Shown here piece after piece: positions 1 through 64,000 of a stretch of 64,000 nucleotides of DNA (the stretch's first letter is position 1; the number at the start of each line of letters is the position of its first letter). The notes below the pieces were generated by a model. That model did no database searches and was not told the origin of the DNA. It was given only the letters and a program-made list of their open reading frames with translations. This stretch comes from Chryseobacterium joostei (GTDB taxonomy: Bacteria > Bacteroidota > Bacteroidia > Flavobacteriales > Weeksellaceae). The stretch is from positions 186,001-250,000 of the forward strand of contig NZ_CP033926.1 of assembly GCF_003815775.1 (NCBI RefSeq), written 5' to 3'. The position numbers and the translations under genes were made by a program.

Positions 1-2
1 CT

Positions 3-998
3 CAGCAGCTAGACCCAAATGATTCCAGAAATTTTTCCAAATCCGGTATCGATGATAAACCATGGCAATGGATGCCCTCGGCCAATTTTACTTACAGCCC
101 TACCAATAAAATGAATCTGAGGCTGGCTTACAGTAAGACCGTTATCCGTCCTCAGTTTAATGAAAGAACAGGGTTGCCTTATTTTGATCCGATCGCCAAT
201 GGACAAATTTTCAACACACAAATGGTTTCTTCTGTAGTCAATAACTATGATTTTAAATTTGAGTGGTTTCCGGGATTAGGAGAGATATTTTCTGCAGGAA
301 TATATTATAAAGACATAGATCGTCCTATAGAACGTGAGGGATATATTTCCAGCGAGGGAAATTTGTATCTGTACAATGGAAATTCAAAAAATGCAAAGCT
401 GAAAGGATTTGAAGTAGAGGTAAGAAAAAACTTGGGCTTTATTATACCGGATTCTTTTTTGTCAAAGCTTTTCATAAGCGGAAATTTTACTTACAATGAT
501 ACTAAGGTAATTGCCTTTAAAGACAGGGAAAAAACAAAGGATGAAGATGCAACCTACGAAGTGGGAAGACCTCTTTACGGACAAACTCCTTATGCCTATA
601 ACCTAGGATTGATGTTTGATGGGGAGAGGCTGGGAGCAAGCTTTTTGTACAATGCAAAAGGAGATCAGTATATGACGGTAGGATATGCCTATAGCGGAGA
701 AGAAATACAACGTCCATACGCCGTGGCAGATGCACAGATTTCATATAAATTTTTAAGAAACAGAAACCTTGAACTGAAATTGAATGTCAGAAACCTATTC
801 AATAGGGTAAGGGAATATTACAACAATTATAATTCTTATCTGAATGAGAAAGACGGTGGAAGTACGGTAGGAACCTACAGAGAATCCTTGGCACTTTTAC
901 CAGGTGCTACCGATAAATATGATAAGGATATTGATAAAATCTTATTCCGTGCATATAGCGGAAGAATATTCGGGCTAAGTGTGGGTTATACATTTTAA
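3..998 (+). CDS. TonB-dependent receptor, C-terminal part (5' end outside window)
   Basis: The frame is open from the window edge, so this is the last roughly 330 residues of a longer protein. The residues read as alternating amphipathic outer-membrane beta strands, including a stretch typical of TonB-dependent receptor barrels (R-L-A-Y-S-K-T-V-I-R-P near residue 40). It ends in ...SVGYTF, the terminal aromatic expected of an outer-membrane barrel. Plug and any CarboxypepD_reg-like domain would lie upstream. It would import a ligand across the outer membrane using TonB energy; the substrate cannot be told from this part. A secreted beta-helix lipoprotein follows on the same strand. Confidence 0.85.
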   Translation, partial: QQLDPNDSRNFSKSGIDDKPWQWMPSANFTYSPTNKMNLRLAYSKTVIRPQFNERTGLPYFDPIANGQIFNTQMVSSVVNNYDFKFEWFPGLGEIFSAGIYYKDIDRPIEREGYISSEGNLYLYNGNSKNAKLKGFEVEVRKNLGFIIPDSFLSKLFISGNFTYNDTKVIAFKDREKTKDEDATYEVGRPLYGQTPYAYNLGLMFDGERLGASFLYNAKGDQYMTVGYAYSGEEIQRPYAVADAQISYKFLRNRNLELKLNVRNLFNRVREYYNNYNSYLNEKDGGSTVGTYRESLALLPGATDKYDKDIDKILFRAYSGRIFGLSVGYTF

Positions 999-1309
999 TA
1001 CCTGTCTGCCAAAAATTTAAAATGAGAAAAAGAGCTCTTGATATAGAAACGTACGGGTTTCGGTAGCCTGAACATGAACCGGATGAATACTGATGATGCG
1101 CACAGCAGTACCGGATGAGCAAAAAACCGAACGTTGCTGTTTTTTTCCGAACCGCAGCGGATTTAAAGGGAACCTCGGTAGGACAGCCCCTCCTGAAATA
1201 CCGGGTGAATATTAAAAACCAAATCGAAGGAATAGAGAGGCGGATATTCCTAAATATTAAAACTTCCGGTAATAAAATAAATAACCGGGATCTACTAAAA
1301 ATTATAACA

Positions 1310-2608
1310 ATGAAAAGATTAACTCTAATTGCAGCTGCTGCATTATCCCTTACTGCTTGTCAGAACGACCATTTAGCGGATTCTTCAACTCCTTTCGAAA
1401 TGAAATCTACTTCTGCTGAATACCTTACAGCTTCTTCACTTCCCGTAACTACTGTAAGCGGAGCAATTACTTCTAACACCACTTGGAGCGGAGTAGTAGA
1501 GCTTGATGGTACAGTAACCGTTAAAAACGGAGCAATACTTACAATACAGCCGGGTACATTTATCAAAGCTAAACCAAATGCATCAGGAGAAGGTTCAGGA
1601 ATTTTGGTGATTACGAAATCAGCTAAGATCAATGCTGTAGGTACAGAGGCTCAGCCTATTGTCTTTACAAGTTATAGATTGTTGGACGGAGAAGAAACTA
1701 CAACGGCTACTCCAGGAGATTTCGGAGGAGTTATCCTATTAGGAGATGCTCCTACCAATGTACCTTTTACAACAACTATTGAGGGGCTAAGTGGTGATGA
1801 CTATTACTTTGGAGGAACCAATCCGGCTCACAGCGCAGGAACAATGAAATATGTGCGTATTGAATTCGCGGGTTATGATTTCGTAGGAGCTAACTCTGGA
1901 AACGAAGTAAACGCATTATCATTAGGAGGTGTTGGAAACGGAACGACTTTAGATCATATTCAGGTTTCTTATGGTCAGGACGATTCTTTCGAATTCTTCG
2001 GAGGAACAGTAAATGCTTCCAACTTGGTATCTTTTGCAGCTGAAGACGATAACTTCGATTTTGATAACGGATATACAGGAACAATCACATGTGCATTATC
2101 TTTAGCAGATTACAAATCAGCACATACTGTAAGTGGAGGTTCTCCAGACTCTAACGGTATCGAGTTGGATAACAACGCCGGAGGTACTGCTACATCATTG
2201 ATTACAAATCCTGTGATCAATAACCTTACCATCATTGGTGCAAGAAACGGAGTAGCAGGGCAAGGACTTGCTTACGAAAATGGTATCCATATCAGAAGAA
2301 ATGGAAAACTAACATTAAATAATGCTGTAGTTACAGGATATCCTGTAGGGATTAAAGTAGAAGGAACAGGTTCTGAGCTTTCTTCAGCTTCTAACTTAAG
2401 TTCAATCCTTGTACACGGATTCGGAACTTCTGTTACAGGAACAGGAACAGCCGGAATTCCTGCTGCAAATCTATTAACGGGAACTCTTGCTTCACTATGG
2501 GGAATGAGCCAGCCGTTCTTCAACGAGGGACCATGGAATGTTTCTCCTAGAAACTGTGGAAACTTCCAGGGTATTTGGACAAAATATGACTTCTCAGTTC
2601 AGGAATAA
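1310..2608 (+). CDS. beta-helix-type surface lipoprotein
   Basis: This is a 432-residue protein with a lipoprotein signal MKRLTLIAAAALSLTAC, cleaved before Cys17. The frame is open about 195 bases further upstream, but that extension has no signal peptide, so the ATG at 1310 is preferred. The body is rich in short Gly/Asn/Thr repeats (for example V-T-V-K-N-G-A-I-L-T-I-Q-P-G-T), the pattern of right-handed parallel beta-helix or pectate-lyase-like folds. An acidic patch D-D-S-F-E-F-F-G-G and D-N-F-D-F-D could bind metal. It follows a TonB receptor gene, so a role in capturing or processing the receptor's ligand at the cell surface is plausible; substrate unknown. Confidence 0.8.
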   Translation: MKRLTLIAAAALSLTACQNDHLADSSTPFEMKSTSAEYLTASSLPVTTVSGAITSNTTWSGVVELDGTVTVKNGAILTIQPGTFIKAKPNASGEGSGILVITKSAKINAVGTEAQPIVFTSYRLLDGEETTTATPGDFGGVILLGDAPTNVPFTTTIEGLSGDDYYFGGTNPAHSAGTMKYVRIEFAGYDFVGANSGNEVNALSLGGVGNGTTLDHIQVSYGQDDSFEFFGGTVNASNLVSFAAEDDNFDFDNGYTGTITCALSLADYKSAHTVSGGSPDSNGIELDNNAGGTATSLITNPVINNLTIIGARNGVAGQGLAYENGIHIRRNGKLTLNNAVVTGYPVGIKVEGTGSELSSASNLSSILVHGFGTSVTGTGTAGIPAANLLTGTLASLWGMSQPFFNEGPWNVSPRNCGNFQGIWTKYDFSVQE

Positions 2609-2614
2609 GACTTA

Positions 2615-2655
2615 AAAAGCAGGGAGGGCATTCTTGTCTTTCCCTGCTTTTATTC
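2615..2655 (+). terminator. rho-independent terminator
   Basis: AAAGCAGGGA at 2616-2625 pairs with TCCCTGCTTT at 2641-2650, followed by a T-rich run. It lies directly after the beta-helix lipoprotein gene and should end that transcript. Confidence 0.7.
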
Positions 2656-2681
2656 TTCAAAAAATCTTAATAACAAGTATT

Positions 2682-3605
2682 ATGAAAAAATTAATTTTAC
2701 TATCTATTGTATTGGTTTCACAGGCAGCTGCTGCGCAGTTTCAGATATGGAGCAATTCATTTGAAACAGCTGATGATCTTCAGGGATGGACGATTCATGA
2801 TTTAAATAATAACGGGAACAAATGGGTTCAGGGAAAAAACATTTACCATAACGGAACATCAATGGTATTGGGAACTTCAGGATCACTTCGTTATTCCATA
2901 AGCTTAGTTCCATCAGGTACTGCTGCCAGTTTCAATACAGAAAATGACTGGATCATTTCGCCAGAGATTGATTTATCCTCAGCCGGAGGAAGTATTATGC
3001 TGGCTGCTTACGTAGCAAGGCAGAGAGCAAGTCAGGCTTCAGTTGCCAGAGATCTTTATATCTACGTGAGTACTCCGGAAAAGCCGGTTCCGGCCTTGTC
3101 AGATTTCCAGTCACTTGCCGTAGATGCCAATGGGAATGATCTTCCTAATCCGTATAAAATACAGGGAGGATACACCAATAATCCATTTCCAACGGATGTT
3201 ACTCAGTTTGTAGAAAGTACTGTAGACCTGTCTGCTTTTGCAGGAAAGAAAATTTACATAGGGATATGGTCAAACAGAAAAGCACTAGGGAACAATATTC
3301 AGAATATTAATATAGATGAAATGGCTATTTATGCTACATTATCTTTAAACACAAAGGATGTAAAAAAGAAAGAAAATCTTACTAAAATAGTAGAAAATCC
3401 GGTAAAAGAAAACCTACAGTTACAGCTTAATCCGGCATTGAAAGAAAATATAACAATGATCAATATCTACAATAGAGCAGGTCAGAAAGTGAGTGCCACT
3501 CAGTATTCCAAATCTATGAAGGTAGCAGCTTTATCTACAGGAGTATATATTGTGGAGGTTACTGACGGAAAGATCACAGAAAGGTTGAATTTTATTAAGA
3601 AATAA
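2682..3605 (+). CDS. T9SS-secreted protein with choice-of-anchor J-like domain and type A sorting domain
   Basis: The preferred start at 2682 gives 307 residues beginning with signal peptide MKKLILLSIVLVSQAAAA. The middle (about residues 20-230) has features of choice-of-anchor J domains: S-F-E-T-A-D-D-L-Q-G-W-T near the start and E-N-D-W-I-I-S-P-E-I-D-L-S. The last roughly 70 residues match the T9SS type A sorting domain: N-P-V-K-E-N-L-Q-L, Y-N-R-A-G-Q-K-V and L-S-T-G-V-Y-I-V-E-V. It is therefore probably exported by the Sec system, passed through the type IX secretion system and cleaved or anchored at the surface. Cargo function is unknown. Confidence 0.8.
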   Translation: MKKLILLSIVLVSQAAAAQFQIWSNSFETADDLQGWTIHDLNNNGNKWVQGKNIYHNGTSMVLGTSGSLRYSISLVPSGTAASFNTENDWIISPEIDLSSAGGSIMLAAYVARQRASQASVARDLYIYVSTPEKPVPALSDFQSLAVDANGNDLPNPYKIQGGYTNNPFPTDVTQFVESTVDLSAFAGKKIYIGIWSNRKALGNNIQNINIDEMAIYATLSLNTKDVKKKENLTKIVENPVKENLQLQLNPALKENITMINIYNRAGQKVSATQYSKSMKVAALSTGVYIVEVTDGKITERLNFIKK

Positions 3606-3725
3606 GCCTTCTTGCTTTTAAAATGATTTTTATAAACACCAAGACATTTTAAATATACAATAATGGATAAAGTTTTTCCAAGAATCTTTATCCAGAACAT
3701 ATCCAACTAGTTTTTTTATAATTAT

Positions 3726-3760
3726 ATATTGCCCTGCTTAGGGTGGGGCAATATTTTTTA
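3726..3760 (+). terminator. rho-independent terminator
   Basis: ATATTGCCC at 3726-3734 pairs with GGGCAATAT at 3746-3754, followed by TTTTTT. It separates the T9SS cargo gene from the lipoprotein gene at 3782. Confidence 0.75.
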
Positions 3761-3781
3761 AGCTTTAAAATAATATAAAAG

Positions 3782-4525
3782 ATGAATAAGATCTTTGCAG
3801 TACTATTATTATTTACCATACTGTTTTCCTGTACAGACAACACTGTCATGGAGCCGTATGATACAATACAAAAACCCGGAGATATAGCCATCAACGGATA
3901 TTCCAAGCCTGATGTACTTCAGTTGAGATTTAATGGAACTCCCATATCCATTAACGGAAATACCTCATATACCAATAAAATAGAGACCAACATTCAGTTT
4001 GCACAGGATCAAGGAGAAACAAACAAACTGGCAATATATAATAATGAAACAGGAAAGGAAATAGCACAATACAATATCACCTATGATAATATAGATGATT
4101 ATAAAAAGCTGTATTTCTTCAACTTACCTGGCATCTTTCTGCAAACTAATATCGTAAAGCCTCAGGTAAACCTTGGAAAAGTAGGCTTCGAATTTATTTT
4201 TCCAAATCTGGGAGAATTTTCAGGATCATCTCTTAAAAATGTAAAAGGTGTTTTAAAAAGAGAAAATGGAGTGGTATTGGCAGAGTTTGACACTATTGGG
4301 AAAGATAATTTCACAGCAGTGAAAGTCTATAGTTTTTTCAGCTCCACAGCTCCCGTTTATCTTGAATTATATAAGCCCGGGACTACAGAACCCTACATTG
4401 GATCCGAAATTATTAAGGTTAAAATAAAGCAGCATATGGGTGCCAATATGATTGTTCTTCAGGAAAAAATGGAAAACGGAAAATGGGTGGTAAAAGGGGA
4501 CATTGATGTAGCAGAATATTTGTAA
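3782..4525 (+). CDS. hypothetical lipoprotein
   Basis: This 247-residue protein has a lipoprotein signal MNKIFAVLLLFTILFSC with the lipidated Cys at residue 17. The mature part looks beta-rich and I recognise no family. It ends six bases before the S41 protease lipoprotein gene, so the two are probably cotranscribed and could work together at the membrane. A terminator immediately upstream suggests the pair has its own promoter. Confidence 0.75.
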   Translation: MNKIFAVLLLFTILFSCTDNTVMEPYDTIQKPGDIAINGYSKPDVLQLRFNGTPISINGNTSYTNKIETNIQFAQDQGETNKLAIYNNETGKEIAQYNITYDNIDDYKKLYFFNLPGIFLQTNIVKPQVNLGKVGFEFIFPNLGEFSGSSLKNVKGVLKRENGVVLAEFDTIGKDNFTAVKVYSFFSSTAPVYLELYKPGTTEPYIGSEIIKVKIKQHMGANMIVLQEKMENGKWVVKGDIDVAEYL

Positions 4526-4531
4526 TCTGAG

Positions 4532-5872
4532 ATGAGAAACTTTTTAAAACTTCAGTGCATAGCCATGATAGCCATTCTAATGTCCTGCACAAACAATGAT
4601 GAAAATATTCCTGCTTTTCCTGAGGGAAGCACAGAATCTGTCAATGTTTGGGTACAGGACAGCATGAAGCGCTACTATTACTGGGCAGATCAGATGCCTG
4701 CCAAACCTGACTATCATCTTCCGGTAAAAGATTTTTTTAAAAGTCTGCTGTCTTCTCAGGATCGGTTTTCATTTATTGTAAATACCGAAGACTCTTCCAG
4801 CTATCCACGCTCCATTAGAAATATGTATGGTTTCGATTATACGGTTCTTCAGCTGGCCAACGGGGAAGTAGTTACAGTGATTAAATTGGTTCTTAAAAAC
4901 TCTCCTGCATTCAATGCCGGGCTGGAACGGGGAATGATTATCACCAAAATCAATGGAAAAACCGTGACAGCGGCCAATGCAGAAACCATGACCGCTTCCA
5001 TGAAAGATTTCACGGTGCTGGATCTTACGCTGGGAGACTGGAAAAATGGAACCATTACCGATGAAAAGGAAGTTAAGGTGTATTATGGCTTATCTCTCGA
5101 ACAACCTATATTATCCAGAATATTTGAAAAAAACGGTAAAAAGGTAGGCTACCTTTATATCTATGATTTTCCGGATGGAATGACTTCCGTGTTCAATCAA
5201 AAATTTGCAGAGTTTAAGGCTGCCGGCGTACAGGAACTGATTCTGGATCTTCGGTACAACTATGGCGGATCTGTATCTGCCGCTGCTGCACTTTGTTCAC
5301 TGATTCCTTCAGGTATTTCTTCAGGTTCATCATTCATTCTGTTTAAAGGAAATAAAAATGGCGGTCAGGTAAAAAGAACATTTGCCCAGCAGATTGCCTA
5401 TGATCCAAAAGCTCTTGATTTTAATACTTTGCGAGCCAATGCTTTGGGATTAAGTAAAGTCTATATTCTGACTTCAAACAGTACGGCATCAGCTGCAGAA
5501 ATAGTGATTAATAACTTAAAGCCTTACTTGCAGGTTATTCAAATAGGGAATACAACCCTAGGAAAAGACATGGCAGGATTTACAGTAGAAGATAGACGGA
5601 AGCCAAAACATATTTCATGGCAGATTCATCCGGTAATTTATAAAGTATTTAATGCCGATGGATCTGGGGAATATAGCAACGGAATCTCACCACAGATTAC
5701 AGTGAATGAATATGCTGAGCTGCCATTATTACCTTTAGGCGATCCTGATGAAACCCTCATCTCATCTGTTCTTAACGGCACGTATCTAAAGTCAGCAGGT
5801 CATGATGGACTGGAAAAAGACGTGAAGATTTTGTACCAGAGTGACTTGAATTTTATGCAGGGGCAGAAGTAG
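4532..5872 (+). CDS. S41 family C-terminal-processing peptidase, lipoprotein
   Basis: This 446-residue protein has a lipobox ending at Cys19 (A-I-L-M-S-C). A PDZ-like segment lies near residues 95-150 (K-N-S-P-A-F-N-A-G-L-E-R-G-M-I-I-T-K-I-N-G-K). The S41 core follows: L-I-L-D-L-R-Y-N-Y-G-G and the catalytic serine motif S-T-A-S-A-A-E near residue 320, with a likely catalytic Lys in G-K-D-M-A-G. It resembles the lipoprotein S41 peptidases common in Bacteroidota and would cleave exposed C-termini of periplasmic or surface proteins. It is probably cotranscribed with the preceding lipoprotein gene. Confidence 0.88.
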   Translation: MRNFLKLQCIAMIAILMSCTNNDENIPAFPEGSTESVNVWVQDSMKRYYYWADQMPAKPDYHLPVKDFFKSLLSSQDRFSFIVNTEDSSSYPRSIRNMYGFDYTVLQLANGEVVTVIKLVLKNSPAFNAGLERGMIITKINGKTVTAANAETMTASMKDFTVLDLTLGDWKNGTITDEKEVKVYYGLSLEQPILSRIFEKNGKKVGYLYIYDFPDGMTSVFNQKFAEFKAAGVQELILDLRYNYGGSVSAAAALCSLIPSGISSGSSFILFKGNKNGGQVKRTFAQQIAYDPKALDFNTLRANALGLSKVYILTSNSTASAAEIVINNLKPYLQVIQIGNTTLGKDMAGFTVEDRRKPKHISWQIHPVIYKVFNADGSGEYSNGISPQITVNEYAELPLLPLGDPDETLISSVLNGTYLKSAGHDGLEKDVKILYQSDLNFMQGQK

Positions 5873-5904
5873 TCATTCATTTAAGTTTCTTTAAAAATAA
5901 AACA

Positions 5905-6177
5905 ATGCAAGGAATAGAACCCAAACTTCACACAAGCCTGATGGACCGTATGGAATGCTTTCGTACCTTATTACAGGAAGCTATGGATAACCCTGAGTCC
6001 CAGTCTTCTGATATTCTGGTAAAGATTTCGGAACTGGACGAATTGTATGATGATTATTTGCTCAACAAAAAGAATTTGGAGAATAGTATAAAAAATTATC
6101 GTGAATATCACAATGACTTAAGGCGTAAGCTCACTGTAAGGCTTCGGGAACTTAGGAAAAAAGCAAAGGAGAAATAA
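5905..6177 (+). CDS. small helical hypothetical protein
   Basis: This 90-residue, strongly charged, helix-forming protein has no signal peptide. The second half (S-E-L-D-E-L-Y-D-D-Y-L-L-N-K-K onward) looks like a coiled coil ending in a basic tail R-E-L-R-K-K-A-K-E-K. I do not recognise a family. It starts 32 bases after the S41 gene and could be the last member of that operon. Confidence 0.55.
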   Translation: MQGIEPKLHTSLMDRMECFRTLLQEAMDNPESQSSDILVKISELDELYDDYLLNKKNLENSIKNYREYHNDLRRKLTVRLRELRKKAKEK

Positions 6178-6244
6178 CCAGAAAGACTAATTTTAAAAAC
6201 GAAATTCATACTTTTATAACATCAAGTTGAAAGATGAAGAGTTT

Positions 6245-6967
6245 ATGAATTTTAATGAGACTGAGCTTTCCGGTTATTTGCACTTATTTTGGCAGTTTTC
6301 CTGGCCTCAATGGATCATGTTCAGTCTGGTCATTAACATTTTTCTGTACCTGTTTTCAATAGGCATATATCTGTTCATTGATAAAACCTGTCGCAAAAGT
6401 AAACTGCAGAAACAGGATCATCCCGTTACAAAGGCAGACTTCTATCTTAGTTTGCTTACCGTTTTTTGTAACACTCTTGTGATGCTGATAGGTGTTTTTT
6501 TATGGAAAAACGGCTGGATAAAGGTTGAAAATATCCTTTCACCGGGTACCATTGTTTTGGAAGTAATGGCATTGCTTCTTTTGATGGATCTTCTGATGTA
6601 TTTCTTTCATTATGCTGCTCATTTACCTTTTGTATATAAGCTTTTGCATGGAAAACACCATGAGCATGTAAGCACCAATTATCTGAGCCTTTTTGTTCTT
6701 CATCCCTTTGAAACCATAGGCTTTGGAATGATGATGCTGATTTTGCTGATGGCTTATGATTTTTCTGTCATTTCAATTTCCATTTACTTGCTGATTAATC
6801 TTATTTGGGGAACCATAGGACATCTGAATCGGGAGTTTTTTCCTGCCAGTTTTGATAAATTCTTTGTAGGAACAACCAGATTTCATAATCAGCATCATTT
6901 GGAGGAAACTAAGAACTTTGGGTTTTATACCTCTATTTGGGACAGGTTGTTCAGGACTTATAAGTAA
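6245..6967 (+). CDS. sterol desaturase / fatty acid hydroxylase family membrane protein
   Basis: From ATG 6245 this is 240 residues; a TTG 18 bases upstream would add six. Several hydrophobic segments flank the di-iron histidine clusters of this superfamily: H-Y-A-A-H, then H-G-K-H-H-E-H, and near the C-terminus H-N-Q-H-H. These ligands bind two irons for O2-dependent hydroxylation or desaturation of a lipid chain in the membrane. The length suits the bacterial family. The substrate cannot be deduced; it could be a fatty acid, carotenoid or other lipid. Confidence 0.85.
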   Translation: MNFNETELSGYLHLFWQFSWPQWIMFSLVINIFLYLFSIGIYLFIDKTCRKSKLQKQDHPVTKADFYLSLLTVFCNTLVMLIGVFLWKNGWIKVENILSPGTIVLEVMALLLLMDLLMYFFHYAAHLPFVYKLLHGKHHEHVSTNYLSLFVLHPFETIGFGMMMLILLMAYDFSVISISIYLLINLIWGTIGHLNREFFPASFDKFFVGTTRFHNQHHLEETKNFGFYTSIWDRLFRTYK

Positions 6968-7003
6968 TGATTTTTTGAGGGAAGTTCTGTTGAGTAGAAT
7001 AAA

Positions 7004-7048
7004 AAATAAGCCATTAAGATTTTGAGAAATTTTTCATCTTAATGACTT
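7004..7048 (-). terminator. terminator of the phytase operon
   Basis: AAGCCATTAAGAT (7008-7020) pairs with ATCTTAATGACTT (7036-7048). Read on the minus strand the hairpin is followed by a T-rich run, so it ends the leftward phytase transcript between convergent genes. Confidence 0.6.
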
Positions 7049-7071
7049 ACATTATATACAATATTTAAAAC

Positions 7072-8118
7072 CTATTTTGTTGGATTTGAGCTTTTTACTG
7101 CAGATTTAATTCTTTCTTCAATCATTCTCCAGTCATACATATGGAAGACTCTTCCATTGCTCATGGCAACAAATGCACCTTTAGGAAATTTAGCCCCTAA
7201 ATTAACATTGGTTACCTCAGAACCATCACTTTCAAGAGTAGAAACTGGAATTTCTGCAACGCGTCCCTTTCCCGGATTTTCTCTTAAATACACATTAAAC
7301 GTATCATTCTGCTGATTGGAAACTAAAATGTATCCTTTCCCTTTTGAAGTAGGGTAGATTGAGATTCCTTCCACATCAGAGGTGAAATCACCTTGCCCGA
7401 AAACCAGAAGCTCTTCATTCCCTTTTGCCGGATCCGCATTATATTGATGAATTCCAAACTGCTCATCAGAATAATAAATATATCCCGCTTCATCATCTAC
7501 AGCAATACTCTCAATTTCTTTCAGACCGCTGTATTTCCCAAACTTACGAACCACTTCTCCTGTGATGGCTCCGTTTTTTTCAGAAAGTTTATATTGCCAG
7601 AGATAGCCGTCTTTTGGACCGGATTTTCTTCCTACAATGGCGAAAATATCTCTTGTTTCGGGATTTTTATACATAGAAATTCCCATCGGGCCGCGTTCCG
7701 TTTCTCCATCAAATACAGAAAACTCGCCAACCTCTTTCAGTTCAGGAAGAGAATAAAGCTTTACCTTGTTGGTTTCACGCTCTGTAACGGCAGCGATGTC
7801 TTTCTTTTTTCCATTTAAAATAAAGCCATACTCAATGTCAACATTATTAGGACGCTTTAGTCCCAAAACCTTGTGAGTGATCTTACCATTAAGGTCAAAG
7901 GCGTACAATCCGCCATCAGTATCCTTATCTGTTCCAATGATGATACTCTTGGAAGCATCTTTGGGATTAATCCATATTGCAGGATCATCGGTATCATGAA
8001 CTACAGTTTCCGTAATAACCGTTGGTTTTAGTTTTTCTCCTGACTGATTCTGCCCCTTACAGCTTGTTACAAAAGGAAAGACTACAAGTGCTGCTATATA
8101 ATATGTTATCTTTTTCAT
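7072..8118 (-). CDS. beta-propeller phytase (3-phytase)
   Basis: The start at 8118 gives 348 residues with a lipoprotein signal MKKITYYIAALVVFPFVTSC. The mature protein opens with the beta-propeller phytase hallmark D-T-D-D-P-A-I-W-I-N and continues with D-K-D-T-D-G-G-L-Y-A-F-D-L-N-G and K-R-P-N-N-V-D-I-E-Y, which supply calcium and phosphate ligands in this family. E-I-E-S-I-A-V-D-D-E and S-D-V-E-G-I-S-I-Y are further blade motifs. It should release phosphate from phytate or related inositol phosphates outside the inner membrane. Only four bases separate it from the upstream TonB receptor gene, so the two form one operon: uptake receptor plus processing enzyme. Confidence 0.9.
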   Translation of the reverse strand: MKKITYYIAALVVFPFVTSCKGQNQSGEKLKPTVITETVVHDTDDPAIWINPKDASKSIIIGTDKDTDGGLYAFDLNGKITHKVLGLKRPNNVDIEYGFILNGKKKDIAAVTERETNKVKLYSLPELKEVGEFSVFDGETERGPMGISMYKNPETRDIFAIVGRKSGPKDGYLWQYKLSEKNGAITGEVVRKFGKYSGLKEIESIAVDDEAGYIYYSDEQFGIHQYNADPAKGNEELLVFGQGDFTSDVEGISIYPTSKGKGYILVSNQQNDTFNVYLRENPGKGRVAEIPVSTLESDGSEVTNVNLGAKFPKGAFVAMSNGRVFHMYDWRMIEERIKSAVKSSNPTK

Positions 8119-8122
8119 GTTG

Positions 8123-10933
8123 TTAAAAATCAAATTTCACCCCCAAAGTAAATCTAGGCCTGTAATATTCTGCCTGTGCCGTTCTGCTCTGAATTCCCTG
8201 GTAGTATCTTAACGGTTGATTCGTTAGATTATTGGCTTCTGCAAAAATTCTTAACTGGCTTGTGATTTTATAGGAGGCATTGGCATCAAGGAAAAATTGC
8301 TTGTCATAATAACGATCATCAAAGGATTTTCCACCCAATTCATCAATATAATGAGACGCATAATTCATAGAAACCCTTGCAGAAAAACGCTTGTTCTCCC
8401 ATGAAAGCGAACCGTTGAACATATGAGGCGCCGCTCCCGGAAGGCCAACATCCGTTCTTTCAATACCATCTTCGTTGGTTATTCCTTTAGCTTTTGATTG
8501 GGTATAAGTATAGTTGACATATACTCCCATGCCTTTCCAGAATGCTCCCGGAATAAAATCCAATTGTCTTTGTAAAGCCACTTCAAAACCATAAATATCT
8601 ACATTATCACCATTACGCTGTTGGGTAAATTTCCAGTTGCTTTCTCCGGCGGGAATAGGATTAGATTGCCCTGCAAACTCATTAGAAAAATCGTTTGCCG
8701 TGTAATTTCTTCTGGAATACGTATAAATAAAGTCGTTCAGGTTTTTATAAAAAATTCCTCCGGAAAGAATTCCCACAGACTTAAAGTACTTTTCTGCCAT
8801 AAAGTCGAAGTTATAGGCATATGTTGCCTTTAAATTCGGGTTTCCTGCAGAAATAACTTCATCTTCTGAAATTACATTCAGGTAAGGAACCAACGAGTAG
8901 TAATTCGGGCGGGCAATGGCTGTTGTAAATGCTGCACGAAGGACAAGATCCTGCATTGGAACATACTTAAATGATAAGTTGGGAAGTACGTTGGTATAAG
9001 TGTTTGTATTGTTGATTTTTCCAACCAGATTGCTTTCATTCATTACATAATTTCCGGTGTAATCAATCTTTGTGGTTTCAACACGGGCCCCTACAATCAT
9101 GGAGAGCTTATCATTAAAATCCTGATCCCAACGGATATAACCTGCATAAATCTGTTCCTTTGCACTGTAGTTATTGGAAAGGAATTTTGATGGTTTCAGC
9201 TTACCATTGAATTGTCCTGAATTAAACAAATTCAATCCTCCCAAATAAGCGGGATCAACGAATGCTCCGGGAACATAATTCCCCGGCTGGAAGTTTTTTC
9301 CATCAAGATATACAGTAGGTACAGAAAGAAGACTACCCATATTACTGGTGGGTTCAAAGGCATAAAAATCATTATCTCTTTCCTTTTCCTTTAAACGCAT
9401 ACGGAAACCGGTACGAAGTCTTCCTTTTTGATCTTCAATTACAGAAAAAGGAAAACGTACATTCACTTTGGCACCAAACTCCTTTTCCTGTGTAAAGCTG
9501 TTGGCATCCGAAAGATCACTCAATTTATAGCTTCCCAAGTTATCTGCTGCAAGAAGATTGAACATAGGTTTTCTCGGGTCACTAAGATCCGGTGAAAAAT
9601 TCATTTTGCTGTTTTCAAACTCTATATAACGCTGGTGAGGTTTATCTTCGCTGGCTGTAGCGTAGTTCATAGACCAGTCAAGATCTACTTTTGTTCCCAG
9701 TAAGTGCTCTCCACGTAAGGCATAGTTCTGAACTTTCTGCTTTTCAAGGCGGGTATTGTCATTGTCGGAATCTCCGCCCTTGTTTTGTCTTGTGATGCTG
9801 CCTTTCCAGCCTGTAATCTCGGATTCATCAGTATTATAAACCGGTTTTATTTTATAGCCTAACGCAAACCTGTTTTCCTTATCATTTCTGAAATTGTACA
9901 TGGCAGAAGCATAGATCTTATTTTTTGAATTGAACTCATAATCCATATTAAGATCAAAACTATGCCTGATACGATGTTCATTGTAATGACGAATGCCCAT
10001 TTTGCTTATATAAACAGTTTGTGCCACATCATTGGCCTGGCTCCATACAGGTTCTATATTGTCTGAACCAAAATTATTGTTGTTATAGGAAAAGCTAAAT
10101 ACAGCTCCCAATTTTTTGTCTAAAAACCGATTTCCATATATAAATCCAGCCGTATAATTTCCTTTTTCACGAATCGGATTATACCCTCCCGCCAATGTTG
10201 CAGAAATTCTTTGTCCGTTAGGAGAAGCCCTTGTGATAAGGTTTACAGAACCACCAATGGCATCAGCATCCATATCGGGAGTTAGGGTTTTGTTCACTTC
10301 AATGGTAGAGATCATATCCGAGGGAATCAGGTCCATCTGAACATTACGGTTATCGCCCTCAGCAGACGGAATTCTGTCACCATTCAGGGTTACCGAGTTT
10401 AGGTTGGGCGCAAGACCTCTGATAATAAGGTTTCTGGCTTCTCCCTGATCATTTTGTATGGTAATTCCCGGAACACGTTTCAGGGCATCTCCAATATTCG
10501 CATCAGGAAAACGTCCGATCTGGTCGGAAGAGATCACATTGGTAATATTGGAGTTGTTTTTCTGCTTGTTCAGGGCTCTTGCCTGATTCTTTAAAGTAGC
10601 TCCGGAAACTACGATTTCCGCAATATTTGTTTCCTTTTTATCGAAAACGATGTTTTGCCGGGTATTTTTTTCAGATTCTACAATTACATTATATTCATGC
10701 GCTCCATAGCCTAGATAATCCACTTTCATGGTATAACTGCCGGGAGGAACATTCAGGAAAACAAAATTTCCATGCTCATCAGAGGTTGTATAAATATTTC
10801 CCGGGCTTAAGGAGATTTTGGCTCCCGGCAGGGCAATTTTAGTATCGTCATTGATGTTTCCGGAAAGAGTACCGGTTTGTGCATAGAAAAAAATAGAAGC
10901 ACAAAACAAAACGGATGTAAAAATTTTCTTCAC
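8123..10933 (-). CDS. TonB-dependent receptor with CarboxypepD_reg-like domain, phytase partner
   Basis: This complete 936-residue receptor has signal peptide MKKIFTSVLFCASIFFYAQ. A carboxypeptidase-regulatory-like beta sandwich covers about residues 20-90 (G-S-Y-T-M-K-V-D-Y-L-G-Y). The plug covers about 115-230 (D-A-L-K-R-V-P-G-I-T-I-Q and R-G-L-A-P-N-L-N-S-V-T-L-N-G). A long beta-barrel ends in ...GVKFDF. It belongs to the receptor type often paired with phytase or phosphatase genes in Bacteroidota. Being directly upstream of the phytase, it likely imports phytate or its breakdown products. No SusD-like partner is present. Confidence 0.9.
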   Translation of the reverse strand: MKKIFTSVLFCASIFFYAQTGTLSGNINDDTKIALPGAKISLSPGNIYTTSDEHGNFVFLNVPPGSYTMKVDYLGYGAHEYNVIVESEKNTRQNIVFDKKETNIAEIVVSGATLKNQARALNKQKNNSNITNVISSDQIGRFPDANIGDALKRVPGITIQNDQGEARNLIIRGLAPNLNSVTLNGDRIPSAEGDNRNVQMDLIPSDMISTIEVNKTLTPDMDADAIGGSVNLITRASPNGQRISATLAGGYNPIREKGNYTAGFIYGNRFLDKKLGAVFSFSYNNNNFGSDNIEPVWSQANDVAQTVYISKMGIRHYNEHRIRHSFDLNMDYEFNSKNKIYASAMYNFRNDKENRFALGYKIKPVYNTDESEITGWKGSITRQNKGGDSDNDNTRLEKQKVQNYALRGEHLLGTKVDLDWSMNYATASEDKPHQRYIEFENSKMNFSPDLSDPRKPMFNLLAADNLGSYKLSDLSDANSFTQEKEFGAKVNVRFPFSVIEDQKGRLRTGFRMRLKEKERDNDFYAFEPTSNMGSLLSVPTVYLDGKNFQPGNYVPGAFVDPAYLGGLNLFNSGQFNGKLKPSKFLSNNYSAKEQIYAGYIRWDQDFNDKLSMIVGARVETTKIDYTGNYVMNESNLVGKINNTNTYTNVLPNLSFKYVPMQDLVLRAAFTTAIARPNYYSLVPYLNVISEDEVISAGNPNLKATYAYNFDFMAEKYFKSVGILSGGIFYKNLNDFIYTYSRRNYTANDFSNEFAGQSNPIPAGESNWKFTQQRNGDNVDIYGFEVALQRQLDFIPGAFWKGMGVYVNYTYTQSKAKGITNEDGIERTDVGLPGAAPHMFNGSLSWENKRFSARVSMNYASHYIDELGGKSFDDRYYDKQFFLDANASYKITSQLRIFAEANNLTNQPLRYYQGIQSRTAQAEYYRPRFTLGVKFDF

Positions 10934-11077
10934 TTTCTTTTGATTAGATTAAAATCATAACAAAATTAAACGACTGTTTGGAAAGTGATCTGAAATAAAA
11001 ATTAACATTGTTTTAAGATTTGTTAATATGACGAAGTATTACCATAATGTAAAATGAATGGTATAAGCTATTTTAAT

Positions 11078-12199
11078 TTATCTAAATTCTGACTGAAATT
11101 CATTAAAAGCCTTACCAAATTCTTCGGTCAGTTCATAATTACTGAACTCATATTCTTCATGAAGACCTGTTTGAGTAGTGAGCCTGATATTTCCATAACG
11201 TACCACAGGAATCTGATAATTACTTTTGAATCTTCTGTCCGGAGTTCCATTTTTATTGACCTTAGCCCAGGTTTTACTAATGATTTTGGTATCTGCGGGA
11301 ACTGTTGAGGTTTCAGTGAAACGGGTATAGGTTTGTCGAAAATTCAGTTCATTAATTCCTATAATGGCAAAATTATTTTCATTGGTATACATTACAATAA
11401 AGGTTGGATAAATATAAATATCAGCACCATTTGCATTTTTCATATACAACGCCTGATAATCAGATTTTATATAAGGAAGTGTTTTAAGTGAAAAATGAAC
11501 TTCACGCCTGCTTACTATGGTACTTGCAGAAGAACGCATAGCGACTCTGTCTTGAAAGCGGGCACTTGTAATGTCCCAAATTTTACGGGAAGCAGTAAGT
11601 TTTTGGAAAGTTTCATAAACCTTTTCAAATTTTCTTTTGATTTCATGGTCAAAATCAATTTCAAGATTAACATAGCATTTTTCTATCATTTTTCTTGTTT
11701 GGTCAATAGCCTCCTGCTGAGATTTAATATCTCTGTCTGAATTTTTTGGAATGTCTTTATTGATAAAGCCATAAAGAAATATATAACTTAAAATTTTCTT
11801 AGTTTTTGTTACAGAAAGAGTTCTTATAATTTTTCTAAGATCAGATGTTAATTCATTCTTTTGCTGCCCTGCTAAAATAATTGCTTCCTTAATGCCCTGC
11901 ATATTCTGACTTGTGATCTCATGAATATCTGCACTAAAAATATTTTCATCAGGAAAATAAGATTCATTTATAGGCACGTTGGGTTGTGATGGAGTGGGAT
12001 TATACTTTGATCTGGATTGAGTATTTGAAATTTTATAACGATTCGAAAATCCAAGAACAGTAGTACTGACGGTTGTTCCGGATTTACTAAAATTAATGCT
12101 GGCTCCTTTTACACCAATAGAAGTTGATATCCCTTTTTTACTGAAGTTAAGATGTACACCAGGTATTACTTTAATTCTTTTTCTGTAGCTCCAAGCCAT
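11078..12199 (-). CDS. DUF4236 domain-containing protein
   Basis: This 373-residue protein opens with the DUF4236 signature M-A-W-S-Y-R-K-R-I-K-V-I-P-G-V-H-L-N-F-S-K-K-G followed by S-T-S-I-G-V-K-G-A-S-I-N-F-S, about 55 residues in all. The remaining roughly 300 residues have a mixed helical and beta composition that I do not recognise. There is no signal peptide. The function of the family is unknown. It stands alone between a TonB receptor and an oppositely oriented gene. Confidence 0.75.
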   Translation of the reverse strand: MAWSYRKRIKVIPGVHLNFSKKGISTSIGVKGASINFSKSGTTVSTTVLGFSNRYKISNTQSRSKYNPTPSQPNVPINESYFPDENIFSADIHEITSQNMQGIKEAIILAGQQKNELTSDLRKIIRTLSVTKTKKILSYIFLYGFINKDIPKNSDRDIKSQQEAIDQTRKMIEKCYVNLEIDFDHEIKRKFEKVYETFQKLTASRKIWDITSARFQDRVAMRSSASTIVSRREVHFSLKTLPYIKSDYQALYMKNANGADIYIYPTFIVMYTNENNFAIIGINELNFRQTYTRFTETSTVPADTKIISKTWAKVNKNGTPDRRFKSNYQIPVVRYGNIRLTTQTGLHEEYEFSNYELTEEFGKAFNEFQSEFR

Positions 12200-12424
12200 G
12201 ATTATTGTTTTATAGGATTAATTTCTCACCAAAATTAGGAACCGTTGTCTTGTTTTTTTTACGGGAAACCGTAAATAGAATTAAGGTGAGTTCACTTTTA
12301 CCATAGAAATATGTGATGAACTTTAAATAAATCCTAAAATTAAGTTCTATTCCGACATATGGTTTTAAATTATTTTTCTCAATTTGCATAAAGAAAACAA
12401 CCCATATCAAAATTTATTAATAAG

Positions 12425-13024
12425 ATGAGCAGATTCCCGGAGATTTTATCAGATGAAAAACTTAATGAGAGGCATATAGATTTTAGGAATGCATTGTATG
12501 ATCTTTCTTCCAAGGATCTTGCTCCTGACAATTTTGACAGCTTGATTCGGATTTATACTACTACAAAACAGATTGATTATCGGAATAGAATTCTGAAACT
12601 CCTTTATGATCAGACTCATCCTAAACTTCACTCATTTTTTGAGCTGGCTTATAAAAAAGAAAGGTATCTGGATATGAAAATCTATGCCTTGCGTGGATTA
12701 GCTCTTTTCTCAGAGGAAAAAGAGATGGAAAAGCTTGTGAACAAGCTTAAGGGAACATTGACAAAACGTGAGCAAACAACACCCTATAATTATCAGGAAT
12801 ATGAATTGCTGAGAGGAAAAAATGCATTGCCATTTCTTGTTGAAAAATATAAATATACTTCTTTTAAGGACCTGTTGGAACAAGTGAATGAACAATATGA
12901 AAGAATGCCGGAAGCTTTTAAAGGACACTTTACAACTGATGAAAATGGTGACACTGTTCAATTAAAAACTGCTGCTGAAAGTTCAAAGATGATAAGGGAT
13001 TTTTTTGATCAGAATAAAGTATAA
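12425..13024 (+). CDS. helical-repeat hypothetical protein
   Basis: This soluble 199-residue protein is almost entirely helical, with a HEAT-like rhythm (K-I-Y-A-L-R-G-L-A-L-F-S-E-E-K-E). It has no signal peptide. Similar small helical-repeat proteins occur as immunity or adaptor proteins, and two related-looking HEAT proteins lie at 39964 and 46661 in this window, but I cannot show homology by eye. Function unknown. Confidence 0.6.
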   Translation: MSRFPEILSDEKLNERHIDFRNALYDLSSKDLAPDNFDSLIRIYTTTKQIDYRNRILKLLYDQTHPKLHSFFELAYKKERYLDMKIYALRGLALFSEEKEMEKLVNKLKGTLTKREQTTPYNYQEYELLRGKNALPFLVEKYKYTSFKDLLEQVNEQYERMPEAFKGHFTTDENGDTVQLKTAAESSKMIRDFFDQNKV

Positions 13025-13097
13025 AAAATATAAGATCATTCTAAGAAGAGAAAGTCTTTTAAAATCATCCTGTACTTATATATTCAATTATAATATT

Positions 13098-13128
13098 AAA
13101 AACCCGCATTGAAATAATTCCAATGCGG
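13098..13128 (-). terminator. terminator for the giant surface-protein gene
   Basis: CCGCATTG at 13104-13111 pairs with CAATGCGG at 13121-13128. On the minus strand the hairpin is followed by GTTTTTAA, so it acts on the leftward transcript ending at 13165. Confidence 0.7.
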
Positions 13129-13164
13129 ATCTTGATGATTAGTCAGTTTTTATGAAGTGCAAAT

Positions 13165-16100
13165 TTAATCGTTATCTACTCTGGTCCATTTTCCGTTTTC
13201 TATCCCTTCGTAAAAATGATCGTTATGGTAAATAATAGCTCCCTGAATATGAGTTTTATTTGTTGGAAGCGTTAATGTTTCAGGGATAGCATTTGTATTA
13301 CGGATCAGGAATACTTCATTTCGTTCCTTTACTACAATTCCTGTTCCTGAAATAAGTCTTGTTACGCCCGCATCCGTTGGCGGATTTGATACAATAGACG
13401 GATTTAATTCTGATAAGCGTCTTGCTCCCATAGCGGAAGTACAACCTCTGAGAACATTATCCATCAACATCATAACACCGGGAGTAGGGCAATCAGGGTT
13501 GATGTTCACAATCATCTCTTTATTGTTGATGGTAACCGGACAAGCTTCTCCAGTGGCAAATCGGATGCTTTTAAGACGATATACAAATGTTCCTGTTTGG
13601 GCTTTAGAATGAAGAATTATTGCTTCACCATTAGCTGCAGACGCGATTTCTTGATCAGGACCTCCATTCATGCTATAAGTAAAGATATACGCTTGGGCCA
13701 GAGATCCTTTAAACTTTACCTGTACATCTCCGGAAAGCTGCTTCACAGCACTTGTGGCTGAAGAAGTACTACTGTCTGCCGGCAATTCAATAGCAGAAAT
13801 GGTAAAATCCTCTGTAATATTACATCCGTCCTGACTATAAGTAACATTTACCCTGTAGTTTCCTGGCTGTGTAAATGTTACCAATGGACTTGTGCCCATC
13901 ACTCCTGAGCTGGGAGTATTAAGTTTAGTCCAGGTATAGGTTGCGTTAGGATCCGTTCCATATAAAGCTGATGCATCATAGGTTTTTGGAAATTCAGAGG
14001 CGCAAAGGGCCTTATTTCCTCCGAAGCCTGCTGCCTGTACATTGGTAGGAACAATGGTAAGGTTGGCTGTATTTCCTAAGTCCTGACTATTGCCATAGGC
14101 ACTCACAGAACGGGAAAAGTTGAGGTCTCTGATGGAAGCATAAAACATGGTGTATGCTGCTGCAGGATCCAGATTAATTGTATTCTGACCAGCTGTTGAC
14201 TTGATTACAGAGATTCTGTTACAAGGAGTTCCTGTCATGAACAGATTTTCAGTTACAGTCTGGCTGTTTTCTATCTGATAAGATCCCGGATTGAAGTATA
14301 ACGTTTTATACTTACCTGCGGAAGTCAGCGTACTTACAGAATTGACGGCAGAACTACCCAGGAAAGTCATTTTATTGAAATTCCAGATTTTTGATCCTGT
14401 ATTTACTCCTCCGTCTTTCCAGATGGTAAGATCACCAAAGCTTGCTGCATCAGGAGTATTGATGGTAAAGTATCCTGTATCGGCTTTAGTGGCAGATGCA
14501 TTTAAAGTGATTGGATTATTCCCTGAGCTAATATAAAAATAAGGGCTATAGAAGCTATAATAAGGAATGGCTGCTACGTAATAGTTGGCAGTACCAATAC
14601 TGTTTGTTCTTGTTCCCGTAATAACAGACTGCCCAAGATCTACTACCGGGTTATTATTGATTGTTTGATTCCAGCTGAAATTAACCAGTTTCATAGGCTG
14701 GTCATTGGTTTTAAATCCGGCTGCGTTATTAAAATTAAGATCTCCCTGGTATGGACTTTTCAATTCAAAATAGTCTTGGGAATTAACATTCAGATAAATA
14801 TAGGTTCCTTTTGTATCGATATATCGTATTTTTCCTAGGGAGGTTCCCTGTGTCATAACAATATTTCGGGTTAGCCCATACGTTGACATCGGAACTATAA
14901 TTTTTAGATCGCTTTGCAGGGTAAGGTTTCCATACACATTCAGATAATAAGGATTATTGCCACTTATACCAAAGTCAAGCACTGGCTGATTAGGCGCATT
15001 ATTAAAAGTGATATTATTGGCTTTTGACAAGTTATTTCCTCTGATAATGATTTTGTTTGAGGTTGCTGTAAACCCTGAATTCTGATCAAAGAATACATTA
15101 TCAACAGCTGTAGGAATATCACAACCTGCAACAGGTATACCTCCTGAACTTAATGACCAATGTTGAGGATCTTGCCATAATCCCTGCCCTCCAATCCAGT
15201 AAAGATTTCTTGGAGCGGAGGAAATGGCATCCTGAAAATTAATACCGGTATTTCCTCCTAGGTCGGTACTTCCTGTAGCTATATAAGTTTGTCCGGCAGA
15301 AGAAGAGATAGCTTTAAACTGTACCTTATCCATTACATAATTGGATGGGCTGGTGCTGTAATTAGGAAGTATTAAGGTTCTTAATTGTGCATTTGATGAA
15401 GCAAAAGTAAGTCTGTCTAAACAGTCTCCCAATATCTTTAGTGACTGGTTGACTTGTAGATTTCCGTCTAGGGCAACAAAATTATTTTTTTCAATGGTTA
15501 GGTTATTCACAGCCATAGGTGTTTTAAGAACAATGGATGGATTAACCTTATCAATTCTTGAATTGGTTGCTGAGTGAATAATAAAGTTATTGATAATCCC
15601 ACCAGGGAAGCTAAAAGAGATAATATAATCTGTATTGGTAGAGGAATTGGTATATTCTATCTTTTCAAAATAATGGTTTAAATTATTGAATGTAATATCG
15701 GAATCGGAGCCCCCAAAGTTTCTTATTAACTTAATAACACTATTGGCTGTGTTTACAACGGGTTGTTTGGTATTGATGATAAAGCTGGAACTAACAGTAA
15801 GATCTGCGTTGTCCATCAATAGCTGAGAACCGTTTATATTCACAACATTAATGTTCATTACGGTACCGCTTATATCCAAAATGTTTCCGGGAATACTGGT
15901 TTGTCCAATACTAGCATTACCGGTAAGATCATACTGTGAAGTTCCTCTGTTTATTTTCCATTGCGCATCTCCTGCAAAATTTAGGGATGAAGTTGCTCCA
16001 TTGGGAGTCACATTTTTTAAGGTACCTGTAGGTTTATTAATATTCACAAACGTAAAACCACTGAAATAGCCAGCATCATAATATCCCGCATGCAAGACTG

Positions 16101-18813
16101 CATTTCCGTTGACATTGATCTTATAATAGTTGCTGTTTCCTGAAAAATGAGATTTTGAACCAGGGGCTAATCCGATGAATGTTATATCATTAACAGAAAC
16201 ATCATTAGAAAGCTGTATACTGGTGATGCCTGTTGTAGAAAATCCGGAATACTGATCAAAGAAAACATTATCATTAATGGTAGGAAGACCACAGTTGGCT
16301 GTTGTTCTTGTACTTGTAGGATCCAGAGACCAATGGCTGAGGTCGTTCCATGTGCCATAGCCTCCTTTCCAGTAAAAATTTTTAGCAGTAGTGGCCATGA
16401 AATTAATCCCGGAATTACTTCCGCTGTCTATAGAGTTGCTGGCGTTAATAGGTTTTGCTCCTGCCACCGGATTAATATAGCTGGCATTAATCCCTGAAAA
16501 ATTCATTCTGTTCAATTCAACAAACCCATTACCATTAATGTTGTTTCCCAGAACGAGGTTACTTCCGCCCTGACCTGTAAAATTGAGAACCATATCACAG
16601 TCTGCGCGATTATATATCCAACTGTCTGTTATGGTAAATTTGGTAGTATTATCAAACATATTAATATGAGAAGAACTATTGATGGTAACATTTTTTGCTT
16701 TATTGTTTCCATAAAATCTTAGATCCCCTCCATTGGCCTGGAAAACATCAGTATTCATATGCTGTATATCTCCGACACTATTTCCCTCTTTGTAAACTTT
16801 TCCAAAAAAGTTATTGGTATTTCCTGAACTATAATATCGCCCGTTATAGTTTTGTATGTATACCGTTGTATTAGGTGCCATGATGGTTTGCTTGGCTAGA
16901 ATATTTAAGATGTTCTGACGTAGCAGGGCATTGTCTATATTGACATTATTACCACCTAACCATAATTCCCCAGACTTTATTTTTCTTCCGTCCGCATAAA
17001 GATTACCTGTCAGGGCATTGTTGTCAAAATTAAAGACCCCTCCAACTTCCAGATCATAAGGAGTACCTGAACCAGATGGCAGGAGGTAGAAATTATCATT
17101 CCCAAAGATGCTCAGCTGATTTATTTTCTGACCTTCAAAGTTCATGTAACGACTTACAACAGGATCTCCTGAATTGTTTTTAAGCAAGGTTATTGCTACA
17201 GGAGCCGTCATATCCTTTTGAAGATAAATACTGCCATACAAGTTCATCGTAACACTCAAAACAGGATTAGCCGGAGCATTATTCCAGTTCATATTCCGTA
17301 CTGAAGCAACTGCTCCATTATTACTGATATTGTTATTTCCTGCCGTAAACCCTGAGTTTTCATTGAAGATCACATCATCATACATGATAGGGATACAGTT
17401 GGCAGAAGGTCCTCCTGATGTAAAAGACCAGTGTGCCGGATCGCTCCAGCTACCACCACCACCTATCCAGTAATAGGTTTTTGTCGTAATTCCGGGATAT
17501 GTAATATTTCCCGTATTATTTCCACCGTTGATTCCTGCCGTTGCAGAGGCTCCTCCCGTAAGCTTTGTAGTCGTTAAATTGTAACCATTAAAAGAAGCAA
17601 TTCCATTTCCGTTGATAGAACCAGGGAGAATAAGATTTACAGGCAATGAAATATCTAAAGCTCCAAACTTTGGAATAGCTCCGTTACATGGAGTATTGGC
17701 AATAAGGGTTTCATTAACCTGAAAATAGGTAGAAAGAGTACCTATGGGCTGACGAAAATTATATTGTCCGCCATTCAAGGTAAGATTATTGATGTCAAAT
17801 TGTGACGCCCGAAGGATATTATTTCCCTTGCCAAGAGTCAAGTTTTTGACTTCAAATCGGGAGCCTGTCATCTCAGCGCTTCCATCACCAATCACAATAT
17901 CATTTGCCTTAAGTAAAGTGGCATTAAAGAGGCAGGAGTATACATTTACTTTATTAATGTTGAATTGATTTCCTGTAAAATTTCCCCCTGAAGTTCCCAC
18001 ACCTGTTACTTCATCAACGGTCAATAGATTTCCGCCTGATATTTGAGCATACCCAGAAGAAGTCAGGAGTATTTTTTTGATATCCTGAGTTGTTTGTATG
18101 TTCAGTGAAACAAAAGTAACAGTAGCTTGTGTAAGATTTACAGACGAGTTAAACGTCATTGAGCTGGTAGTGGTTATTGTAGAAGATCTAAAATTGGATG
18201 CTGCCGTAGAGCTGTGGGTGAGCATCAAAGAGCTTATATTTTTATGATCTGTATCAAGAAAGGCACTATCACTGATGTTGAATAGAAAAAATCCGTTACT
18301 GACAAAATTTTTCACAAGCTTGAAAGTTCCGTTTCCTTTAAGGTTAAAAGAAGACTGATACCCTCCATTAACATATCCTGGATCAATCATATTATCCGGG
18401 ACATCAATGAGGTTTGGAGTCGGATTTGAGCTGTCCGAAAACAAATTCATGGTCAGGTTATAATAAGCACCGGCATTAGATTTCCATTTCAGATTTCCGT
18501 ACACATTAAAGACACTTCCTGCCGGAAAGCTAAGTTTCGTGTTAAATGAATCATCTATGATAAAATCCTTGCAGGTAGCTGTTGATGGAATATTAAGCAT
18601 GCCTCCGCTGGAAGTAAAACCACTTCCCGACGTGATATAAACATTATCATAACGGGAAGGAATAATGGTAGCTGCCTGCCCTGATGATGAGCCTATACGC
18701 CAGTGATTGAGGTCTGTCCAATTACCGGGGCCGCCCACCCAGTAATAGTTATTTTGCGCCAAAAAACTCTGGCTTATCAGAAAGAGCAGTATGAAATATA
18801 ATTTAAGTTTCAT
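13165..18813 (-). CDS. giant modular surface protein with four YYWxGGxGxWxDxxHW modules
   Basis: This 1882-residue protein has a Sec signal (M-K-L-K-L-Y-F-I-L-L-F-L-I-S-Q-S-F-L-A). Four long modules start near residues 20, 445, 810 and 1205. Each opens with a variant of Y-Y-W-x-G-G-x-G-x-W-x-D-x-x-H-W followed by a D-N-V-x-F-x-x-x-S-G-F-T segment and then a long beta-helix-like stretch rich in Asn and Gly. A PKD/Ig-like domain follows near 1590-1670 (F-T-Q-P-G-N-Y-R-V-N-V-T-Y). The C-terminus (H-I-Q-G-A-I-I-Y-H-N-D-H-F-Y-E-G and G-K-W-T-R-V-D-N-D) is not a canonical T9SS sorting domain. Likely an adhesin or matrix protein; the ligand is unknown. Confidence 0.8.
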   Translation of the reverse strand: MKLKLYFILLFLISQSFLAQNNYYWVGGPGNWTDLNHWRIGSSSGQAATIIPSRYDNVYITSGSGFTSSGGMLNIPSTATCKDFIIDDSFNTKLSFPAGSVFNVYGNLKWKSNAGAYYNLTMNLFSDSSNPTPNLIDVPDNMIDPGYVNGGYQSSFNLKGNGTFKLVKNFVSNGFFLFNISDSAFLDTDHKNISSLMLTHSSTAASNFRSSTITTTSSMTFNSSVNLTQATVTFVSLNIQTTQDIKKILLTSSGYAQISGGNLLTVDEVTGVGTSGGNFTGNQFNINKVNVYSCLFNATLLKANDIVIGDGSAEMTGSRFEVKNLTLGKGNNILRASQFDINNLTLNGGQYNFRQPIGTLSTYFQVNETLIANTPCNGAIPKFGALDISLPVNLILPGSINGNGIASFNGYNLTTTKLTGGASATAGINGGNNTGNITYPGITTKTYYWIGGGGSWSDPAHWSFTSGGPSANCIPIMYDDVIFNENSGFTAGNNNISNNGAVASVRNMNWNNAPANPVLSVTMNLYGSIYLQKDMTAPVAITLLKNNSGDPVVSRYMNFEGQKINQLSIFGNDNFYLLPSGSGTPYDLEVGGVFNFDNNALTGNLYADGRKIKSGELWLGGNNVNIDNALLRQNILNILAKQTIMAPNTTVYIQNYNGRYYSSGNTNNFFGKVYKEGNSVGDIQHMNTDVFQANGGDLRFYGNNKAKNVTINSSSHINMFDNTTKFTITDSWIYNRADCDMVLNFTGQGGSNLVLGNNINGNGFVELNRMNFSGINASYINPVAGAKPINASNSIDSGSNSGINFMATTAKNFYWKGGYGTWNDLSHWSLDPTSTRTTANCGLPTINDNVFFDQYSGFSTTGITSIQLSNDVSVNDITFIGLAPGSKSHFSGNSNYYKINVNGNAVLHAGYYDAGYFSGFTFVNINKPTGTLKNVTPNGATSSLNFAGDAQWKINRGTSQYDLTGNASIGQTSIPGNILDISGTVMNINVVNINGSQLLMDNADLTVSSSFIINTKQPVVNTANSVIKLIRNFGGSDSDITFNNLNHYFEKIEYTNSSTNTDYIISFSFPGGIINNFIIHSATNSRIDKVNPSIVLKTPMAVNNLTIEKNNFVALDGNLQVNQSLKILGDCLDRLTFASSNAQLRTLILPNYSTSPSNYVMDKVQFKAISSSAGQTYIATGSTDLGGNTGINFQDAISSAPRNLYWIGGQGLWQDPQHWSLSSGGIPVAGCDIPTAVDNVFFDQNSGFTATSNKIIIRGNNLSKANNITFNNAPNQPVLDFGISGNNPYYLNVYGNLTLQSDLKIIVPMSTYGLTRNIVMTQGTSLGKIRYIDTKGTYIYLNVNSQDYFELKSPYQGDLNFNNAAGFKTNDQPMKLVNFSWNQTINNNPVVDLGQSVITGTRTNSIGTANYYVAAIPYYSFYSPYFYISSGNNPITLNASATKADTGYFTINTPDAASFGDLTIWKDGGVNTGSKIWNFNKMTFLGSSAVNSVSTLTSAGKYKTLYFNPGSYQIENSQTVTENLFMTGTPCNRISVIKSTAGQNTINLDPAAAYTMFYASIRDLNFSRSVSAYGNSQDLGNTANLTIVPTNVQAAGFGGNKALCASEFPKTYDASALYGTDPNATYTWTKLNTPSSGVMGTSPLVTFTQPGNYRVNVTYSQDGCNITEDFTISAIELPADSSTSSATSAVKQLSGDVQVKFKGSLAQAYIFTYSMNGGPDQEIASAANGEAIILHSKAQTGTFVYRLKSIRFATGEACPVTINNKEMIVNINPDCPTPGVMMLMDNVLRGCTSAMGARRLSELNPSIVSNPPTDAGVTRLISGTGIVVKERNEVFLIRNTNAIPETLTLPTNKTHIQGAIIYHNDHFYEGIENGKWTRVDND

Positions 18814-18904
18814 GTTCTTTGAATTACAAGATTAATAATGAACTGAGATAAAAATCTCAATCCCTGATAGTAATGAATAAGTCAAAAATCGATTTCCTCG
18901 ATGG

Positions 18905-19768
18905 TTATTTTGACTTTTTCAGTTGCTGTATTTCTTTTTGTAATTCATCTATTTTTTTGCCCTGTTCCTGAACGGCTTGTAACAATAAAGGGATCAGCTC
19001 ATTATAGTTTACGGATTTATACCCCTCGTTATCGGTACTTACGATGTTGGGAAGAACTTTTTCTACGTCCTGGGCAACAAGGCCATATTGTAGCTGTGCA
19101 TTTCCTCCTTTCTTTTTTCCGGTTTCGTTCCAGAAGTATGAAACTGGCCTTAGCTTACTTACTATTTCGTCAGAAGATTTAATTTCTGTGATGTTTTGCT
19201 TCAGTCTTTCATCAGAGTTATAGTCTATAGCACTGGCTTTTACAGTTCCGGCAACGTCCAGCTTAGCAGATGCTGACGGAGCGGTTCCAATGCCTACACT
19301 TCCTGTTCCGGAAAAAACAAGATTTTTGCCATTAAGATCCACATTTCTTGATGCCAAAGGTGTTGTGATAGAGCCATCTGCCGTGTAGATATTAGAATTT
19401 ACACCCATGCTTTCCCAATTAGTGCCATTCCAGAAATAGTAACCCGGCTGCGTGATTTTTGAAACTTTTGCAGTAGGAGAAGCAGGAGAAGCAGTTGCAT
19501 AGATCATCAGGGATTCTGTTCCGGGTTGGATGTTTGCTGTCATTGTTTGGATCTGATCTCCTGTAAGACGAGGGATCATAAGGCCTTCTGCCTGTGAAGT
19601 TCCGTCTGTTTTGGCAGTAATATCCAACGTAGCTTTTGGATTAGGAGTATTTATTCCTATTTTACCACCAGCCTGAGAATAGAGTAGTGAAGTGATGGTA
19701 GTGCTTCCGAATAGGCATAGCCTGAACACTGCAGAATGAGTCTTCTGCAAGAAAGTAGAGTTTTGCAT
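18905..19768 (-). CDS. tail fiber domain-containing protein with S74 intramolecular chaperone
   Basis: This 287-residue protein has an N-terminal signal-like segment, then the motif K-I-G-I-N-T-P-N-P-K-A-T-L-D-I, widespread in flavobacterial surface proteins. The C-terminal roughly 110 residues match the S74 chaperone / tail fiber domain: N-S-D-E-R-L-K-Q-N-I, then Y-G-L-V-A-Q-D-V-E-K-V-L-P and a terminal coiled coil E-L-Q-K-E-I-Q-Q-L-K-K. Such domains trimerise and may self-cleave. It lies just upstream of the giant surface-protein gene on the same strand, separated by 91 bases, so the two may form a surface-structure unit. Confidence 0.8.
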   Translation of the reverse strand: MQNSTFLQKTHSAVFRLCLFGSTTITSLLYSQAGGKIGINTPNPKATLDITAKTDGTSQAEGLMIPRLTGDQIQTMTANIQPGTESLMIYATASPASPTAKVSKITQPGYYFWNGTNWESMGVNSNIYTADGSITTPLASRNVDLNGKNLVFSGTGSVGIGTAPSASAKLDVAGTVKASAIDYNSDERLKQNITEIKSSDEIVSKLRPVSYFWNETGKKKGGNAQLQYGLVAQDVEKVLPNIVSTDNEGYKSVNYNELIPLLLQAVQEQGKKIDELQKEIQQLKKSK

Positions 19769-19810
19769 AGTTTTTTAATAGCTTTTAACTTGAGTATATT
19801 TAATTCTTCC

Positions 19811-20347
19811 TTAGTGTGAAGAGTTGAGTATATTTTTGATAGCAGTCTTAGATGTTTCGATTAATTCATTGGATCTATAAAGCTGGCTGGTAAGTATTGA
19901 ACTTTCAAAAAGGAGATAGATATGAGATGCCGTATGCTCATCCTCAATCTCTTCATTGAAGAACTCCCGCAGTTTATTTTTATGATAACGTAGAACATTG
20001 TGGATTTCAACTTGGTCAGCTGGTATTTCAGAGAGAAGATTCAGGAAGCTGCAACCCCGGAAATCTTCCTTTTCGTTCATATAAATAAGAAAATCAAATG
20101 ATTTCAGTATTTTCTCTTCAAGATTTTTCTCTTCTGATATAAATTTTTCCAGTTCAGAAACCCAATAATCATATCTTTTGTTGAGAAATTCAATGCATAG
20201 ATCGTCCTTTGACTTGAAGTGCTGGTAAAAGCTTGCCTTTGATACCTTGGCGTCTTCGATAATCTGATTGATACCGGTACGGTTATACCCTTGTCTGTGA
20301 AACAGAAGCATAGAGGTGCTTAATATTCTTTCGCGAGGTCGAGACAT
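19811..20347 (-). CDS. TetR/AcrR family transcriptional regulator
   Basis: This 178-residue protein has the TetR helix-turn-helix at its N-terminus: R-E-R-I-L-S-T-S-M-L-L-F-H-R-Q-G-Y and then V-S-K-A-S-F-Y-Q-H-F-K-S-K-D-D-L. The rest is a helical ligand-binding and dimerisation domain. It is 42 bases upstream of the tail-fiber-domain gene on the same strand and could regulate the surface-protein genes, but no operator is evident. Confidence 0.88.
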   Translation of the reverse strand: MSRPRERILSTSMLLFHRQGYNRTGINQIIEDAKVSKASFYQHFKSKDDLCIEFLNKRYDYWVSELEKFISEEKNLEEKILKSFDFLIYMNEKEDFRGCSFLNLLSEIPADQVEIHNVLRYHKNKLREFFNEEIEDEHTASHIYLLFESSILTSQLYRSNELIETSKTAIKNILNSSH

Positions 20348-20596
20348 TGATTATTGTTTTTCACAAATGTAAATAAAAAATGAACAGACTGGTGTGTTTG
20401 TTAATAAAATCTTAAAATAATGTTTTGATATAGTCTTTTTATTGATTTTATTTTATTGTAAATCAATTATTTGTGTATATTTTTTATTTTGTGAGATCAA
20501 TAAACGTAAATCTATTTTTAGCATTGCGTTTTTAGAGTGAATCTTTCAATTAAAATATTCTTTTCGCCGAAAAAGTACTTAGAATAAAGGGATTTC

Positions 20597-21319
20597 TCAA
20601 ATGAATCCTCCCGCATAGTAGATTTGTATAAGAAAAAACAGCAAGGTAAAGATCCATACCACATAAGGATGATAACGAAAATTTTCCTTTAAAATATGAT
20701 GCAAAGCCCTGAACAATTTTATCAGCCCGATTACTCCTATCACAACAAATACAACAAAAACAATAAAAAAGATATAATCTCTGGATTCATAGGCTCCTGA
20801 GTCTGCCAATTTTGAAAGATGATCCAAATAAGACTGTACATTTACCGTTTGTCCAAGAAACATCGCAGAAAGAATTAATATAAAAAATGGAGTAGAGGTG
20901 TAAACGGTAGTATAGATAAAGGAAAAAAGAAGTGTACGAAAGGCTACTGTGTTCACTTTTTCCTTTTTATACCACAATAATATTACACTGAAGATCACGG
21001 CTGTAAAGTTATTCATCAGGAATATAAACAAGGCTTTTTCTACCATACTTAGCCCCTTTATCTTGGAAATAAAGCTGTGCTCTCCGCTGTAATCCATGAG
21101 AAGTACGGAAACAATTACAGAAGTATAGACTGAAAGCTTAATGGGCGACAAATAATCACGAAAGCGTTCAGTTTCTTCCTTTTCCATTTCATGTACAGAC
21201 AGATCATAACATCTGCGGGTATCCTGAAATAACTTGAAAATGGTTACCGGTACCAGCAATATTTCAATAATAATCTGAAGACACAGCTTCTCAAAGCTGT
21301 CAATCAATTTTTCGAACAT
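20597..21319 (-). CDS. multi-pass membrane protein of unknown function
   Basis: This 240-residue protein has about five hydrophobic segments, with a cytoplasmic-looking acidic loop (S-V-H-E-M-E-K-E-E-T-E-R-F) after the first. I do not recognise a catalytic motif or transporter signature. It stands alone, with about 250 AT-rich bases on one side and 186 on the other that show no other gene. Confidence 0.6.
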   Translation of the reverse strand: MFEKLIDSFEKLCLQIIIEILLVPVTIFKLFQDTRRCYDLSVHEMEKEETERFRDYLSPIKLSVYTSVIVSVLLMDYSGEHSFISKIKGLSMVEKALFIFLMNNFTAVIFSVILLWYKKEKVNTVAFRTLLFSFIYTTVYTSTPFFILILSAMFLGQTVNVQSYLDHLSKLADSGAYESRDYIFFIVFVVFVVIGVIGLIKLFRALHHILKENFRYHPYVVWIFTLLFFLIQIYYAGGFI

Positions 21320-21454
21320 ACATGAGGAATTAAGGGAACGGGTTCACTATGCAATTTAATTAAATTTTAAGTGCAAGTGGTAAAAATAAAATGATTCGGA
21401 GGAAGAATTCAGAATCATTTGTAGAGAGGGATTCTCATTAGATGAGATTGATCA

Positions 21455-21490
21455 TATAAAAAATAGGTTGAAAGAAAAATCTCTCAACCT
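21455..21490 (-). terminator. terminator of the cupin-like gene
   Basis: AGGTTGA (21465-21471) pairs with TCAACCT (21484-21490). On the minus strand it is followed by a run of T, just past the stop of the gene ending at 21506. Confidence 0.65.
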
Positions 21491-21505
21491 GTTTATCAAT
21501 ATTTT

Positions 21506-22396
21506 TTATTTTGGAAGTCCTTTTTTTAAAGCAATATTAGCTCTTTCCACGGCTTTTCTTTCTTTCCAGTCCATGTACCTTTTTTTGTACCTGCCTTTCA
21601 TGAAGTTATCAAAATTACGTTGAACTGTAAGATTCCAAAGAGAATGTGCTTTTACAGCCCAGCTTTTGTCCCAGGCACGAAGAGAAATAGAGAATGATCC
21701 GTCAAGATACTTCATCCAGTGCCACCAGCCGGTTGGCATAAATAATGTATCTCCGTGTTCCAGATAACATTCAATTCCTTCAATACCATCCAATGCAGGA
21801 AATTTTTCAAAATCCGGGTTTGAAATATCATAGTCTTCCAGAGCATAGGTTGCATAAGGAAGCTTATACAGGCGGGTTTTCCATTTGTATTCAAAAAGAA
21901 GAACGTGCTTTCTCCCGTTGAAATGGGTATGGAAGATGTGAGGCATGTCAATATCGTAGTGAAGGAACGTTACAGAACCTTTTCCTCCGAAAAACATACT
22001 CGGATATTTATCTAAAAACCCACCCATCAGATTCTTTGGCGGAACATAGTCATCCAGCAATTTAGGAGCAAATTTGATTGGGTCGAAAAAGAAAATTCTA
22101 AGATCGGTAGGTTCCCGTTGGATAAGATCAACATATTCGCTAAACGGCATTTTAGTCGTTGGAGTGTTGATGGGAGCAGCAGGATCAGCCTTGGCACTGT
22201 CATATAAAGGAACAATCACATCGCCTACAACCTCCTTCATGTACTCCATCGTCCATTTTTGATAGGCGGGCCATTTCTTTGCCATGTTTTTGATTACCAC
22301 GGGTTTACATGGTTTTAAATATTTTTCACGAAATTCTTCTTGTGAAATATCTTCTACTACATCAATAGGTTTAAGCAGTATGCCCATTTGTTTCAA
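21506..22396 (-). CDS. cupin-like (JmjC/FIH-type) domain protein
   Basis: This 296-residue protein follows the Cupin_8 pattern: K-P-V-V-I-K-N-M-A-K-K-W-P-A near residue 32, the metal-binding H-Y-D-I-D-M-P-H near residue 147, F-N-G-R-K-H-V-L-L-F, and the distal histidine in T-G-W-W-H-W-M near residue 225. An HxD...H triad binds Fe(II), and these proteins are usually 2-oxoglutarate-dependent oxygenases acting on proteins, RNA or small molecules. The substrate is unknown. An alternative start lies nine bases downstream. It is a single-gene unit with its own terminator. Confidence 0.82.
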   Translation of the reverse strand: MKQMGILLKPIDVVEDISQEEFREKYLKPCKPVVIKNMAKKWPAYQKWTMEYMKEVVGDVIVPLYDSAKADPAAPINTPTTKMPFSEYVDLIQREPTDLRIFFFDPIKFAPKLLDDYVPPKNLMGGFLDKYPSMFFGGKGSVTFLHYDIDMPHIFHTHFNGRKHVLLFEYKWKTRLYKLPYATYALEDYDISNPDFEKFPALDGIEGIECYLEHGDTLFMPTGWWHWMKYLDGSFSISLRAWDKSWAVKAHSLWNLTVQRNFDNFMKGRYKKRYMDWKERKAVERANIALKKGLPK

Positions 22397-22760
22397 TTAT
22401 ATAGCTAAAGTATTAAATATTTATGAAAAAAAATACAAAGAATTGCATTTGTTTGGAATTAATATAAATAAATATGAAAATATGCTTTCAGATTGCCTTA
22501 ATCTGTTTATAGTAAACGTATTATTTGGACTTTTGTATTTCAAAAAACATTGTTTTTACCTGAGAAAATATATGCATAAAATGCAGTAATTGTGTGTCTT
22601 AAAATTGGGGTGGAAATAAATGTCTGATTTTTTATTAAAATAAATTACTAACTGGAAATAGTTTCTGGTTCATGTCCGTAATAAATTTCAAAATTTTAGT
22701 CTTGCTGGGTTGGGTTATTTCAATATTACCCATTCCAATTCCAATTCTTATATTTGATCT
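22397..22760. other. 364-bp intergenic region without a supported gene
   Basis: This AT-rich spacer lies between divergently transcribed cupin-like and aminopeptidase genes and probably holds both promoters. I see no convincing ORF, hairpin or RNA. Confidence 0.5.
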
Positions 22761-25328
22761 ATGAAAAAAGCAGGTCTGTTAGCGTTATTTTTAGTTGTTT
22801 TCAATAGTGGTTATCATGCCCAAATGAAGCCTTTACCAAAGATTGAATCTGGTGTATCTTACGAGTTAGCTCAATTTCGAAAGAATACACTCAAAGAAAT
22901 TAAGTATGAACTTAATCTGAAGATCCCGGAAAGTAAGTCAGAAAGGATCTCCGGAACAGAAGCAATTACTTTTAACTATAAAAAACAAAATGAAGCTCCG
23001 TTACAGATAGATTTTAAAGAAGAACCCTCTTCACTCATCTCTGTCTCCGTGAACGGACAACAGATAAAAACAGTTCTGGAAAACGAACATGTCATTATTG
23101 AAGCAAAGTACCTGAAATCGGGATTTAACCAAATTAATATTGCCTTTATTGCCGGAAACGGAGCATTGAACAGACGTGATGGATACCTGTATGCTTTATT
23201 TGTTCCGGATCGTGCAAGAACAATGTTTCCATGTTTTGACCAGCCTGATCTGAAAGCCAACTATTCCTTGACGTTAACTATTCCTGAAAAATGGAGCGCG
23301 ATAGCCAACGGAAAGCTTAAGGAAACAAGTATCCAGCAGGCCCAAAAAACATTGCGTTTTGAGCAGTCGGATCTGCTGCCTACCTATTTGTTTTCTTTTG
23401 CTGCCGGAGATTTTAAAAATCATACAGAGAAAATCAGTCAGCAGGATTCCAGGATTTTATACCGTGAAACAGATTCCGTGAAAATTAAAAACAGTATGGA
23501 TTCAATTTTCACTTTATATAGGAATTCTCTTTCTTATTACGAAAAATGGACAGGCATTAAGCACCCCTTTCAAAAACATGGGTTGGTTGTTATTCCTGAT
23601 TTTCAATTCGGAGGAATGGAACATCCGGGAGCTATATTATTTCAAAACTCCACTTTATTTTTAGATCAAAATGCTACACAAAACCAGCTAAATAACCGCT
23701 CCAATCTTATAGCCCATGAAGTTGCCCATCTTTGGTTTGGGGATATGGTGACAATGAATTGGTTCAATGATGTCTGGATGAAGGAGGTTTTTGCCAATTT
23801 TATGGCAGATAAAAGTACCGGCGCATCTTCAGATAAAATGGTTTATGATCTGAAATTCTTAACAGGGCATTTTCCGGCAGCCTATTCTGTGGATCGTACC
23901 TTAGGAGCTAATCCTATCCGACAGGTTTTGGATAATCTGCAGAATGCAGGGATGATGTATGGGCCTATTATTTATGATAAGGCACCCATTATGATGCGTC
24001 AGTTGGAATTACTGATAGGTGAGGAAAATTTTCAAAAAGGAGTAAGCGAATACCTTAGAAAATATGCTTACAGTAATGCAAGCTGGCCGGATCTTATTAC
24101 CATTCTTGATCAACATACACCGGAAGATCTGCAAAGTTGGAATAAAGTGTGGGTGAACGATCCAGGCAGACCTGTTATCGATTATGATATACAATATAAA
24201 GGCAATGCAATTGAAAAATTTATAATTTCTCAGAAACCAGAATATGGAAACGAACAAAAATACTGGCCGCAGGAATTTCAGATCAGTTTATTTTATGCCA
24301 ACAAGGTTGAGAAGGTTAATGTAAAACTGTCTGGAAAAGAACAAAGCATTTCAGAGTTAAAAGGGAAAAAGAAACCTCTGTTTATCCTGCAAAATTCCTC
24401 TGGAATCGGGTATGGAGTATTCAAAACTGAAAAGGCAGTAATATCGGAATTCTCTTTGGTAAAAGATCCGATAAACCGTGCAAGCGCTTATATTTCTTTA
24501 TATGAAAATATGCTGAACGGCTCAGGAACCAACCCGCAGGAATTATTACATTTTTTTACTGAGCAGTTGCCAAAGGAAAATACAGAATTAAACTTACGTT
24601 TGATTACCGGTTATATTTCTACTATTTACTGGGATTTTTTATCTGAAAATACCCGATTGAAAGAATCCGGAAATATAGAAGATACATTATGGAAAACATT
24701 GCAGGTGCAGACGGCAAAAAATAATAAGAAAATTATTTTTGATTGCTATCAGGGAATATTTCAGTCTCAGCAGGCCTATGATAATCTGTACACCATTTGG
24801 AAATCCCAGATGCCACCAAAAGACGTATCCCTTAATGATGATGATTTTACGAACCTTGCCCTTGCTTTATCATTACGAAATGCTAATAATAATGATTTAT
24901 TGCAAGAGCAACTGGCAAGAATCAAGAATCCGGATAGGGTAAATCGTTTTAAAATTATTATGAAAGCTGCTTCTTCAGACCAAAAAGTACGTGACGATTT
25001 TTTTAATGGTCTTATGCAAAAACAGAACAGAGCGAATGAATCTGCTGTTGGTTCTGCATTAGGCTACCTGCATCATCCGTTAAGGCAAAATACTTCTATT
25101 CATTATCTTTCCAATACTTTAGAGGTTTTACAGGAAATACAAAAAACGGGAGCTATCTTTTTCCCGGATAATTGGCTTCGTTCAACGTTTAGTAATTATC
25201 AGACTCCAAAAGCATTTGATATTGTTAATCAGTTTCTTTTGAAAAATCCTGATTATAATCCAATTCTGAAGAATAAAATTTTGCAGGCAACTGACAATTT
25301 GAAAAGGGCTCAGGTTCTTGTGAAATAA
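22761..25328 (+). CDS. M1 family aminopeptidase
   Basis: This 855-residue protein has signal peptide MKKAGLLALFLVVFNSGYHA. It shows the M1 exopeptidase motif G-G-M-E-H near residue 285 and the zinc motif H-E-V-A-H near residue 319, with the third ligand Glu in W-M-K-E-V-F-A-N-F. The N-terminal beta domain and C-terminal helical region fit the family's usual length. It should remove N-terminal residues from peptides in the periplasm or at the surface. It is a single gene followed by its own terminator. Confidence 0.92.
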   Translation: MKKAGLLALFLVVFNSGYHAQMKPLPKIESGVSYELAQFRKNTLKEIKYELNLKIPESKSERISGTEAITFNYKKQNEAPLQIDFKEEPSSLISVSVNGQQIKTVLENEHVIIEAKYLKSGFNQINIAFIAGNGALNRRDGYLYALFVPDRARTMFPCFDQPDLKANYSLTLTIPEKWSAIANGKLKETSIQQAQKTLRFEQSDLLPTYLFSFAAGDFKNHTEKISQQDSRILYRETDSVKIKNSMDSIFTLYRNSLSYYEKWTGIKHPFQKHGLVVIPDFQFGGMEHPGAILFQNSTLFLDQNATQNQLNNRSNLIAHEVAHLWFGDMVTMNWFNDVWMKEVFANFMADKSTGASSDKMVYDLKFLTGHFPAAYSVDRTLGANPIRQVLDNLQNAGMMYGPIIYDKAPIMMRQLELLIGEENFQKGVSEYLRKYAYSNASWPDLITILDQHTPEDLQSWNKVWVNDPGRPVIDYDIQYKGNAIEKFIISQKPEYGNEQKYWPQEFQISLFYANKVEKVNVKLSGKEQSISELKGKKKPLFILQNSSGIGYGVFKTEKAVISEFSLVKDPINRASAYISLYENMLNGSGTNPQELLHFFTEQLPKENTELNLRLITGYISTIYWDFLSENTRLKESGNIEDTLWKTLQVQTAKNNKKIIFDCYQGIFQSQQAYDNLYTIWKSQMPPKDVSLNDDDFTNLALALSLRNANNNDLLQEQLARIKNPDRVNRFKIIMKAASSDQKVRDDFFNGLMQKQNRANESAVGSALGYLHHPLRQNTSIHYLSNTLEVLQEIQKTGAIFFPDNWLRSTFSNYQTPKAFDIVNQFLLKNPDYNPILKNKILQATDNLKRAQVLVK

Positions 25329-25347
25329 AGCTCATTCAATTTATGAT

Positions 25348-25384
25348 AAAAACCAAGCCCCAGATAAATATACTTGGGGTTTTA
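25348..25384 (+). terminator. rho-independent terminator after aminopeptidase gene
   Basis: An AAAACC...CCCCAG arm pairs with CTTGGGGTTTT, followed by a T-rich stretch, about 20 bases after the aminopeptidase stop. Confidence 0.7.
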
Positions 25385-25468
25385 TATTTAAAATAGAGTA
25401 CTATTTTCAGAGGCAATTCGGGCATTTTTTTAAAAATGGTTATCTTCGGCTTCATAAAAAAAAATGAT

Positions 25469-26965
25469 ATGCAAGTATATGAAGGGATTTCTGTGGGGTT
25501 GTATCTGTTATTAATGATAGGTATAGGCATATATTCTTATAGAAAATCAACAAGTAATTCGGAAGAATTTTTAATAGGTGGAAGAAAGATGGGGGCTGCC
25601 GTTACGGCATTGTCAGCAGGGGCTGCCGATATGAGTGGCTGGCTGTTGATGGGGGTTCCGGGTGCCATGTATTTATCCGGGATTTCAAGTTCCTGGATCG
25701 CGATTGGGTTAACGATTGGAGCTTATCTCAACTATATTATTGTAGCACCAAGACTTAGGATCTATACAGAGGTCGCTCAAAATGCCATTACATTACCGGT
25801 ATTCTTTGAAAACAGGTTTAAAAATAAAAATCATCTTCTAAAAATCACCTCTTCCATTTTTATTCTGGTATTTTTTACACTGTACACATCAGCAGGGATG
25901 GTATCAGGTGGAAAATTGTTTGAGTCAGCTTTTGGAATGGATTATACTGTAGGGCTACTATTAACCAGCTTGGTGGTAGTTCTGTATACGTTTTTAGGTG
26001 GATTTCTGGCCGTAAGTCTTACAGATTTTGTGCAGGGAACCATTATGGTGCTGGCCTTGGTAATTGTACCGATTGTGGCCATTACCCAAATTGGGGGCGT
26101 TGGAGAAACTTTATCCCTGATTGAAGCTAAAGATCCTAAATACCTGGATCTATTCAGGGGAACAACTACGGTAAGCATTGTCTCTCTGTTAGCATGGGGA
26201 TTAGGATATTGTGGGCAACCCCATATTCTGGTACGTTTTATGGCCATCGATAAGCCTAAGGATCTGGTTAAGGCACGACGAATAGGAATTACATGGATGA
26301 TTTTTACTGTTGCCGGAGCTTTAGCCATCGGGTTGGTGGGAATTGCTTATCTGCAAAAATTTGACTTGGAAACCATGATGAAGTTTGATGGATCCAAAAC
26401 AGAGGCAGAAACTATTTTCATCTATTTCTCCCGTATATTGTTCCATCCGTTTATTGCAGGATTCCTGCTTACGGCTATTTTGGCTGCTGTAATGAGTACT
26501 ATTTCTTCACAGTTATTGGTTACTTCAAGTTCATTAACGGAAGATATTTATAAAGCTTTCCTAAATAAAAAGGCAACATCAAAGCAGTTGCTTATCGCCA
26601 GCAGGCTTTCTGTTTTACTGGTAGCGATTATTGCTGGTCTTTTATCTTTAGATCCAAAAGACAGCATCCTTAATCTGGTAGGAAATGCGTGGGCTGGTTT
26701 TGGTTCTGCATTTGGACCGCTTATTCTTTTGTCACTTTTATGGAAAAAAACAACATGGCAGGGAGGTTTGGCTGGTATGTTAGTAGGTGGAGTAACCGTA
26801 TTGGCTTGGGTATATATTCAGCATCCGTTAAAAAATTGGTACGAGATTATTCCGGGATTCACACTTTCTCTATTAACCAATATTATTGTTTCGTCATTGA
26901 CTTATAAGCAGGATGATGTGATTGAAAGTGAATTTGAAGAGGTTAAAAAAATTATGCAGGAATAA
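25469..26965 (+). CDS. putP: sodium/solute symporter, PutP-like (sodium/proline)
   Basis: The ATG at 25469 gives 498 residues, close to the 502 of E. coli PutP; the upstream extension of the frame is not needed. About 13 transmembrane segments are visible. Characteristic stretches include S-A-G-A-A-D-M-S-G-W-L-L-M-G-V-P-G-A near residue 50, the sodium-site region, and G-Y-C-G-Q-P-H-I-L-V-R-F-M-A. It likely takes up proline with Na+. The context gives no other hint; it is monocistronic with its own terminator. Confidence 0.88.
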   Translation: MQVYEGISVGLYLLLMIGIGIYSYRKSTSNSEEFLIGGRKMGAAVTALSAGAADMSGWLLMGVPGAMYLSGISSSWIAIGLTIGAYLNYIIVAPRLRIYTEVAQNAITLPVFFENRFKNKNHLLKITSSIFILVFFTLYTSAGMVSGGKLFESAFGMDYTVGLLLTSLVVVLYTFLGGFLAVSLTDFVQGTIMVLALVIVPIVAITQIGGVGETLSLIEAKDPKYLDLFRGTTTVSIVSLLAWGLGYCGQPHILVRFMAIDKPKDLVKARRIGITWMIFTVAGALAIGLVGIAYLQKFDLETMMKFDGSKTEAETIFIYFSRILFHPFIAGFLLTAILAAVMSTISSQLLVTSSSLTEDIYKAFLNKKATSKQLLIASRLSVLLVAIIAGLLSLDPKDSILNLVGNAWAGFGSAFGPLILLSLLWKKTTWQGGLAGMLVGGVTVLAWVYIQHPLKNWYEIIPGFTLSLLTNIIVSSLTYKQDDVIESEFEEVKKIMQE

Positions 26966-26997
26966 TAACGTAATTTTAACCTATCGATAAAAATAAT

Positions 26998-27027
26998 AAA
27001 CCCTTGCCAGTGTGCGAGGGTTTTTAT
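26998..27027 (+). terminator. rho-independent terminator after putP
   Basis: CCCTTGC pairs with GCGAGGG across a CAGTGT loop at about 27001-27020, with flanking AAA and TTTTT. Confidence 0.8.
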
Positions 27028-27238
27028 TAGTATTCATGGTTGGTGACAAAAGTTTTCAATATATGGAGAGAGAATGTTAGATAGGGTAATGATAAGCTGA
27101 GATAAAGCCAGCACACTTTTCTTTTCGATTTCATATTTTTTTGTGCAAATTTGCAAAATGAGCTATTAGAAAATCATATACTTACCTTTTAGCGCTATAC
27201 CTACCTTTAGGAAAGTATGAATATAAAAAACGATTATT

Positions 27239-27595
27239 ATGCCTGAGTTTTTCCACGATAAAAGATTGTATTATACTCCGATTGAATTTGCTCTAAGTCA
27301 CATAGGGGGAACTTGGAAGATGCCTATTTTGTGGAGATTACAGGAAAAACCACTTCGCTTTAGTGAACTGAAAAAGGATATACCCCATATCACGGACAAA
27401 ATGCTGACCAGCCAGCTAAGAGAGTTGGAAAGTAAGGAAATGATCCACCGTGAAGTATTCCCTGTAATTCCGCCCAAAGTAGAATATAGCCTGACAGAGA
27501 AAGGAAAAAAGGCCATTCCTGTCATTGAAACTATTATGACTTTTGGATATGATCTGATTAAGGATGCAGGAATTACCTTTCCTCCAAAAGAATAG
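27239..27595 (+). CDS. HxlR family winged-helix transcriptional regulator
   Basis: This 118-residue protein carries the HxlR/MarR-like winged helix: P-I-E-F-A-L-S-H-I-G-G-T-W-K-M-P-I-L-W-R-L, then L-R-F-S-E-L-K-K-D-I-P-H-I-T-D-K-M-L-T-S-Q-L-R-E-L-E and E-Y-S-L-T-E-K-G-K. The N-terminal Cys often used for redox sensing is absent; there is no Cys in the protein. The target gene is not evident. Confidence 0.9.
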   Translation: MPEFFHDKRLYYTPIEFALSHIGGTWKMPILWRLQEKPLRFSELKKDIPHITDKMLTSQLRELESKEMIHREVFPVIPPKVEYSLTEKGKKAIPVIETIMTFGYDLIKDAGITFPPKE

Positions 27596-27885
27596 ACCGC
27601 TCTTTCCGTTTATTTAACCAAAAATTATTATTTTTACTGATAAGAATTCTACTTTCTCAATTAAGATTAATTCAAGTTTCTATTCGGTAAGGAGAGTCAT
27701 GATTATTCTTAATTTTTCACACTTTTCTATTTTCTTATAGCAGCTCTTTCTTTATTCTTTACGATTAATAATATCCCTTTATCTACTGCTTTTATAGAAG
27801 CTATGGATTTCTTTTTTTTTCAAATTAAAATAATCCTACAGCAACTTTTAATTATTCTAAGCTATTAACCTTTAAATATTTGTAG

Positions 27886-28449
27886 ATGAAAAATATTGAT
27901 GCAAACCAAAAACTTTATATTATCACTGGCGGGCCTGGCGCCGGGAAAACCACAATATTAAATGAATTAAGCAATAACGGATTTACAACAGTGCCTGAAG
28001 ATGGTCGAAGAATTATTAAAGAACAAATAGACTTAGATGGTGAGGGATTGCCTTGGATTAATAAAAAGTTCTTTGCGGAACTGATGTTTGAAGCTTCAGT
28101 AAAAACATATCATAAAATGTATGCGAACACTGATATGAAACCTATTTTCTTTGACCGTGGAATATTGGATACTATTGGCTATCTCAAGCTTGAGAATATT
28201 CCTATTCCGAAAGAAATGGAGTTGATTGCCGGCGAAATGGTTTACAATAAAAACATTTTTATTCTTCCTCCCTGGAAAGATATTTACGAAAATGATTCGG
28301 AGAGAAAACAAACTTGGGAAGAAGCAGTGCAAACCTTTGATTGTATGGTGGAAACCTATTTAAAATATGAGTACAATGTCATTGAAGTTCCGAAAATTTC
28401 CATAGTGGAAAGGGTTCAGTTTATTCTTGATACCATTAATAATTTGTAA
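27886..28449 (+). CDS. AAA family ATPase / predicted kinase
   Basis: This 187-residue P-loop protein has Walker A G-G-P-G-A-G-K-T-T at residues 15-23. It then has V-P-E-D-G-R-R-I-I-K and F-F-D-R-G-I-L-D-T, features of the AAA_28 / NadR-like small kinase group. It may phosphorylate a small molecule or act in resistance; the substrate is unknown. It stands alone with about 290 bases of AT-rich sequence upstream. Confidence 0.8.
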   Translation: MKNIDANQKLYIITGGPGAGKTTILNELSNNGFTTVPEDGRRIIKEQIDLDGEGLPWINKKFFAELMFEASVKTYHKMYANTDMKPIFFDRGILDTIGYLKLENIPIPKEMELIAGEMVYNKNIFILPPWKDIYENDSERKQTWEEAVQTFDCMVETYLKYEYNVIEVPKISIVERVQFILDTINNL

Positions 28450-28659
28450 CTTGAAATATCATTTAACAGCCAATGAATCATAGATTTGAAAAGGAAATAA
28501 TAGAACTTTCTGGCTCATCAGAAAGATTGTTTTTATCAAAGTAAAATTAGTAGATTGATGTCAATTTTCTTTGTAATGATTGCTACAAAATAAATGAGTT
28601 TTTTTGATTGTATCTCTTCTTTCGTGTTTTTGTTAATTTAAATATGTGTTGAAGTGGTT

Positions 28660-29808
28660 TTATTTTGCATTTATCAATGCTGAAACTCTCTCTGTAGCAT
28701 AGGCAATCTGCTTTTTTTCTTTTTCCTGATGAGGATTATTCTTCAAATAGAATTGATAATATGTTATGGCATTCTTGGGCTGCTTAAGGGTAACGTCGTA
28801 AAGAATACCCAAACGATAATAAATAATGTTATTACTACCAAAGGTAAGACCTTTTTTATAAGTGGTTGTAGCTTCATTATATTTTTCCTGGTCTTCATAA
28901 ATACCAGCCAATGCAGCATAATAGAGGGAGATGTGTTTTGAAATGGCCTCATCAATTGTTTTTTGAGCATAGATTGTGGCCTGATCATAATCTTTCAGCT
29001 CGCGGTAGCTTAGCGTCATATAATATAAGATGCTCTCATTTTGTATTCCCAGTTCTTCTAACATTTTATAAAGTAAAATACATTTCTTATAATCTTTCAT
29101 ATAGAAATAAGCTTGCCCCAGATCGTTCATTACATTTTCATCCTGATGAACTTTTAATAATTTTTCTCCTGTTTCAATGACTTCCAAATATTTTCCGAGT
29201 TGGTTGGCTATCGGTAATTTTGCTTGTTGTAATGTGAAGTTTTCAGTGTCTAATGCGATGGCTGTTTTTAATATGTCATAAGCAAGTTGATACTGCTTGA
29301 GTTTGTTATAAGTCATAGCTAATTCGTAAGCAACATCAGGGTCAGCAGCATTCAGAATATTGGCCTTTCTAAGGTAATTCAGCTTGGTTTCAGGATTATC
29401 GGAATAGGCGGCCATTTGCTTGTAAGCACTAAAGTTAAGACTATCCAGTTGAATGATCTGCTGAAGATAAGCTTTAGCATTAGATATATTACCCCGCTTG
29501 GAATTAATACTTGAGAGGCTGAATAGAGTAGACAGGTTATTAGGTTGGATGATATGGACTTTCTGATAGCTTTTTTCTGCGTCTGCAAGTTTGCCAGCCA
29601 TCATATTGCAGTAGGCAATCTGAGTTAATGCTTTTAAGTCCTGTGTATCTTCAGGATAAATGCTTTGCAGATAAAGAGCTGCATCACCATAGCGTTGTGT
29701 TTCATAATAGGTCAGCAGTTTTTCAGTATCTATTTTTGTTGTCTGCGCTATTATGTTTTTAAGGGACAGTAAAATAAAAAGACAAGAAAGCCATACTATT
29801 TTCATCAT
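28660..29808 (-). CDS. secreted tetratricopeptide repeat protein
   Basis: This 382-residue protein has signal peptide MMKIVWLSCLFILLSLKNIIAQ, followed by about nine to ten TPR-like helix pairs (for example M-A-G-K-L-A-D-A-E-K-S-Y-Q-K-V and Y-E-L-A-M-T-Y-N-K-L-K-Q-Y-Q-L-A-Y). The TPR solenoid would mediate protein interactions in the periplasm. No enzymatic domain is present and the partner is unknown. Confidence 0.82.
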   Translation of the reverse strand: MMKIVWLSCLFILLSLKNIIAQTTKIDTEKLLTYYETQRYGDAALYLQSIYPEDTQDLKALTQIAYCNMMAGKLADAEKSYQKVHIIQPNNLSTLFSLSSINSKRGNISNAKAYLQQIIQLDSLNFSAYKQMAAYSDNPETKLNYLRKANILNAADPDVAYELAMTYNKLKQYQLAYDILKTAIALDTENFTLQQAKLPIANQLGKYLEVIETGEKLLKVHQDENVMNDLGQAYFYMKDYKKCILLYKMLEELGIQNESILYYMTLSYRELKDYDQATIYAQKTIDEAISKHISLYYAALAGIYEDQEKYNEATTTYKKGLTFGSNNIIYYRLGILYDVTLKQPKNAITYYQFYLKNNPHQEKEKKQIAYATERVSALINAK

Positions 29809-29983
29809 TATTGTTTTTTTTAACTAAAATATTGGATATTTAATAAACTGGCAAGTTTTGTATTCACATATTTGGGATTTTTGTTTTTTAATTAAAGAAT
29901 ATTGTAAAGAGATTCTTATTTTTCAAGATTTACTATATTCACAACACCGAAATTCAATGTATTAATTCAATCAAAGAAATAAA

Positions 29984-30487
29984 ATGGAAATAAAGTCTGT
30001 AGATTCATTCATAGATTATTATGAGAAAATTCGTGCAAGAACCAACCGAATTATTGAGATCGTTCCTCCTGAACATATTGATTTTACTTATAAGCCGGGT
30101 AAATTTACCATTGGCGACCAAATACGACATATTGCTACTATTGAACGATATATGTATGGAGAAACCATTTCTGGAAGAAAAAGTGCGTATCCGGGCTGTG
30201 GAAAGGAACTGGCGGATGGGTATGAAAACATTGTCATTTTTTTCAATGAAATGCATAGGCAAACTCTGGAAATCATAAGGGGATTTTCCGATGAAGATCT
30301 TAACCGCAAATGCCTTACTCCGGCCAATAATGAGATCTCAATATGGAAATGGCTTCGGGCAATGGTAGAGCATGAAATTCATCACAGAGCAGAACTATAT
30401 ATTTACCTGAACCTTTTGGATGTGAAAACCCCTCAGATTTATGGTTTTTCAGCAGAAGAAGTTCAGGATATGAGTGTGAAACTATAG
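29984..30487 (+). CDS. DinB family protein
   Basis: This 167-residue four-helix-bundle protein has candidate metal histidines in I-R-H-I-A-T-I-E-R-Y and E-H-E-I-H-H-R-A-E-L-Y, the layout of the DinB/YfiT superfamily. These bind a divalent metal and often transfer bacillithiol or other thiols, or have unknown roles. It starts 175 bases after the divergent TPR gene. Confidence 0.82.
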   Translation: MEIKSVDSFIDYYEKIRARTNRIIEIVPPEHIDFTYKPGKFTIGDQIRHIATIERYMYGETISGRKSAYPGCGKELADGYENIVIFFNEMHRQTLEIIRGFSDEDLNRKCLTPANNEISIWKWLRAMVEHEIHHRAELYIYLNLLDVKTPQIYGFSAEEVQDMSVKL

Positions 30488-30566
30488 TCTTTTAAAAATC
30501 CGTAACCTAGGAATCATAAAAACTGATTGTGGTTAATTTGTATATTAGCCTTTCAAAAAAATAATC

Positions 30567-32342
30567 ATGACCAAGCCCTTTATCACTGCTTTTTTACTGT
30601 TGGTGAATTCTGTATATGCACAAACAAATATGGAGCTAAAGCCAAAAGATACCTTAATGTATTCTCCCCATTCCGGCAGACCTGTATGGATATCTGTGGA
30701 GTCAGGCAATGCCAATTTAGGGATAGCTTTATTCATGGATGGGAAGAAGATAAAGGAGCAGGATGATTCCAGAGGAACAAGGAGTGTTGAACGACTGTAC
30801 TTTTCGCCTGAAAAAAATAAAAAGTATCAACTTAAGGTCTGGGCAAAATCTTATGTTGAAAAAAGTAAAACAGCTGTAGTTTCCATTACAGAGTCCAAAA
30901 ATATACCGATACTGAACAACCAGTTTGCTTCAGCTCAGTTTGTGGAAGATCTCCATACTTTCCGATCCATTCGGGAGCAGGTAAACTCCGGGCTTTATGT
31001 TTACAGAAGTAAGCAGCAGATAGACAGCATTTATCAAAGAGCAGAGGAAGAGGCTGGAAACAGTAAGAATATTTTTGATTTTTACAAAGTAATAGCCAAG
31101 GTTACAGGCTTCGAGGGGAGTTGTCATAACTATACAGACCTTCCTAACCACGCATCTTATTATCTAATCCAAAAACCAGAATATTTACCCATTACCCTTA
31201 AGAATATTGATGGACGATTACTACAGGATTCCAAAGATGTTGCAGTTCCTCTTGGGGCTGAAATTTTATCCATTAACGGAGTTTCCTCAAAGGAAATAAT
31301 CACTCGCTTTTCACAATATTATTTTTCTGATGGTTATTCCATGCCCTATAAGGAGACTGCGGGCTTTGAAAGAGGAATGCTTGATAAATTTTATATGGAG
31401 TTCGGTACCCATAAGAGCTATGTAATTAGTTATCTGTGGGATAATCAGACTCATCACACAACGTTATCCGGAATTCCGCTTGAAAGTTTTAAAAAGCTTC
31501 AGGAATCCCGATTTTCATTAATATTCGACAAAAAGCTCTTATCTGAAAAATATAGCCTCACGAAAGAGGGCGAGGGGATGTATCGATTATCATTGAGAGG
31601 TTTTGACTTTGCAACTGGTAAAGAAGATCCGGCATACAAAAGATTCACCACTTTTCTTGAGCAGATGATGGACATCCTTGAACGGGAGAGCATAGGAAAC
31701 TTAATTATTGACCTAAGAGGAAATACAGGCGGAACAGGAGCCGTTTATGAGAAAGTTTTTACTTACCTCACGCAAAGACCTTTTCGTGACAGTCATTATG
31801 CTTACACTAAGTTTAATGAGATTCCAATGGATGAAAAACTGGTTATTACCCCTCTTTTCCTTTCCAATGGAGTAACGGATAAGAACGGATTGAACGCTTA
31901 TTTTAAACAGCTTTATCCCAAGCAGGTTCAAGGGAAGTATTATTGGGCAGATGACAAGAATCCTCTTATTTTACCCAATGAAAGGACCTTTAAAGGGCAG
32001 CTTTACCTGCTTATAGACCAGCGTGTAGCTTCTGCAGCTTCCCATTTGGCTTCACTTATTAAATCCTATACCAATGCTATTGTAATCGGTAAGGAGACTG
32101 TAGGTGGTTATTATGAACATAATGGACATTTTCCTGTGGTGTATGAACTTCCAAATACCGGTATTCAGACCGGGTTTTCCATTGTTCATGTGATTCAGGA
32201 TGCCCAAATTCTTCCGGATCAGAAAAGAGGACAGGGAATTATTCCTCATATCAAAATACAACAAACGAATCAGGAGTTTTTGGATCAAACAGATGTTTAT
32301 CTCAAAAAAGTACTTGAACTTCAGAAACAAAATAATAAATAA
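30567..32342 (+). CDS. S41 family peptidase, secreted
   Basis: This 591-residue protein has a signal peptide MTKPFITAFLLLVNSVYAQ. A central PDZ-like region (L-G-A-E-I-L-S-I-N-G-V-S-S) precedes the S41 domain: N-L-I-I-D-L-R-G-N-T-G-G-T-G near residue 380, D-Q-R-V-A-S-A-A-S-H-L-A with the likely nucleophile Ser near residue 490, and the candidate Lys in I-G-K-E-T-V-G-G. The usual T-A-S-A-A-E motif is altered to V-A-S-A-A-S, as in several divergent S41 members. It is the second S41 protease in the window and is not closely similar to the one at 4532. Confidence 0.85.
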   Translation: MTKPFITAFLLLVNSVYAQTNMELKPKDTLMYSPHSGRPVWISVESGNANLGIALFMDGKKIKEQDDSRGTRSVERLYFSPEKNKKYQLKVWAKSYVEKSKTAVVSITESKNIPILNNQFASAQFVEDLHTFRSIREQVNSGLYVYRSKQQIDSIYQRAEEEAGNSKNIFDFYKVIAKVTGFEGSCHNYTDLPNHASYYLIQKPEYLPITLKNIDGRLLQDSKDVAVPLGAEILSINGVSSKEIITRFSQYYFSDGYSMPYKETAGFERGMLDKFYMEFGTHKSYVISYLWDNQTHHTTLSGIPLESFKKLQESRFSLIFDKKLLSEKYSLTKEGEGMYRLSLRGFDFATGKEDPAYKRFTTFLEQMMDILERESIGNLIIDLRGNTGGTGAVYEKVFTYLTQRPFRDSHYAYTKFNEIPMDEKLVITPLFLSNGVTDKNGLNAYFKQLYPKQVQGKYYWADDKNPLILPNERTFKGQLYLLIDQRVASAASHLASLIKSYTNAIVIGKETVGGYYEHNGHFPVVYELPNTGIQTGFSIVHVIQDAQILPDQKRGQGIIPHIKIQQTNQEFLDQTDVYLKKVLELQKQNNK

Positions 32343-32890
32343 GTAAACCAGTTACAGATGAAGAATTTGTGGCTGATCTTTTATCTCAGTACATAAATGA
32401 CAATGCATTTCTCATAGCAGGGTGAAAAAATATTTTTTTGAAAATAATTAATATTGTTTTGTCTTACAGCGTTTTGTTGATGTTTTTTAATGTAGAAAAA
32501 AGAAGAGTTATGATCAAAAGTCGTAGAACTACTACAAATTTTCAGATTAATGTCTGAAAATTTTTTGAATATAAATAACCGTTTTATATTTGTTATACCA
32601 ACACCCAATTACAAAATAATATTAACGATTAAAATTTATAGATCATGGCAACAAATTCAAGGGCATTCTTATCCGTTCTGTTCTAACTCTACTGATTATT
32701 ACAGATTTTTAAAATTTAGCTGTTTATTTCATTTGATTTTCTGAAGTTTTTATTTCAGGGTTATTTTTTGATGCCAAAATAAAACGAAAGTATTTTATGA
32801 AATAATATCTCATTTCAAGGAAAAATGCCTGTAATATTATAGATCAATATAAGCAAAATCGTTACGAAATTTTTAAAGATTTAAAACAAT
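32343..32890. other. 548-bp AT-rich spacer with possible gene remnants
   Basis: No intact gene is seen. Just after the protease stop, a 20-odd-codon run (V-T-D-E-E-F-V-A-D-L-L-S-Q-Y-I-N-D-N-A-F, ending at a TGA near 32425) looks protein-like and may be the tail of a lost gene. A short ATG run near 32645 (M-A-T-N-S-R-A-F-L) soon hits a stop. The rest appears non-coding. Confidence 0.35.
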
Positions 32891-33241
32891 ATGGACATTA
32901 ATAATTTAAAAGAAACAATAAAGCCATTTTTCTGGGTAGAACACGGTAATAGCTTTTCAGTATGCTTAGATGCCGGTAGTTATAAGCAGGAAATCTTTGA
33001 TGCAAGAGCAGAAGAAGGCTTTGAGGGAAGCGGTTACGACTGGGGATCCCTAGCTCAGGTTTTTCTAGAAGAGAAAAGACCGGATTTGAGCGATAGTATT
33101 CGTTTTGATCCTGAGGGAGGAATGTTTTGTGTCTATTCTTCTAATGGAGATCAATTGAAAGACTTTATTTTGGATTTTAAAAAAGCCTGTGAAAATGAAA
33201 CCGTGATCATGGACCTATTTTCAAGGGCAGAACTGGATTAG
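32891..33241 (+). CDS. Imm51-like immunity protein
   Basis: This 116-residue acidic protein has no signal peptide. The pattern G-S-G-Y-D-W-G-S-L-A-Q-V-F-L-E and R-F-D-P-E-G-G-M-F-C-V-Y-S resembles immunity protein family 51 as I remember it; this is by-eye recognition only. Such proteins bind and neutralise a contact-delivered polymorphic toxin in the cytoplasm. No toxin gene is adjacent, so it would be an orphan immunity gene. It lies upstream of the tRNA-Ser boundary. Confidence 0.5.
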   Translation: MDINNLKETIKPFFWVEHGNSFSVCLDAGSYKQEIFDARAEEGFEGSGYDWGSLAQVFLEEKRPDLSDSIRFDPEGGMFCVYSSNGDQLKDFILDFKKACENETVIMDLFSRAELD

Positions 33242-33316
33242 GCAGAAGTTTAACCGGAGGAATCTGAAATATAGTGAGGCCCTATTTAAATTTTAACCCA
33301 ATTTATCAAATTAATT

Positions 33317-33811
33317 ATGAAAAAAATATTTTCTGAACTTAAAGGCTTTGTCATATACAGTCCGGAGCTTTTAGCAAAATACCTTCAGGAACATAACCTT
33401 CCGGGTAATAATATTTTGAAATACTTTGTTGAAAATGAACACGGCGATGAAATAACAAAGTCAGGAATTGCTATTCCACTTATAGGAGTAGAAGAGGATT
33501 ATTATTCTTTCTGTATTTCTACAGGTGAAGAACATATCCTAGGAAATGGGGAAGTGGCTGTTCAGTCAGATGGTTGGATATATCAGACAACGAATAATGA
33601 ATTAAAGGTTGTGGGTATTGGCTATTTAAAGGATATTTCAACCATTAATGATGAAAACAGCATAAAGCTTACCCTTGACAACGGATGGTCCTCCATAAGA
33701 ATAAGAGCAGGAGTAAAGGATGGGGAAAGATTATTTGAGCTTAATGCGCAGAAGCAGGAAACAAAACCTAATTTTAGCGGAGATGTCTCCACAACTTACT
33801 ATTACAGCTAA
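33317..33811 (+). CDS. hypothetical protein, immunity-gene neighbour
   Basis: This 164-residue soluble protein has a beta-rich centre (Y-Y-S-F-C-I-S-T-G-E-E-H-I-L-G-N-G-E-V-A-V-Q-S-D-G-W) and I recognise no family. Its size, lack of a signal peptide and position 75 bases behind an Imm51-like gene make an immunity or accessory role possible. Confidence 0.55.
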   Translation: MKKIFSELKGFVIYSPELLAKYLQEHNLPGNNILKYFVENEHGDEITKSGIAIPLIGVEEDYYSFCISTGEEHILGNGEVAVQSDGWIYQTTNNELKVVGIGYLKDISTINDENSIKLTLDNGWSSIRIRAGVKDGERLFELNAQKQETKPNFSGDVSTTYYYS

Positions 33812-34022
33812 AAGTTAATATCTAAGGAGGAATATTCAATCAAAAGAAAGATTGTTGCAAAAAAGTTTTTAAAGTTTATTTTTATAATGATAGAGCAGGA
33901 ATTTTTGCTGTTAAATAGTGAAAATATTTGATAGTCAATGCCTTTGTATACCTGTATTTCTGAGTAGAATTTTGGGAAAACCCTGTGCTATCAATGAATT
34001 TTCTAATTTTATTAAAAAATAT

Positions 34023-34053
34023 TTTGTCAGTTATAAAAAACTTTCTATATTTG
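34023..34053 (+). promoter_or_regulatory. Bacteroidota-type promoter of tRNA-Ser
   Basis: TTG at 34024-34026 and TATATTTG at 34046-34053 are separated by exactly 19 bases, a full match to the TTG-N19-TAnnTTTG consensus of the Bacteroidota housekeeping sigma factor. It sits 34 bases upstream of the tRNA. Confidence 0.8.
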
Positions 34054-34087
34054 CACCACTGAAAACAACGGTATAACCGAAGTTAAA

Positions 34088-34175
34088 GGAGAGTTGGCAG
34101 AGTGGTCGATTGCGGCAGTCTTGAAAACTGTTGACTGTAACAGGTCCGGGGGTTCGAATCCCTCACTCTCCGCCA
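34088..34175 (+). tRNA. tRNA-Ser (anticodon TGA)
   Basis: This 88-base cloverleaf has acceptor arm GGAGAGT (34088-34094) pairing with ACTCTCC, followed by the discriminator and an encoded CCA. The anticodon loop CTTGAAA has TGA at positions 34-36. There is a long variable arm as in serine tRNAs, and T-loop GGTTCGAATCC. It is followed by a terminator hairpin and then a broken integrase, so it probably served as the integration site of a mobile element. Confidence 0.95.
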
Positions 34176-34197
34176 GTTGGGAAACCAAAATAAGCTA

Positions 34198-34233
34198 AAA
34201 CGCTGTAAACATTTATGTTTACAGCGTTTTTTG
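34198..34233 (+). terminator. terminator after tRNA-Ser
   Basis: AACGCTGTAAAC pairs perfectly with GTTTACAGCGTT across an ATTTAT loop (34198-34229), followed by a T run. Confidence 0.85.
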
Positions 34234-34299
34234 TTTTAGCACAGGTATAAAAAAAATCAAAATACGTTCTATTTCGTGTCCCATCGTTAAAATTGAAAA

Positions 34300-34383
34300 A
34301 TGGGAGAAGAAAAATTTAGAAAAAGCCTATCAATAGGTAGTCTAAAGATTGTACATCTTGCAAAAAGTGGTAAGAAAAAGTAA
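34300..34383 (+). CDS. 27-codon basic micro-ORF
   Basis: An ATG-to-TAA frame encodes a 27-residue basic peptide (M-G-E-E-K-F-R-K-S-L-S-I-G-S-L-K). It lies between the tRNA terminator and the integrase fragment. It may be chance or the end of the former attachment region; no family is recognised. Confidence 0.2.
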   Translation: MGEEKFRKSLSIGSLKIVHLAKSGKKK

Positions 34384-34411
34384 ATTATTAAACAATTAAA
34401 GTTATTACACA

Positions 34412-34555
34412 ATGAACAAAACATTCAGCCTGCTATTCTTTATCAAAAAGAATAAAATCAGAACAAAAGGAATAGCTCCAATCTATTTGAGAATTACTAT
34501 AGAGGGCAAGATAGCGGACATTGATGCTAAAAGGTATATTGATTTATCTGCATGA
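34412..34555 (+). pseudogene. truncated tyrosine integrase, arm DNA-binding domain only
   Basis: A 47-residue frame reads M-N-K-T-F-S-L-L-F-F-I-K-K-N-K-I-R-T-K-G then I-A-P-I-Y-L-R-I-T-I-E-G-K. This is the start of the arm-type DNA-binding domain of Bacteroidota tyrosine recombinases (conjugative-element integrases), which normally run to about 400 residues. It stops at a TGA; no SAM-like or catalytic R-HxxR-Y domain follows. It is close to tRNA-Ser, as expected for an integrase that targeted the tRNA. The element has lost its own integrase. Confidence 0.75.
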
Positions 34556-34615
34556 TGTTTATTTCCGGCAAGAGTTTTTTTACCAAACCAATGCAAAGTA
34601 TTTTAAATAATATGG

Positions 34616-34843
34616 ATGAAATATTTGGCGAAGAACATCAGAGATAGATACGAAGTAGTAGAATCAGTTTCGCTATTGGTTTTCAACCCTTTTGTGCATT
34701 ACAAAAAAGGACTGAAATGGTATGTAATTACAATGCTTATTTTGGGAGCATTGGTTTTAATCTATTTTAATCAAATTGGTGATGCAATAAAGATAATCGT
34801 TTCAGATATCTTATTTGGTTGGGTGCGTGTGGTTTCTTTTTAA
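34616..34843 (+). CDS. small single-pass membrane protein, possibly a remnant
   Basis: This 75-residue frame has one strong hydrophobic helix (W-Y-V-I-T-M-L-I-L-G-A-L-V-L-I-Y-F) after a charged N-terminus. I recognise no family. It lies in a decayed-looking stretch between an integrase fragment and TetR, and the same frame stays open after its stop, so it could be part of a broken larger gene. Confidence 0.35.
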   Translation: MKYLAKNIRDRYEVVESVSLLVFNPFVHYKKGLKWYVITMLILGALVLIYFNQIGDAIKIIVSDILFGWVRVVSF

Positions 34844-35137
34844 AGAATTATTGTATTACATCCCTGTAAAGTAAATGTTCGACAAATCGGCCAATGCGTT
34901 TATCAAAAACTAATCTCCTCTTTTCAAAACGGAAAAATAATAAATCTGGATGAAGTGATCGTTTTCGGAAGTTCCGGAATGGGAGACTGGCATTACCCAA
35001 TGGGATCAAAGAAAAGCCAATTTGTGAAGAATTACATCATTAGCGAAAATTTTGTAAGTAACAGAAAATCAGATGAAAATGCAATGGGATTTGAAAAAGC
35101 TATTTTGAGTGTCATTGCAGAATTTCAACAAATATAA
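34844..35137 (+). pseudogene. gene remnant lacking a normal start
   Basis: Starting directly after the TAA at 34841-34843 and in the same frame, about 97 codons are open and read like protein: V-N-V-R-Q-I-G-Q-C-V-Y-Q-K-L-I-S-S-F, then E-V-I-V-F-G-S-S-G-M-G-D-W-H-Y-P. There is no ATG until well inside; the first usable start is GTG at 34955, which would leave 60 residues. It is therefore probably the 3' part of a decayed gene. Family unknown. Confidence 0.4.
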
Positions 35138-35266
35138 TAACGAAAATTATGACCTCTTTTAGAATTATAATTGCCTAAATTTAGTCCGCTATATAATTAG
35201 TAATATTCATCAAATCTAAGACTTGGTTTTTATATATTCTGTTTTAGGTAATGAATACGACAAGAA

Positions 35267-35935
35267 TTACAAATTTCTTTTTTCATACACCATTTTCATC
35301 ATCAATGTCAAAGCTTCTTTAATTTGCTTTTTACCTTCTTCAGAATTGAGTTCTATTTCACAAAAAGTACTTCTGTTGGATTTAGCGTGCAGGTTCAGGT
35401 AATAAATGCCGGCAATTTGAACCGCCATAATCGCTCTCAGGTTAATATCAGTTCCTTTAAAATCTTTATCGGTGGCTTCAAAAAGCGGTTTGCCTAATTC
35501 TTCTCTTTTATCAACCAAAGCCCTTAATTTATCGTGGTATTCGCTGATTTGCCACAAAATCATTTTCTGTAAATCGGGAGAAATATCTACAGCATCGTAC
35601 AGCGTGTGTAGAATCTCCACAATTTGTTTTTCGCCAAAATGTTCTGATTTGAATGCAATTTCCTGCACTTGTGGTGCCACTTTGGTCATCCAGTAATCTC
35701 GGCTGTTCAGGTATTCTTCTACCAGATTATCGAGTCCGCCGTAATAAGTGTAAATCAGCCGGCGGTCAACTTTTGCCTTTTTGATAATATTCGGAATAGA
35801 AATTCCAGCATATCCTTTTTCTTTTAAAACAGCACCAACGGCATTAATGAGTTTCTGCTGTGTGCGCTCTTTGTTCCTGATTGAACCGGTAATTTCTTTT
35901 CTGGGTTTATTGTTTTTAGGGGGTTCTTTTTTCAT
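35267..35935 (-). CDS. TetR/AcrR family transcriptional regulator
   Basis: This 222-residue protein has a Lys/Pro-rich N-terminal tail, then a TetR helix-turn-helix: T-Q-Q-K-L-I-N-A-V-G-A-V-L-K-E-K-G-Y-A-G-I-S and K-A-K-V-D-R-R-L-I-Y-T-Y-Y-G-G-L. It is divergent from the UpxY-type gene at 36114, with a 178-base AT-rich gap that probably holds both promoters. It may control expression of the array downstream. Confidence 0.85.
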   Translation of the reverse strand: MKKEPPKNNKPRKEITGSIRNKERTQQKLINAVGAVLKEKGYAGISIPNIIKKAKVDRRLIYTYYGGLDNLVEEYLNSRDYWMTKVAPQVQEIAFKSEHFGEKQIVEILHTLYDAVDISPDLQKMILWQISEYHDKLRALVDKREELGKPLFEATDKDFKGTDINLRAIMAVQIAGIYYLNLHAKSNRSTFCEIELNSEEGKKQIKEALTLMMKMVYEKRNL

Positions 35936-36113
35936 TTTTTTCAGATTTAAAATCGGTGCAATTTTATCATCTTATTCTAATAACAAAAGTAGATATAAAA
36001 AAAACAAATCATAGTATTATGATTTAAAAAATAAATCCTAATTTTGTTTTTAGGAAAATAAAAATGTTGTTGGATAATTAAAATACAAACGATGAAAAAA
36101 ATGATGAAAAACA

Positions 36114-36608
36114 ATGAACGAAAAGAAGTGGTACGTTGTAAGAACTAATCCACGGGCAGAAAAAAAAGTATCTGAAAAACTTTCTGTTATTGGAATTGAC
36201 CACTATCTGCCTTTACACAAGCAACTCAAAAACTGGCACGACCGCAAGAAATACGTGGATGAAGTACTCTTCAAAAGCTACGTTTTTATTTACACTACCG
36301 AACAAAAACGACAAGAAGTTTTTCAAGTTTCGGCTGTGGTAAAATACCTTTTTGTGGGCGGAAAAATTGCCGTGGTTACCGAAAAGGAAATCGAGCAAAT
36401 CAGAATTTTCTGTACTTCAAACGATATTAAAATTGAAGAAACCTACAAAAAAGGTGATGAAGTGGAAGTAATTTCAGGTCAGTTCATCGGTTTGAAAGGT
36501 CAATTGATTTCTACTCCGGATAGGCGGAAACTGCAAATTCACATTCCTGTTTTAAACTGTTTTGCAAGCATCTCGATTGATAAAAATGATGTGGTAAAAG
36601 CAGTTTGA
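36114..36608 (+). CDS. UpxY/NusG-like transcription antiterminator
   Basis: This 164-residue protein has a NusG N-terminal domain (W-Y-V-V-R-T-N-P-R-A-E-K-K-V-S-E-K-L, then Y-L-P-L-H-K-Q, D-E-V-L-F-K-S-Y-V-F-I) and a C-terminal KOW segment (K-K-G-D-E-V-E-V-I-S-G-Q-F-I-G-L-K-G-Q-L). The length and fold match UpxY-type NusG paralogues, which in Bacteroides enhance transcription through long capsule operons. Here no polysaccharide genes follow. Instead there are about 19 kb of small plus-strand genes, suggesting it may promote read-through into that array. Confidence 0.78.
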   Translation: MNEKKWYVVRTNPRAEKKVSEKLSVIGIDHYLPLHKQLKNWHDRKKYVDEVLFKSYVFIYTTEQKRQEVFQVSAVVKYLFVGGKIAVVTEKEIEQIRIFCTSNDIKIEETYKKGDEVEVISGQFIGLKGQLISTPDRRKLQIHIPVLNCFASISIDKNDVVKAV

Positions 36609-36787
36609 GTTTTCGGATATTAACCTAAATGCCACAAATATTGAAAGAAAAACTGCAAATATTAAATGGCCTCAAAAAGTGATTATATAAATCACAAATT
36701 GTAAAATCATAAATCTACCGAATGTTGGAACAAACCTGTTACCAACGATGGCGAAGCCGTAAAATAAACTAATCAATTATAAATTCT

Positions 36788-37279
36788 ATGAAAATACTAT
36801 TCACGATACTATTCTTTTTATTCATCAGCACAGCCACATTAGCACAGGAAAAACCCGATGCTGTTGTGGGACAATCCGAAGTGACCAAAAAAGATAAATT
36901 GGTAGAAAGCTTTACATTGGGCAAGAAGAAATTCAATATTTATCTGTCGGAAAAAATATCTGATGGAGACGGTACTTATCAGCTATATAAAATTGTTGAA
37001 AACAAAAGTTACCTCAGTGAGTTTGAATTTCCCAAACAAACTATAAGAAAAGGAAAAATAACAGCCGAAGGTTCTTACAAAATTGTGAACAACACCTTAG
37101 TGGTAACCAATGACAGTTATGATTACATTGGCGCTTACCGTATTACCGAAGTTTATGTTTTGGCTAAATACGGATTGAAAATGACAAGCGATAAAATGGT
37201 AGCCATTGATACCGATAAGTTACCGGACACTTACCAAAAACCTGCGGAAATGAAACAACCTTTTCCTGCGAAAAATTAA
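36788..37279 (+). CDS. secreted hypothetical protein
   Basis: This 163-residue protein has signal peptide MKILFTILFFLFISTATLAQ. The mature part looks like a small beta barrel or sandwich; no family is recognised. It is the first gene of the plus-strand array after the antiterminator. A short attC-like element lies just past its stop, so it may be the first cassette gene. Confidence 0.6.
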   Translation: MKILFTILFFLFISTATLAQEKPDAVVGQSEVTKKDKLVESFTLGKKKFNIYLSEKISDGDGTYQLYKIVENKSYLSEFEFPKQTIRKGKITAEGSYKIVNNTLVVTNDSYDYIGAYRITEVYVLAKYGLKMTSDKMVAIDTDKLPDTYQKPAEMKQPFPAKN

Positions 37280-37291
37280 ACGATTACAAAT

Positions 37292-37331
37292 AATTAACAA
37301 CGGCTAAGTTGCGCTAATGTAGATGTTAGCG
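37292..37331 (+). repeat. short attC-like site 1
   Basis: TTAACAACGGC near 37294 and a right core GTTAGCG at 37325-37331 flank a short imperfect palindrome (CGCTAA...TTAGCG). It is much shorter than the other sites and may be an internally deleted copy. The sequence after the right core resembles the 5' leader of the next gene. Confidence 0.4.
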
Positions 37332-37377
37332 GTAATTTTACAGACCGACACAAGATAAAACGAACAATGAAAAAAGT

Positions 37378-37914
37378 ATGAAAAAAATATTAACACTAAT
37401 TATCTTTTGTTTGACTTGTAATTTGTGCTTATCTCAAAAATTTATACGTTACAAAAAAACAAATATTGATTTTGATAATTCATATTTTAATATAACAAAA
37501 GAACAAGAAAAGACAATTGAGTTATATTTAATCGCAAAATCTCAATTTAGTTTAATTCGAGATTATCCACGTATTATAGGGATAGACAAGGATGGCAATA
37601 TTTTTACTTTTGATAAATATAAAGATTTGTATGACGAATGTGAAAAAGAGAAATGTATTTGGAAAATTAACCTATTCAATATGGAGTTTCTTAGAATGGA
37701 AAAAGGTAGAAATTTAATGGCTTATACTGTACTTGAGCCAGATTGGTATAAAGTTGACGAAACAAAATCTGATTATTTGGAGAGGTATGGTTCATATGAA
37801 GAAACAAAAAAAAACAAATTACTTAGCCCCATAAGGTGTATTCGTCAAATAAATAAAATTAATAAATATAACCAAAAATATACGTTCTTCTATCTAAATG
37901 ATTATGGAGAATAA
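37378..37914 (+). CDS. secreted hypothetical protein in attC-like cassette
   Basis: This 178-residue protein has signal peptide MKKILTLIIFCLTCNLCLS and a Lys/Tyr-rich mature part; no family is recognised. A four-codon frame (MKKV, stop overlapping the start region) precedes it. The downstream junction keeps only CTCTAACAAGG of an attC left core and then runs straight into a leader like this gene's own leader, so the attC hairpin seems lost here. Confidence 0.6.
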   Translation: MKKILTLIIFCLTCNLCLSQKFIRYKKTNIDFDNSYFNITKEQEKTIELYLIAKSQFSLIRDYPRIIGIDKDGNIFTFDKYKDLYDECEKEKCIWKINLFNMEFLRMEKGRNLMAYTVLEPDWYKVDETKSDYLERYGSYEETKKNKLLSPIRCIRQINKINKYNQKYTFFYLNDYGE

Positions 37915-38002
37915 AAACTACCTCTAACAAGGTGATTTTACAGAACTGACTTCAATAAAACGAACTTTACCACATAATGAAAAAAATATTTTTACAATTC
38001 TT

Positions 38003-38473
38003 TTGATTTTAGCAGTTTCTCAGCTATTTGCTCAATCAAAGGTTACAGACCTACCATATCTTGAAAGCAATGGTTTAAATAGAAATGCTGAATACTCGTG
38101 GAAAATTAAGATTGACGAAAATAAGCCTTTGATATTATCAAACAAAAAGGCTTATTATAAAGAGTTAGTCTTTATAGACGAACATAATGCAATAATTATA
38201 GAATATTATCCTGTTAACAATGAAAAAATTTCAACGTTTGTGAATTTGCAATATCCTCTTTTTGAAAAAAAAGTTAACGAAGTAGAATACGTTACAAAAC
38301 AAAAGTATATTAAAAGACAAAGGTTTATTGTTTTGATAAATAAGATGGATAAAAACGAGCGAATTTTTAAAGCCGAAGAAGATGAATATGAAATATGGTC
38401 TTTAATTGACACTAAATCTAAGGAAAAGTATATTCAAAATAAACATATTAATTATCAGAAAGATGGTAACTAA
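38003..38473 (+). CDS. secreted hypothetical protein with probable 5' frameshift in an A tract
   Basis: The open frame begins at a TTG (38003) and encodes 156 residues starting I-L-A-V-S-Q-L-F-A-Q, which is the end of a signal peptide. An ATG at 37977 is out of frame: it is followed by seven A (37980-37986), and eight would give M-K-K-N-I-F-T-I-L-L-I-L-A-V-S-Q-L-F-A-Q, a perfect signal sequence. The gene is therefore either frameshifted, phase-variable or miscalled. The mature part has no recognised family. An attC-like site follows 12 bases after the stop. Confidence 0.55.
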   Translation: MILAVSQLFAQSKVTDLPYLESNGLNRNAEYSWKIKIDENKPLILSNKKAYYKELVFIDEHNAIIIEYYPVNNEKISTFVNLQYPLFEKKVNEVEYVTKQKYIKRQRFIVLINKMDKNERIFKAEEDEYEIWSLIDTKSKEKYIQNKHINYQKDGN

Positions 38474-38485
38474 CTAAAAAACTGC

Positions 38486-38614
38486 ACACAACAAGGGTTT
38501 TGCAATAGTGGGGCGAAACTGCAAAGTTCAATGGCAGTTCTTCGATTTAATTTTTATGCAAAATTGAAGATTTTCGCTTCGATTGCCCCACCATTGCAAA
38601 GCCCCGAATTAGCT
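38486..38614 (+). repeat. attC-like site 3
   Basis: The left arm GGGTTTTGCAATAGTGGGGC (38495-38514) pairs with the right arm GCCCCACCATTGCAAAGCCC, with two mismatches. The outer cores are degenerate (ACACAAC on the left, ATTAGC on the right). The left 40 bases are nearly identical to site 7 at 41545. Confidence 0.6.
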
Positions 38615-38650
38615 GACATTCTTGGAAAACATTGGGAAATTAATGCAAAT

Positions 38651-39145
38651 ATGAAATTGAGAAAATCAAAAAAAGTATCACTCAAAAATACCCTCTTTTT
38701 CTTAGGGCTAATTTTGAACATCGTTGTCGTGAAACTTTTTGCCAAAACTGTAATTAGCCCTTTTACTATCCTACAACTCTATTTAATTCCTGGTTTAATT
38801 TCATATTTTATTATAGATAAATTTACCAAAATAGAATTGAGCATCTTTATCAAATTTGTATATTCGACAGTATCGTTTGGAAGTCTGTTCACAACTTTAT
38901 TACTATTCATAAATTTGAATTTTAAATCTTCCGAAAATTTTAAAATTGTAGAGACTAAAATTTTGAAAAAAGGGTTTACTACAAGAACAAGACAACCAAC
39001 AGCAGATGCTGAAGTGGATGGAATAATAAAGGGATTTGTATTTCGAAAACTCAAAAATTTAGATGATTATTCATCAATCCAATTAAAATTACGTGAAGGC
39101 ACAATTGGCTGGAATATTATAGAACAAAGCAAATTACTAAAATAG
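38651..39145 (+). CDS. membrane protein of unknown function in attC-like cassette
   Basis: The preferred ATG at 38651 gives 164 residues; the frame is open upstream only because it runs through the attC-like hairpin. It has three hydrophobic segments in the first 100 residues and a soluble C-terminal domain of about 70 residues (R-T-R-Q-P-T-A-D-A-E-V-D-G). No family is recognised. Its stop is seven bases before the next attC-like site. Confidence 0.6.
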   Translation: MKLRKSKKVSLKNTLFFLGLILNIVVVKLFAKTVISPFTILQLYLIPGLISYFIIDKFTKIELSIFIKFVYSTVSFGSLFTTLLLFINLNFKSSENFKIVETKILKKGFTTRTRQPTADAEVDGIIKGFVFRKLKNLDDYSSIQLKLREGTIGWNIIEQSKLLK

Positions 39146-39151
39146 AACGTC

Positions 39152-39283
39152 AGCTAACAACGCATTTAAGAAATTGCTGGTTTTGTAGTGATTGAACGAT
39201 TCATCAAACCAAGAAAATTATATCTTAGCGGAGAGAACTCTACTCCTATTTCCGCAACTTCTCAAATGCGCGAAACGTTAGCG
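39152..39283 (+). repeat. attC-like site 4 (best preserved)
   Basis: GCTAAC at 39153-39158 and GTTAGC at 39277-39282 form inverted outer cores. Inside, CGCATTTAAGAAATTGC (left) pairs with GCAACTTCTCAAATGCG (right, from 39254) with two mismatches. The total span is about 132 bases, with a bubble between cores and arms. This matches the general layout of integron attC sites: R''-L'' ... L'-R'. Confidence 0.65.
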
Positions 39284-39316
39284 GTAATTGTAAAACAAAA
39301 TTGTGCTAAAAACAAA

Positions 39317-39907
39317 ATGAAGAAAATAATTGGAATTTTTATTGGATTAATAACTCTGACAATTATTGTTTGTTTTACTTTTTACAGATATTATTTTTCC
39401 GACGAAAAAGTTCAAGAACGAAAAATAGAAATTTGGAATAAGCGAGTAGATGAATTTAAAAACTCGAAATCTGGCAAAATTGATTTCGAAAATAACATTA
39501 ACTTAAGATGGACTATTAAAGATTTTGATTCAAAAAATCATCAAATTGAATATTGTGAAAATGAATACCAAGACGCAACTTATATTTGTAGTATAGATAA
39601 TGAGCTTTGGTATGGTTCTGATTTCAGAATGGATTTACCAAAAAATGAACTGAAATCACTCGCAATATCCGTAGATGGAAAATATATAAAATTAGAGGTA
39701 TCGCAGATGTTTAACCCAAATTTGAACGGAGAATTAATTAAAGAACAATTCAAAATTGAAAAAAAATCAGATTATTATATTTTGTATGGATTTTTTTCGG
39801 ATGGTGCTGGAACATACACAACTAATTGGAAAATTAAAAATGGAAAATCTGAACGAGGAAAAATATCAAAAGGTGACCAAGATTTTAATTGGCAAAATAC
39901 TAACTGA
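39317..39907 (+). CDS. membrane-anchored hypothetical protein in attC-like cassette
   Basis: The start at 39317 gives 196 residues; an earlier frame start lies inside the attC-like site and is rejected. An N-terminal transmembrane anchor (I-I-G-I-F-I-G-L-I-T-L-T-I-I-V-C-F) is followed by a soluble domain with no recognised family. It begins 34 bases after the right core and ends 15 bases before the next core, the compact layout of a gene cassette. Confidence 0.6.
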   Translation: MKKIIGIFIGLITLTIIVCFTFYRYYFSDEKVQERKIEIWNKRVDEFKNSKSGKIDFENNINLRWTIKDFDSKNHQIEYCENEYQDATYICSIDNELWYGSDFRMDLPKNELKSLAISVDGKYIKLEVSQMFNPNLNGELIKEQFKIEKKSDYYILYGFFSDGAGTYTTNWKIKNGKSERGKISKGDQDFNWQNTN

Positions 39908-39921
39908 AAATTACAACTACT

Positions 39922-39940
39922 GCTAACCGAAACGTTAGCG
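39922..39940 (+). repeat. collapsed attC-like site 5
   Basis: GCTAAC (39922-39927) and GTTAGC (39934-39939) are separated by only six bases, CGAAAC. This is what remains if the central hairpin of an attC site is deleted while both outer cores are kept. Confidence 0.5.
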
Positions 39941-39963
39941 GTTATGCTATGACAACAGTAACA

Positions 39964-40599
39964 ATGGACAAATATTTAATCGACCTAATTGAAAGAATGT
40001 TGGACACCAGCGACCAAATTATGGAAGCCGGTTATGACAGTTCTAAAACCATTTCGTGGAAAGCACTTAGAGAAGCAGAAAAAGTTGACAAAGCGGACTA
40101 CGTACCTCAACTAATTCTTTTCATAGACAAAGAAAAAGACAAAAAGAAGCGTGGCGAAGCATACTTTCTACTTGGGCACATTGCAAAAAACACGAACGAC
40201 ACAACAGCGTTGAACTATTTAATTCAGCGGGTTGACAAAGAGACGGACAAATACATTGTTTCGTCACTTCTCGACAGAATTGGGGATATCAAAAAACCAA
40301 CAGGAACAAATTTGCAGCCATTAATTACAGCTACCAAAAATGACAAATGGTTAATAAGACATAGCGCTATTCAATCTTTAAATTATTCGACTGACCCAGA
40401 TGCAGAATCAACCCTAATTGAAATTCTTGATAGTTCAGATAACCAATACAACTTGACTTATTCAAATGCGACACTAAATAGAATTGGAACATTAAGAGCT
40501 ATTCCACATTTAGAGAAGCATTTGAAAAGTAGAAAAAGAGACGTGAAAGACTCTGCAAAATTTGCAATTGAAGAAATATTGAAACGGAATGGACAATAA
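39964..40599 (+). CDS. HEAT-repeat protein in attC-like cassette
   Basis: From ATG 39964 this is 211 residues; an in-frame ATG 15 bases upstream is possible, but the chosen start aligns with the paralogue at 46661 (M-D-K-Y-L-I-D-L-I-E-R versus M-N-K-Y-I-L-D-L-I-S-R). Helical repeats are visible (R-G-E-A-Y-F-L-L-G-H-I-A-K and I-R-H-S-A-I-Q-S-L). HEAT-type proteins of this size are common in immunity arrays. An attC-like site follows 10 bases after its stop. Confidence 0.7.
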   Translation: MDKYLIDLIERMLDTSDQIMEAGYDSSKTISWKALREAEKVDKADYVPQLILFIDKEKDKKKRGEAYFLLGHIAKNTNDTTALNYLIQRVDKETDKYIVSSLLDRIGDIKKPTGTNLQPLITATKNDKWLIRHSAIQSLNYSTDPDAESTLIEILDSSDNQYNLTYSNATLNRIGTLRAIPHLEKHLKSRKRDVKDSAKFAIEEILKRNGQ

Positions 40600-40608
40600 A
40601 GCACAAAC

Positions 40609-40738
40609 CGCTAACACGGGTTTTGCTTTAGTGGGCTGACAGTGCGAATAGAAATATTTGAGCAATTAATAAACGTTGGTGCTGGCAGAAAGTTTACGGT
40701 TTCAAAAGCCCACCAACGCAAAGCCCAAAACCGTTAGT
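40609..40738 (+). repeat. attC-like site 6
   Basis: Left core GCTAAC at 40610-40615 and right core GTTAG at 40733-40737. The arms GGGTTTTGCTTTAGTGGGCT and AGCCCACCAACGCAAAGCCC pair with about four mismatches over 20 bases. Confidence 0.6.
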
Positions 40739-40798
40739 AGCCATTTTAAAACGACAGACCTTTAACATTAGAACAACCTAAAAATAAAACACAAAAAT

Positions 40799-41536
40799 AT
40801 GGGATTTTTTAATAAAATTTTTGGACAAAACGACAAAACAGAACAAACCAACGAAACACAATCACAACAAAATTTAGCACCTTGTAAAACAGAACAAGAA
40901 CTTATCGAAAGATATGGCGGAATTGCAATGGATAAGCAATTAAGTTTCGGAGATTTTATTGGTAATAACAATTGGAATATAAATATAGCAAACGGTGAAA
41001 TAAGCTTTGGAACTGACATTGTTCTTCCTATGCAAGTACTTGGTACAATTTCTCACTCTTCACAGACTTGGCTTTGGGCTTGGGCAAATACTAAATCAGG
41101 TCTTTCCGAAAATGTAATTAAACAAGCATTGCAACTAAAAAAATATGGCGAAGAAAATAAGATTGACCTTTTAAAAAATGATACTTTCGATTTTACAAAA
41201 GAGGACTTACATCTAATTGGAATAATTGCATCAGGAATTCATAATTCTAGTGGATATTATATTTGTGATTACGGACAAGGTGCAATGGTTGTAACAATAA
41301 AAAGCGAAAAAGTGGACAAAATTAATAAAGAAGATAATCATCACAGAATTTTAACCGTTTTTCCTCAATTAATTTCACAATTTGAAATGAACCACAATTA
41401 TGCTCTGACAAATTATCTAATTGCAAAAGGTTATACGATTTCAGAAAATGGAACAAAATTAATTGCCACAAAAAACGGACAAACTATAACTGCTGAGTTT
41501 GACGAACTATCAAGACTAACAAAACTAAACGGATAA
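40799..41536 (+). CDS. DUF6882-like protein in attC-like cassette
   Basis: This 245-residue soluble protein has the motif Q-V-L-G-T-I-S-H-S-S-Q-T-W-L-W-A-W-A-N near residue 82, which I associate with DUF6882 proteins of unknown function. Asn/Gln-rich linker sequence lies in the first 35 residues. It begins about 60 bases after the preceding right core and its attC-like site begins eight bases after the stop. Confidence 0.65.
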   Translation: MGFFNKIFGQNDKTEQTNETQSQQNLAPCKTEQELIERYGGIAMDKQLSFGDFIGNNNWNINIANGEISFGTDIVLPMQVLGTISHSSQTWLWAWANTKSGLSENVIKQALQLKKYGEENKIDLLKNDTFDFTKEDLHLIGIIASGIHNSSGYYICDYGQGAMVVTIKSEKVDKINKEDNHHRILTVFPQLISQFEMNHNYALTNYLIAKGYTISENGTKLIATKNGQTITAEFDELSRLTKLNG

Positions 41537-41544
41537 AAAACGTC

Positions 41545-41677
41545 GCATAACAAGGGTTTTGCAATAGTGGGGCGAAACTGCAAAGTTCAACGGTATTTCT
41601 TCGGTTCAACTTTTGTACAAAATTGAAGATTTGTGCTTCAAAATCCCGCCCGAACGCAAAGCCCCGAAACGTTAGTG
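41545..41677 (+). repeat. attC-like site 7
   Basis: Left core GCATAAC (41545-41551) and right core GTTAGTG (41671-41677), with inner arms GGGTTTTGC...GGGGCG and CCCGCCC...GCAAAGCCCC. Its left 40 bases match site 3 almost exactly, and much of the middle is alignable too. No further site of this kind is seen downstream. Confidence 0.6.
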
Positions 41678-41782
41678 GTTAGCATATGCCCCCTGAAAAA
41701 CCGCTTATTAAAATAGATATGAATGTTAAACAAAAAATAGCTTGACGAACGATGAACTTTTACACATTTGAAAACAAAAAAA

Positions 41783-42619
41783 ATGCCCTGGGGCGATTAT
41801 GGAAATACCTTGTTTACAGGGTTTGCATACCCTGATGAAAATAATGACGAAATCATATATATAGAACGGGCAGGTCCTTTTGTTCCTGCAATTTATAAAA
41901 AGTGGGATATGATTTTAGTTTCTGAAAGTACCAGGCAAAAATTAGAAAAATCTGATTTGAAAGGAATTCAATTCATCAATACAACTTTCAAAAAAATAGT
42001 AGATATCGATTGGCAAAATTGGGATCTGGAGGCAGAAAAACCCAGGATTTATCCAGCCGGAGGCGAGCCGGAAAACTATATTTTCACAAGAAAACATAAT
42101 GCTGAAATTGCCAAAAAAATGGAAGCAATATGGTGTTTAAAATTAGATAAAGAAACTTTGATTGGAAGAAAGCAAAGGAATGTGTCTGGAAGAAATGAAC
42201 TCTTCATTATTGAAAACGCTTGGACAGGTAACGATATTTTTATCAGCAAAAGTGCCGGACATATTTATCTTACTGAAAAGGCAAAAAAATGGTTTGAAGA
42301 AAATTTGCCGGAGTGTATAATGTTCAGAGAATTTAATTCCAAAATAGCAACACAGCAAGAGATTGATTTTGTATTAGATTACATCAAGCCAACTGCACCA
42401 AAAGTTGACCCTTTTGCACATCTGACTGAAAAAGATTGGAAGAATTACCAAAAATTTTTAGAACACGCCACAAAGTTTATTGCAAAATCTAAAACCGACA
42501 AAACGGAAAAATCAAAAGCAAAAAGCATCGAAAAAGCGATAGAAAGTTTTAAAAATGCACAAGCCATAAAACCATTGGGTAAAAAGGAACAGTTTCTATT
42601 TGAGCAACTAACAAAGTAA
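41783..42619 (+). CDS. hypothetical immunity-like protein
   Basis: From ATG 41783 this is 278 residues. An upstream ATG at 41752 reads M-N-F-Y-T-F-E-N-K-K but is out of frame by one base in an eight-A tract (41776-41783); with seven A it would join in frame. The N-terminal part (M-P-W-G-D-Y-G-N-T-L-F-T-G-F, E-R-A-G-P-F-V-P) resembles proteins I have seen in immunity arrays, but I cannot name the family. The C-terminus is Lys-rich and helical. The next gene starts eight bases after its stop. Confidence 0.6.
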   Translation: MPWGDYGNTLFTGFAYPDENNDEIIYIERAGPFVPAIYKKWDMILVSESTRQKLEKSDLKGIQFINTTFKKIVDIDWQNWDLEAEKPRIYPAGGEPENYIFTRKHNAEIAKKMEAIWCLKLDKETLIGRKQRNVSGRNELFIIENAWTGNDIFISKSAGHIYLTEKAKKWFEENLPECIMFREFNSKIATQQEIDFVLDYIKPTAPKVDPFAHLTEKDWKNYQKFLEHATKFIAKSKTDKTEKSKAKSIEKAIESFKNAQAIKPLGKKEQFLFEQLTK

Positions 42620-42627
42620 ATTTAGTA

Positions 42628-43062
42628 ATGAAATCCACAATATTCCTCATCTGTTTACTTGCCACAATGCATTCCTGCAAAGAGAAAAACACCAGCGGAA
42701 ACAAAACGCAAACCGATACGATTAAGGTAGAAAATCAGGGGAAATTTACTGACAGTTTCAAAACACAATTTGAAGGAACCTGGCAAAAAGAAACCGAATT
42801 TCAAACCAGCACCATCGAAATACAATTTGAAAAAGAAAAAAATTACGCCACGGTTATCGATATTGGTTCCGGCGAAGCACCACCTGTAAAATTGCAGGCT
42901 TTACCGAAAGACAACAAACTTTTTATCAATACGGAAGACGAACACATACAATTAGAAGTAAAAGAAAATCAATTGATTTTTAGAATACAGCCAACTACTT
43001 GGAACAAAGATGGCACTGTAGAAAAGCCTGTAGAAAATATTTTTAAAAAAGTGAAAAAATAA
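42628..43062 (+). CDS. small lipoprotein, paralogue of 46198
   Basis: This 144-residue lipoprotein has lipobox Cys17 (L-A-T-M-H-S-C). The core E-G-T-W-Q-K-E-T-E-F-Q-T-S-T-I-E-I-Q-F and V-I-D-I-G-S-G-E-A-P-P is nearly identical in the gene at 46198, while both termini differ. It looks like a small beta barrel. It may be a periplasmic immunity or accessory protein; the function is unknown. Confidence 0.65.
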   Translation: MKSTIFLICLLATMHSCKEKNTSGNKTQTDTIKVENQGKFTDSFKTQFEGTWQKETEFQTSTIEIQFEKEKNYATVIDIGSGEAPPVKLQALPKDNKLFINTEDEHIQLEVKENQLIFRIQPTTWNKDGTVEKPVENIFKKVKK

Positions 43063-43075
43063 AAACAACAAAACA

Positions 43076-43477
43076 ATGGAAAGATACAATAAAATCCATC
43101 TTTGGATAGGAACAACAAACAAAACCGAAGCGGAATATCAGCAATATTTCGAATTAGATTATTCAACCGAGGGCGATTTTGAAACTCCGAATTATAAACT
43201 CTGCCCATTCTGCCAAGACATTGGAAAACAGTGGTACGACCAGGATTTCATTGGCATTATCCCAAGGTTTGAGAATGAAATTTCTTTAGATGAAATTTTG
43301 GAACATTCATCCACAGACCCAGCCGAATGGGAAAAAATAAAAAGCATTTGCAAAGATTACAACATCGAAAAAGCCAATGCAATTTTATGGTATGCCGATG
43401 GCGAGCTGGCTGTTCCAAAACCTTACAAAGAAGATTACAACGGATTAAAATACATCGGAATGTTTGAAGGCGATTAA
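43076..43477 (+). CDS. Imm22-like immunity protein
   Basis: This 133-residue acidic soluble protein shows features I associate with immunity protein 22: H-L-W-I-G-T near residue 8, D-Y-S-T-E-G-D-F, then C-P-F-C-Q-D-I-G-K-Q-W-Y-D-Q-D-F-I-G. It would bind a specific cytoplasm-targeting polymorphic toxin. It is tightly packed between the lipoprotein and the SMI1/KNR4 gene. In the duplicate block this middle position holds a different gene. Confidence 0.7.
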   Translation: MERYNKIHLWIGTTNKTEAEYQQYFELDYSTEGDFETPNYKLCPFCQDIGKQWYDQDFIGIIPRFENEISLDEILEHSSTDPAEWEKIKSICKDYNIEKANAILWYADGELAVPKPYKEDYNGLKYIGMFEGD

Positions 43478-43500
43478 TCGAATGCGATAAATATAAACCT

Positions 43501-44028
43501 ATGAATATCAAAGAAAAACTCAAACAAAAATCACTGCAACTGAAAGAGCGAAATCTTTTTGCTAAAGGTGCATCAGAAAGTGAAATAGAAAATTTTGAAA
43601 CCACTTTAAATATCAAGCTTCCATTGGTTTTAAAAGCATTTTACCTGTTGAATAACGGCGGTTGTTTTGCCAATAATCTTTTTAAAACCGAAGAACTTCA
43701 AAACCCTGAAGATTTGGGAAGCATTATTTGGAACAGCAATTATTTCCTCAGTCTTGAAGAGATTATCGAAGCCTACAATTTTGATGGTTCTTTTACCTTA
43801 ATTGATTATCAGGAACAGGAAAAATATACCGGCAAAAGATTAATCCCGATAATGCACACTCGTGGTCAGGAAAATCTGGTTTGGGATGCAACCGAAGAAC
43901 ATTCCACGAAAATTCTGGATGCTTTCCACGAATTTAATGCTGATGAATGGAAAGTTTTATATCCATCATTTGAAGATTTGCTGGAAACCTATATTGAGGA
44001 AGATGGCGATTTTGAAACGATAGCATAA
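43501..44028 (+). CDS. SMI1/KNR4 family immunity-type protein, copy 1
   Basis: This 175-residue protein has the SMI1/KNR4 pattern: G-A-S-E-S-E-I-E-N-F-E-T-T-L-N-I-K-L-P near residue 22, then F-Y-L-L-N-N-G-G. SUKH-superfamily proteins are common immunity proteins in toxin loci. Its copy at 47284 differs at about eight residues. The 3' flanking 35 bases are also shared, so the duplication included downstream DNA. Confidence 0.8.
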   Translation: MNIKEKLKQKSLQLKERNLFAKGASESEIENFETTLNIKLPLVLKAFYLLNNGGCFANNLFKTEELQNPEDLGSIIWNSNYFLSLEEIIEAYNFDGSFTLIDYQEQEKYTGKRLIPIMHTRGQENLVWDATEEHSTKILDAFHEFNADEWKVLYPSFEDLLETYIEEDGDFETIA

Positions 44029-44034
44029 AAACAA

Positions 44035-44062
44035 AAATCCCGAAGGGATGAAAAGATTATAG
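44035..44062 (+). repeat. short repeated element, copy 1 (N-P-E-G-M-K-R-L tail)
   Basis: AAATCCCGAAGGG followed by ATGAAAAGATTATAG. In one frame it reads N-P-E-G-M-K-R-L and a stop. Related elements occur at 47818, 50716, 52327 and about 55000. It may be the residual 3' end of a toxin gene or a recurring spacer motif. Confidence 0.45.
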
Positions 44063-44079
44063 AAAAGAAAAATGAAACT

Positions 44080-44475
44080 ATGGAGTTCACAGCATTAAGA
44101 AACGAATTGCAACAAGCAATAGCACAAGCCGAAGAATACGCAATCGGTAATCTTCAGGAAAGCATCACATTTTCACCATACATTTTTTTGGGAGAAAAGA
44201 ACATCCGTAAAATTTTGGCAGATAATATTGATAAAGCCATCGAAACAGCACAGGAAGAAATAGAAGATTTAACGCAGGAAACTGTGGTGTTTGTTTACTC
44301 CGATGTAGTGAAACTTGCAGATGGCGAATGCAACGCCATTGTTACCCAACTTTTTAATGAAGATGAAGACAATGGTTATTCTTACGGATTGCTGTATAAA
44401 ATGGAAAATAATAAAATCACTTTTTCCAATCAAAGGGTGTTTTTAGGTAACATCAGGAATTGCTTAATTTTTTAA
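44080..44475 (+). CDS. hypothetical protein in immunity array
   Basis: This 131-residue acidic protein has no signal peptide. An N-terminal helix (L-R-N-E-L-Q-Q-A-I-A-Q-A-E-E-Y-A) precedes a mixed alpha/beta part (T-V-V-F-V-Y-S-D-V-V-K-L-A-D-G-E-C). No family is recognised. Size, charge and position suggest another immunity protein. Confidence 0.6.
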   Translation: MEFTALRNELQQAIAQAEEYAIGNLQESITFSPYIFLGEKNIRKILADNIDKAIETAQEEIEDLTQETVVFVYSDVVKLADGECNAIVTQLFNEDEDNGYSYGLLYKMENNKITFSNQRVFLGNIRNCLIF

Positions 44476-44477
44476 CG

Positions 44478-44720
44478 ATGAACGAAGTAAGAATAAGAAT
44501 AGCTGGCAACACACAAACACCGTGTATAATGGCAATAAAAGCAAAAGGCTTTACCCTCACAATGCAAACAACACATACCAAAGACGGAAGAAAACTGTAA
44601 AAAAATGGAATTTAATACAACCTATCTCTAATAGCAGTCAGACGGAATTTCGTGGATTTTATATCCGCAAGAGATTTTAAAAATTTAAAATACAGCGGAG
44701 AGAAACAAGAAATGATTTAA
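44478..44720 (+). pseudogene. decayed small gene with two in-frame stops
   Basis: The frame begins M-N-E-V-R-I-R-I-A-G-N-T-Q-T-P-C-I-M-A-I, meets TAA at 44598-44600 and again at 44613-44615, then stays open and protein-like (Y-N-L-S-L-I-A-V-R-R-N-F-V-D-F-I-S-A-R-D) to a stop at 44718-44720. The first segment alone would be 40 residues. It probably was an immunity-type gene of about 80 residues. Family unknown. Confidence 0.45.
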
Positions 44721-44723
44721 ACT

Positions 44724-44973
44724 ATGAAAAAACTTCTACTACTAACAATATTGCCATTTGTATATTCCTGCAACGGACAAGAAAAAAATGCGAATGAAAA
44801 CACCATAACCACAGCCGAAAAACAAAATACCGCTAGAGTAACATTCATTGGTTATTGGGATAAAAACAACGACCCAAATTTAAAAGAAAAACTTTTGTGC
44901 TAAGGCTCGGCTGACGTTTTCCAAAAGCAGATTTAATAATTGGCCTGAAAACTTTAAAGCAGTAAACCAATGA
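44724..44973 (+). pseudogene. frameshifted small lipoprotein
   Basis: A lipoprotein signal MKKLLLLTILPFVYSC is followed by about 43 residues and a TAA at 44901-44903. In another frame the sequence continues as A-K-A-R-L-T-F-S-K-S-R-F-N-N-W-P-E-N-F-K and stops with TGA overlapping the ATG of the next gene. This suggests one lipoprotein gene broken by a frameshift near 44898, once translationally coupled to the gene at 44970. Confidence 0.45.
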
Positions 44974-45620
44974 TAATAGAATTCAACAAAACAGAAAATA
45001 TTTTCGGGGTAATGGGCGGAAATCCTTACCTGAAAAATCTTAGCGATTGGCCATTGAACGAACACGGCAAAAGAATGATACATTTTTGTACCGCGTTCAG
45101 CAACATTTTTGGTGGCAATCAATTTGATGATAAATATTGCATCAGTATTTTTCTAGATAACGAAACCAATGAAAGAGGACAATTGAAACGTGGTTTCAGC
45201 ACACGATATGCCATTCAGGAAAACAACAGCTTTGCAACTTCAAAAAAATATGCCAAAGCATTGCTACTTGAAAAATCGGAAACGCCTGTTTCCGTAATAA
45301 GCGAAAACGGTGTTTTACCAGTAATTACAATGAGCAAACGCCATTTCACCAATGAAGAAGTGATGCAGGAAAGCAACGAAGAAGGAACGGATAAAAGCAA
45401 ACTTTTTTCGGTACCTCATTTCTTGCAGGACAATGTACATCCTCAACCTGCAATGAAATACCAACCCATCATTCAACTCAATGAATATGATTTGGCAAAA
45501 CTTCATAAAGAATACGAAGGTGTTTTTCTTGAAGGATTAGCTTATTTCTGGATAGACCAAAATTACCGAAAATATGCTCCGATAAGAGAAGTGGGCTATT
45601 TCGGGATACAGTATTTGTAA
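44970..45620 (+). CDS. DUF1963-like (YwqG-type) protein
   Basis: This 216-residue protein has G-V-M-G-G-N-P-Y-L-K-N-L-S-D-W-P-L-N near residue 13, like the G-G-x-P-x-L-P-x-x-x-x-W-P signature of DUF1963 proteins, several of which sit in toxin-immunity loci. A 20-codon copy of its start occurs at 54936. It starts four bases before the end of the decayed lipoprotein frame. Confidence 0.55.
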   Translation: MIIEFNKTENIFGVMGGNPYLKNLSDWPLNEHGKRMIHFCTAFSNIFGGNQFDDKYCISIFLDNETNERGQLKRGFSTRYAIQENNSFATSKKYAKALLLEKSETPVSVISENGVLPVITMSKRHFTNEEVMQESNEEGTDKSKLFSVPHFLQDNVHPQPAMKYQPIIQLNEYDLAKLHKEYEGVFLEGLAYFWIDQNYRKYAPIREVGYFGIQYL

Positions 45621-45657
45621 CTCATAAAAATATTTAAGTGTAAATAAAGTATCATCT

Positions 45658-46179
45658 ATGAAACAAAAAATATCAAACGACGAGTTCCAACAGCTTTTTG
45701 ATGAAATGGTTATCCAGTTCGCAGAAAAGCAAACGCCGAAAATCTGGCACCAAATGGCAATGGAATGGAATGAAACCTCTGTGTTTTTGCATTGGCTTGC
45801 CGATAATCCCAACACCGACAAAGCAACTGCTTTAATGTTGTATTGGATGTCGGGACCACGGTATTTTAAACAGTTTAAAAACCGTGAAGAAGCAGGAAGT
45901 AATACATCAAAATTTGACTTAATTGAAAATATCGAAAGCAAATATTTGAATGGCTTTTATAACAAACAAAATTTTTCATTTGACCCAAACACCGCAGATT
46001 TTTCAGGAACCGTTTGGGTAGAAGAATATCTGGATAAAACCATTGTACGTGAAATTCCTGTAATAATGTTTGAAAAACTGGAAGGTGAAATGGTAGAAGA
46101 ACCCGAAGGATTTATAGAAGGAATGCCACCGGAATTGTATGATTTGCACGATGAACTGTGTGAGAAGTATGGTTTTTAG
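45658..46179 (+). CDS. DUF4274 domain-containing protein
   Basis: This 173-residue protein has the pattern F-L-H-W-L-A-D-N-P-N-T-D-K-A-T-A-L-M-L-Y near residue 42, typical of DUF4274, a family frequent in immunity arrays. The following part (Y-L-N-G-F-Y-N-K-Q-N-F-S-F-D-P) is shared with the interrupted gene at 49870. The C-terminal third is strongly acidic. Confidence 0.65.
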   Translation: MKQKISNDEFQQLFDEMVIQFAEKQTPKIWHQMAMEWNETSVFLHWLADNPNTDKATALMLYWMSGPRYFKQFKNREEAGSNTSKFDLIENIESKYLNGFYNKQNFSFDPNTADFSGTVWVEEYLDKTIVREIPVIMFEKLEGEMVEEPEGFIEGMPPELYDLHDELCEKYGF

Positions 46180-46197
46180 TAATCAATAATCAACCCA

Positions 46198-46680
46198 ATG
46201 AAAAAATCAATTCTCTTTTTCTATTTGCTTATCATATTATGCTCTTGTAAGCAAACGACCAATAACAAAGAACAAACCGTATCTGAATTTGATACGCTTT
46301 CTTCTGTTAAGAACAAGGAACATTTTACCGAAAGTTTTAAAACACAATTTGCAGGAACCTGGCAAAAAGAAACTGAATTTCAAACCAATACCATCGAAAT
46401 ACAATTTGAAGCCGGGAAAAATTACGCTACGGTTATCGATATTGGTTCCGGTGAAGCCCCACCTATAAAATTGCAGGCTTTACCGAAAGACAACAAACTT
46501 TTTATCAATACAGAAGACGAACACATTGACCTCGAAGTAAAAAACAAACAACTGATTTTTAGGATACGCCCTAATATTTGGAACGAAGACAGCGCCGTAC
46601 AACCGGCACCTGCAGATTTTAGAGAAGAAGTTTTCAAGAAAAAGAATGATATTTTAAAATATGAACAAATATATTCTTGA
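46198..46680 (+). CDS. small lipoprotein, paralogue of 42628
   Basis: This 160-residue lipoprotein has lipobox Cys17 (I-I-L-C-S-C). The central 85 residues are nearly identical to the lipoprotein at 42628, while the first 40 and last 35 differ, so the two have recombined or diverged at their ends. Its last 20 bases overlap the start of the HEAT-repeat gene. Confidence 0.65.
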   Translation: MKKSILFFYLLIILCSCKQTTNNKEQTVSEFDTLSSVKNKEHFTESFKTQFAGTWQKETEFQTNTIEIQFEAGKNYATVIDIGSGEAPPIKLQALPKDNKLFINTEDEHIDLEVKNKQLIFRIRPNIWNEDSAVQPAPADFREEVFKKKNDILKYEQIYS

Positions 46681-47287
46681 TTTAATAAGCAGGATTAATG
46701 ATAAAACAGAAGAACGTGATGAACGTGGTGGCATTGGTCAGCATACAAGTTTCAATGCGATAAGAGAAGCTGGGCAATTGAATGATGCCAGTTTTTTACC
46801 TGAACTTAAAGATTTCATCATAAATTCTCCGCATCAGGAAGATAAAATTGCGGTATATATAATACTTGGTGGCATCATTAGAAATACAAATAAGATTGAT
46901 GATATTCAATTTTTAATTGACAGAATTGATAAGGAAGATAAAATAACAAAGCATTACATATTAAAGCAGTTTCCGCCAATAAGAAAGACTTTAGAAAATG
47001 ATATCTCTACACTTTTACAATGTGTGGACACCAACGATATTGGAGAAAAAATTACAGCAATCGGCTCACTGTTCTATGCACCACATCCAGAGGCAGAACA
47101 AAAGTTAATTGGTTTTAATGTAACAAAAGAAGAAAAAGAAGTATTGCAAATAACGTGTGCCGTTTTATCTGATATTGGAACAATGGCATCCATTCCTTTT
47201 TTGCAAAGCATTATCAGCACAAAAAAAGGAGAGTTGAAAAAAATGGCAAAGTATGCATACGACAGAATTTTGAAAAATATCCTATGA
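46661..47287 (+). CDS. HEAT-repeat immunity-type protein
   Basis: This 208-residue helical-repeat protein is similar along its length to the cassette-borne protein at 39964 (shared I-D-R-I-D-K-E-D-K pattern, A-x-H-P-E-A-E-Q-K-L-I, G-T-M-A-S-I-P-F-L). It overlaps the lipoprotein gene by 20 bases and the next SMI1/KNR4 gene by four (ATGA), so translation is probably coupled. It occupies the position held by Imm22 in the other block. Confidence 0.65.
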   Translation: MNKYILDLISRINDKTEERDERGGIGQHTSFNAIREAGQLNDASFLPELKDFIINSPHQEDKIAVYIILGGIIRNTNKIDDIQFLIDRIDKEDKITKHYILKQFPPIRKTLENDISTLLQCVDTNDIGEKITAIGSLFYAPHPEAEQKLIGFNVTKEEKEVLQITCAVLSDIGTMASIPFLQSIISTKKGELKKMAKYAYDRILKNIL

Positions 47288-47811
47288 ATATCACAGAAAA
47301 ACTCAAACAAAAATCACTGCAACTGAAAGAGCGAAATCTTTTTGCGAAAGGTGCATCAGAAAGTGAAATAGAAAATTTTGAAACCACTTTAAATATCAAA
47401 CTTCCATTGGTTTTAAAAGCATTTTACCTGTTGAACAATGGCGGTTGTTTTGCCGATAATCTTTTTAAAACCGAAGAGCTTCAAAACCCTGAAGATTTGG
47501 GAAGCATTATTTGGAACAGCAATTATTTCCTGAGCCTTAAAGAAATTATCGAAGCCTACAATTTTGATGGTTCTTTTACCTTGATTGATTATCAGGAGCA
47601 GGAAAAATACACAGGCAAAAGATTAATCCCGATAATGCACACTCGTGGTCAGGAAAATCTGGTTTGGGATGCAACCGAAGTACATTCTACGAAAATCCTG
47701 GATGCTTTCCACGAATTTAATGCTGATGAATGGAAAGTTTTATATCCATCATTTGAAGATTTGCTGGAAACCTACCTTGAGAAAGACGGCGATATTGAAA
47801 CGATAGCATAA
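47284..47811 (+). CDS. SMI1/KNR4 family immunity-type protein, copy 2
   Basis: This 175-residue protein is about 95 percent identical to copy 1 at 43501 by direct reading; differences include K4T, N58D and E87K-type changes. It is preceded by a different gene but followed by the same 35-base sequence. Recent duplication or gene conversion is implied. Confidence 0.8.
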   Translation: MNITEKLKQKSLQLKERNLFAKGASESEIENFETTLNIKLPLVLKAFYLLNNGGCFADNLFKTEELQNPEDLGSIIWNSNYFLSLKEIIEAYNFDGSFTLIDYQEQEKYTGKRLIPIMHTRGQENLVWDATEVHSTKILDAFHEFNADEWKVLYPSFEDLLETYLEKDGDIETIA

Positions 47812-47817
47812 AAACAA

Positions 47818-47845
47818 AAATCCCGAAGGGATGAAAAGATTATAG
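47818..47845 (+). repeat. short repeated element, copy 2
   Basis: Identical over 28 bases to copy 1 at 44035 and in the same position after an SMI1/KNR4 gene, so it belongs to the duplicated block. Confidence 0.5.
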
Positions 47846-47982
47846 CAAAACAACAGTAACCAATTAAAACCTCGAAGATAGACCTTAAATTATTATCTGG
47901 GAAACGATGATTTTCAGGAATGAAAATTTTCAATACTAAAAAGCTTCAAAGTAAATCAACAGATAGAATAAACAGTACAAAA

Positions 47983-48792
47983 ATGACCGAAATTCAATTT
48001 GCACATTTCAACATACAACTGCCTGATAAAAGTTCAGCCGAATTTTCAATATTCGAAGATTTAGCCGAATTATTTGGTCAAGAATTTCAAACCGAAGCTG
48101 TGGGAATTTTAAAGGATGCACTAAAATCGCCTGATTTGAAACCCAAACCAAACATCGACTACGAAAGCGATTTTGTACAAGTTTCAAGCAAAAATGCTGA
48201 TGCTATTTTTACGGTTGCCAAAACTATTTACCAACTCACCGTTCCTGAAAAAAGAACAGAAATTACAGAAGCTGAGTTGGATGATATTTATAATCAGCTA
48301 AAAAAATGGAAAAGACCACCAAAACAGAAATGGGAAATCGGCGATGTATTTTCTGTTCCGCTTTTGGATGGTACATTTTCGTTTGGGCAAATTGTAGGTA
48401 CACATTCAACCGCAACATCGCCCGTATTGACGTTGTTTGAAATAAAGCAGGAGAAAGACAACATCACTACAGAAGAACTCATCATCGCAAGGGTTCTTTC
48501 TGTATGGAATGCTGATGAGGAACCAATTGTAAGCCATCAGTATAAAATTCTGTTCAACGAAGAGTTATTGGTAAGCCCTGAAAAAGTAAAAAATAAGAAA
48601 CGTTCCGGCGGTGCAGATTTGCACGTATTAGCCAATGTTTATTTTGGTCTGGAGCCTTATAATGTAATGTTTAAAGAAAATTATTACGATGATTTTTGGC
48701 AACCTAACATTCAGCGACCACAGCATATTATTTGGTTATCGGATGAAGAACGTGAAAAATACAGGAAAGAAAAATTTAATATCAATGAGTAA
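47983..48792 (+). CDS. Imm26-like immunity protein with N-terminal extension
   Basis: From ATG 47983 this is 269 residues; a start 63 bases upstream would add a basic tail. The C-terminal half has Q-K-W-E-I-G-D-V-F-S-V-P-L-L-D-G-T-F-S-F-G-Q-I-V, which matches immunity protein 26 as I know it. The N-terminal roughly 115 residues form a separate helical domain that I do not recognise. It is a soluble cytoplasmic protein. Confidence 0.65.
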   Translation: MTEIQFAHFNIQLPDKSSAEFSIFEDLAELFGQEFQTEAVGILKDALKSPDLKPKPNIDYESDFVQVSSKNADAIFTVAKTIYQLTVPEKRTEITEAELDDIYNQLKKWKRPPKQKWEIGDVFSVPLLDGTFSFGQIVGTHSTATSPVLTLFEIKQEKDNITTEELIIARVLSVWNADEEPIVSHQYKILFNEELLVSPEKVKNKKRSGGADLHVLANVYFGLEPYNVMFKENYYDDFWQPNIQRPQHIIWLSDEEREKYRKEKFNINE

Positions 48793-48827
48793 AATTTTTT
48801 AAGAAATAAAAATGCAGAGATTGAAAT

Positions 48828-48989
48828 ATGTATGCCCAAAACAGCGACCATCATTCATCTTACTGTGAAATGAATATCCTAAACAGTCAATTGATTTACG
48901 AATGTAACAGTGCGCTAAATTTTACAGATAATGTTTTGAAAAGGGATAAATTCAGCACCAAAATGGTGTTTAAGAAAAGGAAGAAATGA
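48828..48989 (+). CDS. 53-residue ORF coupled to next gene, possible remnant
   Basis: The frame M-Y-A-Q-N-S-D-H-H-S-S-Y-C-E-M-N ends in K-K-R-K-K and its TGA overlaps the ATG at 48986. The overlap argues for a real frame, but the peptide has no recognised family and could be the tail of a lost gene. Confidence 0.3.
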   Translation: MYAQNSDHHSSYCEMNILNSQLIYECNSALNFTDNVLKRDKFSTKMVFKKRKK

Positions 48990-49576
48990 ACCATATAGCA
49001 TTCACAAAACCCACAGAAAGTAAGTCAACTGTTCCAAGAATTGGTGGAAAATCTTTCATTCCCGACCATCTTTGGCCAAAGGATGAAAATGAAAATGCGA
49101 TGCTGTTCATCGCCAGTATTCCCGCAGAAACAGTTACTCGTGTTATGAATATAGAAGTAGCAGAAAATACTTTCTTTTCCATTTTTAGTACTTATAGCAG
49201 AGAAGATTATTTTCTAGACAAGGTAATTTATAACTGTAATGATGCAGAAGAACTGGATATCATCAAACAAAATACCCAAATCATTTATCATCAAAAAGAG
49301 GAAGCCATTAACCTATCCGAACACGAAATTCCAGCGTTTGAATTTTCATTTTCTGAAAATGCTGATGAAGGAAATTTCCTTGGAGGCAGTCCAGAATTTT
49401 TGCAAGAAGAATTGGTTTTTGAAGATCATAGATTTCTGATGCAATTCTATGCCGGTAATTTTCCCGAAGAATACAGAGACATCCTTTATCTCTCTGATGC
49501 CGTTGGTTACGTTTTCATTAAAAATGAATTAAAAATCAATAAAATTGCAGGCTTATACTTTGGGCAATGTACTTAA
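48986..49576 (+). CDS. DUF1963-like protein
   Basis: This 196-residue protein starts with P-R-I-G-G-K-S-F-I-P-D-H-L-W-P-K-D near residue 17, again the G-G...W-P pattern of DUF1963/YwqG proteins. The remainder has the alternating acidic character of that family (E-Y-R-D-I-L-Y-L-S-D-A-V-G-Y-V). It is not a close copy of the gene at 44970. Confidence 0.5.
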   Translation: MNHIAFTKPTESKSTVPRIGGKSFIPDHLWPKDENENAMLFIASIPAETVTRVMNIEVAENTFFSIFSTYSREDYFLDKVIYNCNDAEELDIIKQNTQIIYHQKEEAINLSEHEIPAFEFSFSENADEGNFLGGSPEFLQEELVFEDHRFLMQFYAGNFPEEYRDILYLSDAVGYVFIKNELKINKIAGLYFGQCT

Positions 49577-49618
49577 AAATGTAAAAATATAGACAGGAAA
49601 AATGGACAGTCACTTTAA

Positions 49619-49762
49619 AAACAAGAAAAAATCTTCCAACAGCTATGCCAAGCTGGAAGCAAAACTATTTGTAGATTATTTCACAAAAACAACCGCTTCG
49701 AACTGCTTAAAATGATGAACAAAATGAAATTATTACAACCTATAAAAATCGACTTTCCTTAA
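49619..49762 (+). pseudogene. C-terminal gene remnant
   Basis: A 47-codon run without a normal start reads Q-E-K-I-F-Q-Q-L-C-Q-A-G-S-K and ends L-L-Q-P-I-K-I-D-F-P before TAA. It lies in a 290-base gap between immunity-type genes. It may be the leftover end of a gene removed by recombination; an overlapping ATG frame of 38 codons at 49602 is less protein-like. Confidence 0.25.
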
Positions 49763-49869
49763 TTTTTTCAAAACTTAAAAATTTGATTTAGTTAAAATCG
49801 AGAATAGACTTTGAACCGTTTTAAAAAGAAAAAATCATTATAAACAAAAATTAATTATTAACAACACCA

Positions 49870-50697
49870 ATGGCAAAACTAACAGAAGAAAAGAAACTGT
49901 TTATCGACGACAATTTTTATGAAGGACTTGACGATAATGAACTTGACAGGACAAAATTTGAAATGCTGACTGAGCCGGAAGAATTACATTATTTGGCTGA
50001 TAAACATAACTGGGATAATGGCGTAAAGGTTTTGCAATGGATTGTCGAAAGTAATATTTGCAGTGAAGCAACTGCATTACAGATTTTCTGGTTGGCTCAA
50101 CCGTAGGATTTTCAAAATTATAAACTCACAGAAACTATTAAAGGAGATAATGTGGGAGACGAAAACGAGATATTTCAATTAATTAAAACAATTCTGAACA
50201 ATTTTGAAAACGGATTTTACAAGAAGTCTGACATCCATTTTGACCCAAGCACGCACATTACAGACCAACAACTACAAGTTCCCGATTTTATGAAACAACC
50301 CACCAATGGTGAAGAAACATACATTTATTTAGAACAAAGTGAGGTAGATAGTTGGTTTGGTGAAATTTTAGAAAATAAAATCAAACGTTGCGATACATCA
50401 ATGGAACTATATAACATCGCTTCCTTCGTAAAATATCATCTCGATGGCAGAGACGAATTAATTCTAAAACATCCCTTATGTGATAAAGGAATTGCAGTGA
50501 TGCTTTTTTGGCGGTTAAAAACATTTAGAAATGTATGGTTTGAAACCAGTGTGATGGCCAGAGAAATTATAGACAAAGTCCGCACCAACCAATGCCCTGA
50601 AATATTAGCATACAACCCTAAAAAAGATAAAGCAATTAAAATGAATGAACCCAAACCCAAATGGAACATTCCTGAAATAATGACAAAGGCAGTTTAA
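49870..50697 (+). pseudogene. DUF4274 gene interrupted by in-frame TAG
   Basis: Codons 1-78 (to 50106) include E-L-H-Y-L-A-D-K-H-N-W-D-N-G and A-T-A-L-Q-I-F-W-L-A-Q-P, then TAG at 50104-50106. The same frame continues without pause (D-F-Q-N-Y-K-L-T-E-T-I-K-G-D-N) to 50697. The region across the stop aligns with the intact DUF4274 gene at 45658, including N-G-F-Y-K-K-S-D-I-H-F-D-P. It is thus one gene of about 275 codons with a single nonsense codon. The downstream part also has a second DUF4274-like segment (H-P-L-C-D-K-G-I-A-V-M-L-F-W). Confidence 0.7.
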
Positions 50698-50715
50698 CCA
50701 TAACAGTTAAAAACA

Positions 50716-50764
50716 AAATCCCGAAGAGCCTGTCAAGAAATTTAAGGAGATGAAAAAATTATAA
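50716..50764 (+). repeat. short repeated element, copy 3 (long form)
   Basis: It reads N-P-E-E-P-V-K-K-F-K-E-M-K-K-L and TAA, four bases before the ATG of the next gene. The long form contains 20 extra bases relative to copies 1 and 2. Base differences from copy 4 are mostly consistent with a coding frame. Confidence 0.45.
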
Positions 50765-50767
50765 AAT

Positions 50768-51133
50768 ATGATACTCGAACTTTACCCTTTATTCAAACGC
50801 ATCGAAACTCGTTATCCCGCTTGGACAAATGAATACAGCCTGCGAAGTATAGAACCGTTTGTTTCAGGTTATTACCACGCTTTGCTTGAAAATGGATTGC
50901 TCGAAATTGGAAAAGAAGAGCCATTTTTCGATTGGATAGCCAATAAGGTTGGGTACAGTTCATCAACAGCAGGCTGGGTAAATATGATTGTTGCCTACAC
51001 CATAGGATTTAAGCCTAAAACCATCAACTGGAACAAGTTTTTAGAAACGACTATTACTAAAGAACAACACATTGCATCAGTCAAAATGTTCTACAAATTG
51101 CTGGAAGAATTTAAAGAAGAAATCAATCTATGA
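50768..51133 (+). CDS. hypothetical immunity-type protein
   Basis: This 121-residue soluble, mostly helical protein (L-R-S-I-E-P-F-V-S-G-Y-Y-H-A-L-L) has no recognised family. Its stop overlaps the next ATG by four bases, so the two genes are translationally coupled. It is immediately preceded by a repeated tail element. Confidence 0.6.
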   Translation: MILELYPLFKRIETRYPAWTNEYSLRSIEPFVSGYYHALLENGLLEIGKEEPFFDWIANKVGYSSSTAGWVNMIVAYTIGFKPKTINWNKFLETTITKEQHIASVKMFYKLLEEFKEEINL

Positions 51134-51492
51134 ACCCCGAACAATTCATACAGAACAGCACATTGCTCACATCCGTTTTCGGGCAGTTGCCGAAATTTCA
51201 CGATGGCGAAATTGTGTCTTTAAAATTGGAGATTTCCTCATCAGGATTTTACCCAAAATTGGTTCTGTTACTATCCATATTACATTTCGGAAAACGCTAC
51301 CAGATTGAATTAGAATTTAATAATGTAATGAAAAATAGTTTCGAAAACTTCAGCAATCAGAATTCCATTTGGGAAATGAATTTTGAAAAACTTGAAAATA
51401 GCATTCTGTGCACAATTGAAGCCAATTGTGGTTTATCCGCCGAAATAGAATGTGAAACAGTGAGTGTGAATTTTGTAAAAGTTATCGATTAA
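51130..51492 (+). CDS. Imm50-like immunity protein
   Basis: This 120-residue protein contains L-T-S-V-F-G-Q-L-P-K-F-H-D-G-E-I-V-S-L-K-L near residue 12. The F-G-x-x-P-x-F-H-D-x-E-V pattern is that of immunity protein 50 as I recall it. The remainder is beta-rich. It is coupled to the preceding gene by an ATGA overlap. Confidence 0.5.
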   Translation: MNPEQFIQNSTLLTSVFGQLPKFHDGEIVSLKLEISSSGFYPKLVLLLSILHFGKRYQIELEFNNVMKNSFENFSNQNSIWEMNFEKLENSILCTIEANCGLSAEIECETVSVNFVKVID

Positions 51493-51594
51493 AACAAATG
51501 TTATACAAAAAACAAATCTAACAAACGCTTTCCTACAAAAACTGGGAGATTGCAGAAGTTGATGGATGAAAATGGAAACGATTTAAGAGAATAA
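51493..51594 (+). pseudogene. possible toxin C-terminal remnant
   Basis: In the frame of the preceding gene, after its stop, there is a further open run: N-K-R-F-P-T-K-T-G-R-L-Q-K-L-M-D-E-N-G-N then D-L-R-E and TAA at 51592-51594, 17 bases before the next start. It has no start of its own. It reads like the basic tail of a nuclease-type toxin, but that is a guess. Confidence 0.25.
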
Positions 51595-51611
51595 ATCTAA
51601 ATAATTAAACA

Positions 51612-52247
51612 ATGACCAAACTACTATTTTTCCTTTTGCTGATTGTTAACATTTGCCACGCCCAAAAAACCGAACATTTTACCGATGCAAAAACGGTGAT
51701 AAAGTCTGGCAAATACAAAATCAACATCACGCAGACCAATCAAAAACCCGAAGCGGTTGTGCGTTTTCAATTGTTCAGAAAATCGGGGAAGAATTGGCAG
51801 GAAATTCAGAACGGAAGCTTCAAAAAACAAACCGATTTCGGTCTGTACGTAACTACCGACGAAGACCTGAACAACGACGGCTACAATGATATAAAAATCT
51901 CTTACGAGCAAGCCGGAAGAGGTTCCAACGAAATCACAAAGCTATTCATCTTCAACCCGAAAACACAGAAATTGGAAGATATTGTCAACTCGCAGGAATA
52001 TCCAAACCTGCATTACAATGCCAAAAGGAACTGCGTAAACGGCTACGCTTTTCACGGTGGCAACACTACTTATTTTTTGAAAATAAATGGCAATAAGCTT
52101 CAAAATTTTGCCCGGGTTGAATATTACATAGATACCGTTTACAGTTATAAAATTAAAAACGGAAAGGAAATATTGCTGAAAAAACAAGCCTACAATTCCG
52201 ACAGTGGCGCAACTTTTTTCTCCAATTTTGACCCTGTTGAAGAGTGA
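51612..52247 (+). CDS. secreted XAC2610-related-like protein
   Basis: This 211-residue protein has a signal peptide MTKLLFFLLLIVNICHAQ. The centre holds D-E-D-L-N-N-D-G-Y-N-D-I-K-I, a calcium-binding, FG-GAP-like repeat seen in XAC2610-related proteins. The C-terminal half is beta-rich. It is a periplasmic protein of unknown role, possibly immunity to a periplasm-acting toxin. Confidence 0.5.
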   Translation: MTKLLFFLLLIVNICHAQKTEHFTDAKTVIKSGKYKINITQTNQKPEAVVRFQLFRKSGKNWQEIQNGSFKKQTDFGLYVTTDEDLNNDGYNDIKISYEQAGRGSNEITKLFIFNPKTQKLEDIVNSQEYPNLHYNAKRNCVNGYAFHGGNTTYFLKINGNKLQNFARVEYYIDTVYSYKIKNGKEILLKKQAYNSDSGATFFSNFDPVEE

Positions 52248-52326
52248 TTTTATGATACTGTAAAAAGTTAAAATCAATGTTCCTGACACAAAAGTAATAG
52301 CGTAAATACGGAAATGTGTAAGAAGA

Positions 52327-52375
52327 AAATCCCGAAGAGACTGTCCCGAAACTTCGGGAGATGAAAATATTATAA
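52327..52375 (+). repeat. short repeated element, copy 4 (long form)
   Basis: It reads N-P-E-E-T-V-P-K-L-R-E-M-K-I-L and TAA, ten bases before the next ATG. It contains a self-complementary CCCGAA...TTCGGG. Most similar to copy 3. Confidence 0.45.
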
Positions 52376-52383
52376 AGAAAAAA

Positions 52384-52827
52384 ATGCAATACCTAACCGA
52401 AACAGAACTGCCAATCTGGGCAGACCCGCAGGGAAATGTGATAATGGAAAAATGCCGTGACCATTGTTTTCTTTACTTCGATTGCTGGCTTGATAACGAA
52501 CCGACATATGCAGATTATATCGGCAAAATAACTTTTCAAAATGCGTGGGCAGTAACCTCGCTCGATATTGAATTCTACGACATTTATCCCAAAGAAGAGT
52601 TCAAATATAAATCGTCCATTTTCGTGGTAGAAAATTCCCTTTGGCTAAAAGAAATGTTTGAAAAACGGGTAAAACATTACGATAACTGGACTGGCTGGAA
52701 AGATAAAATCTATCATCATTTTCATTTCGCAGGTCACAATAATTATTTCGATATCATCGCCGAAAGTTATAAAGTTGAAAAAATCCCTAAAACCAAAACT
52801 CAATACTTCAAAAGACTTTGGGAATAA
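52384..52827 (+). CDS. hypothetical immunity-type protein
   Basis: This 147-residue protein is rich in aromatic and acidic residues (H-C-F-L-Y-F-D-C-W-L-D-N-E-P-T-Y and Y-H-H-F-H-F-A-G-H-N-N-Y-F-D). It has no signal peptide and no recognised family. It is preceded by a repeated tail element. Confidence 0.6.
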   Translation: MQYLTETELPIWADPQGNVIMEKCRDHCFLYFDCWLDNEPTYADYIGKITFQNAWAVTSLDIEFYDIYPKEEFKYKSSIFVVENSLWLKEMFEKRVKHYDNWTGWKDKIYHHFHFAGHNNYFDIIAESYKVEKIPKTKTQYFKRLWE

Positions 52828-52835
52828 TAATTACT

Positions 52836-53570
52836 ATGAATAAAATGAAAAAAATCTTACTTATCGTTTTCCTGCTTTTGGCTGTGGGAATGGTTTATCT
52901 CATCCAGACCAGAATTGGCTTGGAAAAATTTTACCAGGATGTGAAGTACGAAATCACTTCCAGGATTTCTAAAAGTAAAACCCCCGAAACGCAAGAGGAA
53001 ACACAAGTGGAGCAAGACAGCATACCGCAAGGTGGCTACACACTTTTAGAAAAATTTGATAACAATCTGGAGCCATTTCCTGACAACGAAACTGCACTTT
53101 ATACGTACTACAAATTTCCTTTTACCAAAGAATTTAAGGAAGAAGAACGCAACAAACCGATGCCTGACAAACTGATAGTTGCCACAATGAAGCCAACCGA
53201 AGAAGATGCGACCACAGCATTTCAGATGAATATGGAAGGAAGACTGTCAGATTTGGTAGAAAGAGGATTGAGATTTCGGGTGGGCAACTGTTACGAAAAC
53301 GACAAAACGGACATCTACGGGAATAAGCCCTGCGTTACCTGCAACATAGCCGTTTTTACACCCAATAAAGCCGATGCGCTGAAAACCATACACGTTTTTC
53401 CGGAATACAGCTACGATTTTTATTATGAAGAAAACAATTTTCCCAAATGGAAGGTGACTGATGCCTTGATGAACATTCCGTTTGACTATAAACTGTATGA
53501 AGAAACCAACGACAATCTAAAGCAGATAGGATTTGAAATCCAAAAATCGGAAATGTTTAAAGAAGAGTAA
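52836..53570 (+). CDS. membrane-anchored hypothetical protein
   Basis: From ATG 52836 this is 244 residues, with an N-terminal anchor K-I-L-L-I-V-F-L-L-L-A-V-G-M-V-Y-L-I. A low-complexity acidic linker (E-T-Q-E-E-T-Q-V-E-Q-D) precedes a globular periplasmic domain with two Cys (C-Y-E-N-D-K and C-V-T-C). No family is recognised. Confidence 0.55.
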   Translation: MNKMKKILLIVFLLLAVGMVYLIQTRIGLEKFYQDVKYEITSRISKSKTPETQEETQVEQDSIPQGGYTLLEKFDNNLEPFPDNETALYTYYKFPFTKEFKEEERNKPMPDKLIVATMKPTEEDATTAFQMNMEGRLSDLVERGLRFRVGNCYENDKTDIYGNKPCVTCNIAVFTPNKADALKTIHVFPEYSYDFYYEENNFPKWKVTDALMNIPFDYKLYEETNDNLKQIGFEIQKSEMFKEE

Positions 53571-53700
53571 ATTTTTATGACAAACACAATGACCATCAAT
53601 CTCAATGACCAAAAAGAAAACAATCTAAACAAATCTGATATTGGAGATTTTTAGTATAGCCAACAATAAAATTTTAAGGATTAAAAATCAATCACCAATT

Positions 53701-53988
53701 ATGGGACACGAATATAAAATAACAGCAAAACTCACACAAAAACAGAGAAGTGAAATAGCTGAATTACTTGAGAACAACCGGTATTTTTATGAAAGAGATG
53801 AAAAGGTAGTTGAGTTCAGGCATCCTGAAAATAATGGAAAAATGCCCAATTTATATGTTGGTTTTGAACCCGATGGATTATATGTCTGCCAAAACGGAAG
53901 CTCTTATCTGTGGACATATTTAGATGATTTGAAAGAATACTTTGAAAAAGAAATAGTTGATTTTGAAATTATAGATTATTCTGAATGA
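53701..53988 (+). CDS. small hypothetical immunity-type protein
   Basis: The ATG at 53701 gives 95 residues; a TTG 60 bases upstream would add a segment that overlaps a short unrelated frame at 53577. The sequence (K-L-T-Q-K-Q-R-S-E-I-A-E-L-L-E, L-Y-V-G-F-E-P-D-G-L-Y-V-C-Q-N-G) suggests a compact alpha/beta fold. No family is recognised. Confidence 0.55.
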   Translation: MGHEYKITAKLTQKQRSEIAELLENNRYFYERDEKVVEFRHPENNGKMPNLYVGFEPDGLYVCQNGSSYLWTYLDDLKEYFEKEIVDFEIIDYSE

Positions 53989-54022
53989 TAAACCCGCTTT
54001 TCATTATCCAAAACCTTTACAA

Positions 54023-54487
54023 ATGAAAAAATTAATCACAATCCTAACCCTTTTTCTACTAGCAAATTCCGCATTTTCACAAACCGGAAATTACGAATTA
54101 GTGATAGAAAAGATAAAAACAGAAAAGCGAGGAAAACCCGTCATTTGGGTGATGGCAACGCTTTCCAACCATAGCAAAGAAACATTGAGGTATTTCAGTA
54201 CAAGTTGTTCGTGGCAAGAACTTTATACAACCGACAACAAAAAACTACAGCTTCAAACCTTTGATTGCAACAAAAATATTCCGCTCATTCTCACATTGGC
54301 ATCCGGAAAATCGACAACAGTAAGCATTCGGTTTTTCGTAAATCCTGCCATAAAAACTTCGGAACGAAAGTTTAAAATCGGTTTTAATTTAATGAAAGCA
54401 ACCAACGCTCAAAAACCAACTGACTTTGATTTTAAAGAAGCTGGAAAAAGGAAAACCGTGATTTGGTCGAACTCGATTTCGATGTAA
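54023..54487 (+). CDS. secreted hypothetical protein
   Basis: This 154-residue protein has signal peptide MKKLITILTLFLLANSAFSQ. The mature part looks Ig-like (V-M-A-T-L-S-N-H-S-K-E-T-L and S-G-K-S-T-T-V-S-I-R-F). It may be a periplasmic immunity or binding protein. The next gene follows after 17 bases. Confidence 0.6.
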   Translation: MKKLITILTLFLLANSAFSQTGNYELVIEKIKTEKRGKPVIWVMATLSNHSKETLRYFSTSCSWQELYTTDNKKLQLQTFDCNKNIPLILTLASGKSTTVSIRFFVNPAIKTSERKFKIGFNLMKATNAQKPTDFDFKEAGKRKTVIWSNSISM

Positions 54488-54504
54488 ATGATAAAATTAA
54501 AATG

Positions 54505-54939
54505 ATGAAAAAAATAATTTTATGCTTCGTTCTGCTGTTTTCCGTTAATGCGTTTGCACAAACCAGCGACAGCCTTTTGCTGAAAGATAACCGAATGATA
54601 AAATTGTCGCCCACAAATCTATATTCAAGGGATGATATTTTATCGAAAAAAGTATCGGAAGTCAGCTTCAATGCCCAGATTTTAGGGACAGGAAAGCCAA
54701 ATGTGGTAATGATTAGCCGGTTTAATGATTTTTTGAAGAAAAACAATTTAAAGAAAATCAGGAAAGTAATCACCAGCTACGATTTGAAACAAGGCAACAA
54801 AAATTTTTACATCTGGTCGCATAAATACTTTAAAAATCCGCCCAAAAATCCGCTGATAAAAGCCTTGTATTACGAAGTAACATTCAAAAATTATAAAGAT
54901 AATTTTCTGGTCATTACCAAAATGGAAGAAGATAAATGA
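54505..54939 (+). CDS. secreted hypothetical protein
   Basis: The ATG at 54505 gives 144 residues with signal peptide MKKIILCFVLLFSVNAFAQ; earlier in-frame starts only add non-signal sequence. The mature part is basic (F-L-K-K-N-N-L-K-K-I-R-K-V). Its TGA overlaps an ATG that opens a truncated DUF1963 copy. Confidence 0.6.
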   Translation: MKKIILCFVLLFSVNAFAQTSDSLLLKDNRMIKLSPTNLYSRDDILSKKVSEVSFNAQILGTGKPNVVMISRFNDFLKKNNLKKIRKVITSYDLKQGNKNFYIWSHKYFKNPPKNPLIKALYYEVTFKNYKDNFLVITKMEEDK

Positions 54940-54998
54940 TAATCGAACTCTACAAAACAGGAAATATTTTTGGGGTAATGGGCGGAAATCCAGAATAG
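54936..54998 (+). pseudogene. truncated copy of the DUF1963-like gene
   Basis: The 20-codon frame M-I-I-E-L-Y-K-T-G-N-I-F-G-V-M-G-G-N-P-E then TAG matches the start of the gene at 44970 (M-I-I-E-F-N-K-T-E-N-I-F-G-V-M-G-G-N-P). Only the 5' end remains, and a repeated tail element follows almost at once, so recombination removed the rest. Confidence 0.7.
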
Positions 54999-55000
54999 CA

Positions 55001-55022
55001 AAATCCCGAAAATATCATAAAA
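55001..55022 (+). repeat. short repeated element, degenerate copy 5
   Basis: AAATCCCGAAAATATCATAA resembles the other elements at both ends but lacks the middle. It lies just before the small membrane gene at 55036. Confidence 0.3.
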
Positions 55023-55035
55023 AAGAAACCCGCCA

Positions 55036-55332
55036 ATGTTCAAAATAAATCAAAAAATATCATTAGTAGCCTTACTTATTTATAGTGCTATTTGTGTGTC
55101 GCTGATATTATTGCTTTTTAAGTCAATCATTCCGGGTGTTGTAGGTATTATTGTTGGATACTCTGTGTTTGTAATTGTTTTGCTTTTGCAACAGCTGGTT
55201 ACAAAAGATGGCTTAATTCAGGCAATGAAAAATTTCAGAGAAAATGCCAAATATGAATTGGAAAAGATGAGGACTGTATTTTCAGATGACCAGAAAAGAC
55301 AAAAAATAAATGAAACAGAAAAAAGGATATAA
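55036..55332 (+). CDS. small two-span membrane protein
   Basis: This 98-residue protein has two transmembrane helices (V-A-L-L-I-Y-S-A-I-C-V-S-L-I-L-L and G-V-V-G-I-I-V-G-Y-S-V-F-V-I) and a charged cytoplasmic tail. No family is recognised. It is the last gene of the plus-strand array; membrane immunity proteins of this size exist. Confidence 0.55.
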   Translation: MFKINQKISLVALLIYSAICVSLILLLFKSIIPGVVGIIVGYSVFVIVLLLQQLVTKDGLIQAMKNFRENAKYELEKMRTVFSDDQKRQKINETEKRI

Positions 55333-55616
55333 TCCCATTGATTTAGAGTAAAATAAATATTAAAAACTCAAACCGCTTTTTATTTGTATGTTTTTGCCAA
55401 GGCTTTTTGAAATGTTCAAAAAGCTTTAGGGGGTATTTATTGTCCTTAAAACATGTTGTAAAATTCAATTCAAATAAATGATTATCAGTTTTTAATAAAA
55501 ATTAATGGCCAGTTGATTGAATCTTTGTCCTACATTTTAAGTTCCTTAAAGAAATGTATATTAGTATCTGTAATTAATACGAGTATCTTTATATCCATAA
55601 AAATGAGTTAAAATCA
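55333..55616. other. AT-rich spacer at possible right edge of island
   Basis: No gene, RNA or duplicate of the tRNA-Ser 3' end is visible here. It separates the array from a decayed glycosyltransferase fragment. Confidence 0.4.
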
Positions 55617-55756
55617 ATGAAAATAAGTTTGTGTCTAGTCGTTAAAAATCGCAGGATGTTTTAAGCAGATGTTTGGAGAGCACCATAAGATTTGCAGATG
55701 AAATTATAATAGTAGATACCGCAATGTATGCCTATATTAATGGAAAACGTGATTAA
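55617..55756 (+). pseudogene. decayed N-terminus of a GT2-type glycosyltransferase
   Basis: ATG 55617 reads M-K-I-S-L-C-L-V-V-K-N and then shifts frame. In the next frame the text continues V-L-S-R-C-L-E-S-T-I-R-F-A-D-E-I-I-I-V-D-T and ends at TAA 55754-55756. Together they match the start of family-2 glycosyltransferases (nucleotide-binding strand ending D-E-I-I-I-V-D-T). The rest of the gene is missing. Confidence 0.65.
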
Positions 55757-55853
55757 CATTACCTTTTTTATAATAGTTGAGATGAGGAACCTAATTCCCA
55801 CGTGTTTCATTCCAGGCTTTTTGTATTTTTGAGAAAATTCGTAAATAAATATA

Positions 55854-56876
55854 ATGAAATTAAGTGTTTTAGGAATATCCTTATTACTGCTAACTTCTTC
55901 ATGCACAATTAACAATACAAACAATAGTCAATCTTCCTCTTCATTATCAACAATCGATAGTATAGCGATAAATAATCATTTCAATGGAGTGATATTAGTA
56001 GCAAAAGATTCAACTATTCAGTATGAAAAAGCATTTGGATATTCTGATATTGATAACAAAACAAAATTAAAAACAAAAGATCAGTTTTATATTGGATCTA
56101 TCAGTAAGCAAATTACTGCTGTTTTAATTCTTAGAGAATATGAAAAGGGAAATTTACAGTTAACTGATAAACTTGATAAGTATTTCCCTGAAATTAAGCA
56201 ACCTTGGGCCAAGCAGGTCACTATTCATCATTTGCTTACCCATACCCATGGGATTTTAGAAATTGACAAGCCTCTCGAATTCGAAGTGGGAACCCAATTT
56301 CATTACTCTCAAATAGGATTCGGGCTATTAGGCCAAATACTTGAAAAAATAAGCCATAAATCTTTTGAAAAAATAGCAACAGAACTATTTACTCAATATG
56401 GACTGAAAAATACTTTTCATCCTGATAATAAAAAATACAATAATCTCGTAAAGGGATATGAAGAGGATGAAAATGGTAAGCTTATCTATGCTACAGGTAA
56501 TCCTGTAAAATATATAGCTGGCGGTGGCTTCATATCGAATGCTGAAGATGTTCTGAAATGGTATCGGTTATTATATTCAGGGAAGCTTGTAAAGACCACT
56601 ACTTTGGATATGATGAAAACACGATACGCCACCAGAAATCATCCTGTTTTTGACAAAATAGAATATGGATATGGATTATTATTTCTAGACGGTGAACAAA
56701 ATACTCAGATAGGGGCATTTGGGTATGCTCCGGGTTTTCCTTCGGCAGCCTATTACTATCCTAAGACCCATATAAATTTAATAGTTCTAGAAAATATAGG
56801 ATATAATTTGGATGATTTCAAAAAAACGTTTAAAACCCACACAGACTTAATGAAATTTATTAAAAAAGAGAAATAA
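55854..56876 (+). CDS. serine hydrolase (beta-lactamase-like), lipoprotein
   Basis: This 340-residue protein has a lipobox ending at Cys17 (L-L-T-S-S-C). The class C beta-lactamase / penicillin-binding-like fold is shown by S-I-S-K (the SxxK nucleophile) near residue 82, the Y-S-Q motif (YxN equivalent) near residue 163, and H-L-L-T-H-T-H-G. It may be a peptidase or esterase in the periplasm; a true beta-lactamase role is not implied. Confidence 0.85.
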   Translation: MKLSVLGISLLLLTSSCTINNTNNSQSSSSLSTIDSIAINNHFNGVILVAKDSTIQYEKAFGYSDIDNKTKLKTKDQFYIGSISKQITAVLILREYEKGNLQLTDKLDKYFPEIKQPWAKQVTIHHLLTHTHGILEIDKPLEFEVGTQFHYSQIGFGLLGQILEKISHKSFEKIATELFTQYGLKNTFHPDNKKYNNLVKGYEEDENGKLIYATGNPVKYIAGGGFISNAEDVLKWYRLLYSGKLVKTTTLDMMKTRYATRNHPVFDKIEYGYGLLFLDGEQNTQIGAFGYAPGFPSAAYYYPKTHINLIVLENIGYNLDDFKKTFKTHTDLMKFIKKEK

Positions 56877-57139
56877 AACCCATTTTTTGTGAAATTTGGT
56901 GCTAAATGTAGAACCTGTGTAAATTCTATCTCACTAAATTAATGGTATTTTTTTAATCAAGTATAGAGTTTACTAAAGAGATGATATGATGATATAATTT
57001 TTTTAAGCTATAACTTTTCAATACAAAAATTTTCCAAACGTAGCAGGAATAGGGTATTTTAAAGTATATTTTATTCTGAATGAAATACACATTGGTGTGT
57101 TTTTTGCAGAGGGTGATCCTGTTAAAACTATAATAAATT

Positions 57140-57721
57140 ATGAAAATTACTTATCTGGGAACAGGATTTTTAGCAATGGCATTGGTACTTACGGTGGGAT
57201 CTAATTCTGTTTTTGGCAAAAGACCAACTATTCAAATTGAAAAAGCATATGAAAATCCAGATTCATTGAAAGTTGAGAAACTGGCTAAGGATTTAAAGAA
57301 AATAAAGCCTATTACTGTAAATGAATTCAAGGCTAAATTTAAAAAGGAAGTGGCTGGATTTAAGTTGACAGAAGTTGATGCTTTTGAAGATAAAGATACC
57401 GGTTCATTTGCTACAGCAAATTACAAGAAAGGGGATCAAAATGTTTACCTGATGGTAGCAGACGGAGCGGGGCCGGGAGCGGATCAGGTAAAGTCAAGTT
57501 TGCTTAATTATTTAGAAATTAAAGCAATAGAAGAGCTGGGTGATAAGCTTACTATTAAGAGTTACAAAGGATGGCAGGCCTTATTTGATTCAAGTATGTA
57601 TGAAAGTGATGAAATGGCAAACATCCAATATCTGGAAGGAAACAGATATTCTATTGTAGCTTCTGGAAATAAAACTCCTTTAGAAGAAGTAAAGGCTCTT
57701 TTAGACAATATCAGCCTGTAG
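57140..57721 (+). CDS. secreted hypothetical protein
   Basis: This 193-residue protein has a signal-like N-terminus (I-T-Y-L-G-T-G-F-L-A-M-A-L-V-L-T-V-G-S-N) . The mature part (K-I-K-P-I-T-V-N-E-F-K and D-K-D-T-G-S-F-A-T-A-N-Y-K-K-G) has no recognised family. It is monocistronic with its own terminator. Confidence 0.65.
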   Translation: MKITYLGTGFLAMALVLTVGSNSVFGKRPTIQIEKAYENPDSLKVEKLAKDLKKIKPITVNEFKAKFKKEVAGFKLTEVDAFEDKDTGSFATANYKKGDQNVYLMVADGAGPGADQVKSSLLNYLEIKAIEELGDKLTIKSYKGWQALFDSSMYESDEMANIQYLEGNRYSIVASGNKTPLEEVKALLDNISL

Positions 57722-57744
57722 AGAATACTATTTGATATATATAT

Positions 57745-57776
57745 GGCCTCGGTTTATTAAAATCCGGGGCTTTTTT
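57745..57776 (+). terminator. rho-independent terminator
   Basis: GGCCTCGG (57745-57752) pairs with CCGGGGC (57764-57770) allowing one mismatch, followed by TTTTTT. Confidence 0.7.
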
Positions 57777-57854
57777 GTTCAAGGATGCTCAGATGTTTGG
57801 TTAAGGTGAAAAATAATAGCAATTTATATCGAAACCTCCATAAAATAATAAGTC

Positions 57855-58175
57855 ATGACAGCAAAAGAATTTATAGCCGGAGAAATAGATAAATTAAACG
57901 ATTTAATAAGTAGGGAAGTAAATAAAGAATCTAATTTGAAACTTAAAAAAGAGTTGTCAGAAACCATCTATTTATTAAGTATTTTAGATAATCACCAGAT
58001 CAATAAAAAAACAATTAAAACCATTCTGGAATTACCTGATTCTAATACCGGATATTCTGACTATAGAATAATAAACGATTGCGAGTCGGATAATCCTGAT
58101 CATTGGATTGAAGTGAATATCCATAATGAGAAACTTAGATTGGCAGAGGGAGACATTATTATCAAAAAGAAGTGA
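57855..58175 (+). CDS. small hypothetical protein
   Basis: This 106-residue soluble protein has a helical first half (I-D-K-L-N-D-L-I-S-R-E-V-N-K-E) and a beta-like second half (Y-S-D-Y-R-I-I-N-D-C-E-S-D-N-P-D-H-W-I-E). No family is recognised. Confidence 0.55.
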   Translation: MTAKEFIAGEIDKLNDLISREVNKESNLKLKKELSETIYLLSILDNHQINKKTIKTILELPDSNTGYSDYRIINDCESDNPDHWIEVNIHNEKLRLAEGDIIIKKK

Positions 58176-58222
58176 TGAGTAAGGCTTATGAAGTGTACTA
58201 AAGTATGTTGTTGCCTTGAAAA

Positions 58223-59170
58223 TCAATTATTTTGACGATCATTCCTTTTTAATTCTCTTTCAATTTCATCAATTTCGGGTAAAGGAAAGAGAAAGCTGTC
58301 TTCAATGTAGTTCAGGATATTTTCATCTGTTTTTTTATTTACTTTTCTGATAAAAAGTTGGTTGCTGGATTTCAAAGACTCGATATAGGTAAGTATACTC
58401 TGTTTATTTTGGAAAAATGATTTCCCAAAGATTGCTCTTTTATCATCATTAACGATAATATCATTGAATGAGGTATTCATAAGAACAGTTTGGAAAAACG
58501 ATTCGGCTGGTAAAAAAGTATGAAGGTAGTAATCTTCAAAATCCATGACTCTTTTATTGTTGGTTAAGAACATGCAGGTTTCTTTTGTAAACATAAACCA
58601 TTTCCCTCCGATGTAAGGTATTACCCCTTTCATAAAATCTCTTTTATAAATGAATGAAGAAACCATGTAGGCTAATTCCGTAAAATGATTCTGTATTCTC
58701 TGCAGTGTGTCGGGCCTGTAAAACTCCTGGTCATAATAAAAGAGATAATTCCGACCCTTATTGGCCGTAAGAAATTTACGAATGATACTTTGGGATTTAA
58801 GGGGATAGTCTTCACCACTTAGGTTAATAAAATAATCCCACCCTTGGTTTACATTCAAAAGAAATTCCATAGCATTAAGTTCCGCCTGAATCATACTGAA
58901 GCCACCCGATACAATATTCAGGCTCTCTAAAATATAAGCATTGGGAAATTGAACAATATACAATTGGATCTCTTCCGTGAATTTTGGATTCGACTTTCTG
59001 TCAATGTGAATAAGATAAAACTGATCCCTTGTGTAGATTTTCTGAAACATGGCTTTAAATGCCTCAGGTTTATGATGTACCATAATAAAATAAGCAATTT
59101 TGATATGGGGTACAGCATGAGATTCTAAAGTACAGGGGGAAGGATCTGTTATGGGTAAAGATGTTTGCAT
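58223..59170 (-). CDS. GT14 family beta-1,6-N-acetylglucosaminyltransferase-like
   Basis: This 315-residue protein follows the core-2/I-branching enzyme (GT14) pattern: I-A-Y-F-I-M-V-H-H-K-P near residue 25, F-Y-L-I-H-I-D-R-K-S, W-D-Y-F-I-N-L-S-G-E-D-Y-P-L near residue 110, then G-G-K-W-F-M-F-T and L-P-A-E-S-F-F-Q-T. It should transfer a sugar to a surface glycan in the cytoplasm before export. A decayed glycosyltransferase tail lies behind its start on the same strand. Confidence 0.85.
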   Translation of the reverse strand: MQTSLPITDPSPCTLESHAVPHIKIAYFIMVHHKPEAFKAMFQKIYTRDQFYLIHIDRKSNPKFTEEIQLYIVQFPNAYILESLNIVSGGFSMIQAELNAMEFLLNVNQGWDYFINLSGEDYPLKSQSIIRKFLTANKGRNYLFYYDQEFYRPDTLQRIQNHFTELAYMVSSFIYKRDFMKGVIPYIGGKWFMFTKETCMFLTNNKRVMDFEDYYLHTFLPAESFFQTVLMNTSFNDIIVNDDKRAIFGKSFFQNKQSILTYIESLKSSNQLFIRKVNKKTDENILNYIEDSFLFPLPEIDEIERELKRNDRQNN

Positions 59171-59266
59171 ACTTCGGAGCTTAAAATCATCCGCACTTGC
59201 AAATAATTAGGTTGACGTGCGAAAGCTACGAATATATTTTTGATAATCAATCAATTAAATATATTT

Positions 59267-59401
59267 TTATTGTTTTTCTTTATTGTATGTTTGCATAGCA
59301 TTTATAAAACGGGTCACTGCCTTTGCCATTCTGTAAGACTTTAAAATCATAATCCTTTCTTTCAGTTTTGCTTTTTCAGCTACCAATTTATAGTCTTTAT
59401 T
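59267..59401 (-). pseudogene. C-terminal remnant, possibly of a glycosyltransferase
   Basis: On the minus strand a 44-codon open run reads K-L-V-A-E-K-A-K-L-K-E-R-I-M-I-L-K-S-Y-R and M-A-K-A-V-T-R-F-I-N before TAA. It follows a TGA and has no proper start. The text resembles the C-terminal helix of family-2 glycosyltransferases. The remaining 440 bases between 59171 and 59612 show no intact gene. Confidence 0.35.
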
Positions 59402-59612
59402 TCAATGCGAAAGAGATTATAAAATCCTATTGTAAATAGGAGCGATATGTTATTGCAGGGTAATCAATAATGTTTTTATATTATTGATACAGCTTAAAGA
59501 AAGCAAAAAGATAAGCCGAAAGAGTATTCCTTAATTTGTTTTATCCCAATACACCAAATCAAATTCTGATAAACAGATTTGCTTACAAACTACCGGAAGA
59601 CCGGAATTTATA

Positions 59613-60731
59613 ATGAATTTTAAAAATTTAAATCTAATCAATCCAATTATCCGTGCTGTTACAGAAGCTGGATATTCCAAACCTACGGAAATACAAGAAA
59701 TTGCAATTCCGCATATTTTGGAAGGAAAAGATATAATTGGATGTGCTAAAACCGGTTCCGGAAAAACAGCCGCGTTTGCAATGCCAATTCTACAGTTACT
59801 TAAAAGACACACTCCCGAACATAAAGAAATAAGAACTTTAATACTTACCCCAACCCGGGAACTGGCTATGCAGATAGAAGAAGACTTGGGAATTTATAGT
59901 AAGTACTTACCTTTATCCCAACTTTCTATTTATGAGGGTATTTCAACGGGAAGCTTACTTGCTGCACTAAGAAAAAGAGTAGATATTCTTGTAGCAACTC
60001 CCGGAAAACTTTTGGAGTTGGATAATCAAAGACATATTGATCTTTCTAAAATTGAGATACTTGTTTTGGATGAAGCAGATAAGATGTTTGATCTTGGTTT
60101 GGTAAATGATATAAAAAAGATTTTAAAACAGACTCCTCAGAAAAGACAAGCATTATTCTTTTCTGGTACAATGCCGATAAGCTTAAAGAAATTTGCTGAA
60201 ACAACCCTGAATAATCCTGTAAATATTACAATAAACCCCGGGGCTTTAACAGCTCAAGCAGTTAAACAATCAGTGTATTTTGTACAGAAAGAAAACAAAG
60301 CTGACTTACTTATTGATATACTGCGCAAAAAAGATAGCATCAAATCATTGGTTTTTACACGCACGAAGCAGGTTGCCAATAAACTTGTTCAGCAGCTGGA
60401 AAGTGTAGGGATTTTTGCAGCAGCTATTCATGGAAACAAATCACAGGAAGCAAAACAGACAGCCCTTGATGATTTTAAAAACAGCAGAATTAATGTGTTG
60501 GTTGCTACTGACACAGCCGCAAAAGGAATGGATATTGAGGATTTTCCCTATGTCGTCAATTATGAACTTCCAAATGTTCCGGAAACCTATGTTCACCGAA
60601 TTGGAAAAACAGGAAGATCCGGTACAGAAAGAACCGCTATTTCGTTTTGTGATACTGAGGAATGCTTAGATCTAAAAAATATTCAACAACTGATAGGGTT
60701 TACAATGCCTGTTAGTTTATTTCAAAAATAA
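59613..60731 (+). CDS. DEAD-box RNA helicase
   Basis: This 372-residue helicase shows the Q motif (G-Y-S-K-P-T-E-I-Q), motif I A-K-T-G-S-G-K-T, P-T-R-E-L-A, D-E-A-D, motif III as S-G-T instead of S-A-T, and motif VI H-R-I-G-K-T-G-R-S-G. There is no long C-terminal extension, so it is a minimal RhlE-like enzyme. It unwinds structured RNA, for example in ribosome assembly. The cold-shock gene follows after 52 bases, fitting a low-temperature RNA-remodelling pair. Confidence 0.92.
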   Translation: MNFKNLNLINPIIRAVTEAGYSKPTEIQEIAIPHILEGKDIIGCAKTGSGKTAAFAMPILQLLKRHTPEHKEIRTLILTPTRELAMQIEEDLGIYSKYLPLSQLSIYEGISTGSLLAALRKRVDILVATPGKLLELDNQRHIDLSKIEILVLDEADKMFDLGLVNDIKKILKQTPQKRQALFFSGTMPISLKKFAETTLNNPVNITINPGALTAQAVKQSVYFVQKENKADLLIDILRKKDSIKSLVFTRTKQVANKLVQQLESVGIFAAAIHGNKSQEAKQTALDDFKNSRINVLVATDTAAKGMDIEDFPYVVNYELPNVPETYVHRIGKTGRSGTERTAISFCDTEECLDLKNIQQLIGFTMPVSLFQK

Positions 60732-60783
60732 AATCTGTAAAGTCTACAGATTATAATACATACAATTTTTAATAATAATTACA

Positions 60784-60978
60784 ATGCAAGAAGGAACAGT
60801 AAAATTCTTCAATGAAGCAAAAGGCTTCGGATTTATTTCTCCAATAGACGGGAGTAAAGACATATTTGTACATTCTTCAGGATTAAACACAAGTTCAATC
60901 CGTGAAAATGATAAAGTAGTTTTTGATGTACAAAAAAGCGATAAAGGTTTAAATGCTGTTAATGTAAAGTTAGCATAA
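60784..60978 (+). CDS. cold-shock protein, CspA family
   Basis: This 64-residue single cold-shock domain has RNP1 K-G-F-G-F-I and RNP2 D-I-F-V-H. It is an RNA chaperone. A short inverted repeat AATCTGTA/TACAGATT (60732-60752) lies between the helicase stop and this gene and could be part of a 5' leader or a weak terminator. Confidence 0.95.
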   Translation: MQEGTVKFFNEAKGFGFISPIDGSKDIFVHSSGLNTSSIRENDKVVFDVQKSDKGLNAVNVKLA

Positions 60979-61300
60979 TTAAATCTTGATTAAAATTACG
61001 AGGGTATTAAAAATGATATCCTTGTAATTTCAGTCTCATATTTTTATATTTTTTACAACATAAAATTCATACACTTTTAGTATGTGGATAATATTGTTTG
61101 AAAGAACATTAATGCAGATTAAATTACTTTTTATTTTCATTATATGTTCATTTACCTCTTGCTTTATGTAAGAGGTTTTTAAACATAATGTAAGAAATAG
61201 GATTAATTCTGATGGCATTAGTTTTTGAAGAAAATGATGTTTTTTTGTAAGTTAGCGAATGAAAACTAATCAAAAATAATAATCAAAAAACTTTAAATGA

Positions 61301-61552
61301 ATGAGGGAAAAAGAACTCAATGAGCTAACAGATCAGGAACTACTGGAAAAGAAGAAAAAATCCAAGTCTGAAAATATAATCAATGGAGCTATTCTTGGCT
61401 TTCTGATTGGTATTGCCACATACAGCGGTGTGAGAAACGGCATCGGGCTTTTTACTTTTTTACCACTTATTTTTGCATTTTATGCCGCTAATCAATGGAA
61501 AAAGAATAAGCAGGCATTAGAAAAAGAACTGGAATCCAGAAATCTGAAGTAA
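61301..61552 (+). CDS. small membrane protein
   Basis: This 83-residue protein has charged helices at both ends and two hydrophobic segments (G-A-I-L-G-F-L-I-G-I-A-T-Y and L-F-T-F-L-P-L-I-F-A-F-Y-A-A). No specific family is assigned. It is monocistronic and followed by a strong terminator. Confidence 0.65.
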   Translation: MREKELNELTDQELLEKKKKSKSENIINGAILGFLIGIATYSGVRNGIGLFTFLPLIFAFYAANQWKKNKQALEKELESRNLK

Positions 61553-61566
61553 AATATAGAACAAAT

Positions 61567-61608
61567 AAGTTGGCCCATTGCTTTTAGCAATGGGCCAACT
61601 TGGTTTTT
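61567..61608 (+). terminator. strong rho-independent terminator
   Basis: AAGTTGGCCCATTGCT pairs perfectly with AGCAATGGGCCAACTT around a TTT loop (61567-61601), followed by a T run. Confidence 0.9.
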
Positions 61609-61777
61609 AAAGAGTAATATAGAACGTATACAAGTGAATTTCCAAATTAAGATAGAATATTGATTCTGATTATCTTGAAAAGTATTAATTTTCAGGAAAA
61701 ATTATTTCCAATGAGCATCATAAAAACTTAATATAGATAAAGCAATTGAACTGGTAGAAAGGAACAAAGAATATCTT

Positions 61778-62362
61778 ATGTATGAAAAAGAAGTTCACCC
61801 TGAAATGGAAAATGAGATGGACAGGGATACTTTCAAACACAAACCAGCAAAAGTAAATCTGGAACAAAAAGGCACAACCACGGAGCTATTAAGTTTGATT
61901 TCTGAGCATGATAAGATCTGGAAACCAATAGATGCAGCCATTACTGATAATGATATCGAAAAACTAGAGTCTGATCTGAAAATTACTTTCCCGGATTCTT
62001 ACAAAGAATACTTAAGATATAAACATTTTTATACAATTTTTCTGTACAATGATATCAGGCTTTATCCCAAGCCTATCGGGGAATGGAACCAAATCTTAAA
62101 AGAAAATAATGAAAACATGAAAGAGGTTCTCTTGGATCAGGGATATCTTGGGATTGGGGACTTTTCTGATTATGGAGAAGTATGTTTTGACTTTAATGCG
62201 TCTATGGACAATCCTCCCATTGTGATGGTAGATTACGAAACAGGTGAAGCAGAAAGGCTAGCCAATAATTTTACGGCCTTACTTGAAAAAATTATGACAA
62301 AATCTGAACCCATGGTAACTGAATTGAAAACTTGGGAAAAGAAAATGTATGGAGTATCATAG
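61778..62362 (+). CDS. SMI1/KNR4 family protein
   Basis: From ATG 61778 this is 194 residues, with the SMI1/KNR4 pattern I-E-K-L-E-S-D-L-K-I-T-F-P-D-S-Y-K-E-Y-L-R near residue 64 and G-I-G-D-F-S-D-Y-G-E-V-C-F-D near residue 127. Codons upstream look coding (I-D-K-A-I-E-L-V-E-R-N-K-E-Y-L), and an ATG at 61711 would join in frame if the five-A run at 61722-61726 had four. The true N-terminus may therefore be longer. Possible orphan immunity gene. Confidence 0.7.
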   Translation: MYEKEVHPEMENEMDRDTFKHKPAKVNLEQKGTTTELLSLISEHDKIWKPIDAAITDNDIEKLESDLKITFPDSYKEYLRYKHFYTIFLYNDIRLYPKPIGEWNQILKENNENMKEVLLDQGYLGIGDFSDYGEVCFDFNASMDNPPIVMVDYETGEAERLANNFTALLEKIMTKSEPMVTELKTWEKKMYGVS

Positions 62363-62401
62363 TTTTTTTTTACATTCAAGGTGAACAAGTATAATAAGCA
62401 A

Positions 62402-63604
62402 TTAGGCTCGTTTATTTAGAGCTTTTTTAATTATTCCGGTAAATTTTGCAGGGCTTACTTTTGTTAGAAGTAGAGTAGTGCAACCATTAAAACTGGCAAA
62501 CTGTTTTACTGACTCTATAAAGGATGCCAGCCACAATTCGGTGACTATACTTATATTTTCAATATGCAGATGAATAAGCTCAAACTGCTTGGTTTTTCGG
62601 TGTGCCTTACAGTCAACTCTGCCAATAAATGTATTTCCAAATAGAATAGGCAGGCAAAAATAACCATACTGTCTCTTTTCCTTGGGAACATAGCATTCGA
62701 GACGGAAATCAAAGTTGAAGATCTGCTGAATGCGGTCACGGTGAATAACAGAATTATCAAAAGGAGATAAAAGCTGAACACGTGGAGGTGCATCAAACAC
62801 TCTTTCCAGTAAATCACTTTGTACAAAAATAGGAGCAATCCCATCAAAATCCATCTGTTGTATGGTCTTTTCCTGAAGCATTGATTGTAAAACCTCGTTG
62901 ATATCTTTTTTTAAGATTCCTCCCGTTTTTAGGTGGGTTATTTGCTTCAACGTTGTAAAACCATAGGCACGGAGGTATGTTTTTACCAGATATTCAGCAA
63001 ACTCAAATGGAGTAGGTTCCGTTACATCAATATGAGCTGGCAGAACTCTTTCGCGGAGGTCATACGTTTTTTCCATACCCTTACGTTTAGAAATCATTAA
63101 ATCTCCTTGCATAAACAGCCTTTCAAGAGCCAGTTTAGTAGGTTTCCAACTCCACCAGCTTCCTGTTTTTTTACTCTCATTTTCAAAATCCCTTGCCTTT
63201 TTAGGACCCTCATTCCGAATGACATCAAGCACATGTTGCATCACTTTTGGATCTGCATTATAATAATGAGATTGATTTTGTTGAACATTGAGCATTTGAG
63301 GTAAGGCATAACGGAAATCTTTCATAGGAAGATAGGAGGCAGCGTGAAACCAATATTCAAATACGTTACGTTCTTCTACCAGCTTTTCCAGGTAGCTTGG
63401 CTGATAGTCGGGAACCCTTGTCCAAAGGGTATGGTGATGAGCACGTTCAACAATTGATAAGGTATCAATTTGTATATAGCCAAGATGCTCCAAAGCTTTC
63501 AGTACAGCACTTTTTCCTGTTCCAAATGAAGAATTCCTTAGTAATCCCTGGCTTTCTAGTGTGGCAAGTTGTAATTGTGATATTGCTCCCTTTTCTATAT
63601 CCAT
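62402..63604 (-). CDS. YcaQ-family crosslink-repair DNA glycosylase (HTH_42)
   Basis: This 400-residue protein has the QxD catalytic motif of the YcaQ/AlkZ-type family in L-G-Y-I-Q-I-D-T-L near residue 45. Other family stretches are H-H-H-T-L-W-T-R, F-E-Y-W-F-H-A-A-S-Y-L-P, a winged-helix region near 200-260, and L-L-S-P-F-D-N-S-V-I-H-R-D-R. The length is typical. It would excise alkylated or crosslinked bases from DNA. It is convergent with the SMI1/KNR4 gene. Confidence 0.85.
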   Translation of the reverse strand: MDIEKGAISQLQLATLESQGLLRNSSFGTGKSAVLKALEHLGYIQIDTLSIVERAHHHTLWTRVPDYQPSYLEKLVEERNVFEYWFHAASYLPMKDFRYALPQMLNVQQNQSHYYNADPKVMQHVLDVIRNEGPKKARDFENESKKTGSWWSWKPTKLALERLFMQGDLMISKRKGMEKTYDLRERVLPAHIDVTEPTPFEFAEYLVKTYLRAYGFTTLKQITHLKTGGILKKDINEVLQSMLQEKTIQQMDFDGIAPIFVQSDLLERVFDAPPRVQLLSPFDNSVIHRDRIQQIFNFDFRLECYVPKEKRQYGYFCLPILFGNTFIGRVDCKAHRKTKQFELIHLHIENISIVTELWLASFIESVKQFASFNGCTTLLLTKVSPAKFTGIIKKALNKRA

Positions 63605-64000
63605 ATTATCACAAATTTATTGAATTAAATGAGGATAAACAATCAGAATTATTAGTCTTTTTATGTTATTTTCCCCCATTTTAGTTAGTCCCCGGCGCTA
63701 TTTTACATCCTTTAGGCCGGGAGAGTTTTTATTCTAAAGAACCATTTTTTTTGGACGCATTCATTTTAAGTATCATAATACTAAGATGAAAGGATTTGTG
63801 TTATCAGGATACAATATGTTCAACATACAGTTTAATAAAATAAAATGATAATATTTTAAGTTGAATATCTGAAAAAGTTGTATCTTATTCTTTTGAAGAT
63901 AAAATAATATTTTCATAAAAGTGGAATACTATTTGTAATGCAAAATATGAAAATAATAAATGAATCAAATTTTTAGCAAGAAATATATTTAAATAATTAA
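63605..64000. other. 396-bp AT-rich region without a supported gene
   Basis: A GC-rich imperfect hairpin (CCCGGC near 63697 and GGCCGGG near 63716 followed by TTTTT) could be a terminator, but no upstream gene on the plus strand is seen. No ORF continues to the window edge convincingly. Confidence 0.4.

Follow-up and report, generated by a model that had tools for sequence, protein, structure and literature searches.

Orphan array of attC-like sites and single-gene cassettes in Chryseobacterium joostei, probably belonging to an integron-type system of Bacteroidia

The array described here lies on the plus strand of a 64-kb stretch of DNA from Chryseobacterium joostei, hereafter the window. 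It comprises four sites of ~130 nt and three remnants (S1, S2, and S5), each downstream of single small genes (Table 1). The initial annotation had claimed a cassette array, and the array is real: the four sites stand where they had been placed and are matched by R1, a covariance model made from 41 sites (S4, S6, and S7 were in the training set, S3 was outside it), at 89.3–103.9 bits (E 1.3e-17 to 7.8e-21), the best other match in the 64 kb being 12.8 bits (E 0.89). Their close spacing behind the preceding genes was also borne out, with a slightly wider range than the 7–13 bases first given, as the left core begins 6–13 nt past the stop codon in 6/6 cases. S3 and S7, noted as nearly identical, share 87% identity over 106 nt.

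Table 1. Features of the array, in positions of the 64-kb window (R1, covariance model; matches from the window scan)
Feature	Position	Strand	Basis and content
S1, degenerate short site (GCGCTAAT..GATGTTAGCGG)	37301..37331	+	Sequence; unmatched by R1
Cassette 1, 5′ end to R″	37326..37927	+	Gene 37378-37914, 178 aa, without Pfam match
S2, reduced to left core CTCTAAC; no hairpin, no right core	37922..37960	+	Sequence; unmatched by R1
Gene of cassette 2, start uncertain, 156 aa counted from TTG	38003..38473	+	ORF reading
S3, attC-like site; right core mutated, ATTAG for GTTAG	38486..38614	+	R1 89.3 bits, outside training set
Cassette 3, 5′ end to R″	38609..39157	+	Gene 38651-39145, 164 aa, without Pfam match; ends agree 11/12
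S4, attC-like site, stem CGCATTT..AAATGCG	39152..39283	+	R1 96.5 bits, training member
Cassette 4, 5′ end to R″	39278..39926	+	Gene 39317-39907, 196 aa, no Pfam match above cut-off
S5, both cores and right spacer only (CTAAC-CGAAAC-GTTAG), without hairpin	39921..39942	+	Sequence; unmatched by R1
Cassette 5, 5′ end to R″	39935..40614	+	Gene 39949-40599, HEAT repeats, E 2.7e-14
S6, attC-like site	40609..40739	+	R1 99.4 bits, training member
Cassette 6, 5′ end to R″	40734..41550	+	Gene 40799-41536, DUF6882, E 6.2e-31
S7, attC-like site closing the array	41545..41677	+	R1 103.9 bits, E 7.8e-21, training member

The two ends of a cassette can be compared by setting its 5′ end against the reverse complement of its R″. 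R′ of S1, GTTAGCGGTAATT, reads as the start of cassette 1, whose ends (TTAGCGGTAATT and, for the reverse complement of R″, TTAGAGGTAGTT) agree at 10/12 positions. For cassette 4 the corresponding sequences are TTAGCGGTA and TTAGCAGTA, which agree at 8/9 (read by hand, as the script chose the wrong AAC), and in cassette 5 the first nine nucleotides agree exactly. Cassettes 3 and 5 bear the reverse-complement signature clearly, 1 and 4 nearly so, and 6 not at all; in cassette 6 the mismatch between R″ and the cassette's own 5′ end suggests an exchange of its site. In cassette 2, an alternative ATG at 37977 runs into a stop after nine codons. Close counterparts of the window sites occur elsewhere: S3 is 91–93% identical to sites in L044, L078, and L079, and S6 shares 93% identity over 129 nt with one in L047, from another family. 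Defence functions were sought in the six window cassettes and none was found beyond one HEAT match at 4e-4; an Rfam scan of the window at gathering scores returned one tRNA and no other match, and no attI-like site was recognised within the window.

A fixed sequence pattern proved a poor detector, with only three of its six matches in the C. joostei genome being true; in relatives it matched 47/59, mostly by chance, and a reversed control gave more. It was replaced by the covariance model. Searched with R1, the whole 4.9-Mb genome holds nine sites at E ≤ 2e-6 and two weak ones (E 0.14 and 0.45). Four of the nine are those of the window, four form a second array 250 kb away (C1:481105-487519), and one stands at 4462669. 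The genome-wide search for further copies proposed by the initial annotation therefore finds the sites clustered rather than scattered. A search of the genome for an array-type integrase at E ≤ 1e-30 gave a single match, XerD, and tblastn against both arrays, with the whole window included, found no integrase remnants (E ≥ 2.7). Since no array-type integrase turned up in the genome, both arrays look orphan and CALIN-like. A CALIN is a group of at least two attC sites close together without an integrase. With four R1 sites in 3.2 kb, the array is a CALIN in this working sense, as had been proposed, if its sites count as attC.

Among the 41 aligned sites, AAC and GTT are present in 41/41, as is a pyrimidine before AAC, with a second pyrimidine one position further out in 22/41; the partial fit to RYYYAAC/GTTRRRY that had been remarked upon appears to be a trait of the lineage. 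Bases past the invariant AAC/GTT vary between cassettes and agree within one cassette. In the hairpin, 87.3% of cells are paired vs 55.8 in shuffles, and 204 cells are changed on both sides vs 73 in shuffles (sd 5.7, 0/500 as high). The stem covaries, and the hairpin is conserved in structure, not in sequence; that 17/18 stem pairs carry changes on both sides is, taken alone, unremarkable (shuffles 15.4, 76/500 as high). The arms are more stable on the bottom strand in 37/41 sites; folding of whole sites favours this strand only mildly (29/41). Folding of single sites was not decisive (bottom-strand z against shuffles −3.8 for S3, −3.4 for S4, −1.0 for S6, and −0.3 for S7). The central spacer is unpaired and asymmetric, with left/right lengths of (1,5) in 19, (2,6) in 11, and (3,6) in 4 of the 41 sites, and an unpaired A in the stem is invariant (41/41).

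attC sites carry two or three extrahelical bases in the R″-L″ arm; these were not found in the 41 sites, which have the unpaired A instead. When the best bulged and best unbulged pairing of each site were compared, a gain of at least 2 pairs was seen in 0/41 left arms and 3/41 right arms, vs 6/10 and 2/10, respectively, in canonical-looking sites beside true IntI, ten sites hand-picked from 36 candidates that included false ones and both strands. This comparison replaced an unfair first version, in which pairings were compared at the optimum with a bulge and right-arm gains came out at 17/41.

The cassette ends carry a signature. In 35/46 consecutive pairs (median site spacing about 1.0 kb), R″ is the exact reverse complement, over 4/4 variable nucleotides, of R′ of the preceding element; R″ matches its own R′ in 3/46, and 10,000 permutations gave a mean of 3.0 and a maximum of 10. 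Eight isolated detector matches had been removed by hand for this count (window 37388, L044 2417, L046 18551, L078 9213, L080 2451, L082 4431, L083 17450, and L088 12437), and the script skipped S3 and S5, so that its two window pairs are not exact neighbours. A held-out set of 20 loci from 20 other families gave 22/31 for the preceding R′ vs 2/31 for the own R′, and a third set under a strict filter gave 7/10 vs 0 (permutations mean 1.1, maximum 5). Because R″ is the reverse complement of the cassette's own 5′ end and not of its own R′, we set the crossover at G^TT. Breakpoints at this position of the right core, as originally predicted, are supported by species comparison: G214 carries a cassette 92% identical to cassette 6 of the window, whose break lies at the CGTT core. 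Comparison shows a cassette unit of the form TT...gene...site...G, in which one small gene is joined to a hairpin site of ~130 nt. Palindromic repeats that merely lie 3′ of genes, for instance relics of transposons, REP/MITE elements, or transcription terminators, might also give hairpins 6–13 nt past stop codons and near-identical copies such as S3 and S7. We find this explanation hardly credible, as it leaves no room for the match between R″ and the preceding R′ and is contradicted by the 46-pair and held-out counts; moreover, the stems are unlike in sequence yet covary, and the sites form arrays adjoining an integrase.

The latter point emerges from relatives, in which, as comparison shows, the same cassette units lie next to an attI-like site and a gene encoding a tyrosine recombinase. 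Sites are present in 20/21 integrase-bearing relatives vs 31/96 others (p 6.7e-8), and in 8/9 vs 29/94 when genomes supplying training sites are left out (p 0.001); here, integrase-bearing means a match at E ≤ 1e-58, G090 was set aside as another subfamily (38–39% identical), and site filters were strict. Of 43 integrase loci fetched, 25 had a recognised first site and were used to look for attI; in 19/25, a GTT within 500 nt of the integrase is followed by at least 4 nt that complement the first R″ (mean in shuffles 1.7, maximum 8), and the complementarity often runs 6–7 nt beyond GTT. The attI-like site is common to four species with orthologous integrases as far as GTT, past which their sequences diverge. 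Downstream of 20 integrases in other families, the stretch covered at these loci, we found a full signature pair at 7 loci and sites without a pair at 3; another 3 roomy loci lack a site (L217, L222, and L226), and the remaining 7 stop short of 1.4 kb. A long array in G113 has 18 sites over about 32 kb. The integrase profile matches 149/295 sampled genomes of the class, with arrays checked in few. One could suppose that the sites are moved in trans by a host Xer or other tyrosine recombinase and that the linked integrase is incidental: C. joostei and 30 more of the 96 relatives carry sites without a family integrase, and XerD, an XerC-like protein, and other tyrosine recombinases are present. 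Given the strong linkage of site and integrase across genomes, and an attI-like match to the first cassette adjoining the family integrase at 19/25 loci, we judge this very improbable.

The integrases themselves differ from IntI. The spacing from KDR to HxxRH is 61–62 residues in 49/49 family integrases (47 different genes, as L178 = L088 and L189 = L085, with arrays shown beside some only) vs 103–106 in 25/28 IntI, the 25 being those that give a value; ~42 residues of IntI, the I2 region, are missing from all 49. An initial regular expression for the KDR-type spacing caught only 6/26 array integrases and was replaced. The catalytic K, H, R, H, and Y are present in 21/21 family integrases and the first R in 20/21; the integrase of G037 has S at this position, yet heads a long array. 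Three array integrases score 204–215 bits against TIGR02249 (IntI), below its cut-off of 265, and 234.6, 234.6, and 230.5 bits against NF040815 (XerA-type, cut-off 220), which C. joostei XerD also passes (238.8 bits). Some of the integrases are long, with an extra N-terminal stretch, and are oriented along the array. A HARP-like domain in this stretch is no more than a lead (3/19 members at E ≤ 1, best 5.8e-5, below the Pfam cut-off), and a PDB profile search with it gave no relevant match. In a quick tree the array integrases group with IntI apart from Xer (SH-aLRT 89, below the 95 mark); IntI is one clade on a long stem, and the unity of the array integrases has a support of 42, so that they may be a grade around IntI.

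The reading of the sites as integron attC in the initial annotation consequently holds for the cassette layout and fails in one respect, as these do not appear to be sites of a known IntI integron: the three array integrases scored fall below the IntI cut-off, the family is without the ~42 residues, and the sites are without left-arm bulges. An ordinary CALIN, left when a canonical IntI-type integron lost its IntI, would have the same layout, crossover, and array orientation, and true IntI above the cut-off occurs in 93/345 genomes of the phylum. We nevertheless consider it very unlikely. Among the IntI matches listed, a single genome (G252) belongs to this class and not one to this order, the 345 covering the phylum as a whole; the integrases that head the arrays are without the IntI insert; and the left-arm bulge is seen in 0/41 sites here vs 6/10 hand-picked canonical-looking ones.

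The system shares one-gene cassettes, long arrays, and an attI-type site adjoining the integrase with the sedentary chromosomal integrons and CALINs of the IntI type, and resembles IntI integrons in its hairpin sites, AAC/GTT cores, asymmetric central spacer, and crossover at G^TT. Unlike IntI integrons, it has integrases without the insert, some of them long and running in the array direction, sites without left-arm bulges and with an invariant unpaired A in the stem, complementarity that often extends beyond GTT, and commonest spacers of 1–3 nt on the left and 5–7 nt on the right. Unlike XerA/XerD-type recombinases (NF040815; PDB 5hxy and 4a8e), the array integrases are linked to cassette arrays and attI. 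IMEX phages such as CTXphi, which XerCD integrates as a folded single strand, show a likeness, namely a folded single-strand site without extrahelical bases that is used by an I2-less recombinase (PMC4792948, PMC7790495), but those phages mimic dif and borrow XerCD, whereas here there is an own linked integrase together with cassette arrays.

A 2021 review counts Bacteroidota among the phyla with integrons (PMC8618304), but the IntegronFinder 2.0 paper reports for Bacteroidetes only earlier integrase-only elements and, in Salinibacter, a single complete integron (PMC9024848). Two surveys picked integrases by the IntI-specific domain (PMC2426708, PMC9668308), and would therefore have been blind to the array integrase family. 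No description of such integrons was found among the literature matches listed, a search whose scope excluded subscription papers and preprints. Because deletion of I2 kills IntI1, direct proof of I2 as the source of single-strand recombination “is not available” (PMC7790495), and how I2 and attC could each predate the other has been termed a chicken-egg paradox (PMC4792948).

Taken together, we conclude, with a probability of about 88%, that these sites and genes form an orphan cassette array, in part decayed, which belongs to an integron-type system of Bacteroidia. In the proposed mechanism, the recombinase would cut the folded bottom strand of a site at the GTT core and join it to attI, circular cassettes would be captured singly, and newer ones would displace older ones outward. 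Neither the I2-bearing insert of IntI nor extrahelical bulges in the sites would be needed for this; strand choice may come instead from the asymmetric spacer and the invariant mispaired A. As no such integrase turned up in the C. joostei genome, the array would now be a stranded gene stock, unless an integrase acts in trans. More tentatively, and as something we hold to be possible rather than probable, Bacteroidia may harbour a separate integron lineage, with folded single-strand capture without I2 or extrahelical bases, that keeps a state ancestral to IntI integrons, in which attC-like hairpins came first and I2 and bulges later.

The integron-like system seems to be widely distributed among flavobacteria and related bacteria, and if the mechanism works as proposed, much of the class may carry a gene-capture system, with its pool of cassettes, that has gone unseen. 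With an integrase that is without a part thought essential in integrons, the system could reveal the origin of integrons. A natural I2-less, bulge-less integron would make the question of how I2 and attC arose directly testable, and if IntI arose within a grade of such integrases, the published chicken-and-egg question would be answered.

In the window, which is C1:186001-250000 of the 4.89-Mb Chryseobacterium joostei genome, six small plus-strand genes (cassettes 1-6) alternate with attC-like sites between 37301 and 41677. The left core of the next site begins 6-13 nt after the stop codon of every gene in the array, and only cassettes 5 (HEAT repeats) and 6 (DUF6882) passed the Pfam cut-offs.

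attC-like sites of the array (positions in the window)
Site	Position	State	Cores
S1		degenerate site	
S2		only left core kept	
S3	38486-38614	full-length site	right core ATTAG
S4	39152-39283	full-length site	
S5		both cores, hairpin gone	CTAAC-CGAAAC-GTTAG
S6	40609-40739	full-length site	
S7	41545-41677	full-length site; final site of array	

The host genome holds nine sites at E <= 2e-6, with four in the window, four in a second array at 481-487 kb and one at 4.46 Mb. The same sites occur in relatives in arrays with a tyrosine recombinase at the head. No array-type integrase of this kind was found in the host genome at E <= 1e-30, the sole match being XerD, and no integrase remnant was found in the window or in the second array. 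Both arrays therefore look like orphans (CALIN-like), and that of the window is partly decayed. Across 117 relatives, including the host genome, sites were present in 20 of the 21 genomes with an array-type integrase (mean 8.4) versus 31 of the 96 without one (mean 1.0); when the genomes that had supplied training sites were removed, the figures were 8/9 versus 29/94.

If the mobile unit is a circle cut at G^TT, the left core of a site must agree with the beginning of the cassette to which the site belongs (the right core of the preceding site), and not with the site's own right core. All four variable bases of the left core matched the preceding right core in 35 of 46 consecutive pairs, versus 3/46 for the site's own right core, and the maximum in 10,000 permutations was 10. 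The signature recurred in a set of 20 previously unused integrase loci, each drawn from a different further family of the class (22/31 versus 2/31), and in a third set (7/10 versus 0). Within the window, the ends match in cassettes 3 and 5, nearly match in 1 and 4 (the latter read by hand), and do not match in 6. In a relative (G214), a 92% identical copy of cassette 6 begins at the CGTT core, preceded by a site whose stem differs, and the left core of this copy (GGCTGCTAA) agrees with the copy's beginning (TTAGCAGCC). Given the matching ends of that copy, the final site of cassette 6 in the window seems to have been exchanged, which would account for the mismatch.

Support for an integrase-side target came from four species whose 274-residue integrases are orthologous (P0002 plus three proteins 82-88% identical to it). 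An attI-like site ending in TGGATTGACGCAATGCGTAAATTT(G/A)GAA is conserved as far as the GTT and divergent beyond, and the bases after the GTT match the left core of the first cassette in all four. Among the 25 loci with a recognised first site, out of 43 integrase loci fetched, a GTT matching the first cassette was located within 500 nt of the integrase in 19 (shuffled mean 1.7, maximum 8 in 2,000). For the four short, divergent integrases, this GTT is found 173-174 nt from the start codon. Among the 13 positive loci with an integrase that runs in the direction of the array, it follows the end of the integrase match by 98-137 nt in 11, and by 48 and 202 nt in the other two. Sites are oriented away from the integrase in the 15 first-set loci, but not in the case of the lone L080 site and the L097 sites.

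Copies of the attI-like core GATTGACGCAATGCG were also noted far from any array-type integrase, at L146 8952 and 16306 (G082:C1, ~735 and ~742 kb), L139 6988 and L123 665 (minus strand); at E <= 1e-30, G082 has one array-type integrase, at 1838 kb, and G081 none. The 735-kb copy is accompanied by a single cassette, 76% identical to cassette 6 of the window, with matching ends. These remote copies may be remnants of attI or serve as secondary targets. Within L097 (1246-6415; G090:C14), minus-strand attC-like sites flank a tyrosine recombinase of a second type (plus strand, 4361-5182; 39% identical), as if it were carried within an array. At the head of one of the longest arrays, the integrase (L089 9596-10399; G037) carries S at the position of the first catalytic R.

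Site length peaks sharply at 120-123 nt, with 50 matches to a detector that requires AAC and GTT plus a stem at fixed offsets, versus 9 in reversed sequence (24 loci). Arrays in L213, L215 and L221 combine sites measuring ~57-75, 120 and 165 nt from AAC to GTT that share the cores and the cassette signature. In an alignment of 41 sites, 87.3% of cells at 18 stem pairs were paired, versus 55.8% after shuffling and 36-46% after sliding. Both-side changes were seen in 204 cells versus 73 in shuffles, and were spread over 17 stem pairs, close to the shuffled 15.4. One position between the covarying helices is A in 41/41 sites and never paired, facing C in 32, G in 7 and A in 2; its bottom-strand equivalent is a T mostly facing G. 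The central spacer is asymmetric, mostly 1-3 versus 5-7 nt. On folding, the bottom strand was the more stable for the arms alone in 37/41 sites and for whole sites in 29/41. A left-arm bulge gained at least 2 pairs in 0/41 sites, and a right-arm bulge in 3/41.

Sequence comparison shows the unit structure, crossover point, attI, linkage to an integrase and conserved hairpin of this system. Most likely, the integrase would bind the folded bottom strand of the site and join the GTT end of that strand to attI. As described for known integrons in PMC4792948 (with definitions in PMC2727003), I2 recognises extrahelical bases, thereby impeding the second cleavage. Unlike those IntI integrons, the array system seemingly lacks both I2 and extrahelical bases; candidates for strand choice would be the asymmetric spacer and the invariant mispaired A. 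A conserved extra N-terminal stretch of ~80 residues, with the motif GAxWSxTxxxW and a weak likeness to HARP or DUF5710, is present in long array integrases (minus-strand L047:13709-14848, and others among L178-L206). HARP is DNA-binding in other proteins, and the stretch might be a stand-in for I2.

A profile built from 21 array integrases matched 149 of the 295 class genomes, in 92 of 155 genera (E <= 1e-60), a figure that counts the integrase, arrays having been checked at 20 loci; the host genome, Xer proteins included, falls short of this threshold. Of the 13 checked loci with at least 2 kb past the integrase, seven had full signature pairs, three had sites without such a pair and three had none. 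In the other seven (L208-L211, L214, L223 and L224), the contig ends 0.1-1.4 kb past the integrase, as expected if repeated sites break assemblies. True IntI exceeded the cut-off in 93/345 genomes of the phylum, with one in this class and none in this order among the matches listed.

NCBI names NF040815 'site-specific tyrosine recombinase/integron integrase', and a survey (PMC8138268) says of its integron-like subgroup that the insert is 'not fully conserved', yet calls the insert 'essential for integron function'. The literature matches listed included no description of such integrons in flavobacteria. Judged by its unit, crossover and attI in genomic tests, the system looks like an integron, but it fails two of the tests that define the canonical family.
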